Under the pieces are notes generated by a model. That model was not told the DNA's origin. It did not search any database and saw only the letters and a program-made list of their open reading frames with translations. A program made the translations under genes and the position numbers. From positions 1 to 64,000 of the forward strand of contig JANQGJ010000080.1 of assembly GCA_028277395.1 (NCBI GenBank): 64,000 bases of DNA, in the 5' to 3' direction. Positions 1 through 64,000 of the stretch are shown piece by piece. This DNA comes from Bacteroidales bacterium. GTDB taxonomy: Bacteria > Bacteroidota > Bacteroidia > Bacteroidales > F082. Position 1 is the first letter of the stretch, and the number at the start of each line of letters is the position of its first letter.

Positions 1-1114
1 CATATATTGTAGCTTTTTTGTTAAGATAATAAAACGCAGAAAGACCAAATTGATATTGGGTGGCAGCATTTAACTCTGAATAGTTGGCATTGAAATTAAA
101 TTTCAGGTTATTGAAATCCTTTTCAATATTCAGCCCGACAATGTAATTAAACAATGATGAATCAGATGTTGATAATTCAGTATCATAATACTGATAATCA
201 AAATATACAGGATTCTCACCATCTATCTGATAAGCAATTTCACTCTCCGTTACCAGTGTGCTGTTGATCTTAGTATTTGCTGTATTTATAAAAAGCAGAT
301 TACCATATAAATAAGTTGCCCAACCTTTATTAAATTGTAATTTAATATTTTGATATAACTCGTTTTGCTTTATTTTGAAATCATAAGATTCACGGTAAAA
401 ATTTAAATTAAATGAATAGTAATTTTGGTATCCCCATGATAAACTCTGAACCGAATCAAGCACCAGTTGTCCTTCTTCGTACTGAAAAGTTGTTTTCTTT
501 TGAATTTCCAGATAGCTATAGCCAAGATAATAACTTATTGCGGGTGTAAGCTGGAATCCCGAACCTACAGAAATAATTGATTTATCACCAATTAATATTT
601 CTAATCCTGCAATTGTATCATTGGAAGAGTTCAGATTATACCTGTCATTTAATTTATAATTATTGGAAAAAGAGTATCCTGTGTAGATATTAATATTTGA
701 TATTAATTTTGGTTTGTAGTTTAATACCTTCCTGGTACCATTATTAAATTTACTTCCTAATTTCAATGCTCTGGACTGCTTTCCCAGGATCAAATATGTG
801 TCATAAAGATATATTTGTGCTGTTCTGTCACCAGAATTGAATTCCAGTGCTTTCTCAAAATGCCCTGAAGCACCGGGGTAATTCATAAGGTTAAACTCGG
901 CAATTCCCATTCTCATCCTTAAATAGAAATAGTCAATATCATTTTTCAGAGCATACTTACCGATTGAAATTATTCTGAGCCAGTTTTCGTTTGTATAATC
1001 TGCAAATGTAGCCGAATCAATGCTTCTAAAATCCGGTTTTACAACAACTTCACGAGCATCAATTTGCAGCCAAATCGACATAATAACAACTGTTAACAGA
1101 ATCCTCCTAAGCAT
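1..1114 (-). CDS. TPR plus outer-membrane beta-barrel protein (3' end outside window)
   Basis: The frame opens at an ATG (1112-1114) and runs off the left edge without a stop, so only the first ~371 residues are visible. It starts with a signal peptide (MLRRILLTVVIMSIWLQIDA). About 80 residues of helical, TPR-like sequence follow (YFLRMRMGIAEFNLMNY, GHFEKALEFNSGDRTAQIY). The rest alternates aromatic and polar residues as amphipathic strands, such as YSFNLNFYRES and YDFKIKQNELYQNIKLQF. This architecture resembles the YaiO-type outer-membrane proteins, but I cannot confirm the family. It begins only 10 bp after the stop of the urea-transporter/M23 gene and is probably the distal gene of that operon. 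The role is inferred as an outer-membrane partner of the upstream enzymes. Confidence 0.7.
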   Translation of the reverse strand, partial: MLRRILLTVVIMSIWLQIDAREVVVKPDFRSIDSATFADYTNENWLRIISIGKYALKNDIDYFYLRMRMGIAEFNLMNYPGASGHFEKALEFNSGDRTAQIYLYDTYLILGKQSRALKLGSKFNNGTRKVLNYKPKLISNINIYTGYSFSNNYKLNDRYNLNSSNDTIAGLEILIGDKSIISVGSGFQLTPAISYYLGYSYLEIQKKTTFQYEEGQLVLDSVQSLSWGYQNYYSFNLNFYRESYDFKIKQNELYQNIKLQFNKGWATYLYGNLLFINTANTKINSTLVTESEIAYQIDGENPVYFDYQYYDTELSTSDSSLFNYIVGLNIEKDFNNLKFNFNANYSELNAATQYQFGLSAFYYLNKKATIY

Positions 1115-1124
1115 TATAACATTA

Positions 1125-3320
1125 TTAGTATATACGTGTTGCAACAATTTGAGTATTATTTTGCCCACATTCCAATTTTTCAATACCTGATTTGCCTGCT
1201 ATAATTGTGAAATCAAATTTACTAATGGTTCTATTCGCTATTCCAAAGTTTACAGATGATTTCAGGGTTATCTTTTTATTATTAATGGCATTGTCGTTTT
1301 TATAGTATTCAAGAGAATAATCTGCTACCAGAAATTTGTGAAAAGGTATAATAAAGTCCTGAAGAACCAAAAGTGCTTTATTAGGATATACATTTAGAGG
1401 AAATGAATCGGTAATAATCATATTCTTGTAATATGAAAGGGGAACCTTAAATGCTGAAAGATAGAACATATATAGCAGGGAGTTTGTACTGCCCTGATAA
1501 TATGTAAAATAAAACACATCACCAATATTATTAAACCAGGCTTTATCACCGGTACTTCTGCAAATTATATAAGTATTATTATATATATCTGATTCGATGT
1601 TCCATATAATTGTTGATGAATTATCCTGGTCAGTCTTAAATTCTATTTCATTTCCGGGAACAAAGTTAAACGCCTTTTTTAAGGTATCTTCCGATACTAA
1701 ATTAGAAACAAGCGCATTCTTTACCGGATTACTAATAGTATCAAACTTGAAATCATTGTTATCACGTGATATCAATGATGAAAAAGGATAATCAATTGTT
1801 TTTGATCCTATTGCCTGATCTGATTGAAACTGAAAATGAAGGTGAGGATAGGGTGATCTTCCCGAATTACCACAATATCCAATTATTTCACCTTGTTTAA
1901 CAACCTGACCTTGTGATACCAAAAGGCTATCTTTTTTTAAATGGCTAAGCTGGGAATACAGTTTTTCACCATGTTTTATAACAACACTGTTACCCCAGTT
2001 GTTTTGCAGATCAACATTGCCAATTTCATTATCATCAAGTCCCGATTCTATTTCCCCAACTACACCATCGGCAGGTGATACTACGGGTTTATCAAAGCAG
2101 TAGTAGTCTTCAACTTTGTTTCCGGATCCCTCATATGAACTACCATTTTCATTAAATATCTCAAAATCCCATGCATGTTTCCATTTGTCCTGATGAGTAA
2201 TTTCTCCGTTATGAGCCTGGGTAACTTTCCATTCACCCCAGAAAGGTAGTTTCATTGAATAAAATGGTAATTTACCAAATCTGTTCATGTAACTATAATT
2301 CGTATAAGCATGGAGCTCCGGAGAATCAAGTTGTTTTGAAACCACAATTATCGTATTAACTTTTGATTCCCTGAACTTTAACACATACAAAAACAGGATT
2401 ACAATAATATTGAATGGCAAAGAAAATACGCTTAAACCAAATTGGGCAAATAGTACAGAAGTACTGGAAAGAGTTATTGCCACCAAAGGAGTTAACAATA
2501 ACATCCATAGAACTGAGTTTCTTGAGGGTACAATGAAATAGCCACCAAGAGCTATTGCTGTAAGTATATAGTTGAAACCGATATAGCTGTAATTTAGTTC
2601 AGATATATCAGCACCGATTACCATGTAGAAATAATAGGCAGCAAAAAACCCCAACAATGACATAAAGAATGCTATTCTTGAGTAGTATATTAACCCGATT
2701 GCAAGCAGTATTCCGGCAAACATATGGTATTGAAACAAAATAGCACTTAACGATTTAAAATAGACTCTCAGTGGTTCCGGGAAATTCAGGTTATTAAACC
2801 ATTCATAGATCTTTACCATTCCCATTCCACCAACTGCGAACATATCGTTTAGATAATATATCCCTCTTTCACTTATTTCGAGTGCTGAATAGCCTCTTGA
2901 CGCGATTATTACTATCCATATTCCAAACAGAAAAGGAATACTTAAATATGGAAGACCGTATTTACCAATTATTCCTTCCAGGCTTATGGTTATCATAAGC
3001 GTTAATATGGAGATAAAAATTAGAATAAGGTAAAATTCGAATCCGGGCTGATAATAAATCCCGATGCCAAGTCCCACAAGCAAAGCATTAAATCCATATG
3101 CTCCGTTCATAATAGTTTTATTATTCAATCCAAGAATAATGGCAGTGGTATTGGCAATAATTACAGCTGACAGTCCGGCAACACCGGCATACAGATCAAA
3201 AAATGTTACAATAATTAATACTATTGCGAAAACCTGGTTTTTTGAAAAGAAAACCTGGGCATAACTATTTAATATGCTTTTTGATATTACACTTAAAGTA
3301 TCCCCGGAGTTCTTAAACAT
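1125..3320 (-). CDS. Urea-transporter domain fused to M23 (LytM-type) metallopeptidase
   Basis: This is a two-part protein of about 731 residues from the ATG at 3320; an in-frame TTG at 3347 would add nine residues. Roughly residues 20-320 are hydrophobic and carry both internal repeats of the UT urea-channel family: NGAYGFNALLVGLGIG in the first half, YSYIGFNYILTAIALGGYF in the second, and an LPYLSIPF segment. After the last membrane segment comes a soluble M23 domain (about 350-510). It has an AWDFE metal-ligand region with nearby histidines, a SHL motif and the terminal HLHF pair. About 200 residues without a recognised fold follow. The M23 part is inferred to face the periplasm. It lies between the decarboxylase and the beta-barrel gene. 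Whether the channel carries urea or another small amide is unknown. Confidence 0.85.
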   Translation of the reverse strand: MFKNSGDTLSVISKSILNSYAQVFFSKNQVFAIVLIIVTFFDLYAGVAGLSAVIIANTTAIILGLNNKTIMNGAYGFNALLVGLGIGIYYQPGFEFYLILIFISILTLMITISLEGIIGKYGLPYLSIPFLFGIWIVIIASRGYSALEISERGIYYLNDMFAVGGMGMVKIYEWFNNLNFPEPLRVYFKSLSAILFQYHMFAGILLAIGLIYYSRIAFFMSLLGFFAAYYFYMVIGADISELNYSYIGFNYILTAIALGGYFIVPSRNSVLWMLLLTPLVAITLSSTSVLFAQFGLSVFSLPFNIIVILFLYVLKFRESKVNTIIVVSKQLDSPELHAYTNYSYMNRFGKLPFYSMKLPFWGEWKVTQAHNGEITHQDKWKHAWDFEIFNENGSSYEGSGNKVEDYYCFDKPVVSPADGVVGEIESGLDDNEIGNVDLQNNWGNSVVIKHGEKLYSQLSHLKKDSLLVSQGQVVKQGEIIGYCGNSGRSPYPHLHFQFQSDQAIGSKTIDYPFSSLISRDNNDFKFDTISNPVKNALVSNLVSEDTLKKAFNFVPGNEIEFKTDQDNSSTIIWNIESDIYNNTYIICRSTGDKAWFNNIGDVFYFTYYQGSTNSLLYMFYLSAFKVPLSYYKNMIITDSFPLNVYPNKALLVLQDFIIPFHKFLVADYSLEYYKNDNAINNKKITLKSSVNFGIANRTISKFDFTIIAGKSGIEKLECGQNNTQIVATRIY

Positions 3321-3490
3321 ACTAGTTGATTTGTGAAAAAAATACAAATAATTATTTTGGTTCTGACTATTATCATGTTATTCCAAAGAAGATGAAATCA
3401 GGTTTACCGGATTGAAAATCGTGATTTCAAATATGGAGTAACTGAAATAAAATAAAGAACAATCAAACTTACAATTTTTATACTGACTTT

Positions 3491-4849
3491 CTATAATTCA
3501 AAATCTTTTAAATGATCAGGAACCTTTTCCACATCCAGCAGGTTTTGAAGTTTTTCATCTTCCCTGATAATGTGTGTATTACCTTCTATATCAATTAAAA
3601 CGATTTTAGGACGCAGAGTAATAAATTGCATCCACTGGGTCATATTGTATGCTCCTACATTATGTATTACTACTTTATCACCTTTGTTGAGAAGAGGAAG
3701 ACTTATATGATCACGAATTATGTCAATGTTCATGCAAAGAGGGCCATATAGTACCGTGTCTTCAGTATATTGGGTAAATGGCTGAGCCGGTGTAATTTTG
3801 TGGTCGTACCAAAATGATGTAAACAGGATATTGACACCTACATCCAGAATTGTGCTTCTACGCCCGTCAGATAGTCTTTTATTTGATAATACACTACCAA
3901 TTAAGTATCCGGCATCATCTACAAGCGCCCTACCTGTTTCAAGTATTAATAATGGTAATTTGTCGTGCTCAAAATTACTGGAAATCAAAGCACTGGTTAT
4001 AGCTTCTGCGAAATCGTTAATTGAAGGACTAATATCTGTACCTGGCAGATATGCTCCTTTTAATGTATTGTTTGATGCAAAACCACCTCCCATGTCTATG
4101 TAACTGACTTCATGATCAAATTTTTCCTTAATACCAATCGCCAGTTCTGCAAGTTTACCAGCGGCAACAGCATATGCATTTGGTGATAACATAAATGTAC
4201 CAATATGAGTATGCAGACCTACCAGAGTCATAATATCTGAACGCATGATTCTGTTTAGAACATCCCATGCCTGTCCATTTTCAAAATTAAAACCAAACCT
4301 GTCCCACATTGGATATACACCTGTATCCATATTCACCCTGATGGCTACGTTAACATCTTTATTCAGATTACCGGCAATTTCTTTTATTGCATAAAATTCA
4401 TCGAGATGGTCAATGTGAATAATTGATTCGTTTGTAATAGCTTTTTTAAGATCATCATCAGTTTTGTCAGGCCCGTTGAATAAAATTTTAGATCCCTCAA
4501 CACCATTGTTTAATGCTTTGTCGTATTCAAATCCCGAAACAACCTCAGCCCACGATCCTTCCTGGTGAAGCACCCGACAAACAGCATCATTATAATTTGT
4601 TTTGTACGACCATGCAAATTGTACTTTCGGATACCTGGTTTCGAATGCTTTTTTAGCGTTACGAATATTGGACCTCAGGGTTTTTTCACTCAATACGAAA
4701 AGTGGTGATCCATATTTATCGGCCAGTTCCGTTACAGCAACATCATCAATATGAGTTTTGGGTAAATATTCAGTACGTGTACCAAATTTGTTTGGCATAT
4801 TACTTTCAAGTTTCTTAATTAGCGGTCGTTCGTATCTTTGTTTATCCAT
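3491..4849 (-). CDS. PLP-dependent fold-III amino acid decarboxylase (ornithine/diaminopimelate/arginine type)
   Basis: The 452-residue enzyme has an alanine-racemase-like PLP barrel followed by the C-terminal sheet domain of Orn/DAP/Arg decarboxylases. Visible active-site features are the PLP-linking lysine in SYKTNYN (K83), HTHIGTF near 213-219, the phosphate-binding GGGF (254-257), ETGR (304-307, usually EPGR) and the catalytic cysteine in YGPLCMNID (C372). All key residues are present, so it should be active. The substrate cannot be read from sequence. Its place in a cluster rather than near lysine-biosynthesis genes argues against housekeeping LysA. It sits 30 bp after the ATP-grasp gene on the same strand. 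The long N-terminal extension (about 35 residues before the barrel) is unlike short LysA proteins. Confidence 0.87.
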   Translation of the reverse strand: MDKQRYERPLIKKLESNMPNKFGTRTEYLPKTHIDDVAVTELADKYGSPLFVLSEKTLRSNIRNAKKAFETRYPKVQFAWSYKTNYNDAVCRVLHQEGSWAEVVSGFEYDKALNNGVEGSKILFNGPDKTDDDLKKAITNESIIHIDHLDEFYAIKEIAGNLNKDVNVAIRVNMDTGVYPMWDRFGFNFENGQAWDVLNRIMRSDIMTLVGLHTHIGTFMLSPNAYAVAAGKLAELAIGIKEKFDHEVSYIDMGGGFASNNTLKGAYLPGTDISPSINDFAEAITSALISSNFEHDKLPLLILETGRALVDDAGYLIGSVLSNKRLSDGRRSTILDVGVNILFTSFWYDHKITPAQPFTQYTEDTVLYGPLCMNIDIIRDHISLPLLNKGDKVVIHNVGAYNMTQWMQFITLRPKIVLIDIEGNTHIIREDEKLQNLLDVEKVPDHLKDFEL

Positions 4850-4879
4850 TTTATTTCTATTTTGTAGGTTTTTACTTTT

Positions 4880-5923
4880 CTATAACTCACCGGTTGTTGA
4901 TATTTTTTCAAATTCCTCAAGGTCAACTATCATTTCCCATGAATACCTGATAAACATTTTTCCTGCTTTGAACTCTTTTATGGGTTCAACATTAATCCCC
5001 ATAGCCAGGTTTACTATTATTTCAGGAATGTTTTGTCCAACACCGACAGCAAGATATACCCATGCAGGTATTCTGGGATTTATTTCAAGAAGGTAGAAAC
5101 TACCGTCCTTATTTTTCATAAGTTCCAGTTCAAATCCTCCCCTCCATTTAGTTTCACGAATGAAATGATGTGTTAATTCTATTAGTTTTTCATCTGTAAT
5201 AGCTATTCCACCCCAGGCTTTACCAATGTCAGTAATGTACTGTTTACGCATGGGAACAGCTGAAATGGTATTTCCATTACCATCACCAACGCCTGTAACA
5301 TTGTATTCAGTACCATGTGAAAACTCCTGAATTATAATTGGCAATCCCCATTTTGCAGATATTTTGTTGAAATAGGTTGTTACCTGCTCATAATTATAAG
5401 CAATACCTGCATCATAATATTTTCCTTTTACAACCACAGGCCAGTCGTATTTATCCTGAATTTTCCGGAAATCAACCACTGAATATATTGCTTCACTTTT
5501 TGGGACATTAATATCATACTTTTCACCAAACTCAGGAAGGTTTATTTTAAGTCTCTCTTCAAATTGTTCCAGAGTTGGTAAAAAAGTATGTATTCCAAGT
5601 TCTTTAAGTCTGGTTTCCAGCTTGATGAACGAATAAAGCTCAGCGTCAAAATTCGGAATTATTACATCAAGGTTTTCAATACCATTAATGTATTCAATTC
5701 TTTCGAGTAGCAGATCTGTCCCTGCAGAAGGATATGGTATTTGGTATGTTTTATCAACCAGGTTATGCATGTATATTCCAGGTTCCAGCGACTCATATGC
5801 AAGTCCTATGATGCTGGCTTCAAAAGACTCTGCTTCCAGCAATCCACGGATTACAGCAACCCCAGGACCCGGATTGTCAATTGCATTTAATCCGGTTACA
5901 GCTATTTTGATTTTAGGCCGCAT
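4880..5923 (-). CDS. ATP-grasp ligase, carbamoyl-phosphate-synthase-like
   Basis: This protein of about 347 residues has the ATP-grasp layout. The N-terminal Rossmann-like preATP fold reads VTGLNAIDNPGPGVAVIRGLLEA. A central ATP-binding lobe contains WPVVVKGKYYDAG. The C-terminal Mg/ATP site holds GGFELELMKNKDGSFYLLEINPR, where the acidic and EINPR residues bind metal. It should activate a carboxylate as an acyl phosphate and join it to an amine or similar nucleophile. The ATG at 5923 lies inside the end of the PqqD-like gene (11-bp overlap); a TTG at 5935 is an alternative. Either start implies translational coupling. Together with the PqqD-like protein and the decarboxylase it suggests peptide or amino-acid modification. 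The substrate is unknown. Confidence 0.85.
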   Translation of the reverse strand: MRPKIKIAVTGLNAIDNPGPGVAVIRGLLEAESFEASIIGLAYESLEPGIYMHNLVDKTYQIPYPSAGTDLLLERIEYINGIENLDVIIPNFDAELYSFIKLETRLKELGIHTFLPTLEQFEERLKINLPEFGEKYDINVPKSEAIYSVVDFRKIQDKYDWPVVVKGKYYDAGIAYNYEQVTTYFNKISAKWGLPIIIQEFSHGTEYNVTGVGDGNGNTISAVPMRKQYITDIGKAWGGIAITDEKLIELTHHFIRETKWRGGFELELMKNKDGSFYLLEINPRIPAWVYLAVGVGQNIPEIIVNLAMGINVEPIKEFKAGKMFIRYSWEMIVDLEEFEKISTTGEL

Positions 5924-6167
5924 CTTGATTTTCAATTAATGAATACTGCTTAAGCAGATCAATAAAATCCGATACATCCTTGTCGATTGTTACAAGATCA
6001 GCATTGTATCTTTCAGCAATATTCTGATTTATTTCTTCAATTGTTTTTTCCTGTTTAAGCATTTCTATGATCTCAACACCAATGGGATTAACAGAGAATG
6101 ACTCTCCTGTGGTTGAATTGAAAACAAAACCTGAATCACTTACAGCAATATTTTTATTTATATTCAT
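5913..6167 (-). CDS. PqqD-like (RRE-type) small protein
   Basis: The 84-residue protein matches the PqqD-family pattern. A short beta region contains FVFNSTTGESFSVNPIGVEIIEML, then KTIEEINQNIAERYNADLVTIDKDVSDFIDLL as the winged-helix segment. In PQQ and RiPP pathways such domains bind the precursor peptide and hand it to modifying enzymes; in Bacteroidota they also occur in other ligase clusters. This is the first gene of the minus-strand cluster and overlaps the ATP-grasp start. No small precursor-peptide gene is obvious next to it, so the bound partner could be encoded elsewhere, or the protein may act as a carrier or chaperone. Those roles are inference. Confidence 0.75.
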   Translation of the reverse strand: MNINKNIAVSDSGFVFNSTTGESFSVNPIGVEIIEMLKQEKTIEEINQNIAERYNADLVTIDKDVSDFIDLLKQYSLIENQDAA

Positions 6168-6391
6168 CTTAAAGTTTATTTAGTTATTATTAAATGTATA
6201 ACTAATACTTATCTTCTTAATTATCGAAATTTTACATTTTAACATAATTTCACAATGCAATAATACATCATGCATAAGGAAGAAATGTTACAATATTTTA
6301 CATAAGATGTATAAAATTTTAATGTTTAAATATCCTGTATAAACTCTTTTCTTACACTTTTCTTAATGTGTTGGGTATGATATTTTGATTA

Positions 6392-6421
6392 TTCTGTCGA
6401 TAAAATTCACTGTTCTGTCGA
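6392..6421 (+). promoter_or_regulatory. Two perfect 9-bp direct repeats, probable LytTR-binding site
   Basis: TTCTGTCGA occurs at 6392-6400 and again at 6413-6421, with 12 bp between copies. LytTR-family regulators typically bind two 9-bp direct repeats separated by 12-13 bp on the same helix face. The pair lies just upstream of the promoter for a LytS/LytTR operon, so autoregulation is the natural reading. The binding assignment itself is inference. Confidence 0.6.
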
Positions 6422-6431
6422 CTGGAAACAG

Positions 6432-6458
6432 TTGTTATACAAATGATTATTATTTTTG
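6432..6458 (+). promoter_or_regulatory. Bacteroidota-type promoter for the LytS/LytTR operon
   Basis: The -7 element is a perfect TAnnTTTG (TATTTTTG, 6451-6458). A TTG at 6432-6434 stands 16 bp upstream as the -33 part. The expected start of transcription is around 6465, leaving a leader of about 45 nt before the ATG at 6511. Confidence 0.6.
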
Positions 6459-6510
6459 CCAGCCTTACATTAGTGGGAATTAGTTAACATCAATCATAAG
6501 ATTTTCGTTT

Positions 6511-7644
6511 ATGAGATCTGAAAAGCTGATAAGTATTAGTATGCATGCATCAGTATGGGTTTTACTGTTTATTATGCCGTATTTGATATTTGATTTCTCA
6601 GCAGTGAAACTTTTTGAATTTTCACGGGTTTTTAATTTCGCAATTGCCATACTGTTTTTTTACTTTAACTACTTTATCCTGGTCCCGAACTTTCTTCTGA
6701 GAAAAAGAATATTCATATTCTTCTTGGTTATAGTATTAAGCGTTGGAGTAAGCATTGGGTTAAGCGTTTTAATAAAGAATGTGGCTCCAAACGCCTTTTT
6801 AAGTGAAAAAGAAATATCCGATCAAAGTAATTATAATACCAATGAAGTTGAAACAACTCAGGAGGTTTATGCTATTGACGAGTCATCTGATAAACAATTC
6901 AACAAGTTTATTGAACAGAACAGGAAGCACTTCTTTATAAAAAAACGGTTTACATCATTATTGATATTATTTGTCTTGTTTAGTTTTTTGATAAGTACAA
7001 TTATTAAACTTACAAGAGAGTGGTACCAAAACGAAAAGCTTAAACAGGAAATGGAAAATACCAGCCTTAAGTCTGAATTGTCATTTCTTAAATCGCAGGT
7101 AAATCCACATTTCCTGTTTAACACTCTTAACGGTATATATGCACTCGCAATTAAAAAATCTGATGAAACACCAACGGCAATTGTCAAACTATCTGAATTA
7201 ATGAGATATATGCTTTATGAGTCGGAAAAAGATCTTGTATTACTTGATGATGAAATAGAATACCTGAGGAATTTTATAGAATTGCAAAAACTACGCTTAC
7301 CAAAAAATGCCAGCATTGTTTTTAATACCGGATCGAATGTAACTAAAGGAATAACAATTGAACCTATGCTGTTTATAGCTTTTGTTGAGAATGCATTTAA
7401 GCACGGACAGGATATCGATGGTGTTGAAATTTCGGTTGAATTGAAAGTAAATGAAAGTGAACTGATATTAGATGTAGTCAATAGTATATCAAATTCAGCC
7501 TCCAAGGATCATACTTCAGGAATAGGATTGGTTAATATTCGTAAACGACTTGATTTATTGTATGGTGAAAACTACAACCTTGAGCAGTGGGTACATGATA
7601 ATTATTACAATATCTGTTTAAAACTAAAATTAAAAAAGCCATGA
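6511..7644 (+). CDS. LytS-type sensor histidine kinase
   Basis: The 377-residue membrane kinase has three clear N-terminal hydrophobic segments (about 10-30, 42-60, 66-88), a loop of about 55 residues and a fourth segment near 147-165. A short coiled coil follows, then the His_kinase domain (PF06580 type). The phospho-acceptor histidine is H200 in SQVNPHFLFNTLNGIY. The ATP-binding part shows FVENAFKHG and GIGLVNIRKRLDLLYG. It should autophosphorylate in response to an envelope signal and pass phosphate to the LytTR regulator, whose ATG overlaps its stop codon by 4 bp. The sensing loop between segments 3 and 4 has no recognisable domain, so the signal is unknown. Confidence 0.93.
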   Translation: MRSEKLISISMHASVWVLLFIMPYLIFDFSAVKLFEFSRVFNFAIAILFFYFNYFILVPNFLLRKRIFIFFLVIVLSVGVSIGLSVLIKNVAPNAFLSEKEISDQSNYNTNEVETTQEVYAIDESSDKQFNKFIEQNRKHFFIKKRFTSLLILFVLFSFLISTIIKLTREWYQNEKLKQEMENTSLKSELSFLKSQVNPHFLFNTLNGIYALAIKKSDETPTAIVKLSELMRYMLYESEKDLVLLDDEIEYLRNFIELQKLRLPKNASIVFNTGSNVTKGITIEPMLFIAFVENAFKHGQDIDGVEISVELKVNESELILDVVNSISNSASKDHTSGIGLVNIRKRLDLLYGENYNLEQWVHDNYYNICLKLKLKKP

Positions 7645-8348
7645 ATTGTATAATTGTTGATGATGAACCTCTGGCAAGAGAAATACTCGAGCAATTTGTT
7701 GGTAAAGTACCTTTTTTAAACCTAAAAGCTATATGTAGTAATGCTTTTCAGGCTATGGACGTAATTAATAATGATAAAATTGATCTGATATTTCTTGATA
7801 TTCAGATGCCGGATTTATCGGGTATGCAGATGTATAAATCATTAAAAAACAAACCCCAGGTCATATTTACAACAGCCTACAGTGATTATGCCATTGAAGG
7901 ATTTGATGTTGATGCTACCGATTATTTATTAAAGCCAACAACATATGAACGATTTATGAAAGCAGTTGTAAAAGCATTTGATATTTATAGCAAAATAAAT
8001 TCTGATATTGAATTCAGAGGTAAACAAAATAGTACAGAATTTCTTTTTGTAAAAGACGGTACAAAAACCATTAATGTTCGTCTTTCAGATGTTCTTTATA
8101 TGGAAGGAATGAAAGATTATATAAGGATACATACCAGTGATAGAACCATAACAACCCTAATGTCAATGCAGCTAATGATGGAGAAATTAGATCCTGAAAT
8201 ATTTATAAGAGTTCATCGTTCATATATAGTTTCCATTTCAAATATTGACACTATCCAACGTAACAGGATTATTATTGGTGATAAGTGGATACCCGTTGGT
8301 GATTTCTATAAAGAAAATTTCAGAGAACTGATAAATAAGTATAATTAG
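7641..8348 (+). CDS. LytTR-family response regulator
   Basis: The 235-residue regulator has a receiver domain with acidic pocket DDEP (7-10), phospho-acceptor D53 in FLDIQMPDLSG and the conserved lysine in LLKPTTYERF. The C-terminal half is a LytTR DNA-binding domain (about 135-235) with VLYMEGMKDYIRIHT and FIRVHRSYIV. Translation is coupled to the kinase gene through an ATGA overlap. The 9-bp direct repeats at 6392 and 6413 are likely targets, and a weaker pair at 8414/8435 lies just after this gene. Downstream targets probably include the TonB receptor operon at 8910, which is inferred from position only. Confidence 0.93.
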   Translation: MNCIIVDDEPLAREILEQFVGKVPFLNLKAICSNAFQAMDVINNDKIDLIFLDIQMPDLSGMQMYKSLKNKPQVIFTTAYSDYAIEGFDVDATDYLLKPTTYERFMKAVVKAFDIYSKINSDIEFRGKQNSTEFLFVKDGTKTINVRLSDVLYMEGMKDYIRIHTSDRTITTLMSMQLMMEKLDPEIFIRVHRSYIVSISNIDTIQRNRIIIGDKWIPVGDFYKENFRELINKYN

Positions 8349-8909
8349 CAGTGTTGAGGGTTTAACCATTATATATCATACAGGAATTAATTCCTTATCG
8401 ATTATAAGAACATTTCTGTCTGATTTCTAAATGCTCCTGTATAAAAATTTTGTTAGTTGATAAACCCCAATGCAATTTTGCGTTGTATTATTGAGAAGAA
8501 AACCTGTAAATGCCTGGTAGATTTTGTAAAAAAGATGCTTTTACCTATTTGTAACGATTCAGTCATAACATGAGCAAGTTCATCTTGAAACAAATATGTG
8601 GAAACAGGAAAGGTTACCGGCTTTTTGAGTGATATCATAATTCAAATTTGTATTTTTTAACATATATCAGGAGAACTAAAACAATGAGTTTGGACAGTTT
8701 GCGTTTATCAACCTTAATGAAAAGAAATAAAATATATGTATCAGGAATTAAAATATTGTGTAGTTAAAGTAGAGATAAAAGAGAAAAGAAGAGTTATTAA
8801 TCAAGAGGGTAATTTTTTTTAATCTGATTGTCAAATTTTAATAACCCGTAGTATAGGTGTTTTCCTGCCCGCCTTTAAAGCAGGACTTATAATATAAGAG
8901 GCTATAAAT
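8349..8909. other. Long intergenic region upstream of TonB receptor gene
   Basis: This 561-bp AT-rich region has no convincing gene. It holds a perfect 14-bp palindrome AGGAATTAATTCCT (8382-8395) and a degenerate LytTR-like pair (TTCTGTCTG at 8414, TCCTGTATA at 8435, 21 bp start to start). A hairpin TCCTGC/GCAGGA with an 11-nt loop (8863-8885) ends 24 bp before the TonB receptor ATG. The hairpin could act in the leader or as a weak attenuator. I see no clean TAnnTTTG promoter close to 8910. Confidence 0.45.
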
Positions 8910-11225
8910 ATGTTAAAAGTAAAATTGATTTCAATTATTTTAATAATCTTTTCATTAGGATTAGCTGCACAGAACCGGTCCACTTTAAGTGGATATGTAA
9001 GAGATGCATCATCAGGTGAGGAGTTGATAGGGGCAACAATTTACATTGAAGAACTAGAAAGCGGAGGGGTTACAAATGTTTATGGTTTTTATTCAGTAAC
9101 AGTACCAAACTCAAAATATAATATCAGGTATAGTTATGTTGGGTTTGAGTCAAAAACAATTGTGGTTGATCTCCGGTCTGATAGAATAATTGATATTGAA
9201 CTGGAAACAACAGAATCAACCCTGAATGAGGTTGTTATTAAAGGTGTGGCAGATAATGAAAATATCCGTTCCTCGGAAATGGGAGTTGTAAAGATGGATA
9301 TTAAAGAAATAAACAAAATACCTGTACTATTTGGTGAACAGGATATCATAAAAACACTTACATTGATGCCAGGAGTAAGCGGCGGAGGAGAAGGAAAGGG
9401 TGGATTTTACGTAAGAGGCGGAAATACAGACCAAAACCTTATTCTGCTGGACGAAGCTCCTGTATATAATGCAAGCCATTTAATGGGTTTCTTTTCTGTA
9501 TTTAATTCTGATGCCATTAAAGATATGACCCTTTATAAAGCAGGTATTCCTGCAAAATTTGGCGGAAGGCTTAGCTCTGTACTGGATGTACACATGAAGG
9601 ATGGAAACCAGAAACAATATAACGTTTCAGGAGGTTTAGGATTAATTTCATCAAGATTAACTGTTGAAGGACCAATTGTACAGGATAAAGGGGCATTTAT
9701 AGTTTCGGGTCGTAGAACCTATGCGGATATAATATATGGTTTATTTGATTCAGATTTTGACGATATGGCCCTATTCTTCTATGATTTAAACGCAAAAGCA
9801 AATTATAAAATAGGAACCAGCGACAGAATATTTATTTCAGGATATTTTGGTAAAGATAAACTTGGTACTGAGAACTTTGGCTTTGAATGGGGTAATACCA
9901 CAGGCACATTTCGATGGAATCATTTATTTAATAGCAGGCTTTTCTCAAATACTTCGTTGATCTATAGCAGTTATGATTATGAAATAGACATAAACCAAAG
10001 CAACTCTGAGTTCAACATATCATCCGGTATTGAAGATTATCACGTTAAGCAGGATTTTACTTACTTTTTGAACACAAACAACAAAATCAAGTTTGGAATG
10101 GATGTTATTTATCATACTTTCAAACCAGGTGAACTGCTTTCAGAAGGCGATACACAAACAGATAATATTATAATTGATAAAAAATATGCTTTCGAAAGCG
10201 GATTGTACCTTTCCAATGAACAGAAAATTGGATCAACCATTGCTATGGAATATGGTATCAGACTTTCAATGTTTAACGAAGTAGGTCCGGGATTTGTTTA
10301 TCAATATGATGAAAACGGTGAAATAATAGGTGAGGAATCATATAATAAGGGAGATATTATTAAAACATATATAGTTCCTGAGCCCAGGATATCAATGAGT
10401 TATATTCTGAATGAGAAAAGCTCGGTGAAGGCCTCCTACCAAAGAAATGCACAATATATACACCTTCTTTCGGCATCAACATCCGACAATCCGACCGATG
10501 TATGGATGCCAAGTAGTTCACTTATTAAACCTGAAACGGCAAATCAGTATTCAATAGGATATTTTAGAAACTTTTTGAATAACACATTTGAAACATCTAT
10601 AGAAGTTTATTATAAAAACATGACAGACCTGGTTGATTATAAGGATGGAGCAAATGTACTGCTTAATGAGCATGTGGAAGCTGATCTGGTATTTGGAACG
10701 GGAAGATCCTATGGGATTGAATTTATGATAAAAAAGAGTTTGGGAAGATTTACCGGCTGGCTTGGATATACCCTGTCGAAAACCGAAAATAAATTTGATG
10801 CGATTAACGATGGAAACTGGTTTTCAGCAAGACAAGACAGGACAAATGATATTTCAATTGTTGGAATGTACGAACTATCCGACAAAGTATCGGTATCAGC
10901 CACATGGATTTATTACACAGGAGATGCTGTAACCATGCCAAGTGGTCAATATTTAATAGATGGTAATATTGTACCTTTATATACAGAAAGAAACGGATAT
11001 CGGATGCCTGATTATCACAGGCTTGATTTAAGCTTAACACTTAAGGGAAAGCAAACAAAAAAATTTAAGTCAAGCTGGAATTTCTCAATATATAATGCAT
11101 ATGCTCGTGAAAATGCATATTCAATCTCATTTGCAGAAAGCGAAACCATGCCGGGAGTTATGGAATCAACACAATTCTCATTATTTTCAATCGTCCCATC
11201 AATTACATGGAATTTTAAATTTTAG
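8910..11225 (+). CDS. TonB-dependent outer-membrane receptor with carboxypeptidase-regulatory-like domain
   Basis: The 771-residue protein begins with a signal peptide (to about residue 20, LGLAAQ). A CarboxypepD_reg-like beta-sandwich follows (STLSGYVRDASSGEELIGATIYIEE). The plug domain has LMPGVSGGGEGKGGFYVRGG and DQNLILLDEAPVYNASH, and the 22-strand barrel ends in the typical C-terminal ITWNFKF. It imports or binds a large ligand at the outer membrane using TonB energy; the ligand is unknown. It is shorter than SusC receptors and is paired with a DUF4249 lipoprotein gene 5 bp downstream, a standard Bacteroidota pairing distinct from SusC/SusD. The upstream LytS/LytTR pair is its likely regulator. 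Confidence 0.93.
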   Translation: MLKVKLISIILIIFSLGLAAQNRSTLSGYVRDASSGEELIGATIYIEELESGGVTNVYGFYSVTVPNSKYNIRYSYVGFESKTIVVDLRSDRIIDIELETTESTLNEVVIKGVADNENIRSSEMGVVKMDIKEINKIPVLFGEQDIIKTLTLMPGVSGGGEGKGGFYVRGGNTDQNLILLDEAPVYNASHLMGFFSVFNSDAIKDMTLYKAGIPAKFGGRLSSVLDVHMKDGNQKQYNVSGGLGLISSRLTVEGPIVQDKGAFIVSGRRTYADIIYGLFDSDFDDMALFFYDLNAKANYKIGTSDRIFISGYFGKDKLGTENFGFEWGNTTGTFRWNHLFNSRLFSNTSLIYSSYDYEIDINQSNSEFNISSGIEDYHVKQDFTYFLNTNNKIKFGMDVIYHTFKPGELLSEGDTQTDNIIIDKKYAFESGLYLSNEQKIGSTIAMEYGIRLSMFNEVGPGFVYQYDENGEIIGEESYNKGDIIKTYIVPEPRISMSYILNEKSSVKASYQRNAQYIHLLSASTSDNPTDVWMPSSSLIKPETANQYSIGYFRNFLNNTFETSIEVYYKNMTDLVDYKDGANVLLNEHVEADLVFGTGRSYGIEFMIKKSLGRFTGWLGYTLSKTENKFDAINDGNWFSARQDRTNDISIVGMYELSDKVSVSATWIYYTGDAVTMPSGQYLIDGNIVPLYTERNGYRMPDYHRLDLSLTLKGKQTKKFKSSWNFSIYNAYARENAYSISFAESETMPGVMESTQFSLFSIVPSITWNFKF

Positions 11226-11230
11226 TAAAA

Positions 11231-12049
11231 ATGAAAAAAAACAAATATATCTGGTACGTAGTTTTACTGAGCCTTATTTTTGGCTCATGTGAAAAAAAAG
11301 TAATTCTTGATTTGAACACAGCAGAACCCAAAATAGTTATTGAAGGTAATGTATCATCTGAACCGGGGCCATATACAGTTACAATTACAACATCCGGTGA
11401 TTATTATACTGCTGAAGGAATAGAGCCTGTAACAGAGGCAATTGTAATGATATCTGATGACCTTGGCAACACAGATACCTTATCAGAAATTAACCAGGGA
11501 GTTTATAAAACTGATGAACTTGCTGGAGAGAGTTTGAGGACATATTCAATTTTAGTAATTAGTGATGGGGTGGAATATTCAGGATCAGATTACCTTCCTG
11601 AGCAGGTATTTATCGACTCTCTTGAATACGAGAAAGTGGAAAACAGTGGTCCCGGACCCGGAAATGATGATGTATCCAGATACAATATTTATTGTTATTT
11701 CAATGATGCCGTTGAAACAGAGGATTATTATCGCTTTAATATTTTTGTAAATGGTATTGCTGTTGGTGGTAATCGTAACTACTATTCGCTGACAAGCGAC
11801 CGGCGTTTTAATGGTTATCATGTTAAGCATACATTAAGAAGAATTGAAGCTGAACCCGGAGATACCATAACAATCGGACTTAACGCAATAGGATATAATA
11901 CATATGAATATTTCCGAACTTTAAATGATGCACTGAATTCAGGAGGAATGGGTAGCACACCCTATAATCCTGTATCAAATTTAAGTAATGAAGCTCTGGG
12001 TTATTTTGGAACCTATACAAACGATACACAGAGTATAATTCTGTATTAA
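11231..12049 (+). CDS. DUF4249 lipoprotein, partner of TonB receptor
   Basis: The 272-residue protein has a lipoprotein signal (LIFGSC, lipidated cysteine near residue 20). DUF4249-like sequence follows: KVILDLNTAEPKIVIEGNVS, then a beta-sandwich region and DYYRFNIFVNGIAVGG. Family members are surface or periplasmic lipoproteins encoded just after TonB receptors, with no proven activity. The start is 5 bp after the receptor stop, so the two are co-transcribed and probably form one complex. The C-terminus (YFGTYTNDTQSIILY) is complete. Confidence 0.88.
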   Translation: MKKNKYIWYVVLLSLIFGSCEKKVILDLNTAEPKIVIEGNVSSEPGPYTVTITTSGDYYTAEGIEPVTEAIVMISDDLGNTDTLSEINQGVYKTDELAGESLRTYSILVISDGVEYSGSDYLPEQVFIDSLEYEKVENSGPGPGNDDVSRYNIYCYFNDAVETEDYYRFNIFVNGIAVGGNRNYYSLTSDRRFNGYHVKHTLRRIEAEPGDTITIGLNAIGYNTYEYFRTLNDALNSGGMGSTPYNPVSNLSNEALGYFGTYTNDTQSIILY

Positions 12050-12134
12050 AATATTCGTATTTAGTGACAATTGCTGTGAAACGACAGAAAATATGAAACT
12101 TTCAGTCTTATGATTTTTTGTAGATTTGAAAATC

Positions 12135-13103
12135 ATGAGATGTGCTGATTGTCTAAAACTTCTAATTTTTCTGGCTGTAACTTATTTTTTCTCAGTCATT
12201 AATCCGATAAATTGCGGAGCCCAGCAGAAAAATAATACCGGAACCATTCTTGAGCTGAATGTTGATAATGACATAGTATTTTTGATCGACAGGTATTATT
12301 CCAGCGGGGTTTCATTTTCTGTGTATTCTCCCTGGATGAAAAAGTCACCTTTTAATCATCTGCTTCTGCCACATAATTCAAATGAGAAAGTGTATTACTC
12401 ATTAAGTGTTACTCACAGAATGTACACCCCTGAAAGAACACTTACTCCTGAAATTCAGCATAATGACTATCCCTATTCTTCCTATTTATTGTTTGGTAAT
12501 CACAAAATGTCTTTTAGTTCTGAAAATCTGATAAAAAGAATATCCGGATTTGAAATAGGGGTAATAGGACCTGCCGCCGGTGGAGAAAATATACAAAATG
12601 GCCTGCACGAAAACATACCATTTGCAGAAACATCTCTGGGCTGGCATAATCAGATTAAAAACGACTTTTGTCTGCAATATAATGTCCTTATTGAGAAAGG
12701 ATTAATAAATTTGCATTCACTGGAATTTAATGGTTTTGTTGGTGCAAAAATTGGTGTGCCACATACTCAGGCTCATATCGGTGCAGGTTTGAGAGCAGGA
12801 ATATTTGATGATTATTTCAAAGGAATGGGAGTTGATTTAAGTTCTGAATTTCGAATTTGGATGTTCATAAGAGGCTGTATTTACCTGGTAAATTATAATG
12901 CAGTGTTACAAGGAGGAACAATTAACCAGAATAATGTTCATACCTTCAGGGAAATAGAGAAAACATTGTTGCATGGTAAGTTTGGAGGAGTGTTGCAGTA
13001 CCGAAATACAAGTATTGAGTATGGAATGGAAGTACGGTCACCCGAATTTGTATCTGCTTTTTGGCACCGCTGGGCACACATTGCCATGGTTATTTCTTTG
13101 TAA
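12135..13103 (+). CDS. LpxR-like lipid A deacylase (outer membrane)
   Basis: This outer-membrane beta-barrel of about 322 residues has a signal peptide ending near CGAQ. It carries the LpxR/DUF2219 pattern: LELNVDNDIVFLIDRYYSSG near the start, NDYPYSSYLLFG, then FEIGVIGPAAGGENIQNGLHE, with ETSLGWHNQIKND later. LpxR removes the 3'-acyloxyacyl chain of lipid A. The N-terminal N-D-N/D-R-Y-Y-S-G block and the GPA...QN..H block, which in the family contain catalytic and calcium-binding residues, look intact. The ATG at 12135 is chosen over an in-frame TTG at 12126. A TAGATTTG at 12121-12128 fits a -7 element but would give an almost leaderless mRNA. Confidence 0.8.
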   Translation: MRCADCLKLLIFLAVTYFFSVINPINCGAQQKNNTGTILELNVDNDIVFLIDRYYSSGVSFSVYSPWMKKSPFNHLLLPHNSNEKVYYSLSVTHRMYTPERTLTPEIQHNDYPYSSYLLFGNHKMSFSSENLIKRISGFEIGVIGPAAGGENIQNGLHENIPFAETSLGWHNQIKNDFCLQYNVLIEKGLINLHSLEFNGFVGAKIGVPHTQAHIGAGLRAGIFDDYFKGMGVDLSSEFRIWMFIRGCIYLVNYNAVLQGGTINQNNVHTFREIEKTLLHGKFGGVLQYRNTSIEYGMEVRSPEFVSAFWHRWAHIAMVISL

Positions 13104-13162
13104 AATTTACAATTGTATTGTTATATCAAATCCATAAACAGGTAGGGGTTTAGTGTATTAGT

Positions 13163-13170
13163 TATATTTG
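13163..13170 (+). promoter_or_regulatory. Promoter -7 element for thioredoxin-like gene
   Basis: TATATTTG is a perfect TAnnTTTG followed by C, as is common in this phylum. It lies 24 bp before the ATG at 13194. No clear -33 TTG is seen. Confidence 0.5.
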
Positions 13171-13193
13171 CAGATAATAAATACTATTTGATA

Positions 13194-13751
13194 ATGGCAC
13201 TTACTCCAACTAATCCAATACCTCTGGGATTTTCAATACCAGAGTTTAATTTATCGGATCCTGTTACAAACAGAATGGTTTCATCCGATGACATAAAAGG
13301 TGAAAAAGGAACATTGGTAATGTTTATTTGCAATCATTGCCCATATGTTCTTCATGTTATTCATGAACTTGTGAAAATAGGTTATGATTATATGTCCAAA
13401 GGAATTGGAATAGTAGCAATTAACTCCAATGATGTTGTAAAATACCCTGATGATCATCCTGACAAGATGAAAGAAATGGCATTATCACTTAAATTTCCTT
13501 ATCCGTATTTATTTGATGAAACACAGGAAGTTGCCAAAGCATATGATGCTGCCTGTACTCCTGATTTTAACCTGTTTGATGCAAGTGGTAGTTGCGTTTA
13601 CAGAGGTCAGCTTGACGGATCCCGTCCCGGGAATGATATTCCGGTTAGCGGTAAAGACCTCAGGGCAGCCCTCGATCTGGTAGTTGCAAACAAAAAAGTA
13701 CCTGAAGATCAAATACCAAGTACCGGGTGTAATATAAAGTGGAAAGAATAG
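13194..13751 (+). CDS. Thioredoxin-like/AhpC-TSA family protein
   Basis: The protein of about 185 residues has a redoxin fold with the active site FICNHCPYV (C46 and C49, CxxC). VAINSNDV and the cis-Pro region around CTPDFNLFD follow, then a third and fourth cysteine near the C-terminus. This subfamily (CNHCPYV motif, no signal peptide) is widespread and cytoplasmic, and probably a thiol-disulfide oxidoreductase or peroxiredoxin-like enzyme. The ATG at 13194 is preferred over the TTG at 13188. It is transcribed alone, with its own promoter, and converges on the barrel gene 46 bp away. Confidence 0.9.
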   Translation: MALTPTNPIPLGFSIPEFNLSDPVTNRMVSSDDIKGEKGTLVMFICNHCPYVLHVIHELVKIGYDYMSKGIGIVAINSNDVVKYPDDHPDKMKEMALSLKFPYPYLFDETQEVAKAYDAACTPDFNLFDASGSCVYRGQLDGSRPGNDIPVSGKDLRAALDLVVANKKVPEDQIPSTGCNIKWKE

Positions 13752-13797
13752 CTCCTGAGCAAGATTAGTTTTCCTGAAAGGTAATTATTGGAGATTA

Positions 13798-14415
13798 CTA
13801 TCTAAACTGATAATACATAGACAGAACAAGTGCATCATTATATCTGCCGTGATCAAAGAACCTGAATACATCACCTGTTACATTTTCTGAAAATACGTTT
13901 AATAAAGAGTTGTTGGTTCTAAAATTTACACCAATCTCAGGAGTAATGTTAAATTGAAAACCGAGATTAAACTGTAAGGTAACCCTTGCCGGTTTTACGT
14001 AATATTGCTGATCACTGATTACTTCCTGATTAACCTCTTCGTGATAACCCATTAAAAATCCGGCTGAAGGACCACCAAAGAAGGTAAAAATGCCTGTTTT
14101 ATATTGATAAAGTAAAGGTAATTCAATATAATTTAGTCTTAGTAAATATGATTGATACCCGTTTTTTTCGGTTGGGTTTTCACGACTTCCTTTCTGAAAA
14201 TATGTTAGCTCAAGTTGAAGACCTGATGCTTTGCCCACATCCAGACTTACAAATCCTCCTGCAAAAATTCCTGCTTTGTTAAAACCGGAATAGGAATCAC
14301 CTGCAACCTGCGATCCAACCAATCCCGCAATAACACCACCATGAAACTCCTGTGCTGAAGCAATGTTTGACAGAAAGAAAATGATAAATGTCAGTGTAAT
14401 ATAACTATGTTTCAT
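13798..14415 (-). CDS. Outer-membrane beta-barrel protein, PorT/OmpW-like porin family
   Basis: The 205-residue protein has a signal peptide (to SAQEFH) and then an eight-strand barrel pattern (FHGGVIAGLVGSQVAGDSYSGFNKAGIFAGG, later LQLELTYFQKGS). It matches the Bacteroidota PorT-like/outer_membrane_beta-barrel_2 proteins and ends with an aromatic-Arg terminus (YYQFR). The function is unknown; such small barrels are usually structural or signalling parts of the outer membrane. It is a single-gene unit with a weak TATCTTTA -7 element (complement of 14435-14442) 20 bp before the ATG. Confidence 0.85.
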   Translation of the reverse strand: MKHSYITLTFIIFFLSNIASAQEFHGGVIAGLVGSQVAGDSYSGFNKAGIFAGGFVSLDVGKASGLQLELTYFQKGSRENPTEKNGYQSYLLRLNYIELPLLYQYKTGIFTFFGGPSAGFLMGYHEEVNQEVISDQQYYVKPARVTLQFNLGFQFNITPEIGVNFRTNNSLLNVFSENVTGDVFRFFDHGRYNDALVLSMYYQFR

Positions 14416-14723
14416 CGTTTACGTCTTAATCGGGTAAAGATATAAAAAGAATGATGTAAATCTACGTCTGATTTGAAGGTTATGAAGTGAATTTCAGTAG
14501 TGAAATTATGAGTCCTGTTGTTAAGTGCCGGACATAAAACATCATTGTATCAAAAAAATAGTCCCTGCAAAGAAATAATATCACCCTGTTTTAATTAGCA
14601 TATAATCAGATAGATACATCGTTAGAAGATCATTCCCTCTTATAAATTTTGAAAATAATTCATCAAATTGCTTGACATCAGTTCTAAAATTATTAATTTT
14701 GACCATTTGATTAAACTAAATAG
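14416..14723. other. Divergent intergenic region before the TetR/efflux operon
   Basis: This 308-bp AT-rich region holds a weak minus promoter near 14435-14442, the plus promoter at 14672-14701 and the start of the TetR palindrome. I see no ORF or structured RNA in the middle part (14450-14660). Confidence 0.5.
14672..14701 (+). promoter_or_regulatory. Promoter of the TetR/efflux operon
   Basis: A TTG -33 element (14672-14674, within TTGACA) is followed after 19 bp by a perfect TAnnTTTG (TAATTTTG, 14694-14701). This is the best-spaced Bacteroidota promoter in the window. Transcription should start close to 14708, only about 16 nt before the TTG start codon. Confidence 0.65.
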
Positions 14724-14728
14724 TTGAA
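14711..14728. promoter_or_regulatory. TetR-type palindromic operator overlapping the tetR start
   Basis: TTAAACTAAATAGTTGAA is an inverted repeat with half-sites TTaAACTA and TAGTTgAA around a 2-bp centre, with one mismatched position per arm. It covers the predicted transcription start and the TTG start codon of the regulator gene. That is where a TetR-family dimer would block its own operon. The assignment is inference from symmetry and position. Confidence 0.55.
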
Positions 14729-15344
14729 ACAATTGGTTAGTAAAATAGAAAATACTGAATTCAAAATAATAACTGCAGCAAGAAAAGTGTTTTTAAGAAA
14801 AGGTATGGACGGGGCACGAATGCAGGAAATAGCTGATGAAGCCGGAATTAATAAATCGTTATTACATTATTATTTCAGATCAAAGGATAAACTATTCGAC
14901 AGGGTTTTTTCAGATACATTTAAGAGTGTTGTTGAAACAATTAATAAGGTGTTTTCAACATCTGATACTCTTGAAACATTTCTGGAAAATTTTATAAAAG
15001 GATATACTTCTGTACTTCGTGAGAAACCATATATCCCAAATTTTGTATTACATGAATTAAGCAGAAATCCACAGCGGATTGTTGAATATATTAATACTAC
15101 CAATTTTGATAAATCCCGGATTATTTCGCTAATCGCATCCGAGCCCGACTTAAATGTGAGGCCATATGATCCATTACAGCTAATAGTTGATATTATAGCG
15201 TTATGTATATTTCCATTTGTTGCAAGACCAATAATTTCAGGATTTCTGTTTGAAGATGATGTTGAAGCATACAATTCTTTTCTTGAAGAAAGAACGCAGC
15301 ATATTATTGATTTTGTAAAAGCGTCTGTTTTTGTTCAAAAATAA
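14724..15344 (+). CDS. TetR/AcrR-family transcriptional repressor
   Basis: The 206-residue regulator has an N-terminal HTH (EFKIITAARKVFLRKGMDGARMQEIADEAGINKSLLHYYFRSKDKLFDRVF in its first 65 residues, reduced here to the key blocks FLRKG, IADEAG and LHYYFRSKDKL). A helical ligand-binding domain follows. It starts with TTG, because the HTH begins within about 12 residues and no ATG fits. It is the first gene of an efflux operon, with TolC 6 bp downstream, as in other TetR-HlyD-ABC loci. It probably represses the whole unit and is released by an exported compound, bile-acid- or antibiotic-like; the ligand cannot be predicted. Confidence 0.92.
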   Translation: MKQLVSKIENTEFKIITAARKVFLRKGMDGARMQEIADEAGINKSLLHYYFRSKDKLFDRVFSDTFKSVVETINKVFSTSDTLETFLENFIKGYTSVLREKPYIPNFVLHELSRNPQRIVEYINTTNFDKSRIISLIASEPDLNVRPYDPLQLIVDIIALCIFPFVARPIISGFLFEDDVEAYNSFLEERTQHIIDFVKASVFVQK

Positions 15345-15350
15345 CCAGGT

Positions 15351-16625
15351 ATGAAAAAGTTATGTATTATTTTGATAACCATTAGTTGTGTCAGGTTACT
15401 TGAGGCACAGGTCGATAATTTAATAACTCTTGAGATTTGTTATGAGAATGCAAAGATCAATTACCCGAACTATAAACAAACAGATCTGAATAATGCGATT
15501 TACAAACTTAATGTTGAGAATACAGGATCAAATTACTATCCGACATTGAATTTAAACGGACAAATTAGCTGGCAGTCAGATGTTACTAAAATTAATATAC
15601 CGGCAGCGGCAGGTTTTAAGGCCCCGGAGATAAGTAAAGACTGGTATAAAATAAATTTTGATGTTAATCAGGTAATATATGATGGTGGTGTAACAAAGGG
15701 ACAAAAGCAGGTTCATGAAAAGGAACGTGTGGTATCAAACCAGGAGGTTATTATAGAACTGTATCAGCTAAAAGAAAGAGTAAATCATCTTTATTTTAAT
15801 ATTATATTTCTAAAAAAGAATATTGAAATACTGGACTTGCTGCGTCAGAATCTTACAGCCGGAATTGATGAATCTGAGCAGGCTTACAGGAATGGAGTTA
15901 TATTGAAATCAGAATTGAATAAACTTAAAGTCGAGTTAATTCAGGTTGACCAGGAAGTGATCGATAAAAACTCAGATATTGAATCGGTTATATCTGCGCT
16001 AAATGAACTGACCAAACTAAATATTAAATCTGCCAATGAACTTAAAACGCCGGAATTAACTATTACAGATTATAGTTTTATTAATAATCGTCCGGAATTC
16101 TTAATGCTTAACAAACAACAGGATATGTTAACTGCTGTTAAAGATCTCACCAATTCAAAGCGAAGACCAAAATTTTCTGCTTTTGGCCAGGTTGGTTATG
16201 GTCGTCCGGGTTATGACATGCTGAATGATAATTTCGACGATTATTATATGATAGGTGCAAGAATGAACTGGAATATCTGGGATTGGAACAAAACCAAAAA
16301 TGAGAAACAGGTATTGGATATTCAACATGAAATAATTGATCAGAAGAAACAAACTTTCAATCAAAATCTCAGAACCGAACTGATCAAAAGAATGGGAGAG
16401 ATTTCAAAATATAAAGAATTGATTACTACAGATGAAAAAATCATTGAATTACAGGATAATGTTGTAAAAACCACATTAGCACAATTTAATAACGGATCTA
16501 TTACATCAACAACCTATCTGATTGAACTAAATAAACTTACAAAAGCAAAAATTGCTATGGAATCTCATAAGCTGCAATATGTTTTTGCCAAATATCAATA
16601 TCTTACTGCAATTGGTAATTTGTAA
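15351..16625 (+). CDS. TolC-family outer-membrane efflux protein
   Basis: The 424-residue protein has a signal peptide ending near LLEAQ and two TolC-type helical repeats. Typical segments are ITLEICYENAKINYPNYKQ, a central coiled coil around VIIELYQLKERVNHLYFNI, a FSAFGQVGYGRPG strand region and the second coiled coil ending in STTYLIELNKLTKAKIAMESHKL. It is the outer-membrane exit duct for the ABC pump encoded downstream. It lies between TetR (6 bp) and the HlyD adaptor (11 bp). It is slightly shorter than E. coli TolC, which is usual for Bacteroidota OEP proteins. Confidence 0.9.
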   Translation: MKKLCIILITISCVRLLEAQVDNLITLEICYENAKINYPNYKQTDLNNAIYKLNVENTGSNYYPTLNLNGQISWQSDVTKINIPAAAGFKAPEISKDWYKINFDVNQVIYDGGVTKGQKQVHEKERVVSNQEVIIELYQLKERVNHLYFNIIFLKKNIEILDLLRQNLTAGIDESEQAYRNGVILKSELNKLKVELIQVDQEVIDKNSDIESVISALNELTKLNIKSANELKTPELTITDYSFINNRPEFLMLNKQQDMLTAVKDLTNSKRRPKFSAFGQVGYGRPGYDMLNDNFDDYYMIGARMNWNIWDWNKTKNEKQVLDIQHEIIDQKKQTFNQNLRTELIKRMGEISKYKELITTDEKIIELQDNVVKTTLAQFNNGSITSTTYLIELNKLTKAKIAMESHKLQYVFAKYQYLTAIGNL

Positions 16626-16636
16626 CCTTCAAATTA

Positions 16637-17533
16637 ATGAACATGAAAAATTTGTTATTTCTACTAATTTTAGGTGTAACCATACTTACATCATGTGAGT
16701 ACAAGGACAATAAGTCAGACGCCTATGGTAATTTTGAAGCCACTGAAGTTATTGTCTCATCCCAGGCATCAGGTCAAATAGTTGATTTTAAACTGGAAGA
16801 AGGGAATGAGCTACAGATTAATCAAACTGTAGGATTAATTGATACTGTGGCCCTTCAATTAAATAAGAAGCTTTTGGAACAACAAAAAGTTACCATAGCT
16901 TCACAATACGATAATTTGAATGCAGAAATAGCTGTTCTTGAACAGCAATTGAGTAACAGCAGGATAAATCAGAACAGAATTATTAATTTGTTTAATTCAG
17001 GAGCTGCTACACAAAAACAACTGGATGACATCAATGGAATGGTTGACCTGATATTAAAGCAGATTGCAGCTGCCAAAACTAAGAGAAATAATATCTATGA
17101 CCAGATTAACAGTGTGGATGTTCAGATAGAACAGGTTAACGAAGCTCTTGATAAATGTATAATTGTAAATCCGGTTAAAGGAACAGTATTGGTGAAATAT
17201 GCTGAAGCAGGAGAAGTTGCAGGTATTGGAAAACCTCTGTACAAAATAGCTGACCTTAGTGAAATGAAACTTAAGGCATATATCAGTGGTGCACAGTTGC
17301 CGCATGTAAATATTGGTCAGGTAGTAGAAGTGTTGTTTGACAAATCTGAAAAGGAAAATACGAGTGCTAAAGGAGTAATAAGCTGGATTTCACAGACAGC
17401 TGAATTTACTCCAAAAACTATACAAACCAAGCAGGAACGGGTTAATCTTGTTTATGCAATAAAAGTAACTGTTAAAAATAATGGGGCTATAAAAATAGGA
17501 ATGCCCGGAGAACTTAACTTTAGTAATAATTAA
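16637..17533 (+). CDS. HlyD/YbhG-type periplasmic adaptor lipoprotein
   Basis: The 298-residue membrane-fusion protein has a lipoprotein signal (TILTSC, cysteine near 20). The first half of a biotinyl-lipoyl domain (EVIVSSQASGQIVDFKLEEGNELQI) is followed by a long alpha-hairpin (about 75-175). The second lipoyl half is CIIVNPVKGTVLVKYAEAGEVAG, and a beta-barrel follows. It bridges the inner-membrane ABC permeases and the TolC protein. Gene order TolC-HlyD-ATPases-permeases matches YbhGFSR-like exporters of E. coli, where YbhG plays this role. The ATG at 16637 is used; a second ATG two codons on is equally possible. Confidence 0.9.
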   Translation: MNMKNLLFLLILGVTILTSCEYKDNKSDAYGNFEATEVIVSSQASGQIVDFKLEEGNELQINQTVGLIDTVALQLNKKLLEQQKVTIASQYDNLNAEIAVLEQQLSNSRINQNRIINLFNSGAATQKQLDDINGMVDLILKQIAAAKTKRNNIYDQINSVDVQIEQVNEALDKCIIVNPVKGTVLVKYAEAGEVAGIGKPLYKIADLSEMKLKAYISGAQLPHVNIGQVVEVLFDKSEKENTSAKGVISWISQTAEFTPKTIQTKQERVNLVYAIKVTVKNNGAIKIGMPGELNFSNN

Positions 17534-17546
17534 TAAAAACAATTGT

Positions 17547-18011
17547 ATGAAAAAACTAACTATGATTTTTACTGTTTTTTGCCTGGCACTATTGCCGGTA
17601 ATGGAAATAAGCGCTCAGGAAGTAACTTCCGGTGATATTGTTGGTACCTGGCTTAATGAGGATAAGGATGCTCATATTGAAATATTTAAAAAAGGCGATG
17701 CTTTTTTTGGTAAAATTGTATGGATAAAAGAACCTATTGATCCGGAAACTGGTAAACCAAAACTAGATAAACACAACCCTGACCCTGAATTGAGAAGCAG
17801 ACCAAGCCTTGGACTAATGCTACTGACAAACTTTGTTTTCGATGATGATGAATGGGAAGATGGCGAAATATATGACCCAAAAAGCGGTAAAACATATAGT
17901 TGTTACATGGTATTTCCAAATGAAAAAGATCTTGACAGACTAAAGATCAGAGGTTATATTGGTGTTAGTTTGTTAGGGAAAACGACATATTGGACAAGAG
18001 TAAAAGAATAA
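17547..18011 (+). CDS. DUF2147 secreted protein
   Basis: The 154-residue protein has a signal peptide (to EISAQE) and a DUF2147 domain with GTWLNEDKDAHIEIFKKGDAFFGKIVWIKEP, GLMLLTNF and GEIYDPKSGKTYSCYM. DUF2147 proteins are small lipocalin-like periplasmic beta-barrels of unknown ligand. The gene lies inside the efflux operon, 13 bp after HlyD and 46 bp before the first ATPase. It could be a periplasmic binding partner that hands substrate to the pump. That role is inference; no family member is known to do it as far as I can recall. Confidence 0.87.
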   Translation: MKKLTMIFTVFCLALLPVMEISAQEVTSGDIVGTWLNEDKDAHIEIFKKGDAFFGKIVWIKEPIDPETGKPKLDKHNPDPELRSRPSLGLMLLTNFVFDDDEWEDGEIYDPKSGKTYSCYMVFPNEKDLDRLKIRGYIGVSLLGKTTYWTRVKE

Positions 18012-18057
18012 TCAATTAATAACACTCTGCACTACTACATTTAACAGGGAAGAAATC

Positions 18058-19002
18058 TTGTCAGCAGATATTAACATAACCAATGTAAGCAAGTCGTACA
18101 ATGAAGTTGTTGCGTTAAAGAATATTAACCTGACAATAGACAATGGTGAACTGTTTGGTTTAATAGGGCCCGATGGAGCAGGAAAGACAACTCTTTTTAG
18201 AATACTCACAAGTCTGGTTCTCCCAACTGATGGTGAAGTACATATTGGAGAATTAGATGTTGTTAAGGACTATAAAAAAGTACGACGAAATACAGGCTAT
18301 ATGCCAGGCAGGTTCTCATTGTATTCAGACTTAACTGTTGAAGAGAACCTAAACTTTTATGCAAGCATTTTTAATACCTCATTAAAGGAGAATTACGATC
18401 TTATTAAAGATATCTATATTCAGATTGAACCTTATAAAAAGCGTCGTGCCGGTGACTTATCTGGAGGAATGAAACAAAAGCTTGCTCTTTCCTGTGCATT
18501 GATTCACAGCCCGCAATTAATAATACTTGATGAACCCACAACCGGTGTTGACGCAGTATCACGAATGGAATTCTGGGAATTGCTGAAGAAAATGCAAAAA
18601 CGTGGTATGACCATACTGGTATCAACTCCATATATGGATGAAGCAGCGTTATGCGACCGTGTGGCACTTATGCAAAATGGAAAACTACTTGCGGTTGATA
18701 AACCGCAGAATATTGTGAATTCGTATAAAGGCAGTTTGTTTGCAGTTAGTGCCAATAATATGCACAGTTTGCTTAGTGACCTTGAGAAATTGGATAATAC
18801 TAAACAGGTATTCCGGTTTGGTGAAACAATTCACATTACATCAAACATTGAAAGTGATAATCAATATATCGAAGAAGTAAATAAACATCTTGTTAGTTGC
18901 GGATATAATAATATCAGCATCAAAAAGACAAACCCGGTAATTGAAGATTGTTTTCTTGCTCTTATGGACATTGAAACCGAAGATAAAGACAAAGCTGAAT
19001 AA
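18058..19002 (+). CDS. ABC transporter ATPase 1 (degenerate Q- and H-loops)
   Basis: The 314-residue ABC-2 type ATPase starts at TTG, required because the ABC fold begins at once. Visible motifs are Walker A GPDGAGKT (37-44), signature LSGGMKQ (134-140) and Walker B ILDEP with the D-loop VDA. Two switch residues are lost: the Q-loop reads MPGRFSLY (Gly84 in place of Gln), and the H-loop reads STPYMDEA (Pro191 in place of His). About 100 C-terminal residues form an accessory domain. It should pair with the second ATPase, 22 bp downstream, as one half of an asymmetric ATPase resembling the N-half of YbhF. Confidence 0.92.
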   Translation: MSADINITNVSKSYNEVVALKNINLTIDNGELFGLIGPDGAGKTTLFRILTSLVLPTDGEVHIGELDVVKDYKKVRRNTGYMPGRFSLYSDLTVEENLNFYASIFNTSLKENYDLIKDIYIQIEPYKKRRAGDLSGGMKQKLALSCALIHSPQLIILDEPTTGVDAVSRMEFWELLKKMQKRGMTILVSTPYMDEAALCDRVALMQNGKLLAVDKPQNIVNSYKGSLFAVSANNMHSLLSDLEKLDNTKQVFRFGETIHITSNIESDNQYIEEVNKHLVSCGYNNISIKKTNPVIEDCFLALMDIETEDKDKAE

Positions 19003-19024
19003 TCTGCAATAAATAAATATTGAA

Positions 19025-19753
19025 TTGAACGAAAGAGAAAAAATAATAGAAGTAAAAGAACTTGTTAAAAAGTTTGGAAATTTTACTGCCAACAACAAGC
19101 TTACGTTCGATGTTTTTAAAGGTGAGATATTTGGCTTCCTGGGAGCAAACGGAGCCGGAAAAACAACTGCAATAAAAATACTTTGTGGACTATCCGCTCC
19201 CACTTCCGGTTTTGCAAAAGTGGCGGGATGGGATGTTGGCAAATATCCTAATAAGGTAAAATCCAATATCGGGTATATGAGCCAAAAGTTTTCTCTTTAT
19301 AATGATATGACGGTTAAAGAGAATTTCAGGTTTTATGGTGGTATTTACGGACTTCCCGGGAAAGAGATAAGCAACAAAACCAGTTACTATCTTGAAAAAC
19401 TCAAAATGGAACATACCCAAAATGTGGTTTTGAACGAAATACCACTGGGATGGAAACAAAAGCTTGCTTTTTCGGTTGCTAACATTCATGACCCCAAAGT
19501 GGTTTTTCTGGATGAACCCACCGGAGGTGTTGATCCGGTTACAAGGAGACAATTCTGGGAGATGATATATGAAACTGCAGATAAAGGAACAACCGTTTTT
19601 GTTACCACACATTATATGGACGAAGCTGAATATTGCGAACGGGTTTCAATAATGTCTGAAGGGATAATTGAGGCACTTGATACACCGGCTAAACTGAAAG
19701 AACATTATGGTGTAGATACCATGAATGATGTATTTATAAAAATAGCCAGATAA
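19025..19753 (+). CDS. ABC transporter ATPase 2 (degenerate signature motif)
   Basis: The 242-residue ATPase has Walker A GANGAGKT (40-47), an intact Q-loop SQKFSLY (Q87), Walker B FLDEP (161-165) and H-loop TTHYMDEA (H196). The ABC signature is replaced by IPLGWKQ (139-145). It therefore complements ATPase 1, which has a normal signature but lost switch residues. The start is TTG at 19025; the next methionine lies inside the fold. With the permeases at 19760 and 20861 it forms a YbhFSR-like exporter split into separate genes. Confidence 0.92.
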   Translation: MNEREKIIEVKELVKKFGNFTANNKLTFDVFKGEIFGFLGANGAGKTTAIKILCGLSAPTSGFAKVAGWDVGKYPNKVKSNIGYMSQKFSLYNDMTVKENFRFYGGIYGLPGKEISNKTSYYLEKLKMEHTQNVVLNEIPLGWKQKLAFSVANIHDPKVVFLDEPTGGVDPVTRRQFWEMIYETADKGTTVFVTTHYMDEAEYCERVSIMSEGIIEALDTPAKLKEHYGVDTMNDVFIKIAR

Positions 19754-19759
19754 TATATA

Positions 19760-20860
19760 ATGAAAGCATTTATCAAAAAGGAATTTTTACATATTTTCAG
19801 GGATTACCGGTCAATGGTTATTTTGTTCGGTATGCCTTTGGTTATGGTCCTGCTTTTTGGTTTTGCAATTACCAATGATATAACAAATGCCAGAATAGCT
19901 GTACTGGATAATTCAAAAGATGTTGTTACCAGACAAATTATCCAAAAACTGGTTTCATCAGGTTATTTTATACTTGAAAATAATATCACTAACCAAAATG
20001 AAATTGAGAATGTTTTCACAAGAGGAAAGGTAAAGGAGGTTATTGTTTTTGAGTCGGATTTTGCAAATAAATTAATTACCGGGGGAAACGCAAACATTCA
20101 GCTGATTCTTGATGCTTCAGACCCAAATACTGCTAATATTGTAACTTCATATACCAGCGGGATAATAGCATCATACTCAATGGAGTTGATGAAACAACGA
20201 AGTATTGCACCGGTTAACATTAATATTGAAAGCAGGATGTACTATAATCCTGAGCTTAAAAGTGTTTATATGTTTGTTCCCGGTATTATTACTGTATTGT
20301 TGATGTTAGTATCAGCAATGATGACATCCATATCAATTACCCGGGAGAAAGAAATGGGCACCATGGAGGCATTGCTGGTTTCTCCTTTGAAACCCTTTCA
20401 GATAATTATTGGTAAAGTTATGCCATACATGGTACTATCATTTATAAACCTGGTGGTAATACTTATACTGGCTCGTTTTGTATTTATGATGCCTGTTGCA
20501 GGTAGCCTTACGTTATTGTTGGCTGAAAGTTTATTATTTATATTGATGTCATTGGCACTGGGAATACTGATTTCAACCATCAGCCGTACTCAGCAACAGG
20601 CTATGTTACTATCCATGTTTGCACTGATGTTGCCAACAATCCTGTTATCAGGATTCATATTCCCAATTGAAAACATGCCGGCCATTCTGCAGTACCTGAG
20701 TCATATTATGCCATCAAAGTGGTTTATTATAATTGTAAAAAATATTATGCTTAAAGGGACCGGCATTCTTTATTTCTGGAAAGAAACTCTGATAATAATT
20801 GTAATGACCATGTTCTTTATTGTAATGAGTATTAAAAAGTTTAAAATAAGGTTGGATTAA
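19760..20860 (+). CDS. ABC-2 type permease 1 (YbhS/YbhR-like)
   Basis: The 366-residue inner-membrane protein begins with KEFLHIFRDYRSMVILFGMPLVMVLLFGFA, the usual first segment of ABC-2 permeases. A periplasmic domain of about 120 residues follows (AVLDNSKDVVTRQIIQKL), with YNPELKSVYMFVPGIITVLLM and then five more membrane segments. The conserved ITREKEMGTMEALLVSPLKPFQIIIGK is the coupling region that touches the ATPase. The stop is immediately followed by the next permease, so translation is tightly coupled. It exports a substrate together with the second permease. Confidence 0.93.
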   Translation: MKAFIKKEFLHIFRDYRSMVILFGMPLVMVLLFGFAITNDITNARIAVLDNSKDVVTRQIIQKLVSSGYFILENNITNQNEIENVFTRGKVKEVIVFESDFANKLITGGNANIQLILDASDPNTANIVTSYTSGIIASYSMELMKQRSIAPVNINIESRMYYNPELKSVYMFVPGIITVLLMLVSAMMTSISITREKEMGTMEALLVSPLKPFQIIIGKVMPYMVLSFINLVVILILARFVFMMPVAGSLTLLLAESLLFILMSLALGILISTISRTQQQAMLLSMFALMLPTILLSGFIFPIENMPAILQYLSHIMPSKWFIIIVKNIMLKGTGILYFWKETLIIIVMTMFFIVMSIKKFKIRLD

Positions 20861-21973
20861 GTGAGGACATTACTCTACATATTACAAAAGGAATTTATTC
20901 AAATATTCAGGGATAAGTCTATGCTTCCCCTTATTTTTATTGTGCCTGTAATGCAACTGTTGGTTCTATCATACACAGCTACATTTGAAATTAAAGATGT
21001 TGATCTCATTGTCCTTGATAATGACAGAACAGGTACATCCCGCGATCTGGTAGTTAGTTTTTCAGGGTCACCATTTTATAATTTTAATGGTTATGCAGAA
21101 AATTTTGAGTCCGCACAACAGTTAATTAAAACAGGTGATGCAGACCAATTGTTAGTAATAGAACCAGATTTTGAAAAAAATCTGATAAACGAGAATTCAG
21201 GGGAAATCCAGTTAATTACAGACGCGATAAATGGTAACGCTGCGAGTATGATGGTTGCTTATGCTCAATCTATCATTGGCGATTTTAATAAAAACCTGAT
21301 TATTAACCTGAACCCCACACAGCAGATTGGAATTCCCATTCAAATTGATGCATTGTTTTGGTATAATCCCGAGTTAAACTATATTACCTATATGGTTCCC
21401 GGAATTCTGGTACTGCTTGTTACAGTGATAGGAATGTTTTTAGGCAGTATGAATCTGGTTAAAGAGAAGGAAATAGGTACTATTGAGCAAATAAATGTTA
21501 CACCCATCAAGAAATATCAGTTTATTGCAGGAAAACTTATTCCATTTTGGATCATTGCAAATATTGATCTCGCAATAGGTTTGTTACTGGCATTTCTGGT
21601 TTTTAACATTCCGGTAATGGGTAGTGTCAGTTTGCTGTTTGCAGTTGCATCAATATATTTGATTGGAATATTGTCCATTGGGCTGGTAATATCCACATTA
21701 ACTAATACTATGCAGCAGGCAATGTTTATATCATGGTTTTTCCTCGTTATTTTTATTTTGATGAGTGGATTGTTTACACCAATTGAAAGTATGCCTGACT
21801 GGGCACAGATAATTAATCATGCAAATCCGGTGTCCTATTTTATTAAGATAAACAGAATGATTATGTTAAAAGGTTCAGGTTTTCAGGATATACTGGATGA
21901 ACTAATTATACTGACAGCTTTTGCAGTATCTTTGTTTAGCTTCTCAATACTCAGGTATAGAAAAACCGTATAG
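20861..21973 (+). CDS. ABC-2 type permease 2 (YbhR-like)
   Basis: The 370-residue paralogue of the preceding gene starts at GTG directly after its stop. The pattern is the same: LQKEFIQIFRDKSMLPLIFIVPVMQLLVLSYTA, then a periplasmic domain (DLIVLDNDRTGTSRDLV), YNPELNYITYMVPGILVLLV, and the coupling segment VKEKEIGTIEQINVTPIKKYQFIAGK. A characteristic FTPIESMPDWAQ loop precedes the last helix. It is the last gene of the operon and ends 14 bp from the convergent lipoprotein gene. Confidence 0.93.
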   Translation: MRTLLYILQKEFIQIFRDKSMLPLIFIVPVMQLLVLSYTATFEIKDVDLIVLDNDRTGTSRDLVVSFSGSPFYNFNGYAENFESAQQLIKTGDADQLLVIEPDFEKNLINENSGEIQLITDAINGNAASMMVAYAQSIIGDFNKNLIINLNPTQQIGIPIQIDALFWYNPELNYITYMVPGILVLLVTVIGMFLGSMNLVKEKEIGTIEQINVTPIKKYQFIAGKLIPFWIIANIDLAIGLLLAFLVFNIPVMGSVSLLFAVASIYLIGILSIGLVISTLTNTMQQAMFISWFFLVIFILMSGLFTPIESMPDWAQIINHANPVSYFIKINRMIMLKGSGFQDILDELIILTAFAVSLFSFSILRYRKTV

Positions 21974-21987
21974 AGAAATTAACTTTA

Positions 21988-22389
21988 CTAATTAGCTTCT
22001 TTCTTCTCCTTATTTTCTGTTTCCGTTCCTGCTTCCTGTTCTTCTTTTAATGCTTCCAGTTTTCTGCAGGTTGATAACTCAAGAGCTGCCGATTCTAACA
22101 TCTTTCGGAATACTTCATAGTCACCTTCATTTTCACGGTAGCGATTGAAGAATTTTCGTTGAAGTACTGCCATATCATTTTTCTTGTTAACACGATCAGC
22201 CTTAAGTGGAGCTTTCATTGCACTGGTATCATAAACAAATTTGGCAATTTCATATTCACATTGGACATTGGCTAAGGCATAAGCATCCATCTTCATTTGT
22301 TCTTTCTTACTATGCCCTTCATTTAAACTTCCACATGAAACTGTCAAAACTACCAGTACTAATAATATAAATTGATATGATTTCTTCAT
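21988..22389 (-). CDS. Small hypothetical lipoprotein
   Basis: The 133-residue protein has a lipoprotein signal (VLTVSCGS, cysteine at about 19) and a highly charged helical body with three further cysteines (VQCEYEIAKF, ELSTCRKLEALKEEQE). It ends in a Glu/Lys-rich tail. I do not recognise a family. The gene stands alone with its own promoter (22407-22414) and converges on the ABC permease operon. Confidence 0.7.
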   Translation of the reverse strand: MKKSYQFILLVLVVLTVSCGSLNEGHSKKEQMKMDAYALANVQCEYEIAKFVYDTSAMKAPLKADRVNKKNDMAVLQRKFFNRYRENEGDYEVFRKMLESAALELSTCRKLEALKEEQEAGTETENKEKKEAN

Positions 22390-22406
22390 TTGTATAAAAA
22401 TATTTA

Positions 22407-22414
22407 CAAAAATA
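22407..22414 (-). promoter_or_regulatory. Promoter -7 element for the small lipoprotein gene
   Basis: The minus strand reads TATTTTTG, a perfect TAnnTTTG, 17 bp before the ATG at 22389. Confidence 0.5.
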
Positions 22415-22498
22415 AGTATTATTAATCTATTGGAAGAAAGCTTTAGCGTAAGAATGAAGTTTGTTTTGTAATTGCAACAACATGAATGTTTCAGACTA

Positions 22499-24028
22499 TT
22501 AACTCACAATACTAATAGCTGATTTAATCCCGTCAGCAGCACTGGATATTATTCCGCCGGCAAAACCACTTCCTTCACCTATAACGTATAAATTGTTAAA
22601 ACCAATACATAATCCTTGTTTATCCCGTTCCACCTGAATTGGTGCGGATGTTTTACTTTCTAGTCCCATAATGTTTCCCGTTTCAAAACCATTCATTCTG
22701 TTGCAGAAATCCTTTAACCCTTCCCGCATTGCAGTTTGAACGTTTCCTGGTAGTAATTCCCATAGTGGAGCCTGAGTTACACCAAGAGGATAACTAAAAT
22801 CAGATAGGTTTCCGGTTAGATTACCTGAAATAAAATCAGAAATTGTACAACCCGGGATAGTAAAACCGTCTGTAAACTTATAAAATTTACGTTCCAGATC
22901 TTCAAGCCAGTCAATGGTTTTAATAGCTGATACTTCTTTTTTCAGCATTCTCCCGATATTGATTGTTGCAACACATGCAGCATTTGCGAATTTATTGTCC
23001 CGCATATATCTGCTCATCCCGTTTACAACACTGGTGTCTGAAGTTGCCGAAGCAGGAACAATAACACCTCCAGGGCACATACAAAAACTATAAACATGCT
23101 CTCTGTTTTCTCCTTTAGATGTTAATCTGTATTCGGCAGCTTTTACACCCGGCAGACTGGATCTTCCCCATTGTGCAATATTTATTAATTCCTGGGGATG
23201 TTCCATTCTGCTGCCAATTGCAAAGTTTTTTGAGTGAAACAATACCCCTTTGCTAATGAGCAATCGATAGGTATCGTATGATGAATGACCAGGGGCAATG
23301 AAGAAATAATCTGCATCAAAATCTCCATGATTAGTTGAAATACCGGTAACCTTTCCATTATTTACATGGATGTCCTTCATTTGTGTTTCAAACAGGATTG
23401 TTCCTCCTTCATATTCAAATTTATGTCTGAGGTTTTTTACTATGATTTTCAGATTGTCACTGCCAAGATGTGGATGTGTCATATACAATATCTCCTTCGG
23501 GCCACCTGCTTCAACATAACTTTTAAGAATGAATTTCTTTTCAAGTGAAATCCGTTTGCTTCTGGATGTTAATTTACCGTCAGAAAATGTACCTGCTCCT
23601 CCTTCACCAAAAGCATAATTGCTGACAGGATTGAATATACCTGTAGACTCAAATTTGCTAATTCCGATAGTTCTTTTACCTACTTCTGTGCCACGTTCTA
23701 TGATCATGGTGTTGTATCCTGATTTTTGCAGTACATATGCTGCAAAAAAACCCGCTGGACCACTGCCAACCACAATAACCCGTTTATTTCTTTTCCTGTA
23801 TATTAACTCAAGTTCGGGTATTTTCTGAGAAGGTTCCTGCTTTATATCATTTGATGATACTATGATCTTTAGCTCCCAATGGATATTACTCTTTTTTCTT
23901 GCATCCAGACTCTTTCTTTCGATTGAATACGAAAAGTTGCCGGTTTTTACAATACCTTTAATTTTCTTAGATAATGAATCTTCAGAATAACCAGTTGGCA
24001 TTTTCAGAGAAATTGACTTGTATCCCAT
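22499..24028 (-). CDS. FAD-dependent dehydrogenase, COG2509 family
   Basis: The 509-residue flavoprotein has an N-terminal alpha/beta domain (about 1-85, SIERKSLDARKK region). The FAD-binding motif VIVVGSGPAGFFAAYVLQKSGYNTMIIERG follows, with the family block GEGGAGTFSDGKLTSR, a NAD(P)-type middle domain (VTGISTNHGDF, FFIAPGHSSYDTYRLL) and the C-terminal FAD contact YVIGEGSGFAGGIISSAADG. COG2509 proteins are widely conserved, cytoplasmic and uncharacterised, sometimes labelled NAD(P)/FAD-dependent oxidoreductase. A CMCPGG motif near the middle carries two cysteines typical of the family. It is a single-gene unit; the reaction is unknown. Confidence 0.9.
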   Translation of the reverse strand: MGYKSISLKMPTGYSEDSLSKKIKGIVKTGNFSYSIERKSLDARKKSNIHWELKIIVSSNDIKQEPSQKIPELELIYRKRNKRVIVVGSGPAGFFAAYVLQKSGYNTMIIERGTEVGKRTIGISKFESTGIFNPVSNYAFGEGGAGTFSDGKLTSRSKRISLEKKFILKSYVEAGGPKEILYMTHPHLGSDNLKIIVKNLRHKFEYEGGTILFETQMKDIHVNNGKVTGISTNHGDFDADYFFIAPGHSSYDTYRLLISKGVLFHSKNFAIGSRMEHPQELINIAQWGRSSLPGVKAAEYRLTSKGENREHVYSFCMCPGGVIVPASATSDTSVVNGMSRYMRDNKFANAACVATINIGRMLKKEVSAIKTIDWLEDLERKFYKFTDGFTIPGCTISDFISGNLTGNLSDFSYPLGVTQAPLWELLPGNVQTAMREGLKDFCNRMNGFETGNIMGLESKTSAPIQVERDKQGLCIGFNNLYVIGEGSGFAGGIISSAADGIKSAISIVS

Positions 24029-24107
24029 AGTTTATATCAGGTAATTGACTTCAGCCTGTAAAGATAATGTAAAGCTTATGCTTTATGAATGATTTACCGG
24101 AATAACT

Positions 24108-24145
24108 AAAAAAGCCGGCTTCTAATTTAATCAGGGCCGGCTTTT
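24108..24145 (-). terminator. Intrinsic terminator downstream of the Omp28/PKD gene
   Basis: The arms AAAAGCCGGC (24110-24119) and GCCGGCTTTT (24136-24145) pair over 10 bp with a 16-nt loop. Read on the minus strand, the stem ends in a run of six U. It lies 25 bp after the stop of the gene at 24170. Confidence 0.8.
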
Positions 24146-24169
24146 AATATTTAGATTATGGTAAAACTA

Positions 24170-26491
24170 TTATTTCGTTTTCTCAAATGTTTTGCGAATG
24201 TTAATGCCATTATCGGCATTGAGGTTAACAATATAAATGCCTGACCTAAACTTGCTTATGTCAATATTAATTGTTTGGTTTTCACCTAATGCCACACCGT
24301 TTGATTCAGTCATTACCTGACCAAGATTATTATAAATAACAATTGAATATTCTGATCCTGCAATTTGGTTAAAGGCAATTTGAATATTGTCTCTTGCTGG
24401 ATTTGGATAAATAGTAATGTCTTTATCAGCAATTGATTCATAAATACCTATACAATCGTCAATAATAACGTTGTAATCTTCAGTAATAGTTTCACAATTG
24501 TTTTGTGTTGCTTCAACCAAGGAAACCACTCCATCACCGGGGCTACCCCACAGAACGGAAATGGTACTTGTACCTGCACCAGAAACAATGCTGCCGCCTG
24601 TAACCGTCCAGGTATATGTGTTACCAGCGACTTCCTCAACAGAATAATCTGCCAGTTCATCATCACAAACAAGAGTTAAACCTGAGATTTCAGGAGATGG
24701 AATTGCTTCAACATTAATAACAGTAGGATTAGACACTGGTCCTGCACCACAGTCATTTACACCCTGTGCTGTAAGGTTTGCAGTACCTGAGAAGTCATCA
24801 GCCCATTCAATATCGGCTTCAAATTCTCCGCCAATCACTACACCTGCATCAACTGGTGATAAATCCCAATATGTTGTATCAGCCATATCTATCAGAGAAA
24901 CAGTGTAATTGGTTGAGGTTCCGCTACAAGCAATTGCTGGGCCATCTGGATCGTTTGGCTGAGCAGGAGTTTCCAGATAATATAACCATGGAGTACCATA
25001 CATTTGAAGTTCACATTCTGTGGCAACTGCCATTACAGTGTATGTACCCTCATCTGTTTGATATCCAAAGCTGATAGGGTTACCTGTACCTGCAACAGTT
25101 GTTCCTGTATATGCACCATCTTTGTATAATTCATAGTCAATACCTGTTTCTGATCCATCCTGGGTAATTTCAATTCCAGCGCTACCTTCACACATTCCGC
25201 CACCATCTGACAGCATAAATGGAGCAGGGGTAAAGTTTAGATTACAGTTGATTGGTGAAGACCATGTGCCGTCACCGCAACTGTTATCAGCTCTTACAGT
25301 GATTGTATATACTCCCGTCCAGCTGCCGTCCGAAACAAAGGTTCCTTCAATACCGTCGCCTGAAATTGTTCCGGCATCTGCAGGGGATACCTGCCATGTG
25401 TAGGAGTCTGCCCATGCAACAGCATCAGTTGTATATATTTGAGTGGTATTGGCACAAACGCTTGTTTCACCCACAGGAGTGTTAGGTTGAACGGGAGGTA
25501 CAATAGTCTCTATCATGTCAGTTTCTGTCATTGTACTGTTTGTTGTTCCATCACTAACATACAAAGTAACATCATATGTTCCCTGTGTTTGATATGTAAC
25601 AACAGGATTCTGAGCAGTTGATGTTGGAGGATCACCACCTTCAAACGTCCAGTTCCATTCGGTAATAGCACCTGTTGATAAATCTGAGTATTCTATTGTT
25701 TCACCCTCGCATGTTACAGTATTATTTGCTGTGAAGTTAGCGTTTGCAACATCCGCTTCAAGATCCGGAAGCATTACACTGGTTGAATGTAATACGTACT
25801 TATTATCATCATCCTGTATCCATGCAATTAATTCGCAATTCGTATCAACCCAGGTGTTGTCGAATGTAAAGGTTAAGTTAACATCCTGCGTATTTCCACT
25901 TGTGAAAGAAACGGGGGTTCCGTTTTCATCTGGCGCCATTAATCTTTCAGTATGATCAATTGTTGACATACCCTGCCAGCTGTAAGGGATATCTGATTCA
26001 GTTAATGCAAATCTAACTGCAAGGTTGGTACCACTATATGCAGATACTTCAGTTACCCGAACAACAATATCATAAACATTTCCTGTGTTTTGTCCGTAAA
26101 GCTCAACAGTAAATTCTGACTGGATAGCCATTCTGGCATTCACTTTTGGTAGATATGTGCTGTAAAGACTTGTGTTGGGACTACCTCCAACGTGTTCATC
26201 ATATTCACCGTCAAACTGAGCGGTTGGATATCCTGAAATACCATAATATGAATTTCTTGCAGCTGCTTCAGGAGTGTTAAACGGGTCACTACTATTGTAA
26301 CTATGATATTTAATACCGGCAACAGGGTCGCCATTGGTATAAAGGTCATCTAGTCCCATTGCTGCTCCGGGACAGTATCCGCAACCAGTTCCTGTTCCTA
26401 TTTCAATCAGTACTAACTCCCTGTTTACCTGGGCTGTTACACTGTATGCTGAAATAGCAGTGACAAAAAGTAATAATAGAATTTTCTTCAT
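24170..26491 (-). CDS. Secreted Omp28/thioredoxin-like plus PKD repeat protein with T9SS sorting domain
   Basis: The 773-residue exported protein has a signal peptide (to SVTAQV). The N-terminal Omp28-like domain carries a CxxC (GCGYCPGAA, C37/C40), ISGYPTAQFDG and a beta-sandwich. A PKD domain then reads ANFTANNTVTCEGETIEYSDLSTGAITEWNWTFEGG. Two or three Ig-like repeats of about 85 residues with paired cysteines follow. A type A T9SS sorting domain closes the protein (DITIYPNPARDNIQIAFNQ, SGIYIVNLNADNG). It should be cell-surface or released by the type IX system. The redox-type CxxC on a secreted protein suggests a structural or thiol function; that is inference. It is transcribed alone and ends at a clear terminator. 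Confidence 0.87.
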   Translation of the reverse strand: MKKILLLLFVTAISAYSVTAQVNRELVLIEIGTGTGCGYCPGAAMGLDDLYTNGDPVAGIKYHSYNSSDPFNTPEAAARNSYYGISGYPTAQFDGEYDEHVGGSPNTSLYSTYLPKVNARMAIQSEFTVELYGQNTGNVYDIVVRVTEVSAYSGTNLAVRFALTESDIPYSWQGMSTIDHTERLMAPDENGTPVSFTSGNTQDVNLTFTFDNTWVDTNCELIAWIQDDDNKYVLHSTSVMLPDLEADVANANFTANNTVTCEGETIEYSDLSTGAITEWNWTFEGGDPPTSTAQNPVVTYQTQGTYDVTLYVSDGTTNSTMTETDMIETIVPPVQPNTPVGETSVCANTTQIYTTDAVAWADSYTWQVSPADAGTISGDGIEGTFVSDGSWTGVYTITVRADNSCGDGTWSSPINCNLNFTPAPFMLSDGGGMCEGSAGIEITQDGSETGIDYELYKDGAYTGTTVAGTGNPISFGYQTDEGTYTVMAVATECELQMYGTPWLYYLETPAQPNDPDGPAIACSGTSTNYTVSLIDMADTTYWDLSPVDAGVVIGGEFEADIEWADDFSGTANLTAQGVNDCGAGPVSNPTVINVEAIPSPEISGLTLVCDDELADYSVEEVAGNTYTWTVTGGSIVSGAGTSTISVLWGSPGDGVVSLVEATQNNCETITEDYNVIIDDCIGIYESIADKDITIYPNPARDNIQIAFNQIAGSEYSIVIYNNLGQVMTESNGVALGENQTINIDISKFRSGIYIVNLNADNGINIRKTFEKTK

Positions 26492-26844
26492 TGTTTTGAT
26501 TTTGATTTATAATTACTTACATATATAATCTCATGAATGTCTTCTCTCTGTAAATCTATAAAATCCTTTATTATAAAAAATTGTGCAGACCTGGTGATTA
26601 TACACCACATAAAAAAGACTGACAACCTGTATTGTCAAAACGTTGTTTGCAATTGAATAAGTAGCTTAAAAATATCAGATTATGATTAACGGTTATTTTT
26701 GTATTATTTAAAAATTATTTCTCATTAAAAATCCATTTATATTAAATAAAAAATATACTTTTGCGCGCTTTTTTATCAGACATATATTATTTACATTAAC
26801 ATGCTGGTAATCAGTATTGAAAATCAGCAATAAAACACACAGAT
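26492..26844. other. Divergent intergenic region between secreted protein and YitT genes
   Basis: This 353-bp strongly AT-rich region has no ORF. Two TAnnTTTG matches face YitT: TATTTTTG at 26694-26701 and TACTTTTG at 26756-26763. No good minus-strand promoter for 26491 was found. Confidence 0.5.
26756..26763 (+). promoter_or_regulatory. Promoter -7 element for yitT
   Basis: TACTTTTG matches TAnnTTTG and is followed by GC. It would give a leader of about 75 nt before the ATG at 26845. The -33 region is not recognisable. Confidence 0.45.
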
Positions 26845-27738
26845 ATGGCATTCATTCAAAAAGACAAACTGTTTAGTTTAAGGTGGATCAGGAATTACAG
26901 CCTGATTATTATTGGTGCTTTTATCATGGCATCAGGATTTGTTTTGTTTATAACACCATATAAAATTGTTCCCGGTGGTGTTTATGGTATTTCAATCGTA
27001 ATACATTATTTGCTTGGAACGCCTGTGGGTATGATGGCACTTGCCTTTGATATACCTTTAACATTAATTGGAATAAAGGTACTTGGACCACGGTTTGGTA
27101 TGAAAACAGTTGTTGGTTTTTTTGCTACAGCGATTTTCATTGATACCATAACTTATTTTTATGGTATTGAACCATTGGTGAAAGATGATGCTTTATTGTC
27201 ATCAATATTTGGCGGATTGTTTATAGGTGTTGGCTTAGGTCTTATATTTAAGGCAAAAGCTACTTCTGGAGGATCAGATATAGTGGCGATGATCGTTAGT
27301 AAATATACGAAACTACCTTTGGGTCAGCTCATGATCATTGTTGATTCAATTATTGTACTTGTGGGTCTAATTGCTTTCAAAGACTGGAGAATACCTCTTT
27401 ATTCGTTGATAGTGATATTCATAACAGGTAAAGTAGTTGATGTAATTCTGGAAGGTATGAGTTATGATAAGGTGCTGTTTATTGTATCTGATAAAACTCA
27501 GGAAATAAGAGATAAAATTGTAAATGATTTGAACAGGGGAGGAACTCTTGTTAATGGTGAAGGAATGTATAGTGGAAAAGAGAAGTCAATTGTATTCACT
27601 GCAGTTACTCGTAGAGAGATGTCCATGTTACAGGAGTATATTCACCAGATCGATCCAAATGCTTTTGTTACTGTTCTTAATTCAAATGAGATACTTGGTA
27701 ATGGTTTTAAGTCGCTGAAAGAAAAAGTTCAGGAATAG
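26845..27738 (+). CDS. YitT family membrane protein (DUF2179)
   Basis: The 297-residue protein has five membrane segments containing the YitT block (FVLFITPYKIVPGGVYGISIVIHYLLG, FGGLFIGVGLGLIFKAKATSGGSDIVAMIV). The soluble C-terminal DUF2179 domain reads KVLFIVSDKTQEIRDKIVNDLNRGGTLVNGEGMYSGKEK and ends VTVLNSNEILGNGFK. YitT proteins are widespread with no proven substrate; the DUF2179 part resembles small-ligand-binding regulatory domains. It has its own promoter and stands 74 bp before the rubrerythrin-like gene on the same strand. Confidence 0.9.
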   Translation: MAFIQKDKLFSLRWIRNYSLIIIGAFIMASGFVLFITPYKIVPGGVYGISIVIHYLLGTPVGMMALAFDIPLTLIGIKVLGPRFGMKTVVGFFATAIFIDTITYFYGIEPLVKDDALLSSIFGGLFIGVGLGLIFKAKATSGGSDIVAMIVSKYTKLPLGQLMIIVDSIIVLVGLIAFKDWRIPLYSLIVIFITGKVVDVILEGMSYDKVLFIVSDKTQEIRDKIVNDLNRGGTLVNGEGMYSGKEKSIVFTAVTRREMSMLQEYIHQIDPNAFVTVLNSNEILGNGFKSLKEKVQE

Positions 27739-27812
27739 AATTGTTTGTATGTAAGCAGTTGGAAATTTTCATAACTTTACACACAACAATTCAACTATAA
27801 AAAAAGTAAGTG

Positions 27813-28271
27813 ATGAAAAATTTTAATTCAACTGACGAAATTCTTGATTTTGCTATAAATGCAGAACAGGAGGCAATTAATTTTTACTCTAATCTATACA
27901 ATCGTACCAGTAATGCTAATATGAAAGCAGCTTATAAAGAGTTTATTTTGGAAGAGAAATCTCACAGAGATAAGCTAACAAAGCTAAAAGAGGAAGGAAG
28001 TTTGTCAGGAATTGAGTTAAAAAAAGTAACAGACCTTAAAATCTCTGATTATATGGTTGAACAGAAAGTTTATGATGATATGGATTATCATGAATCATTA
28101 ATTGTTGCAATGCATCGTGAGAAGGCTGCTTATAAGCTGTACACCGACCTCGCAGAAATAGCGGATAATGAAGAGCTAAAGAAGTTGTTCAAGTTTCTCG
28201 CCCTCGAAGAAGCAAAACACAAACTAAAATTCGAAGTTGAATATGATGATAATGTTATGCAGGAGAATTAA
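27813..28271 (+). CDS. Ferritin-like / rubrerythrin-type diiron protein
   Basis: The 152-residue four-helix protein has paired ferritin-like iron ligands: NAEQEAINFYSNLY (first Glu), FILEEKSHRDKL (ExxH), HREKAAYKLYTDLAE and LALEEAKHKLKFE (second ExxH). The C-terminal rubredoxin domain of classical rubrerythrin is absent. It is likely a cytoplasmic diiron protein for peroxide detoxification or iron handling in an anaerobe or microaerophile. The ATG at 27813 is chosen over the adjoining GTG at 27810. A weak TAACTTTA -7 (27772-27779) and a terminator at 28296 suggest a single-gene unit. Confidence 0.9.
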   Translation: MKNFNSTDEILDFAINAEQEAINFYSNLYNRTSNANMKAAYKEFILEEKSHRDKLTKLKEEGSLSGIELKKVTDLKISDYMVEQKVYDDMDYHESLIVAMHREKAAYKLYTDLAEIADNEELKKLFKFLALEEAKHKLKFEVEYDDNVMQEN

Positions 28272-28295
28272 TGAACCTTTAACATAAGATAACAT

Positions 28296-28328
28296 GGCCT
28301 GAATCATTTACTATGTGGTTCGGGCTTT
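28296..28328 (+). terminator. Terminator after the rubrerythrin-like gene
   Basis: GCCTGAATCA (28297-28306) pairs with TGGTTCGGGC (28316-28325) over 10 bp with two G-U wobbles and a 9-nt loop. A short TTT follows. The weak U-run makes it a fair rather than strong terminator. Confidence 0.5.
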
Positions 28329-28484
28329 CCATTATAATGTTTAAGGCCGGATGGATCAAAAACCTTATTTTATTTCAATTATCCAGCTATTTCGATTAGA
28401 AATTATACTTTAATCTAAAATCAAAGTGAAATAAAAAGTTATACCCGAAATTACAGGGTTGTTTATCATCATCAGCTAACATAA

Positions 28485-29810
28485 TTACTTCAATAGCTTC
28501 ATAATATCATTTCCGTTTGCAAAAATCAGCAATGCAAACAATATAATCATTCCAAATATTTGAGCATATTCCAGGAATTTATCGCTTGGTTTTCTGCGTG
28601 CGATTATTTCATAAAACAAAAACAATACGTGACCTCCGTCAAGTGCCGGAATTGGCAGTACATTTAATATTGCAAGCATGATTGATAAAAAGGCTGTCAG
28701 ACGCCAGAAACTTTCCCAGTGCCATTGTTTTGGGAAAATACTACCAATTGTAATAAAGCCACCAACCCCTTCATATGCTTTTACTTCAGGAGAAAACAAT
28801 AACTTCAGTTGTTTTAAATAATTGTCAATACCACTTATAGTACGTGTAAAACCCTCAGGAATAGCTTCTCCAATGGTATATTCTTTCTTGCTGAATTCAA
28901 AAAACTCATCAAGATTACCTTTGGGAAATACACCCATTAATCCTTCTTCACCCAATTGCATCAGGATATCAATTGTATCAGTTTCTCTTTTTATTGTAAC
29001 AACTACTTCTTCGTTTTTATGATTTAATATCTCATTTCTAAGGTCATTGTAATAAATAAGATATTCTCCATTTATCGCCAGAATAGAGTCACCTATCTGC
29101 ATTCCGGACTTTTCAGCTATAGATTCTTTTGAAAACCCGCCTGCTATAAATGGGATACGGATAGATAATAATTTAGACTTATGATTAATTAATTTGTTTA
29201 AACTACCTTCGGGAAGAACAATTGTAAATGGTTCATTGTTCCTGATAACATCAACACTTTTTACCTCATTAAGTACAAGATTCATGGGTATTTTAATGAA
29301 ATCATCGACATACTCACCATCAAGAGAAACTATCTTATCACCTGGCATAAATCCCATTTCCATTGCCAGACTGTCAGGTCTTACACCATACTTGTTAACC
29401 TCTTTTGTACTTAAATACTCATCACCCCAGTATGATAACATAGTTATGTAGATTACAAATGCAAGAATAACATTCATAATTACACCACCAAGCATTATAA
29501 TTAACCGCTGCCAGGCCGGTTTCGATCTGAACTCGTATGGTTTTGGTGGTTGTTTCATTGCCTCCTTATCCATCGATTCGTCGATCATTCCTGAGATCTT
29601 TACATAACCACCAAGAGGTAGCCATCCCATTCCGTACTCAGTACCTTTGTAGTTGAATTTAAATATTGAAAACCATGGGTTGAAAAACAAATAAAACTTT
29701 TCAACTCTTGTTTTAAAAATCTTGGCAGCAGCAAAGTGACCGAATTCATGAACTACAACCAGTATTGACAGGCTTAATAAAAGTTGTAGTATCTGGATTA
29801 TTACTTCCAT
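28485..29810 (-). CDS. rseP: RIP metalloprotease RseP (site-2 protease)
   Basis: The 441-residue inner-membrane zinc protease has HEFGH (HExxH, residues 21-25) in its first membrane segment. The MxGW block is YGMGWLPLGGYVKISGM, two PDZ-like regions occupy the periplasmic middle, and the C-terminal zinc ligand motif is NVLPIPALDGGH. It cuts membrane-bound substrates such as anti-sigma factors after a first cut by another protease. It follows dxr with no gap (dxr ends at 29811), a common Bacteroidota arrangement, so both are in one operon with the M23 gene upstream. Confidence 0.95.
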   Translation of the reverse strand: MEVIIQILQLLLSLSILVVVHEFGHFAAAKIFKTRVEKFYLFFNPWFSIFKFNYKGTEYGMGWLPLGGYVKISGMIDESMDKEAMKQPPKPYEFRSKPAWQRLIIMLGGVIMNVILAFVIYITMLSYWGDEYLSTKEVNKYGVRPDSLAMEMGFMPGDKIVSLDGEYVDDFIKIPMNLVLNEVKSVDVIRNNEPFTIVLPEGSLNKLINHKSKLLSIRIPFIAGGFSKESIAEKSGMQIGDSILAINGEYLIYYNDLRNEILNHKNEEVVVTIKRETDTIDILMQLGEEGLMGVFPKGNLDEFFEFSKKEYTIGEAIPEGFTRTISGIDNYLKQLKLLFSPEVKAYEGVGGFITIGSIFPKQWHWESFWRLTAFLSIMLAILNVLPIPALDGGHVLFLFYEIIARRKPSDKFLEYAQIFGMIILFALLIFANGNDIMKLLK

Positions 29811-30980
29811 TTATATTATGTTATTTTTATACTTAATAATTTCTTTTGCTTTTATCCTTGTAAGTCGATCTGTTTCAATATAATCCGACAGGCCGGGCTT
29901 TTCAATAACAGGTATAACATTCATGGTTTTTTCAATAAAATAAGGTATATTATGAAACCCGATTTTACTTTTCAAAAACGCATTAACAGCTATATCATTG
30001 GCTGCATTAAGAATACATGGCATGTTACCTCCTGTATTCAAGGCTTTAAAAGCGAGTGCAAGATTACGAAATTTTTTTACATCGGGACGAAGGAAATTTA
30101 ATGTACCGGTTTTTAATAAATCAAGCTGAGGAATAGAATTACTTACCCTATTGGGATAAGTTAGTGCAAACTGTATATTAATTCGCATATCCGGGTTGCT
30201 TAGCAGTGTTTTAACCGTCCCATCTGTGAAATATACCATGGAATGAACAATACTTTCCCGGTGGATTATAACTTCGATCTGTTGGGGCGAAAGGTTAAAC
30301 AACCATTTTGCCTCAATTGCTTCGAATCCTTTATTCATTAATGTAGCAGAATCAATACTTACCTTTGGACCCATATTCCAGTTTGGATGATTTAAGGCTT
30401 CTTCGGGTTTAACATATATAAAATTATCTCTGTCAAGATTATAAAACGGCCCACCTGATGCTGTTAGCATAACTTTCTGAACCGGATTGTCAAGTTCACC
30501 CATTAAACACTGAAAAATGGCAGAATGTTCTGAATCTACAGGGATAATCTGTGCCCCGTTTTTTATTGCAGTTCCTGATATTATATCGCCTGCAATTACC
30601 AGACTTTCCTTATTTGCCAGAGCTACTTTCTTCCTGTTTTTCAATGCAGTAAGCATAGGATTGAGTCCGCTGATACCTACAATTCCAAGTACAACAATAT
30701 CAATAGTTTGCATCTCAACTACCTGATTTATTGCCTCTGAACCGGCATATACTTTTATATCGTAATTCTCAAGCGCATCTCTTACAAAACCAAAATGATC
30801 TTCATTTCCAATAACAACCACATTTGGTAAAAATTTTATTGCCTGTTTTATCAGTAAATTGAAATTATTAAAAGCAGTAAGAACCTCTACCTCAAATAAA
30901 TCGCAATGGTCATCAATAACACTCAGCGTTTGAGTACCAATTGATCCAGTAGATCCTAACACGGCAATTCGTTTCTTCAT
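29811..30980 (-). CDS. dxr: 1-deoxy-D-xylulose 5-phosphate reductoisomerase
   Basis: The 389-residue enzyme is of full length for the family. The NADPH-binding motif is GSTGSIGTQTL (9-19). The catalytic and metal region has ALANKESLVIAG and PVDSEHSAIFQCL, and the flexible-loop substrate site contains LNHPNWNMGPKVSIDSATLMNKG. It converts DXP to methylerythritol phosphate, the second step of the non-mevalonate isoprenoid pathway, which shows this organism uses that pathway. It is preceded by an M23 gene (36 bp) and directly followed by rseP. Confidence 0.97.
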   Translation of the reverse strand: MKKRIAVLGSTGSIGTQTLSVIDDHCDLFEVEVLTAFNNFNLLIKQAIKFLPNVVVIGNEDHFGFVRDALENYDIKVYAGSEAINQVVEMQTIDIVVLGIVGISGLNPMLTALKNRKKVALANKESLVIAGDIISGTAIKNGAQIIPVDSEHSAIFQCLMGELDNPVQKVMLTASGGPFYNLDRDNFIYVKPEEALNHPNWNMGPKVSIDSATLMNKGFEAIEAKWLFNLSPQQIEVIIHRESIVHSMVYFTDGTVKTLLSNPDMRINIQFALTYPNRVSNSIPQLDLLKTGTLNFLRPDVKKFRNLALAFKALNTGGNMPCILNAANDIAVNAFLKSKIGFHNIPYFIEKTMNVIPVIEKPGLSDYIETDRLTRIKAKEIIKYKNNII

Positions 30981-31016
30981 AAAATTTCTGATTCTCTTCT
31001 TTGTAAGTAATCTAAG

Positions 31017-31901
31017 CTAATTAAACAAGATGTACTCTTCCGGGTTTACCGGAGATCCGTTTTCCCATAACTCAAAATGAAGGTGTGGCCCTGTTGTCAG
31101 TTCACCCGACTGTCCTGAAATGGCAATGGGTTCACCTGCATTGACATGATCTCCTTCTTTTTTAAGTAATACTGAATTATGTTTGTAAACAGACAGAAAA
31201 TTCCTTTCGTGTTGAAGGCAGATAATATATCCTGTTTCAAGTGTCCATCCGGCGAATATTACTATTCCTTCAAGTGTTGCTTTTACTGCTTCGTTATGAG
31301 AAGCAACAATATCAATACCATAATGGTTTTCACTAATGTTAAACGAGGATGTTATGATACCCTGTAATGGTGTGAAAAAGTTAAAACTCTTAACCGTCTC
31401 CTCGTTAGAGCCCCTTAATTGCCCGGATTCATTAAAATACAAATTATGCATTGTCTGGTTTTCAAACTCAGCTCTTAATATACTATCGTTTATTGATTTT
31501 TCATTTTTAATGTTGTCATAATCGAACTCTGTTTGTTCAACCTCGTTAATATGGTCTTCTACAGGGTTTTCTTCAAAGATATTTTTAATGCTGGCTATAT
31601 ACTTATTTTTTCTATCAATGTCCTGAAGCAATGAATCTGCAATTATATTCAGGTTGTACAATTGCCTTTTATCATCAATATCAGGATAACCGGGAATAAA
31701 TTTCTTTATGGAAGTATTGGCTATCAACAGGAAAGTCAAAGACATGAAAATAATTCCAATACTGAAAACAAATACGAAAACATTTAGTCTTGTTAATCTG
31801 AACGAAAATCTGTCCTCAAATGTCTGATCATTAAAAATAACCAACCTGTACTTACTGCGCAGGTTATAATACCATTTTTTATTTTTCTTTGATTTAGCCA
31901 T
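31017..31901 (-). CDS. M23 family murein-type metallopeptidase, membrane-anchored
   Basis: The 294-residue protein has a short basic cytoplasmic tail, one membrane segment (about 36-60) and a coiled region. The C-terminal LytM domain contains ENHYGIDIVASHN (H and D ligands), LSVYKHNS and the final pair GPHLHFELWENGSPVNPEEYI. All zinc ligands are visible, so it should be an active cell-wall endopeptidase or a divisome activator of the EnvC/LytM type. It is the first gene of the operon with dxr and rseP, with its own promoter at 31913-31920. Confidence 0.92.
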   Translation of the reverse strand: MAKSKKNKKWYYNLRSKYRLVIFNDQTFEDRFSFRLTRLNVFVFVFSIGIIFMSLTFLLIANTSIKKFIPGYPDIDDKRQLYNLNIIADSLLQDIDRKNKYIASIKNIFEENPVEDHINEVEQTEFDYDNIKNEKSINDSILRAEFENQTMHNLYFNESGQLRGSNEETVKSFNFFTPLQGIITSSFNISENHYGIDIVASHNEAVKATLEGIVIFAGWTLETGYIICLQHERNFLSVYKHNSVLLKKEGDHVNAGEPIAISGQSGELTTGPHLHFELWENGSPVNPEEYILFN

Positions 31902-31912
31902 TTTTCCGATTG

Positions 31913-31920
31913 CAAAGGTA
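31913..31920 (-). promoter_or_regulatory. Promoter -7 element for the M23-dxr-rseP operon
   Basis: The minus strand reads TACCTTTG followed by C, a perfect TAnnTTTG, only 12 bp before the ATG at 31901. The transcript would have almost no leader, so an additional upstream promoter is possible. Confidence 0.45.
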
Positions 31921-32158
31921 TAAAAGCAAAATAAACAGCATGTAAAGATATGGTTGAATTATTACGAGATGAAGATTATTACTTAAATAAATTTTCGCCA
32001 ATTAGATATAAAATATAAATTGGCGGGATACAGTAGTTGGACAAATATCATAGAAGCCATCTATGTTGGCCTATGTTTTAACTACAAAAATTATAACATT
32101 TTCGGATTGTTTAAAACTTGTTTTTTCAGTCAGTGATATAGGTCGTACCGGATAAATA

Positions 32159-32193
32159 TTATTTATTACTACAGATTTTGTAGTAATAAATAA
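32159..32193. repeat. 15-bp perfect inverted repeat (5-nt loop)
   Basis: The left arm (32159-32173) ends in TTTATTACTACA. The right arm (32179-32193) is its exact complement, starting TGTAGTAATAAA, and the loop is GATTT. The stem is not followed by a long U-run in either direction. It sits 53 bp upstream of the sprE -7 element. A large operator, a MITE remnant or a structured RNA are all possible. Confidence 0.7.
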
Positions 32194-32245
32194 AATCAAA
32201 AACAAACTAATTCCGAATATTTATGGTTTTTCATTAAACTCTAAT

Positions 32246-32253
32246 TATTTTTG
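32246..32253 (+). promoter_or_regulatory. Promoter -7 element for sprE/porW
   Basis: TATTTTTG followed by CC is a perfect TAnnTTTG. The transcript would begin near 32260, about 53 nt before the TTG start codon. Confidence 0.55.
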
Positions 32254-32312
32254 CCAGTCGTAATTTGTAATAAATTGCATCAAATTTAGTTATTAAGGAT
32301 AAATTGTAACTT

Positions 32313-34955
32313 TTGACTAAACGTTTATTAAATAAGTATTTACTTTTAACTGCAACAATATCAGTGTTGTTGCTGGTCAACTCATGTTCAACAAAAAAGA
32401 ATACCTGGACACGCAGGGCCTATCATAACTTAACCTGCCACTACAATGTATATTGGAATGGTATGGTAAGTTTGAACGAAGGTAAACAACTGCTACGGGA
32501 TAAAGTTGTAGATGATCATAATAACATATTAAGTGTTTATAACTTCGGTACAAAAGAAGATGCTGTAACGCTTAACCCAAAAATGGATCGAACCATAAAA
32601 AAAGCATCTATTGGGATACAGCGACATTCAATGACCTTTGGTGGTAAAGAATATATTAAATGGGTTAAGGATAGTTACCTGATGATGGGCAAGGCTCATT
32701 TCTACAAACAGGATTATACCAGTGCCCGTCGTGTTTTTGATTATGTTGCAAAAGAATATGAGTCATCACCTATCCATTATGATGCTATATTGTGGTTGGC
32801 AAGAACTTATATACAAACCGAGAGGTTTGAAAAGGCAGAAGCAACATTAAATTTGCTGCAGAGCAAGATAAATGAACCTGATTTTCCCCGTAAAGTTGAA
32901 AGAGAAATGCCTGCAGTTTATGCTGACTTTTATCTGTCAAAAAGAAACTATGATGCAGCTTACCCTTATCTTGAAAGAGGTATTGAGGTGTCGCCTGATA
33001 AATACATCGTTACACGAATGTATTATATTCTCGGACAGATAAATCAGCTTGAAAAAAACTATGATAAGGCTACTGAATTTTATGAGAAGGTAATAAAGAG
33101 GAATCCTCCATATAAAATGGCTTTTGAAGCCCAGATGAATATTGCCAACTGCTACGATGAAGGTTCTGGAGATAGCAAGCATATAAATAAGGTGTTGCTT
33201 AAAATGGCAAAAGAGACGAAAAATAAAGAATATCTCGACCAGATTTATTATGCATTGGCTCAAATAGCAATTAGTGACAAAAAAGATACACTTGGCATAT
33301 ATTATCTAAAAAAGTCAGTTAGTACAAGTGTTAGTGATCCGGTACAGAAAACAACTTCATCACTTGAACTTGCAGATATTTATTTCAATAAAGGAAGCTA
33401 TCAGGATGCTCAGGCATATTATGATACTGCTGCCATGTCGCTTCCAAAGGATTATCCTGATTACGAAGCAATCTTAAGTAAAACTTCCGTTCTGTCCGAC
33501 TTGGTTACTCAGGTTCAGGTAATAAAATTGCAGGATAGTCTCCAAAGACTTGCAATGATGGACAGTACTGCTTTGTTTGCTATGGTTGATAAACTTATTG
33601 AGGATTATGAAGCAGAACAGGAAAGAATAGCTGAAGAAAAAGAACAAGGCCAGGGAACACAATTTGTTGATATGACAAGAACCCGTACATCCCAACCCCT
33701 GGGAGGAGGGTGGTATTTTGATAATACTGCTGCACTGGGTCGCGGACGAACCGAATTTATAAAAAAATGGGGAGACAGAAAACTGGAAGATAACTGGAGG
33801 TTGACAGATAAACGTTCAGTTATGCAGTCTTATGAAGATGATGAAGAATTAACAGAAGACGACAGTGAAGCAAAAAGAGATAGTACAATAGTGCTCGTAA
33901 CTAATCCAAGAGACCGACAGTTTTATTTGCAGCACATTCCGAGAACCGAGGAGCAGTTAATCGTATCTGACAGCCTTATTGTTGAAGCGTACAATCAGCT
34001 TTCTTATTTATATTATGAAGAATTGAAAGATACGGCTATCGCCCTTGATACATATCTTGAATTTCAAGAGAAATATCCGAATAATAAATACAGACTGGAT
34101 TCCTGGTATGCATTATTCAAGATATATAAAGATATGGGGAATGTTGAAGAGGCAAATTATTATGGTAACCTTATAGTAAGCAATTATCCGGAAAGTAATT
34201 ATGCCAAAGTTATTCAGGATCCCGACTATTTCGTGAAATTGAGCCAGCAACAAAATGAGGCTGCTAAGCTCTATGAAAAAACTTTTAAAGCCTTTAACAG
34301 AGAGCAGTATTACAGGGTTATTAATTATTCTGATCAGGCTGCTGATCTGTATCCTGGTGATACTGGACTGATTCCAAAGTTTTTATATCTCCGTGCAATA
34401 TCTCTTGGTGCTGTTGATGTCGTTGATACATTATATTCTTCACTTCAGGCATTAATTAAGGAGTATCCGACAAGTTCAGTGGCACCATTAGCCAGTTCTG
34501 TAATAAAAACATTACAACTTGAATATGGGTTTGGTGTACCTGATGGATCCGGCACAAACGCAACAGGAGAAAACGAACAATCAATTTATAAGTTTAATCC
34601 TGCAGAAATGCATCTGGTTATGATTATTGTTCAATCTGAGGAAGTTAATATTAGTGCTTTGAAGATAAGAATTTCTGATTTTAACAAAAAATATTTCAGG
34701 CTAAAACGACTTAGAGTAAAAAGCCTGATGCTGGATGACCAGCATACTCTGGTTACAATTGGTAACTTTGACAGTAAAGATGAAGCAGGAAACTATCTTC
34801 TGGCTCTGAAAAATGATGAATATGTGGTTTCTGGATTGCAAAATAAGGATTTCAATGTGTATTCCATATCATCATCAAACTATCCTGTTTTCTATAAAGA
34901 CAAGGATATTGTATCTTACAGTAAATTCTATGATGAAAACTACAGTAGAGATTAA
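32313..34955 (+). CDS. porW: Type IX secretion lipoprotein SprE/PorW (TPR protein)
   Basis: The 880-residue TPR lipoprotein has a lipoprotein signal ending LLLVNSCSTKKNTWTRRAYHN. The conserved block YHNLTCHYNVYWNGMVSLNEGK follows, then many TPR helices (AHFYKQDYTSARRVFDYVAKEY, WLARTYIQTERFEKAEATL, QLEKNYDKATEFYEKV). A central acidic linker follows (about 425-530), then more TPRs and a C-terminal SPOR-like fold (LRVKSLMLDDQHTLVTIGNFDSKDEAGNYL). Its length and N-terminal block match SprE of Flavobacterium johnsoniae and PorW of Porphyromonas gingivalis, outer-membrane lipoproteins needed for type IX secretion and gliding. The start is TTG at 32313. It is first in a unit with bactofilin. Confidence 0.88.
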   Translation: MTKRLLNKYLLLTATISVLLLVNSCSTKKNTWTRRAYHNLTCHYNVYWNGMVSLNEGKQLLRDKVVDDHNNILSVYNFGTKEDAVTLNPKMDRTIKKASIGIQRHSMTFGGKEYIKWVKDSYLMMGKAHFYKQDYTSARRVFDYVAKEYESSPIHYDAILWLARTYIQTERFEKAEATLNLLQSKINEPDFPRKVEREMPAVYADFYLSKRNYDAAYPYLERGIEVSPDKYIVTRMYYILGQINQLEKNYDKATEFYEKVIKRNPPYKMAFEAQMNIANCYDEGSGDSKHINKVLLKMAKETKNKEYLDQIYYALAQIAISDKKDTLGIYYLKKSVSTSVSDPVQKTTSSLELADIYFNKGSYQDAQAYYDTAAMSLPKDYPDYEAILSKTSVLSDLVTQVQVIKLQDSLQRLAMMDSTALFAMVDKLIEDYEAEQERIAEEKEQGQGTQFVDMTRTRTSQPLGGGWYFDNTAALGRGRTEFIKKWGDRKLEDNWRLTDKRSVMQSYEDDEELTEDDSEAKRDSTIVLVTNPRDRQFYLQHIPRTEEQLIVSDSLIVEAYNQLSYLYYEELKDTAIALDTYLEFQEKYPNNKYRLDSWYALFKIYKDMGNVEEANYYGNLIVSNYPESNYAKVIQDPDYFVKLSQQQNEAAKLYEKTFKAFNREQYYRVINYSDQAADLYPGDTGLIPKFLYLRAISLGAVDVVDTLYSSLQALIKEYPTSSVAPLASSVIKTLQLEYGFGVPDGSGTNATGENEQSIYKFNPAEMHLVMIIVQSEEVNISALKIRISDFNKKYFRLKRLRVKSLMLDDQHTLVTIGNFDSKDEAGNYLLALKNDEYVVSGLQNKDFNVYSISSSNYPVFYKDKDIVSYSKFYDENYSRD

Positions 34956-34969
34956 TTATATATAGTTAC

Positions 34970-35341
34970 GTGAAAAAAACTAAGAACGGAAACGGGGATA
35001 AACAAGTGCCAAACTTAATTGCCCAGGGCACAAATATTGTTGGTGATATTCAATCAGATGGTGATTTTCGCATTGAAGGTATCATAAAAGGCAAAATAAA
35101 TGCGAAAGGACGTATTGTTGTCGGTGCTAGTGGTAATGTGGATGGTGAAATGAAATGTAGTGATGCTGATATATGTGGTGAAGTTGTTGGAAAACTTGAA
35201 GTCAGCAACTTAACTATGCTCAAAGCAACTGCTGTTTTTTCCGGCGATATTATTACAAAAAAAATATCCATTGAACCGGGAGCTGAGTTTTCTGGTAATT
35301 GCTCCATGGGTATGAAGGAACATGAGGGCAAAAATAAATAG
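34970..35341 (+). CDS. Bactofilin (polymer-forming cytoskeletal protein)
   Basis: The 123-residue protein is a single right-handed beta-helix with repeating hydrophobic-Gly pattern: NLIAQGTNIVGDIQSDGDFRIEGIIKGKI, then RIVVGASGNVDGEMKCSDADICGEVVGKLEV. Short charged tails flank it, as is typical. Bactofilins self-assemble into filaments that organise cell shape or wall enzymes. It starts at GTG 14 bp after sprE, so it is co-transcribed. The pairing suggests a scaffold tied to the envelope; this is inference. Confidence 0.93.
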   Translation: MKKTKNGNGDKQVPNLIAQGTNIVGDIQSDGDFRIEGIIKGKINAKGRIVVGASGNVDGEMKCSDADICGEVVGKLEVSNLTMLKATAVFSGDIITKKISIEPGAEFSGNCSMGMKEHEGKNK

Positions 35342-35489
35342 TACTTGTTGTAATAAGAAATTACGCAATACTGCTGAAATCATGAACCTCAATTATTACA
35401 AACTATAGACAGGATTAGCGATAATCTATAATTTGTCATATTCGTTTTTCATTTTGATTAAACTAAATAAAATATTAGTTTAGCGATTA

Positions 35490-35708
35490 ATGAATAAAAA
35501 GAATAATGATAATCCGTTAAAATTCTATGCAAGGTATTCAACTCTTGCATTACAAATGATCGTTATTATAGTAGCAGGTGCATTTGGAGGTAAGGCCATT
35601 GATACCGAAACAGCTATGGAATTCCCTGTGTTTACCCTTATATTAACCATTCTCTCTGTTATAATTGCTGTAGTATATGGCATGAGAGAACTTTTCAAAA
35701 GCAAGTAG
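35490..35708 (+). CDS. AtpZ/AtpI-family membrane protein
   Basis: The 72-residue protein has two membrane segments (TLALQMIVIIVAGAFGGKAID and FPVFTLILTILSVIIAVVYGM) and a short basic C-terminus. This matches the AtpZ/AtpI family, which helps assemble the ATP synthase c-ring or bring in magnesium. In many Bacteroidota it comes just before a subunit-I-like gene and atpB. Here the subunit-I-like gene follows (35764) but the synthase subunits do not. Confidence 0.87.
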   Translation: MNKKNNDNPLKFYARYSTLALQMIVIIVAGAFGGKAIDTETAMEFPVFTLILTILSVIIAVVYGMRELFKSK

Positions 35709-35734
35709 ATGTCGGTTTCCAATGAAATTGTTTA

Positions 35735-35742
35735 TACTTTTG
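35735..35742 (+). promoter_or_regulatory. Promoter -7 element before the subunit-I-like gene
   Basis: TACTTTTG is a perfect TAnnTTTG, 21 bp before the ATG at 35764. It suggests separate transcription from atpZ. Confidence 0.45.
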
Positions 35743-35763
35743 TGACTTAAATAATAAATAAGG

Positions 35764-36147
35764 ATGAGTAAAAAGCCTATACCGGTTATATTACAGTTAA
35801 GCTTAATAGGAATATTAATTGTGATCGTTAGCCTAATAATACAGATATGGATACCTCAGATAAAAATCAGTAGAAACTGGATAGCAATTCTTATTTTGTT
35901 GTATTTGTTTACACTAATAGTAATCAGGTTGTTGAAGAAGTACATTCATAATAAGATATCATATTTCGCAAATGCATTTATGCTTGTGAATTTTGGAAAA
36001 CTGATCCTGTTTTCAGCTATAATTGTAATTTATTCAATATTTAATGGTGATGATGCCATATCGTTCACTATAACTTTCTTTTTGTATTATTTAATGTTCA
36101 CAGCATTCGAGGTTGTATCATTACTTAAGATACAAAAGAAGATGTGA
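35764..36147 (+). CDS. ATP synthase subunit I-like membrane protein
   Basis: The 127-residue protein has four membrane segments (ILQLSLIGILIVIVSLIIQIWI, WIAILILLYLFTLIVIRLL, FANAFMLVNFGKLILFSAIIVIYSIF and ITFFLYYLMFTAFEVVSLLKI). The layout fits the small subunit-I-like proteins found between atpZ and atpB in Bacteroidota. Sequence conservation is low, so the name rests largely on topology and its neighbour. No F-type ATPase subunit gene follows in this window. Confidence 0.65.
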   Translation: MSKKPIPVILQLSLIGILIVIVSLIIQIWIPQIKISRNWIAILILLYLFTLIVIRLLKKYIHNKISYFANAFMLVNFGKLILFSAIIVIYSIFNGDDAISFTITFFLYYLMFTAFEVVSLLKIQKKM

Positions 36148-36299
36148 ATTCAGCATCTTTATTGTACAAAAGAGAAATCCCCTTATAATTAAAAAGTGGT
36201 TTTACTAATTTTCTTAAAAAAGAGCAGCAGAATCAATTAAATTTATAATTTTATGCTTTTGAACAAATAACCAGAGTATTTATTGGAAAAACTAAATTT

Positions 36300-36785
36300 A
36301 TGATTGTATTTGCATCGTTTGAAGATTTCCTATATATAATAATAGGACTGGTTTGGGTAATATTTTCGTATTACAATGCTCAAAAAAAGAAGCAACGCAA
36401 AACAAAGCAACCCCCCTCCAAAAAAGAACCGTCATTATTCGAAACAATACTCGAAGAGATAGGCGGAGAGGAACATAAAGCACCTCCGGCTTATAGTTCT
36501 CCATATACAGCAAATGACGAATTAATCGATAATGAGTTTAAAGATGTTGAACAGGAAAATTATATTGATTCTGACCCTGAAGAAGTGTTTTCATATGATG
36601 ATTATTATGAAGAAAGCAACTTTAGCCCTGTTACTAATGTCATTAATAATAAGCAGCCACTAGTTTCTGATGAATCATCAGCTACTAAAATAGATACTAA
36701 AAAACCAACTTTAATAAAAGCTAAAAAAATCGATTTGAGGAAAGCTGTTATATATTCTGAAATATTGAAAAGGCGGTATTTTTGA
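36300..36785 (+). CDS. Hypothetical single-span membrane protein with acidic tail
   Basis: The 161-residue protein has one N-terminal membrane segment (FEDFLYIIIGLVWVIFSYYNA), a basic patch (KKKQRKTKQPPSKK) and a long acidic, disordered middle. It ends in KIDLRKAVIYSEILKRRYF. Proteins with this layout and a similar RKAVIYSEIL ending are common in Bacteroidota, but I know no function. The tail motif suggests a short helical docking site. It stands alone upstream of the large TonB-type receptor gene. Confidence 0.75.
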   Translation: MIVFASFEDFLYIIIGLVWVIFSYYNAQKKKQRKTKQPPSKKEPSLFETILEEIGGEEHKAPPAYSSPYTANDELIDNEFKDVEQENYIDSDPEEVFSYDDYYEESNFSPVTNVINNKQPLVSDESSATKIDTKKPTLIKAKKIDLRKAVIYSEILKRRYF

Positions 36786-36894
36786 AATGTTAAAAAAAGT
36801 TAAGGTGATTTTGTTTTGTATAATCAATTATTATTAAATTTACCGACTTTTTAAATCACAAATAAAGAACTTAGTTGAACATAAAATTGCAGGT

Positions 36895-39800
36895 ATGTTA
36901 AGAAATTTACTCCTTACTCTTGGTTTATTTTTTGCAACAAGTGTTGTAGTGTTTGCGCAATCTGGAGCGTTGAAAGGCGTCGTGCTTGACAAAGACACAA
37001 AAGAACCAATTCCGTTTGCCAACATAGTATTGGAAAACAAAGGATCACAGGTTGGAGGTGCCACTTCTGATTTTGATGGAAATTATATGATCAAACCAAT
37101 TCCTCCCGGCAAGTACGATTTAAAAGCCACTTTTGTTGGTTATAAAACAGTACTTATTCAGGGTATTGTAATTGGAGGTGATCAAATTAGGTTTTATGAT
37201 GTTGAGCTAACAGCCACGGCTGAAACACTCGATGTTGTAGAGGTGATTGATTACAAAGTGCCACTTATAGATAAAGATCAAACGGCATCAGGTCAAACCA
37301 TTACGGCAGAAGAGATATCAAAAATGCCTAATCGAAATGCTAACGCTGTGGCCACTACTGTTGGTGGTGTATTTTCAGAAGATGGTGAAAGGGGTAGTGT
37401 TCGTGGAGCACGTGAAGATGCTACTGCCATGTATATCGATGGGATACGGGTTATCGGTAATTCTAGTGTACCACAATCAGCTATTGAGCAGGTTGACGTA
37501 ATACTTGGTGGTGTGCCGGCACGTTATGGTGATGTTACATCCGGTATTATTAACGTAACAACTAAAGGACCTGCCCGTGAATTTGGAGCTGGTATTGAGC
37601 TGGAATCATCTGAGTTTCTTGATGCATATGGCCACAACAGAATAGGGTTCAATATGATGGGCCCATTACTTAAAAGTAAAACTAAAGAGGAATCTCTTCT
37701 TGGATTTTTCATTGCAGGTGATATAAATATAAATCGCGATGGAAGACCATCCTCAACTGGTTTTTACTCTCTGACAGATGAAAATTTAAGATACCTGGAG
37801 GAAAACCCGGTAAGACCTTCCGGTTCGGGATCTGGTACATTTAATAATGGGGAATACCTTAGGGCCAGTGATCTGGAGCACGTTAAAGTTGCGCCAAATA
37901 CATCACGTCAGAGCTACAACTTCATTGGTAATATTAATATCCGTACAACAGAAACTATTAATCTTACTGTCGGAGGTAGCTATTATTATTATAATGGAAA
38001 TGAATATGATTATAGGTCAACTCTTGCAAACTGGGATAGAAACACTTTAAGACAAAATACTAATTACCGTGGTTATGTTAGGTTTACACAGCGATTCCCT
38101 ACTGACGCGGAAAGCACCTCTAAGTTTAAAAACTTTTATTATTCATTACAGTTTGACTATACCAAAGATAAAGGCGAGTTTGGTGATCCATACCATAAGG
38201 ACGAATTATTTAAATATGGATATATAGGTAAATTTAAAACATATAAAACCCCTACCTTTCAGTTGGGAAGTGATACTGTTAACGGTCACTATTATGAAGA
38301 TGTATGGGTGTTAAACTCCTGGGATTTTGATACACTTGTTGAATGGACTCCCGGAGATATAAATCCGTTAGTTGCAAAATACACAACAGACTATTACAGT
38401 ATTTATGAAGGTCAGCCGGAAGGACATTATCAAAACCTCTCACAAATCCAATTAGGAAACGGTATGTTAAATGGTAGTACACCTAATATGATATATACTT
38501 TGTATGATTCACCCGGATCAATTCAATCAAACTATGGAAAATGGAATGATGATCAGTACAATATGCGTATGGATGCATCTCTTGATATTGGTAACCATGG
38601 AGTTAAATTAGGTTTTCAGTATGAACAACGCACACAAAGGTTTATTCAATATGCCCCAACAGGTTTCTGGAATCTTACAAGAGACGGAACAGGGTTGACA
38701 AATTTCCATATCAATGAGCTGGATATAGATAATCCCGAAGTTATTTCGCATAATGGTCATGTTGATACTATAATATATAGGAGAAAATATGATGCTAACG
38801 CACAGCGTACTTTCGATAAAAACTTACGCGAAGCAATGGGATTACCTGTTGATGGTCTGGATTACATTGTAATGGATTCATATGACTTCGAAAATGGTAC
38901 AATTGAGTATTATGACAAAGATGGTATTACTCATACAGTTAATCTTGATCCAGGTGCACTAAATGTAGGGTTGTTCTCTCCTGATGAATTATGGAATGAT
39001 GGTAATTCCATGTTAAACTATCGCGGATATGATTATGAAGGAAATGTACTGACAAGTCAGCCTGCATTTGAAGACTTCTTTAATAAAACAGATGATAATG
39101 GTGATTATACACGTGATATAGGAGCTTACCAACCAATTTATATGGCAGGTTATATTCAGGATCAGTTTGCATTTAAAGATCTTATTTTTAATGTTGGTGT
39201 TAGAATTGACCGTTTTGATGCGAATCAGAAAGTATTGGAAGATCCGTTCTTGTTATACCCTGCCCATAGTGTAGGTAGTATTTCAAGTGTTGCAGGTTTG
39301 GAAGGTGCAGCTCATCCATCAAATATGGGAGATGATTTCGTTGTGTATGTTGATAAAGTAAAAGACCCCACAAGAGTTGTCGGGTATCGTGACGAATATA
39401 CATGGTATAATGCTGAAGGTATAGAAATTCTTGATCCTACAATCCTTGATGTTGGAAGTGGTATCTCACCTGCACTGATCGACCCTGAACAGTCAAGAGT
39501 TAATATCAGTTCATTTAAGGATTATGATCCTCAGATAAATGTAATGCCACGTATTTCATTCTCATTCCCAATTTCTGATGAAGCTCTGTTTTTTGCTCAT
39601 TATGATGTTCTTACCCAGCGACCTACAAGTAATATCTGGTCCAATCCTGCAAATTATTACTTCTTTCAAAGCCTTGGTGGAGTGTTGAGTAATGATCAGA
39701 GAATCAGTAATCCTTCACTTGAACCTACCAAAACAATTGATTATGAACTTGGTTTTACTCAGAAAGTTACAACTACTTCATCTTTAACATTTACGGCCTT

Positions 39801-40632
39801 TTATCGTGAAATGAGGAATATGATTCAGCTCTACAGATTTAATGGTGCCTATCCAAAGGATTATACATCTTATAATAACCTTGATTTTGGTACTGTAAAA
39901 GGACTTACTGCTGAATATGATTTACGTCGTACCGGAAATGTACGGGTTAGAGCTGCCTATACACTACAGTTTGCTGATGCTACAGGATCATCTACAACAA
40001 CAGCTGCCTCATTGTTGGCTGCAGGATTACCAAACCTTAGGTCAACTTTCCCTATGCCATGGGATAGAAGACATGCGTTTAATATTGTTTTGGATTATCG
40101 TTGGGGAAGAGGTAAAAGCTATAATGGCCCTAAGATAAATCGTGACAAATCAGGTAAAGCTCCACTTGAGCCATTGAGCGATTTTGGGTTTAGCCTGACA
40201 ATCAATGGTGGTTCCGGTACTCCTTATACTGCTTCACAGAATGTTACATCTCCAATATCATCAAGTACTAACATACTTAAAGGTACTTATGGCGGATCAA
40301 GATTGCCATGGCAGTTTAGGCTTGATTTAAGAGTTGATAAGGATTTCTACTTTAAGTTGAAGAAAGACGCAGGCGATAATGCAAAGCAGGCATATATGAA
40401 TGTTTATTTGCAAGTATTGAACCTGCTTGATACAAAGAATATTGTTAATGTATATCCATATACAGGAAACCCTGAAGATGATGGTTATTTAACTGCACCA
40501 GAATGGCAACGACAAATTAATAACCAGCTTGATCCAAACTCATTTAGAGATCTATATGGTATTTTCGTGGATAATCCTGGTAATTACAGTGCTCCTCGTC
40601 AAATTAGACTTGGGCTAATGTTTAACTTTTAG
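36895..40632 (+). CDS. Very large TonB-type receptor with carboxypeptidase-regulatory-like domain
   Basis: The 1245-residue protein has a signal peptide (to VVVFAQS) and a CarboxypepD_reg-like domain (GALKGVVLDKDTKEPIPFANIVLENKGSQVGGATSDFDGNY). The plug contains TVGGVFSEDGERGSVRGAREDATAMYIDGIRVIG and SAIEQVDVILGGVPARYGDV. A long barrel ends QIRLGLMFNF. It is about 60 percent larger than a common TonB receptor, with long extracellular loops. It is followed by a large secreted protein and a PorV-family barrel on the same strand. This trio probably forms a surface complex; whether it imports a ligand or anchors the secreted protein is unknown. Confidence 0.9.
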   Translation: MLRNLLLTLGLFFATSVVVFAQSGALKGVVLDKDTKEPIPFANIVLENKGSQVGGATSDFDGNYMIKPIPPGKYDLKATFVGYKTVLIQGIVIGGDQIRFYDVELTATAETLDVVEVIDYKVPLIDKDQTASGQTITAEEISKMPNRNANAVATTVGGVFSEDGERGSVRGAREDATAMYIDGIRVIGNSSVPQSAIEQVDVILGGVPARYGDVTSGIINVTTKGPAREFGAGIELESSEFLDAYGHNRIGFNMMGPLLKSKTKEESLLGFFIAGDININRDGRPSSTGFYSLTDENLRYLEENPVRPSGSGSGTFNNGEYLRASDLEHVKVAPNTSRQSYNFIGNINIRTTETINLTVGGSYYYYNGNEYDYRSTLANWDRNTLRQNTNYRGYVRFTQRFPTDAESTSKFKNFYYSLQFDYTKDKGEFGDPYHKDELFKYGYIGKFKTYKTPTFQLGSDTVNGHYYEDVWVLNSWDFDTLVEWTPGDINPLVAKYTTDYYSIYEGQPEGHYQNLSQIQLGNGMLNGSTPNMIYTLYDSPGSIQSNYGKWNDDQYNMRMDASLDIGNHGVKLGFQYEQRTQRFIQYAPTGFWNLTRDGTGLTNFHINELDIDNPEVISHNGHVDTIIYRRKYDANAQRTFDKNLREAMGLPVDGLDYIVMDSYDFENGTIEYYDKDGITHTVNLDPGALNVGLFSPDELWNDGNSMLNYRGYDYEGNVLTSQPAFEDFFNKTDDNGDYTRDIGAYQPIYMAGYIQDQFAFKDLIFNVGVRIDRFDANQKVLEDPFLLYPAHSVGSISSVAGLEGAAHPSNMGDDFVVYVDKVKDPTRVVGYRDEYTWYNAEGIEILDPTILDVGSGISPALIDPEQSRVNISSFKDYDPQINVMPRISFSFPISDEALFFAHYDVLTQRPTSNIWSNPANYYFFQSLGGVLSNDQRISNPSLEPTKTIDYELGFTQKVTTTSSLTFTAFYREMRNMIQLYRFNGAYPKDYTSYNNLDFGTVKGLTAEYDLRRTGNVRVRAAYTLQFADATGSSTTTAASLLAAGLPNLRSTFPMPWDRRHAFNIVLDYRWGRGKSYNGPKINRDKSGKAPLEPLSDFGFSLTINGGSGTPYTASQNVTSPISSSTNILKGTYGGSRLPWQFRLDLRVDKDFYFKLKKDAGDNAKQAYMNVYLQVLNLLDTKNIVNVYPYTGNPEDDGYLTAPEWQRQINNQLDPNSFRDLYGIFVDNPGNYSAPRQIRLGLMFNF

Positions 40633-40680
40633 GGTATAGATTAAGAAATTGAATTTAAGAAAGGAAAAAATATAATAATC

Positions 40681-43600
40681 ATGAAGAATATTATACGAAC
40701 TTGTGTTATCGTTTTTGTTTCATTTTTGCTGATTAATCAGCTTCAGGCTAGAGAATATCGCGGGAAGAAGCTAAAGCAGGGAAATACCCTGAAACAAACT
40801 ACTGCAGGTTGTTCTCCTGCGGCAGCCTACGATTGGTTGGATATAAATAATGTCAGAGCCCGAATTAATACGGGTGGTGACATGTGGTGGGATCTGCCAG
40901 GTGGTGTAGGATCTAAATATTTCATTCCAAAGGAGGGATCGGCAACATCAATGTATTCAGGATCACTATGGATTGGTGGACTTGATGTTAACAACCAGTT
41001 AAAACTTGCTGCCCAAAGATTTCGTCAGGATGGTATAGATTTCTGGACAGGACCATTAACTGTGGATGGGACAGCATCTGTTGATGAGGAGGTATGTGCT
41101 CAGTATGATGTGTTCTTTAAAATTACAAGAGCAGAGATTGATGAATTTTTATCACATACAGATCCTGAAGATGGTCATTTCATTCCAAGTGAAGATTATA
41201 ATATTCCACCATCAATTCTTAACTGGCCTGCTCATGGTGATGTTTCAATGGGACAAAGCTACTATCTGGCACCATTTTATGATGTACTAGGTGATGGCGA
41301 GTACGATCCTTATTCAGGAGATTATCCATATTATGATATTACAAACGAATTATGTCATACCGAGATACCTACAATGGAAGAAGAAATCGATGGTACTCTT
41401 GATGGCAGTATCCTTGCTGACCAGGTTATAAAAGGAGACCAGACCTTGTGGTGGGTTTTTAATGATAAAGGAAATATTCATACTGAAACTAATGGTTCAG
41501 CTATTGGTGTGGAGATAAGAGCTCAGGCTTTCGCTTTTGCTACTAACGATGTAATCAATAATATGACTTTTTATAGTTATGAGATTATAAACAGATCTAC
41601 ATTTGAATTAACACAGACTTATTTCACCCCATGGGTTGACCCTGATCTGGGTTATCCTGATGACGATTTTGTAGGATGTGATGTTGCACGTGGTTTAGGT
41701 TATTGCTATAACGGTAGAGCAGTTGATGGTAACGGAGAAGTTAACTCCTATGGGGATCAGCCTCCAGCAATCGGTGTGGACTTTTTCCAGGGACCATATA
41801 TGGATCCGGATGGTTATGATAATCCTTCATTCAATGGTGATAGTACAGCCGGGCCTTCATTTGGGGGAAGTTGTGATATTGTTGGACAGAATGGAATTGA
41901 AAAACAAATGTCATTCTTCCGTGATGGTGATCTTGTTACAGAAACAACAATTGTTAGATCAGCAGCTATTAATGGTGTAAACTTTGGTAATGATATTGTT
42001 GATGACGAACGTTTCGGAATGAGACGCTTCATATTCTTTAGTAATGGTAATTGTAATACCTGCGACCCTGATGACAATGCATCTCAACACTATAACTATT
42101 TGAAAGGTATATGGAAGGATAATACAAAAATGTACTATGGTGGAACAGCTCATATTGCCGGACAGGGTACTGTAGGACCAGAGTGTGATTTCATGTTCCC
42201 AGGTGATAGCGACCCTTGTAACTGGGGTACTCAGGGGATCCCACCAAATGGTGGTTTCAACCAGAATGGTTTTTACTGGACTGAGGAAACGGGAGATAAT
42301 GGCTCTCCTAATCCACCTGCTGACAGACGTTTCTTACAGTCAGCCGGACCATTTACACTTCTTCCTGGTGCTGTAAACTATATTACAGTTGGTATTCCTT
42401 GGGCAAGAGCACAATCTGGTGGACCTTGGGCATCAGTTGAATTATTAAGAGTTGTTGATGATAAATGTCAGGCATTATTTGATAACTGTTTTAAGGTTAT
42501 TGATGGGCCAACTGCACCGGATCTGTCAGCTGTTGAACTGGATAGGAAACTTATAATTTATATTTCAAATTCACCAACATCAAATAACTATTTGGAGAAA
42601 TATGCCGAATATGATCCAAATATTATTCAACCATTACCTGGTAGTGATCCTCCGGTAGAAAGTGATGCATGGTATCGTTTTGAAGGATATCAGATATTCC
42701 AGTTAAAAGGACCTACAGTTAGTATTGATAACATTCACGATCCTGATCTTGTAAGACTTGTAGCTCAGTTTGATGTTAAAAATGGTGTAACAAAAATTGT
42801 AAACTATTATTTTGATGATTATATCGGAGCTAACGTTCCTGTAGTTGAAGTTGATGGTGGCGATAATGGTATAAGTCATTCATTTGAATTAACACAGGAT
42901 GCTTTTGCAACTGATGATGTGAGACTTGTTAACAATAAGCAATATTACTATATGGCTGTTGCGTATGCTCATAATAATTATCTGGATTATGGTATTGATT
43001 TCCCAAATAGCCAGGGACAAACGCATCCTTATCTTTCAGGAAGAAAGAATATCCAGTTGTACACATTTATGCCTCACTTAACAGTTAACGGAACTGTAAT
43101 GAATGGTAACTATGGTGACAGCCCTAAAATAACCAGAATTGCAGGTAATGGTAATGGTGGACAAAACCTTGAATTTACTGATGAAACAGTTGAAGAAATT
43201 TTATCTAAACCACCTGCCGGTCCTGACAATATATTTGGTATGCCTGACTATCCTATTGCATACAACCCTGTATATAAAATTAATCATGGCCCACTTAATG
43301 TAAAGGTAGTGGATCCGTTGAATGTGGTTAATGCTGATTATACATGGTGGATGGATACATTGATAAGAGTGAAAATCCGTGATATTACAGGTGACCCATC
43401 TGTTGAAGGAGATACAACAAGTAAACTGATTGGAAGATGGAAATTGAAAAACAATATCACCAATGAGATTTATGAAAGCGATACAACAATTCTGGAAGAA
43501 TATGAGCAGTTGTTCCTTGATCTGGGATTCTCCATAAATATTGAACAGCCATTTGAGCCGGGACCAATTGAAATCGGAGAAGTGGAGGCTGGTAACCCAT

Positions 43601-45120
43601 CTTCATTAAAACCATATTTCCAGGTGTTTGCTGATAATAACGGGTTGATTGAGTCTGAAATTATTTATAGTGATAGTGCTCATCAATGGTTAAGTGGTGT
43701 GAGTGATGTTGATTTACCATTATATGCACTGGACTGGATCAGGTCTGGTACCTATGGCAACCCTGAGGAGGGAGGTAGTTCTGCCGGCGATGATTGGAAT
43801 GTTGGTGCTGTGCCAAGTAATCCCTGGGATCCAACATCAGTGTACGAGAAAATACTTGTAGGAACATGGGCTCCATATTGTATGACAGCATCAGGTAATT
43901 CCAGAATTACCGGTGAGGTTGTGGAAAGTCAGTATGGACCAGCTTTCAGTAAAATATCAAAGTTAAAATCTGAGTTTATAGATGTCGCCAGTGTAGATAT
44001 TGTGCTTACACCGGATAGAGATAAATGGTCAAGATGTCCTGTGCTTGAAGCAAATTATAATTCAGATCTTACAGAAGGTAACGCTGAAAGATTCCGTAAA
44101 AGAGAAGCCCCTTCAGTAGATAAAGATGGTAATCCTGCAGTTAGAGGTTCAGGGCCAAGCGAAAACCCTGATGATCCAAACTATATAAGTGATTACGGTA
44201 TGGGATGGTTCCCGGGTTATGCTCTAAACATTGAAACAGGAGAAAGATTGAATATTATGTTTGCCGAGGATTCGTATCTTGTGGAACAAAATGGTCGCGA
44301 TATGTTGTTTAATCCAACAAAACGTAACCTGCTTCTGGAGGATCAGTTATTCGATGAAAACATATTCAAAGGAGTAGGTGAAAACATGGAGCCTGTTATG
44401 GGAGGTAAGCATTATGTATATGTACTTGATCACAGATCTGAATATTTCATTAATACTGATGATAATGATACTATTAAACGTTATGATATGCCTGCCTATG
44501 ATGCAGGTAGAGCGGCGTCTAATATACTTGATTCGCTATATACTTTAATTACACCTCATGGCGAAAGTGCTTTCTACAGTTTGAATATGTACACAGGTGT
44601 TCCAATGGGAGTTGTTGGCGAAGAATGGCTTTCCAATGAAGCCAGAATAAGAATCAGGATAAGTAAACCATATAAGAGTGGATATACCTCAATGCCTTTG
44701 GATACAGTTCTGGATGGAATGGATGTGAATAATTACTATCCAATGTATCAGTTCACAATGGATGGATTACAAACTGAATACGAAGTAGCTGAAAAGAAAC
44801 AAATGGATCTGGATGCTATAGTTGTTGTACCTAATCCATATTATGCTTATTCAGACTACGAACATAATGCATTGGATAATAGGGTTAAAATTACCAATTT
44901 GCCAAAAAAATGTACAGTTACAATATATAATGTTAGTGGTACTAAGATCAGACAGTTTACTAAAGATACCGAAGAAACAACAATTGAATGGGATCTTAAG
45001 AACTTTGCATCTGTTCCAATTGCTGGTGGTGTTTATTATTTCCATATAGAATCTGACGATGGTGATCGGGTAGTTAAATGGTTCTGTGTAACCAGAATTC
45101 CAGACCTTAACACTTTCTAA
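40681..45120 (+). CDS. Large secreted surface protein with Por-type C-terminal domain
   Basis: The 1479-residue protein has a signal peptide (LLINQLQAREY) and a long Gly/Asp/Tyr/Pro-rich beta body with many calcium-like acidic loops (DVLGDGEYDPYSGDYPYYD, VDPDLGYPDDDF). The C-terminal region VVVPNPYYAYSDYEHN...VTIYNVSGTKIRQFTKD...GGVYYFHIES resembles a type A T9SS sorting domain. It then ends unusually in DGDRVVKWFCVTRIPDLNTF, beyond the normal end of such domains. It lies 48 bp after the TonB-type receptor and 45 bp before the PorV-family gene. No catalytic motif was recognised. It may be a receptor-bound surface lipocalin-like or adhesion protein. Confidence 0.82.
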   Translation: MKNIIRTCVIVFVSFLLINQLQAREYRGKKLKQGNTLKQTTAGCSPAAAYDWLDINNVRARINTGGDMWWDLPGGVGSKYFIPKEGSATSMYSGSLWIGGLDVNNQLKLAAQRFRQDGIDFWTGPLTVDGTASVDEEVCAQYDVFFKITRAEIDEFLSHTDPEDGHFIPSEDYNIPPSILNWPAHGDVSMGQSYYLAPFYDVLGDGEYDPYSGDYPYYDITNELCHTEIPTMEEEIDGTLDGSILADQVIKGDQTLWWVFNDKGNIHTETNGSAIGVEIRAQAFAFATNDVINNMTFYSYEIINRSTFELTQTYFTPWVDPDLGYPDDDFVGCDVARGLGYCYNGRAVDGNGEVNSYGDQPPAIGVDFFQGPYMDPDGYDNPSFNGDSTAGPSFGGSCDIVGQNGIEKQMSFFRDGDLVTETTIVRSAAINGVNFGNDIVDDERFGMRRFIFFSNGNCNTCDPDDNASQHYNYLKGIWKDNTKMYYGGTAHIAGQGTVGPECDFMFPGDSDPCNWGTQGIPPNGGFNQNGFYWTEETGDNGSPNPPADRRFLQSAGPFTLLPGAVNYITVGIPWARAQSGGPWASVELLRVVDDKCQALFDNCFKVIDGPTAPDLSAVELDRKLIIYISNSPTSNNYLEKYAEYDPNIIQPLPGSDPPVESDAWYRFEGYQIFQLKGPTVSIDNIHDPDLVRLVAQFDVKNGVTKIVNYYFDDYIGANVPVVEVDGGDNGISHSFELTQDAFATDDVRLVNNKQYYYMAVAYAHNNYLDYGIDFPNSQGQTHPYLSGRKNIQLYTFMPHLTVNGTVMNGNYGDSPKITRIAGNGNGGQNLEFTDETVEEILSKPPAGPDNIFGMPDYPIAYNPVYKINHGPLNVKVVDPLNVVNADYTWWMDTLIRVKIRDITGDPSVEGDTTSKLIGRWKLKNNITNEIYESDTTILEEYEQLFLDLGFSINIEQPFEPGPIEIGEVEAGNPSSLKPYFQVFADNNGLIESEIIYSDSAHQWLSGVSDVDLPLYALDWIRSGTYGNPEEGGSSAGDDWNVGAVPSNPWDPTSVYEKILVGTWAPYCMTASGNSRITGEVVESQYGPAFSKISKLKSEFIDVASVDIVLTPDRDKWSRCPVLEANYNSDLTEGNAERFRKREAPSVDKDGNPAVRGSGPSENPDDPNYISDYGMGWFPGYALNIETGERLNIMFAEDSYLVEQNGRDMLFNPTKRNLLLEDQLFDENIFKGVGENMEPVMGGKHYVYVLDHRSEYFINTDDNDTIKRYDMPAYDAGRAASNILDSLYTLITPHGESAFYSLNMYTGVPMGVVGEEWLSNEARIRIRISKPYKSGYTSMPLDTVLDGMDVNNYYPMYQFTMDGLQTEYEVAEKKQMDLDAIVVVPNPYYAYSDYEHNALDNRVKITNLPKKCTVTIYNVSGTKIRQFTKDTEETTIEWDLKNFASVPIAGGVYYFHIESDDGDRVVKWFCVTRIPDLNTF

Positions 45121-45165
45121 AATAAATTATAATCTGTCTTGAACTAGAAATTAATCAAGTTGAAT

Positions 45166-46233
45166 ATGAAAACTCTTTATAGAAATCTGATCGTAATATT
45201 GATCGTAACCTTAATATTTCCCTTAGCAGAGTCAACTTTTGCAGGAAACAGAGACAGGTCTGGTCAGGCCGGTGCAACCGAATTATTGATTAATCCATGG
45301 GCTCGAAGTAGTGGTTGGGCTAGTGCCAATATGTCAAGAGTAAGAGGCCTGGAAGCAATATGGGGCAACGTTGCCGGTACAGCTTTTACGCCGAAAACAC
45401 AGTTGATATTCTCAAACACACAGTGGCTGAAAGGAACAGGAACAAATATTATGTCCTTTGGTCTTTCACAACGCGTTGGTGAAGCAGGAGCATTGAGTTT
45501 AGCTGTTATGTCTATGACATTTGGTGATATTGATATTAGAACAGTTGATAATCCTGATGAGTCACAGGGAACATATAGCCCAAGTCTGATGAATATTGCA
45601 ATTGCATATTCAAAAGCATTTTCAAACAGCATTTATGCCGGTGCAGTTATCAAAATTGTATCCGAGTCAATTGCTGATGTTAGTGCGGTTGGAGTTGCTG
45701 TAGATGCGGGTATTCAATATGTAACCGGTGGTCAGGAACAAATATCTTTTGGTATTGCTCTTAGAAACTGGGGGCCAAAAATGCAGTATTCAGGTGATGG
45801 GTTATCACTACGTACTGTTATATCAGGTCAGGAAACTTCATTTACATTGGAGCAAAGGTCTATGGCTTTTGAAATGCCTGCACAGTTAAATATTGGTGCT
45901 GCATACGATTTCCTTTTCCCAAAGGATTACAGACTTACTGCTGCTGGTAACTTTACATCAAACTCATTTAGCCAGGATCAATTTTCATTCGGACTGGAAC
46001 TAAGTTTGAAAGATTATGTTATGCTCAGAAGTGGTTATACCTACGAAAAAGGTATGTTTGAAGAAAAAACTTCAACAGAGAATATCAACATTAATAATGG
46101 ATTAAGCGCAGGATTAAGTGTTCAGGTTCCTTTAAATAAGGAAAATGGCAGCTTTATCGGAATTGATTATACCTACCGTGAATCACAGAGTTTCAATGGT
46201 TCACATACGATGGGAATTATTTTTAATTTCTAA
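45166..46233 (+). CDS. PorV/PorQ-family outer-membrane protein
   Basis: The barrel of about 355 residues has a signal peptide (to ESTFAGN). The PorV/PorQ-family start is GQAGATELLINPWARSSGWASANMSRVRGLEAIWGNVAGTAF, reading through QLIFSNTQWLKGTGTNIMSFGLSQ. The C-terminus is GSHTMGIIFNF. PorV shuttles T9SS cargo from the translocon to the attachment complex, and family members often serve particular cargo. Its position right after a 1479-residue secreted protein suggests it is a dedicated partner. The ATG at 45166 is preferred over the TTG at 45160. Confidence 0.88.
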   Translation: MKTLYRNLIVILIVTLIFPLAESTFAGNRDRSGQAGATELLINPWARSSGWASANMSRVRGLEAIWGNVAGTAFTPKTQLIFSNTQWLKGTGTNIMSFGLSQRVGEAGALSLAVMSMTFGDIDIRTVDNPDESQGTYSPSLMNIAIAYSKAFSNSIYAGAVIKIVSESIADVSAVGVAVDAGIQYVTGGQEQISFGIALRNWGPKMQYSGDGLSLRTVISGQETSFTLEQRSMAFEMPAQLNIGAAYDFLFPKDYRLTAAGNFTSNSFSQDQFSFGLELSLKDYVMLRSGYTYEKGMFEEKTSTENININNGLSAGLSVQVPLNKENGSFIGIDYTYRESQSFNGSHTMGIIFNF

Positions 46234-46261
46234 GATATTAGACACTGTAAAAAATTCTTAT

Positions 46262-46269
46262 TATTTTTG
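46262..46269 (+). promoter_or_regulatory. Promoter -7 element for greA, upstream of a hairpin
   Basis: TATTTTTG followed by C is a perfect TAnnTTTG. A start near 46276 would place the terminator-like hairpin at the very 5' end of the greA mRNA. Confidence 0.45.
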
Positions 46270-46277
46270 CAGTTATT

Positions 46278-46312
46278 AAAAAAGACTCTTAATGCATGTT
46301 AAGGGTCTTTTT
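46278..46312 (+). terminator. Terminator-like hairpin between the PorV-family gene and greA
   Basis: AAGACTCTTAA (46282-46292) pairs with TTAAGGGTCTT (46299-46309) over 11 bp with one G-U wobble around a TGCATG loop. TTT follows. It probably ends the three-gene surface operon. Because a promoter lies just upstream, it could also fold in the greA leader. Confidence 0.7.
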
Positions 46313-46346
46313 GGCTTATTAATAACTTATAAAAAGACGTATAAAA

Positions 46347-46820
46347 ATGTCTGAAACGAAATATTTTACTAAAGAAGGGCTTAAGAAATTGCGTGATGAG
46401 GTCGAATATCTGACAAATGTAGAAAGACCAAGAATTTCGAAACAAATAGCTGAAGCACGCGATAAGGGAGACTTATCAGAAAATGCAGAATATGACGCTG
46501 CTAAAGAAGCACAGGGGTTACTGGAATTAAAGATTGCAAAACTACAGGAAAAACTTCGTGCTGGACGACTTATTGATGAGTCAAAGATGGATGAGTCCAA
46601 AGTTTATATATTATCAACAGTCACAATAAAAAATGTAAAGAATAATGCCACAATGAAATATACTCTTGTACCGGAGGAAGAATCTGATTTGAAACAGGGT
46701 AAAATTTCTGTAGAATCCCCTATTGCAAAAGGACTGTTGGGGAAAGAAATAGGTAATACTGCCGATATCACTGTACCTGCCGGAACACTAACTTTTAAGA
46801 TAATAGATATAACAAGATAA
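46347..46820 (+). CDS. greA: Transcription elongation factor GreA
   Basis: The 157-residue protein has the usual GreA length. The N-terminal coiled coil starts TKEGLKKLRDEVEYLTNVERPRISKQI and contains the catalytic acidic tip region ARDKGDLSENAEYDAAKE. The C-terminal FKBP-like domain contains TVTIKNVKNNATMKYTLVPEEESDL and ISVESPIAKGLLGKEIGNTADITVPAG. It rescues backtracked RNA polymerase by stimulating transcript cleavage. The HIT-protein gene follows by 10 bp and is co-transcribed. Confidence 0.97.
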   Translation: MSETKYFTKEGLKKLRDEVEYLTNVERPRISKQIAEARDKGDLSENAEYDAAKEAQGLLELKIAKLQEKLRAGRLIDESKMDESKVYILSTVTIKNVKNNATMKYTLVPEEESDLKQGKISVESPIAKGLLGKEIGNTADITVPAGTLTFKIIDITR

Positions 46821-46830
46821 ATTCACTGAT

Positions 46831-47232
46831 ATGGCATCAATTTTTACAAAAATAATTCAGGGTGAAATACCATCTTATAAAATTGCTGAGAATGACGATT
46901 ATTTTGCCTTTCTGGATATAAATCCATTGGCAAAAGGCCATACTTTAGTTATACCTAAAAAGGAAACAGATTACATTTTTGATGTCGAAGACAAGGAACT
47001 GGGCGGATTGATGGTATTCGCCAAAAAAGTGGGACTGGCAATAGAAAAGGTTGTTGAGTGTAAAAGAATCGGAGTAACTGTTATTGGGTTGGAAGTTCCG
47101 CATGCTCATATCCATTTAATCCCTTTAAATTCATTGTATGATATGGATTTTAAGCAGCCTAAGCTTAGTTTTACCAACGAGGAATATATTGACCTCGCCG
47201 AACGAATAAAACACGCATATAGCCTTCTTTAA
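46831..47232 (+). CDS. HIT-family nucleotide-binding protein
   Basis: The 133-residue protein begins SIFTKIIQGEIPSYKIAENDDYFAFLDINPLAKGHTLVIPK. It ends the catalytic site with PHAHIHLIPL (HxHxH). It is a cytoplasmic nucleotide hydrolase or transferase of the HINT/PKCI type, probably acting on AMP-linked small molecules. It is co-transcribed with greA and ends 15 bp from the convergent amidotransferase gene. The short C-terminus and lack of other domains are typical. Confidence 0.94.
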   Translation: MASIFTKIIQGEIPSYKIAENDDYFAFLDINPLAKGHTLVIPKKETDYIFDVEDKELGGLMVFAKKVGLAIEKVVECKRIGVTVIGLEVPHAHIHLIPLNSLYDMDFKQPKLSFTNEEYIDLAERIKHAYSLL

Positions 47233-47247
47233 ATCTGCGGATGTTAC

Positions 47248-49149
47248 CTAATATGCCCTGGTTGAAATACCCTCAATGTAATTAATGAAGGATTGATTAA
47301 CTACTTTGTTTCCTCCGGGTGTAGGATAGTTTCCGGTAAAATACCAATCACCCTTGTTTTCAGGAATAGCCTTATGTAAGTCCTCAATACTTTGGTAAAT
47401 AACCTTTACCTCAGCCCTGATGCCTTTTGCCTTAACAAGTTCAGCAACTTTATTAGATATCTGTACTGCTTTAAAAGGTTCATAAATTTCTTTTACATAA
47501 TTTACAATTTCCTCTTTAGGTGAATTTTGTTGTTTTTTAGCCTTCTTATATACATCGTTTATGATGTGTTCCTGTTTGGTTTCTTTAAGCAATTCAATTG
47601 CAGCATTAAACGCAACAAAATCACTGAGTCGTGCCATGTCAATACCATAGCAGTCAGGATATCTGATCTGAGGAGCAGAAGAAGCAATAATGATTTTCTT
47701 TGGCAGAAGCCTGTCCAGTATTTGAATAATACTTTGTTTCAGTGTAGTACCCCTTACAATCGAATCATCCAACACAACAAGTGTATCAACACCTTTATTT
47801 ACAACGCCATAGGTAACATCATAAACATGACCCACCAGATCATCACGCTGGTTATCCTGGGTGATGAATGTTCTTAATTTGGCATCTTTTACAGCAATAG
47901 ATTCAACTCTGGGCTTTGAATTGAAAAAAGTATCCAGCATTTCTGCAGATATCTTATCCTTGTTTTTAAGAATTTTTTGTTTGATCATATCAGAAGAAAA
48001 TGTGTTTATCTGGTCCATCATTCCCTGAAATGCAACAGATGCTGTATTAGGAATATAGGAAAACACAGTATTTCTTATATCATAATCTATCTCTTTGAGA
48101 ACATTGGCTGTTAGAAGCCTGCCAAGACTCTTTCTTTCTTTATATATGTCTTTATCGGTACCTCTGGAAAAGTAGATTCTTTCAAATGAGCATGCTGTTT
48201 TCGGTTTAGCCTCAATAAACCTTTTAATTTCAAATGAAGAATCCTTTTTAATAATAAGAGAATGACCGGGTTCAAGTTCCTTAACATCATTAACCCTGAC
48301 ATTAAATGCAGTTTGAATAACAGGTCTTTCAGAAGCTGCAACAATAACTTCATCATCCACATAGTAAAATGCCGGTCTGATGCCATTAGGATCTCTCATG
48401 ATGAATGAATCTCCATGACCCAGCAGTCCACCAATTACATAACCACCATCCCATTTCTTGGCCGATTCATTTAATATGCTGTGAATATCAATATTATCAA
48501 TGATATAGTTTGTAATTTCTTTCTTCGACAAACCCTGTTTCTTGTACTGGGAATATAGTCTCTGATTTTCTTCATCAAGAAAATGACCAATCTTTTCAAG
48601 TACGGTTACAGTATCCGAAGTCTCAACAGGATACTGACCAAGATCTACCAATTGCTGAAAAAGTTCCCTGGTATTAGTCATATTGAAATTGCCTGCCAGA
48701 ACCAGGTTTCGGGTTTTCCAGTTATTAGCACGAACAAGTGGATGGAGATGTTTTACACTATTTCCACCAAAGGTACCATACCTTAAATGACCTAAAAATA
48801 ACTCACTGGTAAAATCTGCATTTTCCTTAAGCCAGTTTACATCGGCAAGACGCTTAGGGTTTCCTTTAACAGCGTTTTGAATTCCATCGTATGCCTGATT
48901 AAAAATGTCCTTTATCGGTGTTGATTTAATTGACCTGATCCTGCTGATATATCTTTGGCCTGGTTCCAGATCAATCTTAACCTCTGCAATCCCGGCTCCA
49001 TCCTGCCCCCTGTTATGCTGTTTCTGCATTAGCAAATGCAGCTTTTGTAACCCATAAACAGACGTTCCATACTTTGAAAGGTAATACTCAAGAGGCTTCC
49101 GTAATCTAATTAAGGCGATGCCACATTCGTGATTAATACGATCGCTCAT
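47248..49149 (-). CDS. Amidophosphoribosyltransferase-like class II glutamine amidotransferase
   Basis: This protein of about 633 residues has an N-terminal glutaminase domain with nucleophile Cys9 in NHECGIALIRL, and GQDGAGIAEV and FLGHLRYGTFG. A phosphoribosyltransferase domain carries the PRPP motif VVLDDSIVRGTTLKQSI. Bacteroidota often carry a long PurF-like protein of this size besides the standard ~470-residue enzyme. It should transfer amide nitrogen to PRPP in purine synthesis, but the inserts (about 330-430) leave some doubt on substrate. I moved the start 23 codons downstream of the longest frame, because the ATG at 49149 puts the cysteine near the N-terminus, as in the family. Confidence 0.88.
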   Translation of the reverse strand: MSDRINHECGIALIRLRKPLEYYLSKYGTSVYGLQKLHLLMQKQHNRGQDGAGIAEVKIDLEPGQRYISRIRSIKSTPIKDIFNQAYDGIQNAVKGNPKRLADVNWLKENADFTSELFLGHLRYGTFGGNSVKHLHPLVRANNWKTRNLVLAGNFNMTNTRELFQQLVDLGQYPVETSDTVTVLEKIGHFLDEENQRLYSQYKKQGLSKKEITNYIIDNIDIHSILNESAKKWDGGYVIGGLLGHGDSFIMRDPNGIRPAFYYVDDEVIVAASERPVIQTAFNVRVNDVKELEPGHSLIIKKDSSFEIKRFIEAKPKTACSFERIYFSRGTDKDIYKERKSLGRLLTANVLKEIDYDIRNTVFSYIPNTASVAFQGMMDQINTFSSDMIKQKILKNKDKISAEMLDTFFNSKPRVESIAVKDAKLRTFITQDNQRDDLVGHVYDVTYGVVNKGVDTLVVLDDSIVRGTTLKQSIIQILDRLLPKKIIIASSAPQIRYPDCYGIDMARLSDFVAFNAAIELLKETKQEHIINDVYKKAKKQQNSPKEEIVNYVKEIYEPFKAVQISNKVAELVKAKGIRAEVKVIYQSIEDLHKAIPENKGDWYFTGNYPTPGGNKVVNQSFINYIEGISTRAY

Positions 49150-49168
49150 TTTCTGCGCAGAATATTTA

Positions 49169-49187
49169 TAATTTTGTGGCAAAAGTA
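49169..49187. promoter_or_regulatory. Overlapping divergent promoters (amidotransferase / GNAT)
   Basis: A plus-strand TAATTTTG (49169-49176) and a minus-strand TACTTTTG (complement of 49180-49187) are 3 bp apart. Each -7 element falls on the predicted start site of the other transcript. A 12-bp palindrome, TTCTGCGCAGAA (49151-49162), lies between the -7 pair and the amidotransferase ATG. Confidence 0.5.
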
Positions 49188-49195
49188 AGAAAAAG

Positions 49196-49654
49196 ATGAT
49201 TAAAATCAGGTTATCCAATGAATATGATGCCCATCATATTGTTGACTTTCAGTTAAGAATGGCTGATGAAACCGAAGGGGTAGTTCTCAATAAAGATGCA
49301 GTTTTTGAGGGTGTTAGGGCTGTTTATAAAGATCCTGACAAAGGAAAATATTTTGTTGCTGTTGAAGATGAGAAAATAATAGCTTCATTGTTAATAACAC
49401 CGGAATGGAGCGACTGGCGCAATCAATGGAATTACTGGATTCAGTCGGTATATGTAATTCCCGAAAAAAGAGGTCAGGGAGTTTTTGCATTACTTTATGA
49501 AAGTATTAAAAAACAGGTACTTGAAAATAATGATGTAGCAGGAATAAAATTATATGTTGACCAGACAAACACTGCTGCTAAAATGGTATATTCCAAAGTT
49601 GGCATGAATGGTGATCATTACCAGTTGTTTGAATGGATGAAACCGACCAAATGA
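49196..49654 (+). CDS. GNAT-family acetyltransferase
   Basis: The 152-residue protein has a GNAT fold: IRLSNEYDAHHIVDFQLRMADE at the start, a central NYWIQSVYVIPEKRGQGVFALLYESI carrying the acetyl-CoA motif (RGQGVF), and a C-terminal KLYVDQTNTAAKMVYSKVGM. It transfers an acetyl group to an unidentified amine. It is transcribed divergently from the amidotransferase, with overlapping promoters, and has a leader of only about 13 nt. Confidence 0.9.
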   Translation: MIKIRLSNEYDAHHIVDFQLRMADETEGVVLNKDAVFEGVRAVYKDPDKGKYFVAVEDEKIIASLLITPEWSDWRNQWNYWIQSVYVIPEKRGQGVFALLYESIKKQVLENNDVAGIKLYVDQTNTAAKMVYSKVGMNGDHYQLFEWMKPTK

Positions 49655-49728
49655 AAGAAGAGTTATTCGCCCTGGTTTTGACCGAAATAATTAACTTTAC
49701 CCCGTAATTTCTAAAACAATCAATTATT

Positions 49729-51336
49729 ATGAAGAATTATTTAAACACCATATCCTTGCTGTTTCTTAGCTTGATGCTAACTACAAACCTGGTTTCTCAA
49801 ACAGCTGATAAAAGCGACTGGAAAGATGGATATCCTGAAGGTTGCACTACAATAACTATAGGAAAAGATGCAAGTTTCGATGGTTCTGTAATGACATCTC
49901 ATACTGATGATAGTCACCGAACAAGGTCATGGATAGATATTGTACCTGCAAAACACCATACAAAAGGTGAAATGGTATCAATGTACAAACGGGTAAAAAA
50001 TGACTCACTGGCGATGCCTGCCTATGGACATCAAAAAGTTGGTGAAATACCACAGGTAAGCAATACCAATGGCTATATAAATACTGCTTATCCCAGTTTA
50101 AATGATAAACAACTTGGAATAGGGGAGTCGACATTTGGAGGACGAGAAGAATTGCAAAGTGATGCTGGAATAATTGATTGTCAAAGACTTTGTTTACTAA
50201 TGCTTGAACGGGAATCAACCGCAAGAGGAGCAATTAAGACTGCTGGTAAACTGTTAAAGAAATATGGATGGAATGATTATGGTGAAGTACTTACAATAGC
50301 TGATAAAAATGAGGTATGGCATCTCGAAATTGTTGGACCAGGAAAAGGTAAGGTAGGAGCTGTTTGGGTTGCACAGAGAGTACCTGACGGGCATATCTCG
50401 GTAAATGCCAATGCAAGTACTATCAAAGAAATAAACCTTAAGGATAAAGATCATTTCATGGCATCTGAAAATGTATACGATGTAGCAAAAGAAAATGGAT
50501 GGTGGGATCCTGAAAAAGAAGAATTTCGCTTTTGTTATGCATATGCACCAAAAAGTCGTAACTCTCCTGCTTCCAGAAGACGCGAATGGAGAGTATTTGA
50601 CCTGCTAGCTCCTTCATATGGATTTGATGCAAACGATAAGGATTTTCCTTTTTCAGTAAAACCTGATACACTTGTTACCCTTGAGAAACTCATGAGTGTA
50701 TTCAGAGATTACTATGAAGGAACTCCGTATGACATGACCAAAACACTAACAGTTACTGATAAAGAAGGGAAAACAGTAATTTCCCCGCTTGCAAGTCCAC
50801 ATATGCCATATGATGCAAATAAGCTGCACAGGATAAACGGAGGGTGGGGACCTTTGGGCGAACGTACGATAGCCCGCTGGTACACTATGTATGCGACAAT
50901 AATTCAGTTAAGAAACTGGTTGCCTGATGAAATTGGAGGTGTTGAGTGGCTGGCAATGGATAATGTAGCAACTTCGATATATGTTCCAATTTATGGTTGT
51001 GTAAGTGATCTGCCAGTACAGTATAAAACACCAGGAAGAGTAAATGGTTATACATTGGAATCAGCCTGGTGGATTTTCAACAGATTGGGTACTCTTGCCT
51101 CCCAGCGCTGGGGTGAAATGAGACATGATGTAACAGCAGTTTGGGAGCCAATGGAGTTAAAATTCATCGAAGAACAAAAAAAAATTGATGATCAGGCATT
51201 GAAACTATATAAGGAAAACAAAAAGGATGCAATTGAATTTCTAAATAAATATTCCAACAAACAGGGAACAAAGGTAATGGATGAAGCAATAAAACTTGGC
51301 GATTTCCTATGGACTAAATATGATGAGAAATTTTAA
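49729..51336 (+). CDS. Secreted C69-family dipeptidase
   Basis: The 535-residue Ntn-hydrolase has a signal peptide (to NLVSQ) and nucleophile Cys39 in YPEGCTTITIGKDASFDGSVMTSHTDD, the standard start of C69 peptidases. IGESTFGGREEL, EVWHLEIVGPGKGKVGAVWVAQRVPDG and NGGWGPLGERTIARWYT follow. These enzymes cleave dipeptides after removing residues before the cysteine. Here the cysteine is about 15 residues after the likely signal cleavage, so a short propeptide must also be cut off. It acts in the periplasm or outside. It has its own unit and converges on the AI-2E gene. Confidence 0.92.
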   Translation: MKNYLNTISLLFLSLMLTTNLVSQTADKSDWKDGYPEGCTTITIGKDASFDGSVMTSHTDDSHRTRSWIDIVPAKHHTKGEMVSMYKRVKNDSLAMPAYGHQKVGEIPQVSNTNGYINTAYPSLNDKQLGIGESTFGGREELQSDAGIIDCQRLCLLMLERESTARGAIKTAGKLLKKYGWNDYGEVLTIADKNEVWHLEIVGPGKGKVGAVWVAQRVPDGHISVNANASTIKEINLKDKDHFMASENVYDVAKENGWWDPEKEEFRFCYAYAPKSRNSPASRRREWRVFDLLAPSYGFDANDKDFPFSVKPDTLVTLEKLMSVFRDYYEGTPYDMTKTLTVTDKEGKTVISPLASPHMPYDANKLHRINGGWGPLGERTIARWYTMYATIIQLRNWLPDEIGGVEWLAMDNVATSIYVPIYGCVSDLPVQYKTPGRVNGYTLESAWWIFNRLGTLASQRWGEMRHDVTAVWEPMELKFIEEQKKIDDQALKLYKENKKDAIEFLNKYSNKQGTKVMDEAIKLGDFLWTKYDEKF

Positions 51337-51367
51337 TATCCGTTATTAAATTTCCATTTTTATACTA

Positions 51368-52438
51368 CTAACTTTTTGTTAACCGGGATTCGTTTATTTT
51401 AATTATTTCCTGAGCCTCCTTTTCTGTACCCAGCATTATGGCAATCCATTTTGTGGAATCTTTCTGTTCAAGTATGATCTTTACAACCATTGTAAGTGGA
51501 ACTGAAAGGAACATACCAACAGTTCCAAGTACAAATCCCCAGAAAATTAAGGAAATAAACACAACCAGTGTGGACAATCCAAGTCCTTTACCCATGATTT
51601 GTGGCTGAATTATACTCCCAATCAGCATATTAATAAAAACATACGACCCCAGTGTCCATAAGGCTCCTCCCATTCCCATCTGAATGATTGCAAAAATAAT
51701 GGCAGGAATACTTGCAAGTATCGAACCTATGTTAGGGACGAAATTAAACAGAAATGCCAGCAGGGCCCATAAAATTGCATATTTGACACCAATAATCGTC
51801 AGAGCAAGCCAAATCAGTAATCCAGTTAGTAAACTCATAATTGTCATAAGTCCAAGGTATTGACGAATGCTTTTGTCAATTCTGTTCAGGTAACTGATTG
51901 ATCCTTCGGTATTTACTATTGCTTTCACTTTCACTTTAAAACTGTTTAGTTCCAGAAGCATAAAAATCATAATAAACAACATCAGTAACATATTACTCAT
52001 TAAACTACCCAATGCACTGAGGAAATCAGCGCTGTAACTCATGATACTGTTGGTGTTTATTGTACTCTCAAGTTTCTCAATTGACATATCGAAACCCATT
52101 CCGTGTAAGGTGTTGAACAATGAAGCAGTAAGCTCATTTAACCTTTTTGCATAAAAAGCAGAATCCTGTGAAAATTGAGAAATCGACCTGGAGATAACCT
52201 CGCCAAGTCCAAATAAGATCAGGATTATCGTAAGTAATACGATTAAAACAGCAATTCCGTTTGGAACTTTCTTCTTCTCAAGCCATCTGATGGGTTGAGC
52301 ACAAACTATGGTAATAAACAAAGCCAGTAGGATTGGCGTTATAAATGATGATGCATACATTACAACAGCTATAATAATTAGCAAAGCAGCAATAGTTACA
52401 AATGGATTTGATCTGGAACTTGTACTAACGGTGTTCAT
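51368..52438 (-). CDS. AI-2E family transporter (TqsA/YdiK-like permease)
   Basis: The 356-residue membrane protein has about eight segments. It starts PFVTIAALLIIIAVVMYASSFITPILLALFITIV and contains the signature WALLAFLFNFVPNIGSILASIPAII plus a C-terminal GSIIQPQIMGKGLGLSTLVVFISLIFWGFVLGTVGMFLSVPLTM. The family was named after autoinducer-2 export, but many members have other or unknown substrates, including Na+/Li+ antiport. No AI-2 genes lie nearby. The gene follows the XRE gene on the same strand after 99 bp. Confidence 0.92.
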   Translation of the reverse strand: MNTVSTSSRSNPFVTIAALLIIIAVVMYASSFITPILLALFITIVCAQPIRWLEKKKVPNGIAVLIVLLTIILILFGLGEVISRSISQFSQDSAFYAKRLNELTASLFNTLHGMGFDMSIEKLESTINTNSIMSYSADFLSALGSLMSNMLLMLFIMIFMLLELNSFKVKVKAIVNTEGSISYLNRIDKSIRQYLGLMTIMSLLTGLLIWLALTIIGVKYAILWALLAFLFNFVPNIGSILASIPAIIFAIIQMGMGGALWTLGSYVFINMLIGSIIQPQIMGKGLGLSTLVVFISLIFWGFVLGTVGMFLSVPLTMVVKIILEQKDSTKWIAIMLGTEKEAQEIIKINESRLTKS

Positions 52439-52537
52439 AATAATTGATTTTATGAGGTAAGGCTATTACCAATAATAATAATTAAAAGTAGGAATAATTT
52501 TGATGTTTGCTTGTTCAAACCTCATTAGAATATCTTG

Positions 52538-52744
52538 TTATTTGGTTGAGATCAATAATTCCCTTACATCAACTTTTAATACACTTGCTATATTGATCAA
52601 TGTTTCCAATGAAGGTTGCATTTCATTTGTGCACCATCTGGACACCGTTGCAGTATTTTTATTAAGCTTTTCAGCTAGCCATTTATTGGTTCTACCTTGT
52701 TCGACTAAAACAACTTTCAACCGATTAATTGCTTTTTTACCCAT
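52538..52744 (-). CDS. Small XRE-family HTH regulator
   Basis: The 68-residue protein is a single helix-turn-helix domain: NRLKVVLVEQGRTNKWLAEKLNKNTATVSRWCTNEMQPSLETLINIASVLKVDVRELL. It has no ligand or dimer domain. Its -7 element (complement of 52780-52787) lies 36 bp upstream. It is transcribed away from the coiled-coil mini-gene at 52918, so one short region controls both. The target genes are unknown; the shared region is the natural first guess. Confidence 0.9.
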   Translation of the reverse strand: MGKKAINRLKVVLVEQGRTNKWLAEKLNKNTATVSRWCTNEMQPSLETLINIASVLKVDVRELLISTK

Positions 52745-52779
52745 TTTTAATTGCGTATAGAGTAAATTAATTAATTAAA

Positions 52780-52787
52780 CAAATATA
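52780..52787 (-). promoter_or_regulatory. Promoter -7 element for the XRE gene
   Basis: The minus strand reads TATATTTG, a perfect TAnnTTTG. It faces away from the plus promoter at 52877, with 89 bp between the two -7 elements. Confidence 0.45.
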
Positions 52788-52876
52788 TAATATTAATATT
52801 TAGAGATATGTTGACTTATGAATTAAAATAAATGATGTAAAAAGTTAATAAAGCAGCAAAATAAAAAAATAAATTA

Positions 52877-52884
52877 TATATTTG
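52877..52884 (+). promoter_or_regulatory. Promoter -7 element for the coiled-coil mini-gene
   Basis: TATATTTG followed by C is a perfect TAnnTTTG, with the ATG at 52918 about 33 bp downstream. A clear promoter here supports the small gene being real. Confidence 0.5.
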
Positions 52885-52917
52885 CATCAGTAATTTTATT
52901 TGCAAATAGACCAAACT

Positions 52918-53097
52918 ATGACTAAAAAATACTCAAAGTCCGAGCTTCTGAAAATAATAATCAAACAACAGGAAAACATTAATACTATGCAAGAATTCTT
53001 AAAATTAGTGACTCATCAAAATGAATTTCTAAATAATCTTAACAATAAATTGAAAAACGAGATAGTAGATTTAAAACACAAAAGAAATTCTAAATAG
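52918..53097 (+). CDS. Small coiled-coil protein, hypothetical
   Basis: The 59-residue protein starts MTKKYSKSELLKIIIKQQEN and continues as one amphipathic helix with heptad-like spacing (MQEFLKLVTHQNEFLNNLNNKLKNEIVDL). It has a basic end (KHKRNSK). It has its own promoter. It is divergent from a small XRE regulator and ends 19 bp from the convergent metG. I do not recognise a family. The start at 52918 (ATG) is preferred over the upstream TTG at 52900. Confidence 0.6.
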   Translation: MTKKYSKSELLKIIIKQQENINTMQEFLKLVTHQNEFLNNLNNKLKNEIVDLKHKRNSK

Positions 53098-53116
53098 TAA
53101 TTTTGAGAAGTTTACC

Positions 53117-55162
53117 CTACTTCACCTCACTACCATTATTCACATCATCAACAGGCGAAACAAAACAGAGTTTGCCGTCGTTGTCTTCAGCCATCAGTAT
53201 CATTCCCTGCGATTCTATTCCTCTTAGTTTTCTTGGTGCAAGGTTAACCAGAATACTTACCTTTTTGCCAATGATGTTTTCAGGCTGGTAATATTCTGCA
53301 ATCCCTGAAACCACAGTCCGCTTATCAATTCCCGTATCAACAAGTAGTTTGAGAAGTTTCTTGGTTTTTGCTACTTTTTCAGCTTCCAGTATAGTTCCGG
53401 TGCGGATATCCATCTTCATGAAATCATCAAACTCAATCACAGGTTTTGGTGGTTTTGCAGGTTCAGCCTCTTCATTTTCTTTTTTCGTTTCCATAAGCTT
53501 TTGAACCTGTTGTTCAATAGTTTTGTCTTCAACTCTTTCAAAAAGTAACTCAGGTTTATTAAGCTTATGACCGGTACTAAGCAAATCAGATTTTCCGGCA
53601 TCGTTCCATTTTAATCCCGAAATATTTAACATTTTCTGTAATTTTTCAGAAGTAAACGGAAGAAATGGTTCAGAAAGGATAGATAGGTTAGCCACAATTT
53701 GTAAAGAAACATTGAGTATTTGCTTTACTTTATCAGGATCAGTTTTAAATATCTTCCAGGGCTCCATATCTGTCAGGTATTTGTTGCCCAATCGCGCAAG
53801 GTTCATTAATTCACTTAAAGCTTCCCTGAACCTGTATCGTTCAATGCTGGCAGCTATCATTTCAGGATATTTAGCAAGTTCTTTCAGTGTTTCTGCTGAT
53901 TCATTATCCAAATTATTGCATTCAGGAACAAACCCATCAAAGTATTTTTGGGTAAGTACAAGGGTGCGGTTAACAAAATTACCGAAAATTGCCAGCAGTT
54001 CATTGTTATTTCTTGCCTGAAAATCTTTCCACGTAAAATCATTATCCTTTGTTTCAGGAGCATTAGCAGTCAATACATATCGCAGAACGTCCTGTTTACC
54101 CGGGAATTCCTCCAGATATTCATGTAACCAAACTGCCCAGTTTCGTGATGTTGAGATTTTATCATTTTCAAGATTCAAAAACTCATTTGCAGGTACATTC
54201 TCCGGCAGGATAAAGCTACCTTCAGCTTTTAACATCGCAGGAAAAATAATACAATGAAAAACAATATTGTCTTTACCAATAAAATGTAGCATTTTGGTGC
54301 CTTCGTCCTTCCAGTAAGGCTCCCAGTTGTTGCCGGTTTCTTCAGACCATTCTTTGGAAGCTGAAATATATCCAATAGGAGCATCAAACCATACATAAAG
54401 TACTTTACCTTCAGAATCTTTAACAGGAACTTTTACTCCCCAGTCCAGATCACGGGTTACTGCACGGGGTTTCAAACCCTGATCAATCCATGATTTAACC
54501 TGACCGTAAACATTAGGTTTCCAGTCGTCTTTGTGTCCTTCAATAATCCACTCGTCTAGCCAACCTTCGTATTCATTAAGAGGCAAATACCAGTGTTTTG
54601 TTTCTTTAAGTACAGGAACGTTTCCACTTAATGCCGATTTAGGATTTTTGAGTTCCATCGGGCTTAAAGAGGTTCCACAGTTTTCACACTGGTCGCCATA
54701 AGCTTTTTCAAAAGAACAATGAGGGCAGGTTCCGGTTATGTACCTGTCAGCCAGAAACTGTTGGTTTTCCTCATCATAATATTGCTTATTGGTTTTTTCG
54801 ATGAACTTATTATTATCATAAAGCTCTTTAAAAAAATCAGAGGCAGTACTGTGATGTATTGGTGCTGAAGTTCTTGAATAAACATCGAAAGAAATACCAA
54901 AATCTGAAAAAGATTTTTTTATAATACCATGATACTTGTCAACAATATCCTGAGGAGTTACTCCCTGTTGACGTGCTTTAATGGTTATTGGTACACCATG
55001 TTCATCAGAACCACCAATAAACAAAACATCTTTGTTATTCATTCGAAGGTAACGTGCATAAATATCTGCAGGAACATAAACTCCTGCAAGATGTCCGATA
55101 TGAATAGGGCCGTTGGCATATGGCAATGCCGATGTAATGGTGTATCTTTTAATGTCTGTCAT
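53117..55162 (-). CDS. metG: Methionyl-tRNA synthetase with C-terminal tRNA-binding domain
   Basis: The 681-residue class I synthetase has the HIGH site in [30 protein letters not shown] zinc knuckle with two CxxC pairs reads [18 protein letters not shown]. The KMSKS equivalent is [15 protein letters not shown]. The anticodon-binding domain has [22 protein letters not shown]-terminal EMAP-II/Trbp111-like domain follows ([24 protein letters not shown], then [19 protein letters not shown]). It charges tRNA-Met. Divergent from the LD-carboxypeptidase gene. Confidence 0.97.
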
Positions 55163-55199
55163 GTTAATATATTTTCTTATCAGCTAAAAATAATATTGA

Positions 55200-55207
55200 T
55201 AGATTTG
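55200..55207 (+). promoter_or_regulatory. Promoter -7 element for the LD-carboxypeptidase gene
   Basis: TAGATTTG is a perfect TAnnTTTG upstream of the ATG at 55268. It would give a leader of about 55 nt, or include an in-frame TTG at 55220. Confidence 0.4.
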
Positions 55208-55267
55208 TAGCCGGAACTCTTGAATGAAAATTTACAAATTTCAGTAATTTCGGCAAAGTTAACCAAT

Positions 55268-56179
55268 ATGTTCAAAATGATAAGACCGCCATTTCTTAAA
55301 AAAGGAGATAAGATTGGAATTGTTGCTCCGGCAAGGAAAATAAGCAAGGAAGAAATTTCATTTTCGCTTAAAATAGTTGGAAATTACGGTTATGATGTTG
55401 TGTTTAATCATAATCTGTTTGCTGAAGATAACCAGTATGCCGGAAATGATGAATTAAGGACTAATGAACTTCAACAAATGCTTGACGATACTTCAGTTAA
55501 AGCAATTATGTTTGCAAGGGGAGGGTATGGTACTGTTAGAATTATTGACCACATAAATTTTAATCGATTTATTAAAAATCCGTGCTGGTTAATTGGATAC
55601 AGTGATATAACAGTAATACACAGCCATGTAAACAAAAATTATGGTGTTAAAACCTTACATGCTACAATGCCTGTAAATTTTCCTGAAAACGAAAAAGGAG
55701 CCATTGAATCATTGTTTAGTATCCTGACCGGAGAAAGTTATAATACAATGTTTGTTTCGAATAAATTGAACAGGAATGGTGTTGCCAGAGGAATATTAAC
55801 CGGGGGAAATCTATCAGTACTATATAGTTTACTTGGCAGTGATTCATTTCCTGATACTGATGGTAAAATTTTGTTTCTTGAAGATCTTGACGAATACCTG
55901 TATCATATTGACAGGATGATGATGGCATTAAAAAGAGCAGGAAAACTTGAAAATCTTGCCGGAATTCTTATTGGAGGAATGACAAAAATGAATGACAATG
56001 ATATTCCTTTTGGAAAAACTGCTGAAGAGATTATCCGTGATACCGTAGCTGAGTACAATTATCCGGTGTATTTTGGATTTCCTTCAGGTCATATAAATAA
56101 TAATATTGCTTTGGTTATGGGTAGTGAAGTGTCCATAACAGAAACTAAAAACGGAACAATTACCTTTTCTTATGTTTGA
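55268..56179 (+). CDS. S66-family LD-carboxypeptidase
   Basis: The protein of about 303 residues starts MFKMIRPPFLKKGDKIGIVAPARKIS, typical for the family. The nucleophile region is AIMFARGGYGTVRII, then NPCWLIGYSDITVIH and ARGILTGGNLSVLYSLLGSDSFP; a Glu/His pair sits near the C-terminus (FGFPSGHINNNIALVMG). S66 enzymes cleave the L,D-bond of recycled murein tetrapeptides in the cytoplasm. I chose the ATG at 55268; the TTG at 55220 or ATG at 55277 are possible. It is next to the methyltransferase gene at 56286. Confidence 0.92.
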   Translation: MFKMIRPPFLKKGDKIGIVAPARKISKEEISFSLKIVGNYGYDVVFNHNLFAEDNQYAGNDELRTNELQQMLDDTSVKAIMFARGGYGTVRIIDHINFNRFIKNPCWLIGYSDITVIHSHVNKNYGVKTLHATMPVNFPENEKGAIESLFSILTGESYNTMFVSNKLNRNGVARGILTGGNLSVLYSLLGSDSFPDTDGKILFLEDLDEYLYHIDRMMMALKRAGKLENLAGILIGGMTKMNDNDIPFGKTAEEIIRDTVAEYNYPVYFGFPSGHINNNIALVMGSEVSITETKNGTITFSYV

Positions 56180-56285
56180 TTTGTTAAAGTCTGATTAACA
56201 GATATTGCCGTATTTTTATGGTTATATGGAACCTGCAGTTGATTGCAGTAAATTAATTTTATCCACCCAATTAAATGGATATGGT

Positions 56286-56984
56286 ATGAAAGATCCTTTT
56301 GAAAAAGCTTTTTTTGACTATCTGAATGGTAAAGAAAAAACGGAGATAACAGTTCATTGCAATAAGGGTGATGATGAAGTAATACCTGTATCATATTTTT
56401 TCAGAGAGTATGAAATGATGCCTGAGCTGGAGAAGAAAGCGATTGATCTGTGTTCAGGAAAAATCCTTGATATTGGCGCAGGGTCGGGAGTGCATTCATT
56501 GTACCTTCAATCAAAGGGAATGGATGTAACAGCACTTGATATATCGCCCGGATTTGTTGAAGTTATGAAAAAACGGAGATTAATAAAGGTGATAAACTCT
56601 GATATTTTTGATTTTAGTGAAGGCAAATTTGATACAATGCTAATGCTGATGAACGGAATAGGATTTACAAAAACATTTGAAGGATTGTCAGTATTTCTTG
56701 AACGGGCTAAAAATTTACTCAACCCGGGAGGACAACTGATACTGGATTCTTCCGACCTATTGTATCTTTACGAAGATGAGGATGGCACATATTCAATAAA
56801 TCTAAACGACCGGTATTATGGTGAAGTTGAATATATAATTGAATATGATGGAGTCACCGGAAAAGCTTTCAGATGGCTGTATATTGATTTTGATAATCTT
56901 TCAATGATTGCTGAACAGGCTGGTTTTAACTGTGAATTGATTTTTGAGGATGATCATTACAATTATTTAGCCAGGTTGTATTGA
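56286..56984 (+). CDS. Class I SAM-dependent methyltransferase
   Basis: The protein of about 232 residues has a Rossmann methyltransferase core: GKILDIGAGSGVHSLYLQSKGMDVTALDISPGFVEVMKKR (motif I is ILDIGAGSGVHS), then DTMLMLMNGIGF and NLLNPGGQLILDSSDL. A charged N-terminal region (FREYEMMPELEKKAIDL) precedes the core. The substrate is unknown. The ATG at 56286 is preferred; an in-frame ATG at 56226 and a TTG at 56205 would add about 20-27 residues. It converges on the thioredoxin-like gene. Confidence 0.88.
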   Translation: MKDPFEKAFFDYLNGKEKTEITVHCNKGDDEVIPVSYFFREYEMMPELEKKAIDLCSGKILDIGAGSGVHSLYLQSKGMDVTALDISPGFVEVMKKRRLIKVINSDIFDFSEGKFDTMLMLMNGIGFTKTFEGLSVFLERAKNLLNPGGQLILDSSDLLYLYEDEDGTYSINLNDRYYGEVEYIIEYDGVTGKAFRWLYIDFDNLSMIAEQAGFNCELIFEDDHYNYLARLY

Positions 56985-56998
56985 ACCGTGGAGTGAGA

Positions 56999-57694
56999 TC
57001 ACATCATTTTTTCAATATACTTTGTTATATATCCCATGTCGGGCCTGTCGTTGGTATATTGACTATGATATTTAAACTTAACATACCTTTTTTCATCAAT
57101 TATGAAAATAGTTGGAATGTTTTGGGCAACTTTTGTACCTCCCCATTCCTCAGTATATAAAAATAACCCTTTTGATAGTTCTTGCTTTTCATCCATCAGG
57201 ACGGGAATATCAAGTTCAATATTATCAGGAACTTTAAATGTATGTGGGAAAAATAGTTTACAGTGTTCAGCCCATTCAATCAGCCCCTGTGGTGTATTTT
57301 CATCTGTTTCAGGATTTTTCCACTTCTCTACGGTATTTATACTTCCGGCAAACGCGTTTTTCCAGTTTTCAAGTGAATCCATGCTATATGGTAGTACAAA
57401 GAATATTTCCATATTCAACTTTTTACGAAGATCCTGCTCTTTCTCGGCCTGTAATACTTCCAGATACTGGTAATGGCAAATTGGGCACCAAACCTGTGGT
57501 GTAACCTTGCCTCTTATAAAAACCAGCATCACTTTTTTACCTTTCAGTTCCGAAAGGGTTACTTCATTTCCGTTATGATCATTGATTGTGAAGTTGGAGA
57601 ATTTTTCTTTTATCTGCACTGGAATGATTGCATCGTTTTGAGCTGTTAAAAAAGATGTTATAAAAATCAAAAGTAGTGTATAAGTCAGTTTCAT
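56999..57694 (-). CDS. Secreted thioredoxin-like/AhpC-TSA protein
   Basis: This protein of about 231 residues has a signal peptide (TLLLIFITSFLTAQ). A redoxin domain holds NFTINDHNGNEVTLSELKGKKVMLVFIRGKVTPQVWCPICHYQY, where WCPIC is the CxxC active site. Later sequence has KVPDNIELDIPVLMDEKQELS and the cis-Pro-type NIPTIFIIDEKRYVKF. It is likely a periplasmic thiol-disulfide or peroxidase-like enzyme. I placed the start at the ATG at 57694, 19 codons into the longest frame, because the signal peptide then starts properly. Confidence 0.88.
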   Translation of the reverse strand: MKLTYTLLLIFITSFLTAQNDAIIPVQIKEKFSNFTINDHNGNEVTLSELKGKKVMLVFIRGKVTPQVWCPICHYQYLEVLQAEKEQDLRKKLNMEIFFVLPYSMDSLENWKNAFAGSINTVEKWKNPETDENTPQGLIEWAEHCKLFFPHTFKVPDNIELDIPVLMDEKQELSKGLFLYTEEWGGTKVAQNIPTIFIIDEKRYVKFKYHSQYTNDRPDMGYITKYIEKMM

Positions 57695-57936
57695 AATTAA
57701 TAAGTTTATATTTCTATTGATTTGATTGTTTGTATTAAACTGGTAATACAAAGATCATTTAACAATAAGCTAAATCAAACAATAATAGATGTGCTTAAAT
57801 TAAAACTAGACGAAAGGAGGTAATACAAAGACTAACAGGAAGATAACTTGCAATTAAATCTACAAATAGATTACAGTTTGTTAATGTAAATATAATATAT
57901 GGTAGTGGATTAATGAACTCCGGAATATTACCAGTT

Positions 57937-58569
57937 TTATTCAACCAGTTTTAAATTTACCAGTCCCATTTTGATCCCGTTCATCACCATATCGGTACCC
58001 ATAATTGCAAGTATTAATCCCATTAGCTTACCAATTACTTTGATCAGATTCATCCCCATTTTTTTTACAATAATATCGCTAAGTGAAAAAGCAAGGTAAG
58101 TCAGATAAATCATAACGGCAAAAATGCCAATAACAATGCCAATATGCAGATAACCGGCATTTGTAACATTATTCATAGCAGTAACAATAGTACCGGGTCC
58201 TGCCAGAATAGGAATTGCCAATGGTGAAATTGCAACTCCTGTGTCAGTATCCTTATCTCCCAGACTGTGAATTTTTGATTTGGTTGTCATTAACATTTCA
58301 AAGCCGACGTAGAATAAAAGAATACCACCTGTAATCTTAAATGCAGGAATTGTAATGCCAAATACATCAAATATTGATTTACCCAGTATAACGAATGATG
58401 TAACAATAATAAAAGCGGTTATAGTTGATTTTCTGGCAATAAGTTTTTTAGTTCTTTTGTCATTATCAGCTGTTAAACCAAGAAAAATCGGTGTGTTGGC
58501 AATAGGGTTCATTATTGCAAAAAAACCTGTAAAAACGGTAAGACTATATGTAAGTAGTTCGTTTGTCAT
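57937..58569 (-). CDS. MarC-family membrane protein
   Basis: The 210-residue protein has six membrane segments with the MarC pattern FAIMNPIANTPIFLGLTADND, then GGILLFYVGFEMLMT, a central VAISPLAIPILAGPGTIVTAMN and the C-terminal GKLMGLILAIMGTDMVMNG. The family (UPF0056) was once tied to multidrug resistance, but that is not supported, and transport substrates are unproven. It is a single gene with 61 bp to the RluA-type gene on the same strand. Confidence 0.93.
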   Translation of the reverse strand: MTNELLTYSLTVFTGFFAIMNPIANTPIFLGLTADNDKRTKKLIARKSTITAFIIVTSFVILGKSIFDVFGITIPAFKITGGILLFYVGFEMLMTTKSKIHSLGDKDTDTGVAISPLAIPILAGPGTIVTAMNNVTNAGYLHIGIVIGIFAVMIYLTYLAFSLSDIIVKKMGMNLIKVIGKLMGLILAIMGTDMVMNGIKMGLVNLKLVE

Positions 58570-58630
58570 AATTTAAAGATTAACCTTGTTTTATTTATCG
58601 TTTCGAATAATGCGAAACTAATTAATATTT

Positions 58631-59518
58631 TTATTTGTTATACCTGTTCCATCGTTCTTCTTCACGTTTCATAAAAGCATCAAACTTTTCAGGGTGATCA
58701 ATACTATAATTAACCGACAGGTTTGTTTTGGGATGATTGAATTCCAGGCCTGTTGAAGCGAGAAACAGCCCCTTACCCTTGAGTATCGGTCCGGTCCCGT
58801 ATTGTTTATCGCCAGCAATCGGAAAACCACTTTCAGCCATATGAATACGTAGCTGGTGTGTACGTCCGGTATGAGGTGTCAGTTCAGCAAGTGATAACCA
58901 ATTAGTTTTCAATGAACGACATCGGTATAAGCAATGGTATTCTGATAGAGCATTTTTATCGTTAACAGGTAATGTAATGGTTCCTTTATCAGGTATGTTA
59001 CCAGAAACAACAGCATGGTATTTTTTCTTAATATTCCTGTTCTCAAATTCTTGTCCCAGTTGCATTAGTGACGAAGCAGTTTTAGCTACCAGCAACAGAC
59101 CTGAGGTTGGTCTGTCGAGACGATGTACCGGACGTGCCCATCTTAAAGCATCAGGCTCCCCTGATCTTCCTATATTTGCAACAAGGGCATTTTGAATTGT
59201 GTAGTATTTGTTACCGCTAACTTCAATTCCGGCAGGCTTATTGATCAATGCTATGTGTTCATCCTCAAAAATAATTTCCAAATCAATATTTAAAGGTTTT
59301 GGAGGCTTATTTTCAAGATCTACAAGAACAATAGTCTGCCCTTCTTTCAGCCGTAATCCTGATTTTTCCTGCTTGTAATCCACCAATATTTCACCCTGTT
59401 TTATGGCTTTCTTAATACCACTTTTCGATGGAATAAGTGTTATAACTTCAAAGGCATAATCCAGAAGTATTACCGGGGAATCCAGTTTTGGTACAGTATG
59501 TTGTTCAAGTATGATCAC
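58631..59518 (-). CDS. RluA-family RNA pseudouridine synthase
   Basis: The 295-residue enzyme has a short N-terminal S4-like RNA-binding region (SKSGIKKAIKQGEILVDYKQEKSGLRLKEG). The catalytic domain includes NKPAGIEVSG, VHRLDRPTSGLLLVAKTASS (catalytic Asp in HRLD) and TPHTGRTHQLRIHMAESGFPIAGDKQYG. It isomerises a uridine in rRNA or tRNA; the target position cannot be told. The start is GTG. A perfect palindrome, ATTACTGCAGTAAT (59533-59546), lies between it and tadA. Confidence 0.92.
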   Translation of the reverse strand: MIILEQHTVPKLDSPVILLDYAFEVITLIPSKSGIKKAIKQGEILVDYKQEKSGLRLKEGQTIVLVDLENKPPKPLNIDLEIIFEDEHIALINKPAGIEVSGNKYYTIQNALVANIGRSGEPDALRWARPVHRLDRPTSGLLLVAKTASSLMQLGQEFENRNIKKKYHAVVSGNIPDKGTITLPVNDKNALSEYHCLYRCRSLKTNWLSLAELTPHTGRTHQLRIHMAESGFPIAGDKQYGTGPILKGKGLFLASTGLEFNHPKTNLSVNYSIDHPEKFDAFMKREEERWNRYNK

Positions 59519-59563
59519 TTATAATAAATTAAATTACTGCAGTAATATGCCTGCTACATGAAA

Positions 59564-60028
59564 TCATTTGCTGAGTTTCCTTTTGTTACTAAAAAAAGTG
59601 CTGATTAGTTCACTGCATTCTTTTTCCATAACACCACCTATAATTTTGGTTTTAGGGTGGGTAATGGAATTACTGATTGTAGAATAACCTCTTTTACTGT
59701 CGTATGCTCCGAAAACAATTTTACCAATTTGTGTCCAAAAAGATGCCCCTGCACACATTGTACATGGTTCAAGGGTAACATATAACGTACAATCGTTCAG
59801 ATATTTACCGCCGATATAATCAGAAGCTGATGTAAATGCCTGCATTTCAGCATGTGCAGTTACATCGTTCAGAGTCTCAGCCATATTATGAGCCCTCGCA
59901 ATAATTTGATTGTTATAAACAATAATAGCACCCACAGGAACTTCATTTTTATCGAAAGCCTGCTGTGCTTCCTGTAAAGCCATTTTCATGAAATGTTCAT
60001 CAGAGTGAATTCCTAGAGTCATAGTCAT
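59564..60028 (-). CDS. tadA: tRNA adenosine deaminase TadA
   Basis: The 154-residue zinc deaminase has the catalytic motif HAEMQAF (HAE with proton-shuttling Glu) and the zinc-binding PCTMCAGA. A C-terminal FFSNKRKLSK follows. Its length and motifs match bacterial TadA, which converts A34 to inosine in tRNA-Arg. It lies 7 bp after the symporter gene, so the two are probably co-transcribed. Two start codons two residues apart (60028 and 60022) are possible. Confidence 0.94.
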   Translation of the reverse strand: MTMTLGIHSDEHFMKMALQEAQQAFDKNEVPVGAIIVYNNQIIARAHNMAETLNDVTAHAEMQAFTSASDYIGGKYLNDCTLYVTLEPCTMCAGASFWTQIGKIVFGAYDSKRGYSTISNSITHPKTKIIGGVMEKECSELISTFFSNKRKLSK

Positions 60029-60035
60029 AAAGCGA

Positions 60036-61475
60036 TTATTTTTTCTTAGGATTGTTAACTAAATCAGTAATTTTCATGCCAATAAGAAGTATTATGCTTT
60101 CAAGAATAATTGATGGAACAAATGAAGATTTAGGATTGAAACTTTCAGGAGAATTTAATCCCCAAACAAACAAAACCAGATTTATAATGAATGCAGATAA
60201 CAGGCTTATAATTACTGTTTTACGGTAGTTGAATGCATTCTTCTTAATAAGTGCAAATAGCGTAATTGGTGCAAAAATTGTGATAGTTGAAATTCCAACC
60301 ACCATTAAATCAACAATATTTGGGAAAACCATTGCCATAAAAAGAGCTGTAACTCCAAATATAACGGTGGCAACCCTTATCATGAGATGAGCTTTGGCAG
60401 GCGATACAAGCTTCTTACTTCCCCAGCCAACAAAATCCTTAACTGCCGAAATAGAAATAATATTTAAAAAACTATCGCCTGATGACATCAGAGCCGATAA
60501 TAATCCCACAATAGCGAAAGCCATAATGAAACCGCTGCTATGCCTGTCGATGAAGAGATACGCAACACCGGCTGTCTGATCAGGTGAAATTTCCGTGTCG
60601 GTTACCAAACGTACAGCCATTCCTACCATTGGAAAAATTATATAGAAAGGAAGCATTCCCAGTCCGGACCATAACGACACTTTTTTGGCAGTTCTACTAT
60701 CTTTAGCTGCAAGTACCCGTTGCCAAATATCCATACGTGCCAGTACTGACCATGAAAGAAAAATTGGTGTGCCAACCAGGAAAACAATACCAAGCTGGGT
60801 GCCGTTCAACATTTCGGCCGGAAGTTCGTTTAACCTGTTAAAATGTTCTGTGTCAGATAGTATGCCGGGAATAAAAATAAGAAATATCATAATTACTATA
60901 GCAACAAACTGAATAGTATCGGTTATAATAACTCCTGACAAACCTGCAATTGCAGTGTAAGCAATAATAATAAATGCAGAGATTAAAACAGCTGTGGTAT
61001 ATCCTATTTCAAAAGAGAACTTTAACAGACTTGCCATTGCCACAAACTGTGCAGCTAGAATAAAGAAGAAAATAAAAATATTTACTCCGCTAACCGTTGC
61101 TGAAAATATTTTTGAAAATCCTTTCTCATTATCTGAAGTATAGCTGTGATTCAGAAAATGCGGAAAGCTGTAAATATTGTTACTTGAGCCAAAATCACGT
61201 ATTTTTCCGGCATATTTCCACATTATTCCAAACCCTATAACATATGCTATTCCAATGGCAATGGCGGCAAACCCAGATTCATACCCAAGAGCCATAAGAC
61301 CGATAGATGTGCCTCCTCCTACAAAAGTTGCGAGTACTGTAAAAACCAGAGGTAGTGTTTTCGTATTCCTGTTGTTTACAAGATACTGATCAAGGTCAGA
61401 TGTTTTCAGATGCCTTAATGATAAATACACTATTACAACCAGGTACAATACAATAAAAAAAATCAGCCAACCCAT
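60036..61475 (-). CDS. Sodium:solute symporter (SSS family)
   Basis: The 479-residue protein has about 13 membrane segments. The N-terminal VIVYLSLRHLKTSDLDQYLVNNRNTKTLPLVFTVLATFVGGGTSIGLMALGYESGF carries the Na+-coupled SSS features, with further family blocks around SGVNIFIFFFILAAQFVAM, GLLSALMSSGDSFLNIISISAVKDF and IFAPITLFALIKK. The solute is unknown (amino acid, sugar or organic acid types occur). Directly upstream are short tandem repeats (61509-61713); I see no clear promoter between them and the ATG. It is co-transcribed with tadA. Confidence 0.92.
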   Translation of the reverse strand: MGWLIFFIVLYLVVIVYLSLRHLKTSDLDQYLVNNRNTKTLPLVFTVLATFVGGGTSIGLMALGYESGFAAIAIGIAYVIGFGIMWKYAGKIRDFGSSNNIYSFPHFLNHSYTSDNEKGFSKIFSATVSGVNIFIFFFILAAQFVAMASLLKFSFEIGYTTAVLISAFIIIAYTAIAGLSGVIITDTIQFVAIVIMIFLIFIPGILSDTEHFNRLNELPAEMLNGTQLGIVFLVGTPIFLSWSVLARMDIWQRVLAAKDSRTAKKVSLWSGLGMLPFYIIFPMVGMAVRLVTDTEISPDQTAGVAYLFIDRHSSGFIMAFAIVGLLSALMSSGDSFLNIISISAVKDFVGWGSKKLVSPAKAHLMIRVATVIFGVTALFMAMVFPNIVDLMVVGISTITIFAPITLFALIKKNAFNYRKTVIISLLSAFIINLVLFVWGLNSPESFNPKSSFVPSIILESIILLIGMKITDLVNNPKKK

Positions 61476-61508
61476 AACTATATTTTAATCTGTTTTCGAG
61501 TTTGAATC

Positions 61509-61536
61509 ATTGTTCGATTGTTCGATTGCTTCATTG
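61509..61536. repeat. 8-bp tandem repeat (ATTGTTCG units)
   Basis: ATTGTTCG occurs twice perfectly (61509-61524), then once as ATTGCTTC and as a half unit ATTG. The complement (CAATCGAACAATCGAA) resembles the units of the array at 61611-61713, so the two lie in opposite orientation. Confidence 0.75.
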
Positions 61537-61610
61537 TTATATTGTACGAACTAAGCATGATTAAATACTGGTATTTCTGAAGTCTATCATCTTCAAATCA
61601 TCAAATTTTC

Positions 61611-61713
61611 GCACCCAACAATCGAACCATCCAACAATTGAGCCATCCAATAATTGAACCATCCAACAATTGAGCCATCCAATAATCTAGCCATCCAACA
61701 ATTGAACCCATCC
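61611..61713. repeat. 16-bp tandem repeat array, six units
   Basis: Six head-to-tail 16-bp units run from 61611 to 61706, then a partial CCCATCC. The core unit is CCATCCAACAATTGAG. Units 2 and 4 are identical, and the aaC/aaT variants alternate, which gives a 32-bp higher-order period. Most units contain the palindrome CAATTG or its variant TAATTG. It lies between the symporter and the sensor/AlbA gene. Confidence 0.9.
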
Positions 61714-61729
61714 ATTTCAAATTACCAAA

Positions 61730-63301
61730 TCAAAACCTTGCCTTAATATACTCATTAACTTCTTTAAGCGATGATATTTCCGGAGAAGCATTACCTGACC
61801 TGACATAAAATTTTTCAACTTCATTTCCCTGCTTATTTTTGGTTTTAAGAAAAACAGGGTGATCTGATGAAAGGATTTGGATGGAACAGACAGTTTTTCC
61901 ATCAAATTCATGAAAGCTCATACTTAAAAATTCATTGGCAAAAGCAATCCCATATTGATTGTTAATGAGCTTCCTAAGATGAAGTTCAAAATAATCAGCA
62001 TTCTTTTTTCGTAATGTGTTAAAATCGTTTTCCAGTCCCAAAATGTTCATATCATCACTTACACCTATAAACAAAGTCCCTCCTTTGGCATTAGCAAAAG
62101 CAGCAATACTTTTCAGTATAACGTTCTCAAGTATTTTGTTAACTTTTTCCTCATGATAATCCCATCTGAGTGATGATTTAAACTCAACAAATTCTGTTTC
62201 ACCTTCTTTTATTAATGTGAGAATTTCGTTGTCTTCCAATATTGGAATTTCACTGTTATATGTTGTTGAATTTATACCCTTTCTTTTAAAAAACAGCAGA
62301 TATAAAAATACTAAAGTCAAAAGTCCGAAAAAGGCAGACAAATAAATATAAACCATCTCCTGCTTTCGTTCAGTTTCAGCAAGATCGGAAGCTGATATTG
62401 TAACAGCAAAACCATCGACTCCAACAGCCGGTGTCAGGTTTACAATCCTTGTCCAGTAATTTTTGTTGAATTTTTCAAAAGAGTAGGAGTGAGGGTTTTT
62501 TGTTTCTGAATTTTTCCATGTATTAATCAACTTGTCGATATCAACGCTTAATAGTTTATAAGTGTTAATACTTGTAGTATCATTGGTAATAATTGGTGTA
62601 ACAATGCTGTTATCAGTACCTAGTATTGAAACCAACGGGTTTTCAAACCTGAGTACTGAAGCAAAATTCCTGCTGATTTCATGCGCACTGTAAATCAATC
62701 CAACCACAACAGAATCCCCGGTATTATTCAAAGATTTAAATATGATTGAGACGAAATTATTCAGCTCCTGAATTTGTTTTTCCGATGCCCTCCATACGTA
62801 TTCAGATGATTTCAATGAATTAGTGATATGTTCAATATTTTGATCATTGGGAAAAACTCTGTAAACATCGGTCCATTCACTTAATACATCGAGGTTGTTA
62901 TTAAGTCTTTTCCAGCCGGCAAGACTGTCGTTCAGAACTGTATCAAAAGTTGTTGCCCATGATGAATTATCCCTGAATATAATATAGCTGAAGTTTTTTC
63001 CTGACAGAGCCACACCTTTAAGATAACTTTCGGATAATATCAGTTCTGTGAAATAGGCATCAAGTTTTTTATTGTCGGGGTTGCTGAAGTCAGTATTATT
63101 ATTTTTTAATTTAACCTCATTTATAGAAAGTTCCACTGATGACAGAAAGTTTTCCAGGCTGTTTTTAAAAGATGATGAAGCATCGGAAATGATTTCATCA
63201 GCGAAAGTATCTTCTTTGCTTTTAAGCCAGAAAGTAACAAGGCTTGCTATTGTAACAATTAAAAAAATCCCTGCAATCAGGATTTTAAGCTTTTGTGTCA
63301 T
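61730..63301 (-). CDS. Membrane sensor fused to AlbA_2 (Schlafen-type) domain
   Basis: The 523-residue protein starts with a membrane segment (LIAGIFLIVTIASLVTFWL). About 290 periplasmic residues follow, similar in layout to double-Cache/dCACHE sensor domains. A second membrane segment (VYIYLSAFFGLLTLVFLYLLFFKRKG) leads to a cytoplasmic AlbA_2 domain: EGETEFVEFKSSLRWDYHEEKVNK, then KSIAAFANAKGGTLFIGVSDDMNILGLENDF, and KFYVRSGNASPEIS near the end. AlbA_2 domains are found in Schlafen proteins and ATP-binding DNA-associated regulators, usually without membrane sensors. The TATTTTTG -7 is at the complement of 63321-63328. The function (signal-controlled nuclease or regulator) is inferred. Confidence 0.82.
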   Translation of the reverse strand: MTQKLKILIAGIFLIVTIASLVTFWLKSKEDTFADEIISDASSSFKNSLENFLSSVELSINEVKLKNNNTDFSNPDNKKLDAYFTELILSESYLKGVALSGKNFSYIIFRDNSSWATTFDTVLNDSLAGWKRLNNNLDVLSEWTDVYRVFPNDQNIEHITNSLKSSEYVWRASEKQIQELNNFVSIIFKSLNNTGDSVVVGLIYSAHEISRNFASVLRFENPLVSILGTDNSIVTPIITNDTTSINTYKLLSVDIDKLINTWKNSETKNPHSYSFEKFNKNYWTRIVNLTPAVGVDGFAVTISASDLAETERKQEMVYIYLSAFFGLLTLVFLYLLFFKRKGINSTTYNSEIPILEDNEILTLIKEGETEFVEFKSSLRWDYHEEKVNKILENVILKSIAAFANAKGGTLFIGVSDDMNILGLENDFNTLRKKNADYFELHLRKLINNQYGIAFANEFLSMSFHEFDGKTVCSIQILSSDHPVFLKTKNKQGNEVEKFYVRSGNASPEISSLKEVNEYIKARF

Positions 63302-63648
63302 AACTGAAAAATATAATAATCAAAAATATGATTTTTAATTCAATGAAAAAGTCAGGATATGAAAATATGTATGAACGTTTTGCAATGCAGAAGCCTCTGA
63401 GCTGATGTGAAGTTACACTCTCTATTTCAAAAATCTGTGAGGTCTGCCTACATCTGAATCTATGCTTACAATGTTACAATTGAACGTGCCCCACTTTTTA
63501 CAACAGACAATTGAAACATTAGAGCCATGAAATAATCGAACCTGCTTTATCCTGATATTTATAGCGATCATTACTGCAGACAAGCCATCAAACCATTTCC
63601 AAAAGCACAAATCTGCTACAAAGCCTGTGAGTTGAACCATGTACGTAC
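63302..63648. other. Intergenic region between AlbA fusion and queG
   Basis: This 347-bp region has no convincing ORF. It holds the promoter for the sensor/AlbA gene (63321-63328) and several degenerate copies of the repeat motif (ACAATTGAA at 63477 and 63506, AATCGAACC at 63535, GTTGAACCAT at 63631), as scattered remnants. Nothing else is visible. Confidence 0.55.
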
Positions 63649-64000
63649 TTATCCCTTCAAAAAATCAATATTTCTCTTCAGTCCTTTGTATCTTGTTCGC
63701 GACACGGCTGAACCCTTAAAAAGATTATTAAATTTAACCTTATCCATATTATCCCAGTCTTCTTTTTTCATATTAAGCAGTTCATCAGAAGGTTCAAACA
63801 ATTCTTCTGAATGATGTGTTGAAAACCTGTTCCAAGGGCATATATCCTGACAAATATCGCAACCAAATATCCAGTTGTTGAAATAATTCTTTTTGTCTGC
63901 CGGCAGGTCACCATTATATTCAATGGTAAGGTATGATAAACAGCTTCTTGCATCAACAAAGTTATCTTTAATGGCATTTGTTGGGCATGCATCTATACAT
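63649..64000 (-). CDS. queG: Epoxyqueuosine reductase QueG (5' part outside window)
   Basis: The frame comes in from the right edge and stops at 63649-63651. About 116 C-terminal residues are visible. The sequence begins CIDACPTNAI, the end of the first [4Fe-4S] cluster site. It continues with DARSCLSYLTIEYNGDLPADKKNYFNNWIFGCDICQDICPWNRF, the second cluster site and the QueG signature. The reductase uses cobalamin and two Fe-S clusters in the last step of queuosine synthesis on tRNA. The N-terminal part lies outside the window. Confidence 0.93.
   Translation of the reverse strand, partial: CIDACPTNAIKDNFVDARSCLSYLTIEYNGDLPADKKNYFNNWIFGCDICQDICPWNRFSTHHSEELFEPSDELLNMKKEDWDNMDKVKFNNLFKGSAVSRTRYKGLKRNIDFLKG

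Follow-up and report, generated by a model that had tools for sequence, protein, structure and literature searches.

A candidate undescribed pathway in Bacteroidota uniting a PqqD-like protein, an ATP-grasp ligase, a fold-III decarboxylase and a urea-channel/M23 fusion

What might a cell make with a PqqD-like protein, an ATP-grasp ligase, a fold-III PLP decarboxylase, a urea-transporter (UT) channel fused to an M23 peptidase and a TPR/beta-barrel protein, when the genes for all of these lie side by side? Such a group occupies the minus strand at positions 1-6167 of the 64,000-nucleotide stretch of Bacteroidales DNA analysed here (the window; Table 1). All five genes are present in the list of open reading frames, and the tight spacing described in the first-pass annotation was confirmed: if translation begins at the ATG codons at 5923, 3320 and 1114, an 11-bp overlap is followed by gaps of 30, 170 and 10 bp, although the TTG codons that a mechanical reading picks (5935, 3347 and 1183) are also possible starts. 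The five family calls were confirmed as well, with Pfam supporting PqqD, ATP-grasp, decarboxylase, UT and M23 and giving only a weak TPR match (0.017) for the barrel gene. The window starts at base 1 of contig C28, where the barrel gene is truncated; through 99 identical bases at the end of contig C54 the gene can be continued there, which supplies the absent C-terminal part and adds a sixth operon gene, encoding a 206 amino acid TPR protein (Pfam; L003:18915-19535, contig C54). Beyond this sixth gene lies one that, judged by eye, looks like a heptosyltransferase gene.

Table 1. Features of the operon and its upstream flank, in window coordinates
Feature	Position	Strand	Basis or remark
PqqD-like (RRE-type) protein, 84 aa	5913..6167	(-)	Pfam PqqD 2.2e-13
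ATP-grasp ligase, 347 aa from ATG, 351 from TTG at 5935	4880..5923	(-)	Pfam ATPgrasp_Ter 2.9e-10
Fold-III PLP decarboxylase, 452 aa, closest to FigC/FslC and distinct from LysA	3491..4849	(-)	Pfam, NCBIfam, PDB, active-site residues
Urea-transporter/M23 fusion, 731 aa from ATG, 740 from TTG at 3347	1125..3320	(-)	Pfam
Complete UT channel domain, residues 23-323 of 740-aa reading	2379..3281	(-)	Pfam UT 2e-58, Foldseek
M23 zinc-peptidase core H385, D394, H469, H502, H504	1836..2195	(-)	Residues kept in alignment
C-terminal mostly beta domain after M23	1128..1730	(-)	Model secondary structure, conserved columns
TPR/beta-barrel outer-membrane protein (barrel predicted), cut by contig end	1..1114	(-)	Remainder L003:19523-19993, contig C54
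Intergenic region upstream of operon	6168..6510	none	
Divergent LytTR-type histidine kinase/response regulator beyond intergenic region	6511-8348		Pfam

Do these genes belong together? The first-pass annotation had allowed that their homologues might almost never co-occur, and the opposite was found. The same 27 of 296 genomes of the phylum (taken as Bacteroidota) carry the ATP-grasp ligase (E<1e-90), the decarboxylase (E<1e-60) and UT plus M23, in searches with E limits of 1e-10 and 1e-60 that scored at most three UT-M23 candidates per genome, so that stray UT genes could be missed; weak ATP-grasp matches occur in two further genomes, G115 and G238. The GTDB collection contains relatives of the ligase in 567 stretches or more; a few record titles name Chlorobiota or Kapaibacterium, and one Bifidobacterium. 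In all 100 loci compared (a sample selected on ATP-grasp, with the best 80 of the 567 GTDB matches kept, its loci related rather than independent), the core genes found lie on one strand in the same order. The PqqD-like gene adjoins the ATP-grasp gene in 98 of the 100, overlapping it in 80 of those 98, and the UT gene overlaps the barrel gene in 49 of the 64 loci in which BLAST finds a TPR/barrel gene (both overlaps counted mechanically, from longest starts). This linkage is far beyond chance, and by sequence the six genes form one co-inherited unit across many Bacteroidota, carried by about 1 in 11 of the sampled phylum genomes.

Some loci depart from this pattern. L073 has no decarboxylase or UT gene after ATP-grasp and L082 no UT gene within 8.6 kb, and both break the unit; L133 shows no PqqD match despite 8 kb of upstream DNA, and its UT-M23 protein is shorter (532 amino acids), the C-terminal domain being missing. 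Many of the other loci lacking UT, decarboxylase or barrel end within about 1 kb. No barrel gene was found by BLAST in 14 loci with room for one (L114, L120, L122, L124-L133 and, with 513 bases, L121), seven of which have a second barrel-like family that matches the window's barrel (hhalign, probability 95.6). A protein of 280-286 amino acids occupies the barrel's place in L130-L132. The plasmid collection yielded three ATP-grasp matches (best 26%) and 92 decarboxylase records, all below 30% among the matches listed (25 of 92). Pairwise identities are correlated among ATP-grasp, decarboxylase, UT domain and TPR (r 0.88-0.92), between PqqD and ATP-grasp, decarboxylase, UT and TPR (0.74-0.78), and between the M23 and last domains and ATP-grasp, decarboxylase and UT (0.51-0.74; for those pairs calculated again with the UT-only row L114 left out, 0.78-0.81). 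A common history of the species could account for all of these values, and tree similarity is set aside as evidence. Upstream, no riboswitch or other Rfam match was found up to E 0.5 in window positions 1-9000. Of 99 upstream stretches, 22 contain the motif A[AT]ATTG[CT]A, with 24 occurrences in all where simple shuffles give 7.05; about half of the occurrences lie in L042-L066, and the motif may be a promoter. A Bacteroidota promoter pattern matched one of the 99.

No description of the operon or its pathway was found in the literature searched. Our preferred reading, to which we give a probability of about 0.4, is that the six genes would specify a pathway making and exporting a small amine- or amide-type compound. 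The scaffold, the substrate, the order of steps and the direction of transport that we infer would be as follows. The PqqD-like protein, its gene overlapping that of the ligase, would recruit or position a scaffold; the ATP-grasp enzyme would couple an amino acid to this scaffold at the expense of ATP, a free alpha-amino-acid end being retained; and the decarboxylase would strip the alpha-carboxylate from the amino acid once it is conjugated, a reaction for which FigC, SbnH, MccE and BtrK, each with its own conjugate, are precedents. The M23 domain, facing the cytoplasm, would hydrolyse the conjugate at the mouth of the channel, the small product would exit via the UT-type pore, and the TPR/barrel and TPR proteins would enable its passage across the outer membrane or its action there.

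It had also been asked whether the decarboxylase and the ligase belong to a known amino-acid route. Pfam recognises Orn_Arg_deC_N (4.5e-29) and Orn_DAP_Arg_deC (2.2e-12) in the decarboxylase, and K83, G254-G256 and C372, which we take to be the PLP lysine, the GGG motif and the catalytic cysteine of fold-III decarboxylases, are invariant in the alignment (95 rows including the window; here, as for the 79 UT and 99 PqqD rows, sequences running off contigs were dropped). The top PDB match is N-citrylornithine decarboxylase (7kh2, 9.2e-53), with DAPDC behind at 1.1e-42 and the BtrK structure 2j66, at 3.4e-23, weaker than FigC. On the NCBIfam LysA model TIGR01048 the window's enzyme scores 225.2 bits and those of 26 further genomes 213-248 bits, below the cut-off of 297.9; the FslC/FigC model NF041039 gives 229.5 bits, also below its cut-off (500) and still the best of the families listed. 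The DAPDC arginine position, in a 3-10 helix, is threonine in 94 of the 95 rows and serine in one, and the residue after the catalytic cysteine, acidic in LysA, is methionine in every row. A separate LysA is encoded in addition to the operon enzyme in 23 of the 26 genomes; G031, G116 and G124 have none over the cut-off and that of the window's genome is interrupted by a stop in the assembly, so that in these four a lysine role is opposed by the active-site residues alone. A LysA or polyamine role is thus ruled out by the sub-cut-off scores, the missing arginine and acidic residue and the separate LysA; on its sequence, the operon decarboxylase is not LysA.

FigC has likewise lost the DAPDC arginine and has methionine adjoining its cysteine, and its relatives are reported to act on citryl, ACP-bound or peptide-nucleotide conjugates (PMC7857480). 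Equivalents of FigC Thr327 and Tyr331 are kept in the operon enzyme. The positions of the citrate-binding residues H357 and R387, however, are isoleucine and glutamine in 95 of 95 rows; a conjugate other than citryl, and hence different from that of FigC, is therefore the likely substrate.

The ligase matched no named family over its cut-off, and in that respect fell into no known amino-acid route either. Its residues K170, E271, E284, N286 and R288 are invariant in 23 sequences. With the AlphaFold model (pLDDT 91.2), Foldseek returns as best match 2pn1, titled as a carbamoyl-phosphate synthase subunit (TM 0.73/0.83, 17% identity), and RizA only at rank 7; as modelled, the enzyme lies near no characterised peptide ligase, which counts against our preferred reading. 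The PqqD-like gene is the sole PqqD-family match in its genome assembly and supplies the RRE/PqqD domain of RiPP pathways (Pfam PqqD 2.2e-13); the alignment displays a conserved hairpin and a variable C-terminus. The earlier statement that no precursor peptide was found is borne out within the operon: operon-strand ORFs of 15-80 amino acids, over an interval that begins 1200 bases before PqqD on its upstream side and ends at UT, yielded no conserved precursor or scaffold and no separate cluster. Of the 27 small ORFs that did cluster, 26 lie mostly within longer ORFs and one overlaps none by half. This too counts against our preferred reading.

This lack of a conserved precursor, together with the variable PqqD C-terminus and the decarboxylase's closeness to FigC, would suit a pathway that uses no scaffold, in which the ATP-grasp enzyme joins two small molecules (compare NIS synthetase and FigC in rhizoferrin synthesis) and their product is trimmed by the decarboxylase; PqqD would then be no more than the ligase's structural partner, and M23 would serve the channel in regulation or processing. 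We think this unlikely. H385, D394, H469, H502 and H504, presumably the M23 zinc ligands and catalytic histidine, are all present in 78 of 79 rows (the exception, L114, is a UT-only reading), which asks for a peptide-like substrate; moreover, the PqqD-like gene is there in 98 of 100 loci and the citrate-binding residues of FigC are not kept.

On which side of the membrane would such a substrate be cut? Pfam finds UT (2e-58) and Peptidase_M23 (2.3e-17) in the fusion protein, and no family for the domain that follows M23. The whole UT fold is present, Foldseek giving a TM of 0.80-0.88 against dvUT (by target), and its half-repeat motifs are kept. At the positions of dvUT Gln24, Thr130, Thr294 and Glu187, which are pore residues for urea, we see glutamine in 69 of 79 rows, serine in 76, serine in 62 and glutamate in none; with the pore glutamate absent throughout, urea is an unsafe guess for the cargo; this absence and the narrowness of UT pores weigh against our preferred reading. 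Lysine and arginine per sequence number 4.53 on the N-terminal side versus 0.20 on the other in chosen short loops, and 7.08 versus 3.68 over all loops including the termini and the central loop, a bias with the same direction in 75 of the 79 rows. The termini of human UT-B are intracellular (PMC5700210). Homology, the model's helix limits and the charge bias therefore predict that the UT C-terminus, and hence M23, is probably cytoplasmic, in which case cleavage probably precedes export. A split UT/M23 reading in L114, its M23 without a signal peptide, was set aside as proof of this, since a frame error could explain it.

The first-pass annotation had instead proposed that a peptide or amino-acid amide made in the cytoplasm passes through UT, is cut by M23 in the periplasm and leaves by the barrel. 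Solved M23 relatives look exported, as do the three nearest free-standing relatives seen, whose N-terminal stretches appear by eye to be signal-peptide-like, so that the ancestor of the M23 domain was probably extracytoplasmic. Against this stand the complete UT fold, with no further hydrophobic segment between it and M23, and the charge bias; a UT pore, besides, is not expected to pass a peptide. Of the original interpretation, then, one co-inherited unit with a decarboxylase other than LysA stands, whilst cleavage in the periplasm after transport has become decidedly improbable.

PqqD might itself be a covalent carrier, as LysW is in lysine and arginine biosynthesis, with the ATP-grasp enzyme loading it, the decarboxylase acting on it and M23 cutting the product off. 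The protein is small, its gene overlaps the ligase's in 80 of 98 loci, and there are precedents in BtrI/BtrK of butirosin synthesis (PMC7857480) and in pearlins, in which a carrier peptide bears the amino acid during its modification and a membrane-bound protease sets it free (PMC9303977). Over 99 rows, however, the PqqD C-terminus differs in sequence and length, with no conserved LysW-like attachment tail, and a LysW-like carrier was rejected on this ground; we consider a covalent carrier of any kind very unlikely. The odds are just as poor for a cell-envelope module in which upkeep or modification of the peptidoglycan or the surface falls to the UT-M23, barrel and TPR proteins, with a decoration of lipid, sugar or peptidoglycan coming from the enzymes: M23 has a LytM fold and the TPR/barrel protein of L123 weakly resembles the polysaccharide-export TPR protein VexE (1.3e-05, far below cut-off), but M23 is predicted on the cytoplasmic side and UT-M23 occurs in the same 27 genomes as the ATP-grasp enzyme and decarboxylase.

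Within the preferred reading, it is a rather unlikely further step that a cytoplasm-facing zinc peptidase on a passive channel frees the decarboxylated product from its scaffold exactly at the pore mouth, so that export takes its direction from hydrolysis, with a dedicated outer-membrane exit. If true, this would be an undescribed kind of machine for release and export, in a pathway spread over many Bacteroidota. With this unit, the urea-channel and LytM folds would gain a new use, and an exported metabolite would enter what is known of a major environmental phylum.

How does the operon compare with known systems? Like dvUT and SLC14, its channel has the complete fold, the half-repeat motifs and mostly the Gln24 glutamine; it differs in lacking a Glu187 equivalent, in having mostly serine at Thr130 and Thr294 and in its appended M23 and beta domains. 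Pearlins (PEARL, the TmoA carrier, the protease TmoG) share the carrier-peptide modification and membrane-protease release that our best explanation supposes, whereas no carrier peptide was found in the operon, its ligase is of ATP-grasp type and its protease is an M23 domain fused to a channel. In the butirosin pathway, BtrJ is an ATP-grasp ligase. A small carrier (BtrI) and a fold-III decarboxylase (BtrK) acting on a carrier-bound amino acid are also found there (PMC7857480), although BtrI is a carrier protein and the operon has a PqqD-like protein with a variable tail. In rhizoferrin synthesis FigC/FslC, with the same loss of arginine and the same methionine beside the cysteine, acts after conjugation by an NIS synthetase rather than an ATP-grasp enzyme, and the pathway, as described, is without PqqD, UT-M23 or barrel (PMC7857480). 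Conjugate-then-decarboxylate chemistry is known from the same source for siderophores, butirosin and microcin C (PMC7857480). The operon is best read as a variant of such pathways, and would be a new setting for their chemistry.

The first 6167 nucleotides of the window encode, on the minus strand, a PqqD-like protein, an ATP-grasp ligase, a fold-III PLP decarboxylase, a fusion of a urea transporter (UT) to an M23 peptidase and a TPR/barrel protein. All five genes proposed in the first-pass annotation are thus present, with the spacings it gave provided that ATG starts are chosen. Positions 1–99 are an exact 99-base copy of the end of C54, another contig of the same genome, as expected for an assembly-graph overlap, and C54 probably adjoins C28, the contig that begins with the window. 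C54 supplies the missing C-terminus of the barrel and carries a gene for a 206-aa TPR protein that overlaps the barrel gene, giving an operon of six genes; a heptosyltransferase-like gene (judged by eye) comes after the TPR gene.

A scan of GTDB genomes with an alignment of 23 ATP-grasp proteins identified relatives encoded in at least 567 stretches. We compared 100 loci, comprising the best 80 of these at least 567 stretches and, with wide flanks, those from 20 of 26 other genomes with a strong ATP-grasp match. The number of loci with a hit was 98 for PqqD, 97 for the decarboxylase, 90 for UT, 85 for M23, 72 for TPR and 64 for the barrel, and the core genes detected at each locus lie on the same strand and in a fixed order in all 100. 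Many of the missing genes would fall at contig ends; L073 and L082 are real exceptions. Of 296 genomes surveyed from the phylum, 27 encode the ATP-grasp (E <1e-90; two more match weakly), 27 the decarboxylase (E <1e-60) and 27 UT together with M23; these are the same 27 genomes, and by coordinates the three are adjacent in each. UT and M23 are separate pieces or ORFs in two of the 27, and in G255 the last domain is missing. Matches to the fusion protein in the other 36 genomes that gave any start at residue 340 or later and so cover M23 only. The co-occurrence anticipated by the first-pass annotation is borne out: the families and their catalytic residues are clear, the genes are inherited together and the unit is real and widespread.

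Individual loci show several variations (see table). The IF-2B family protein occupies the same site in six loci (L035, L050, L067, L070, L072 and L079), with NCBIfam matches for L035 and L050, and the histidine kinase/aminotransferase insertion was also assigned, from position and sequence start, in L081 and L086. The AraC-type regulator lies upstream of the ATP-grasp gene in 35 of the 100 loci, always on the operon strand and starting no more than 3 kb away in 33; a divergent LytTR-type kinase/regulator pair occupies its place in the window. A more distant group includes seven loci (L120, L122 and L125–L129) in which TPR is followed by a second, secreted barrel-like family of about 280 aa, related to the window's barrel family by hhalign (probability 95.6).

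Features at individual loci of the operon's relatives and in the window's genome
Feature	Coordinates	Setting	Basis or reading
IF-2B family protein (ribose-1,5-bisphosphate isomerase or MtnA-like)	L035:7538-8368	between decarboxylase and UT-M23	Pfam, 6.6e-19
Histidine kinase and class I/II aminotransferase	L068:12543-15508	inserted between decarboxylase and UT-M23	Pfam
AraC-type regulator with Cys-containing N-terminal region	L037:5038-5613	upstream of ATP-grasp	Pfam (L037 member)
UT and M23 as two overlapping ORFs	L114:9944-12198	one-contig genome	reading-frame error or genuine split
LysA split into two ORFs by a stop	L169 (G000:C8:35800-36714)	window's own genome, in this assembly	assembly error or true loss

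Five residues with presumed roles in the ATP-grasp ligase (K170, E271, E284, N286 and R288) are kept in 23/23 sequences. Its structure model is confident and closest in fold to 2pn1 (titled carbamoyl-phosphate synthase subunit), followed by carboxylases, carbamoyl-phosphate synthetase and the amino-acid ligase RizA. The PqqD and ATP-grasp genes overlap in 80 of 98 loci (with mechanically assigned starts), which suggests that their products may form a complex. PqqD has a conserved hairpin and a non-conserved tail. Short ORFs in the orientation of the operon, covered from UT back to 1200 bases before PqqD, include no independent conserved peptide.

The decarboxylase scores 229.5 bits against FslC and 225.2 bits against LysA (diaminopimelate decarboxylase), both under the family cut-offs, and its top PDB match is the N-citrylornithine decarboxylase 7kh2. 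The diaminopimelate-binding Arg is replaced by Thr in 94 of 95 rows and by Ser in the other, and the Cys loop reads Cys-Met-(Asn/Gln)-Ile-Asp. A separate LysA scores above the cut-off in 23 of 26 further genomes, and with the sub-threshold score and the lost Arg this leads us to reject a LysA identity. According to PMC7857480, the N-citrylornithine decarboxylase FigC has the same two losses (the Arg and a residue in the Cys loop), and the substrates of FigC, SbnH, AcsE, MccE and BtrK are citryl conjugates, a peptide-nucleotide and a carrier-bound amino acid. Tyr331 of FigC is kept in the operon enzymes, but the two FigC residues that bind citrate are replaced in 95/95 rows, H357 by Ile and R387 by Gln. 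Given these losses and replacements, the conjugate substrates of FigC-type relatives and the separate LysA, the decarboxylase would most likely act on an amino acid joined by the neighbouring ATP-grasp to a partner other than citrate.

The fusion protein is modelled (pLDDT 90.5) as a UT fold followed by an M23 domain, with a largely beta domain at the C-terminus. Within M23, residues H385, D394, H469, H502 and H504 are retained in 78 of 79 rows, the remaining row being a UT-only reading. The UT fold matches dvUT, a urea channel, with TM 0.80–0.88 (by target length). In dvUT numbering, the equivalent of pore residue Gln24 is kept in 69 of 79 UT rows and that of Glu187 is Glu in none. Loops were assigned from the model's helices, and over all loops Lys and Arg together average 7.08 per sequence on the N-terminal side versus 3.68 on the other, an excess present in 75 of 79 rows; when the count is confined to short loops, leaving out the termini and the central loop and shifting the limits by up to three residues, the values are 4.53 and 0.20. 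Human UT-B has ten membrane helices with both termini intracellular (PMC5700210). This charge bias predicts a cytoplasmic M23 domain, against the periplasmic cleavage proposed in the first-pass annotation, although three free-standing M23 relatives start with signal-peptide-like stretches (by eye). The predicted topology is the main change to that earlier scheme.

We propose that the ATP-grasp, with PqqD, would make a conjugate that is then decarboxylated, that M23 would free the product at the channel mouth and that the product would exit via UT and the barrel; the substrates, the scaffold, the order of steps and the direction of transport are those that we infer. The protein families are already known; what is new is their combination and the probable cytoplasmic channel-peptidase. 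Searches of the open-licence literature gave no description of the unit in the titles and opening abstract lines of the papers retrieved, which concern graspetides (PMC8939145) and amidoligase gene neighbourhoods, and an earlier account may exist elsewhere. Among known systems, the scheme can be set beside the carrier-peptide chemistry of the pearlins, where the product is released by a membrane-bound protease (PMC9303977).
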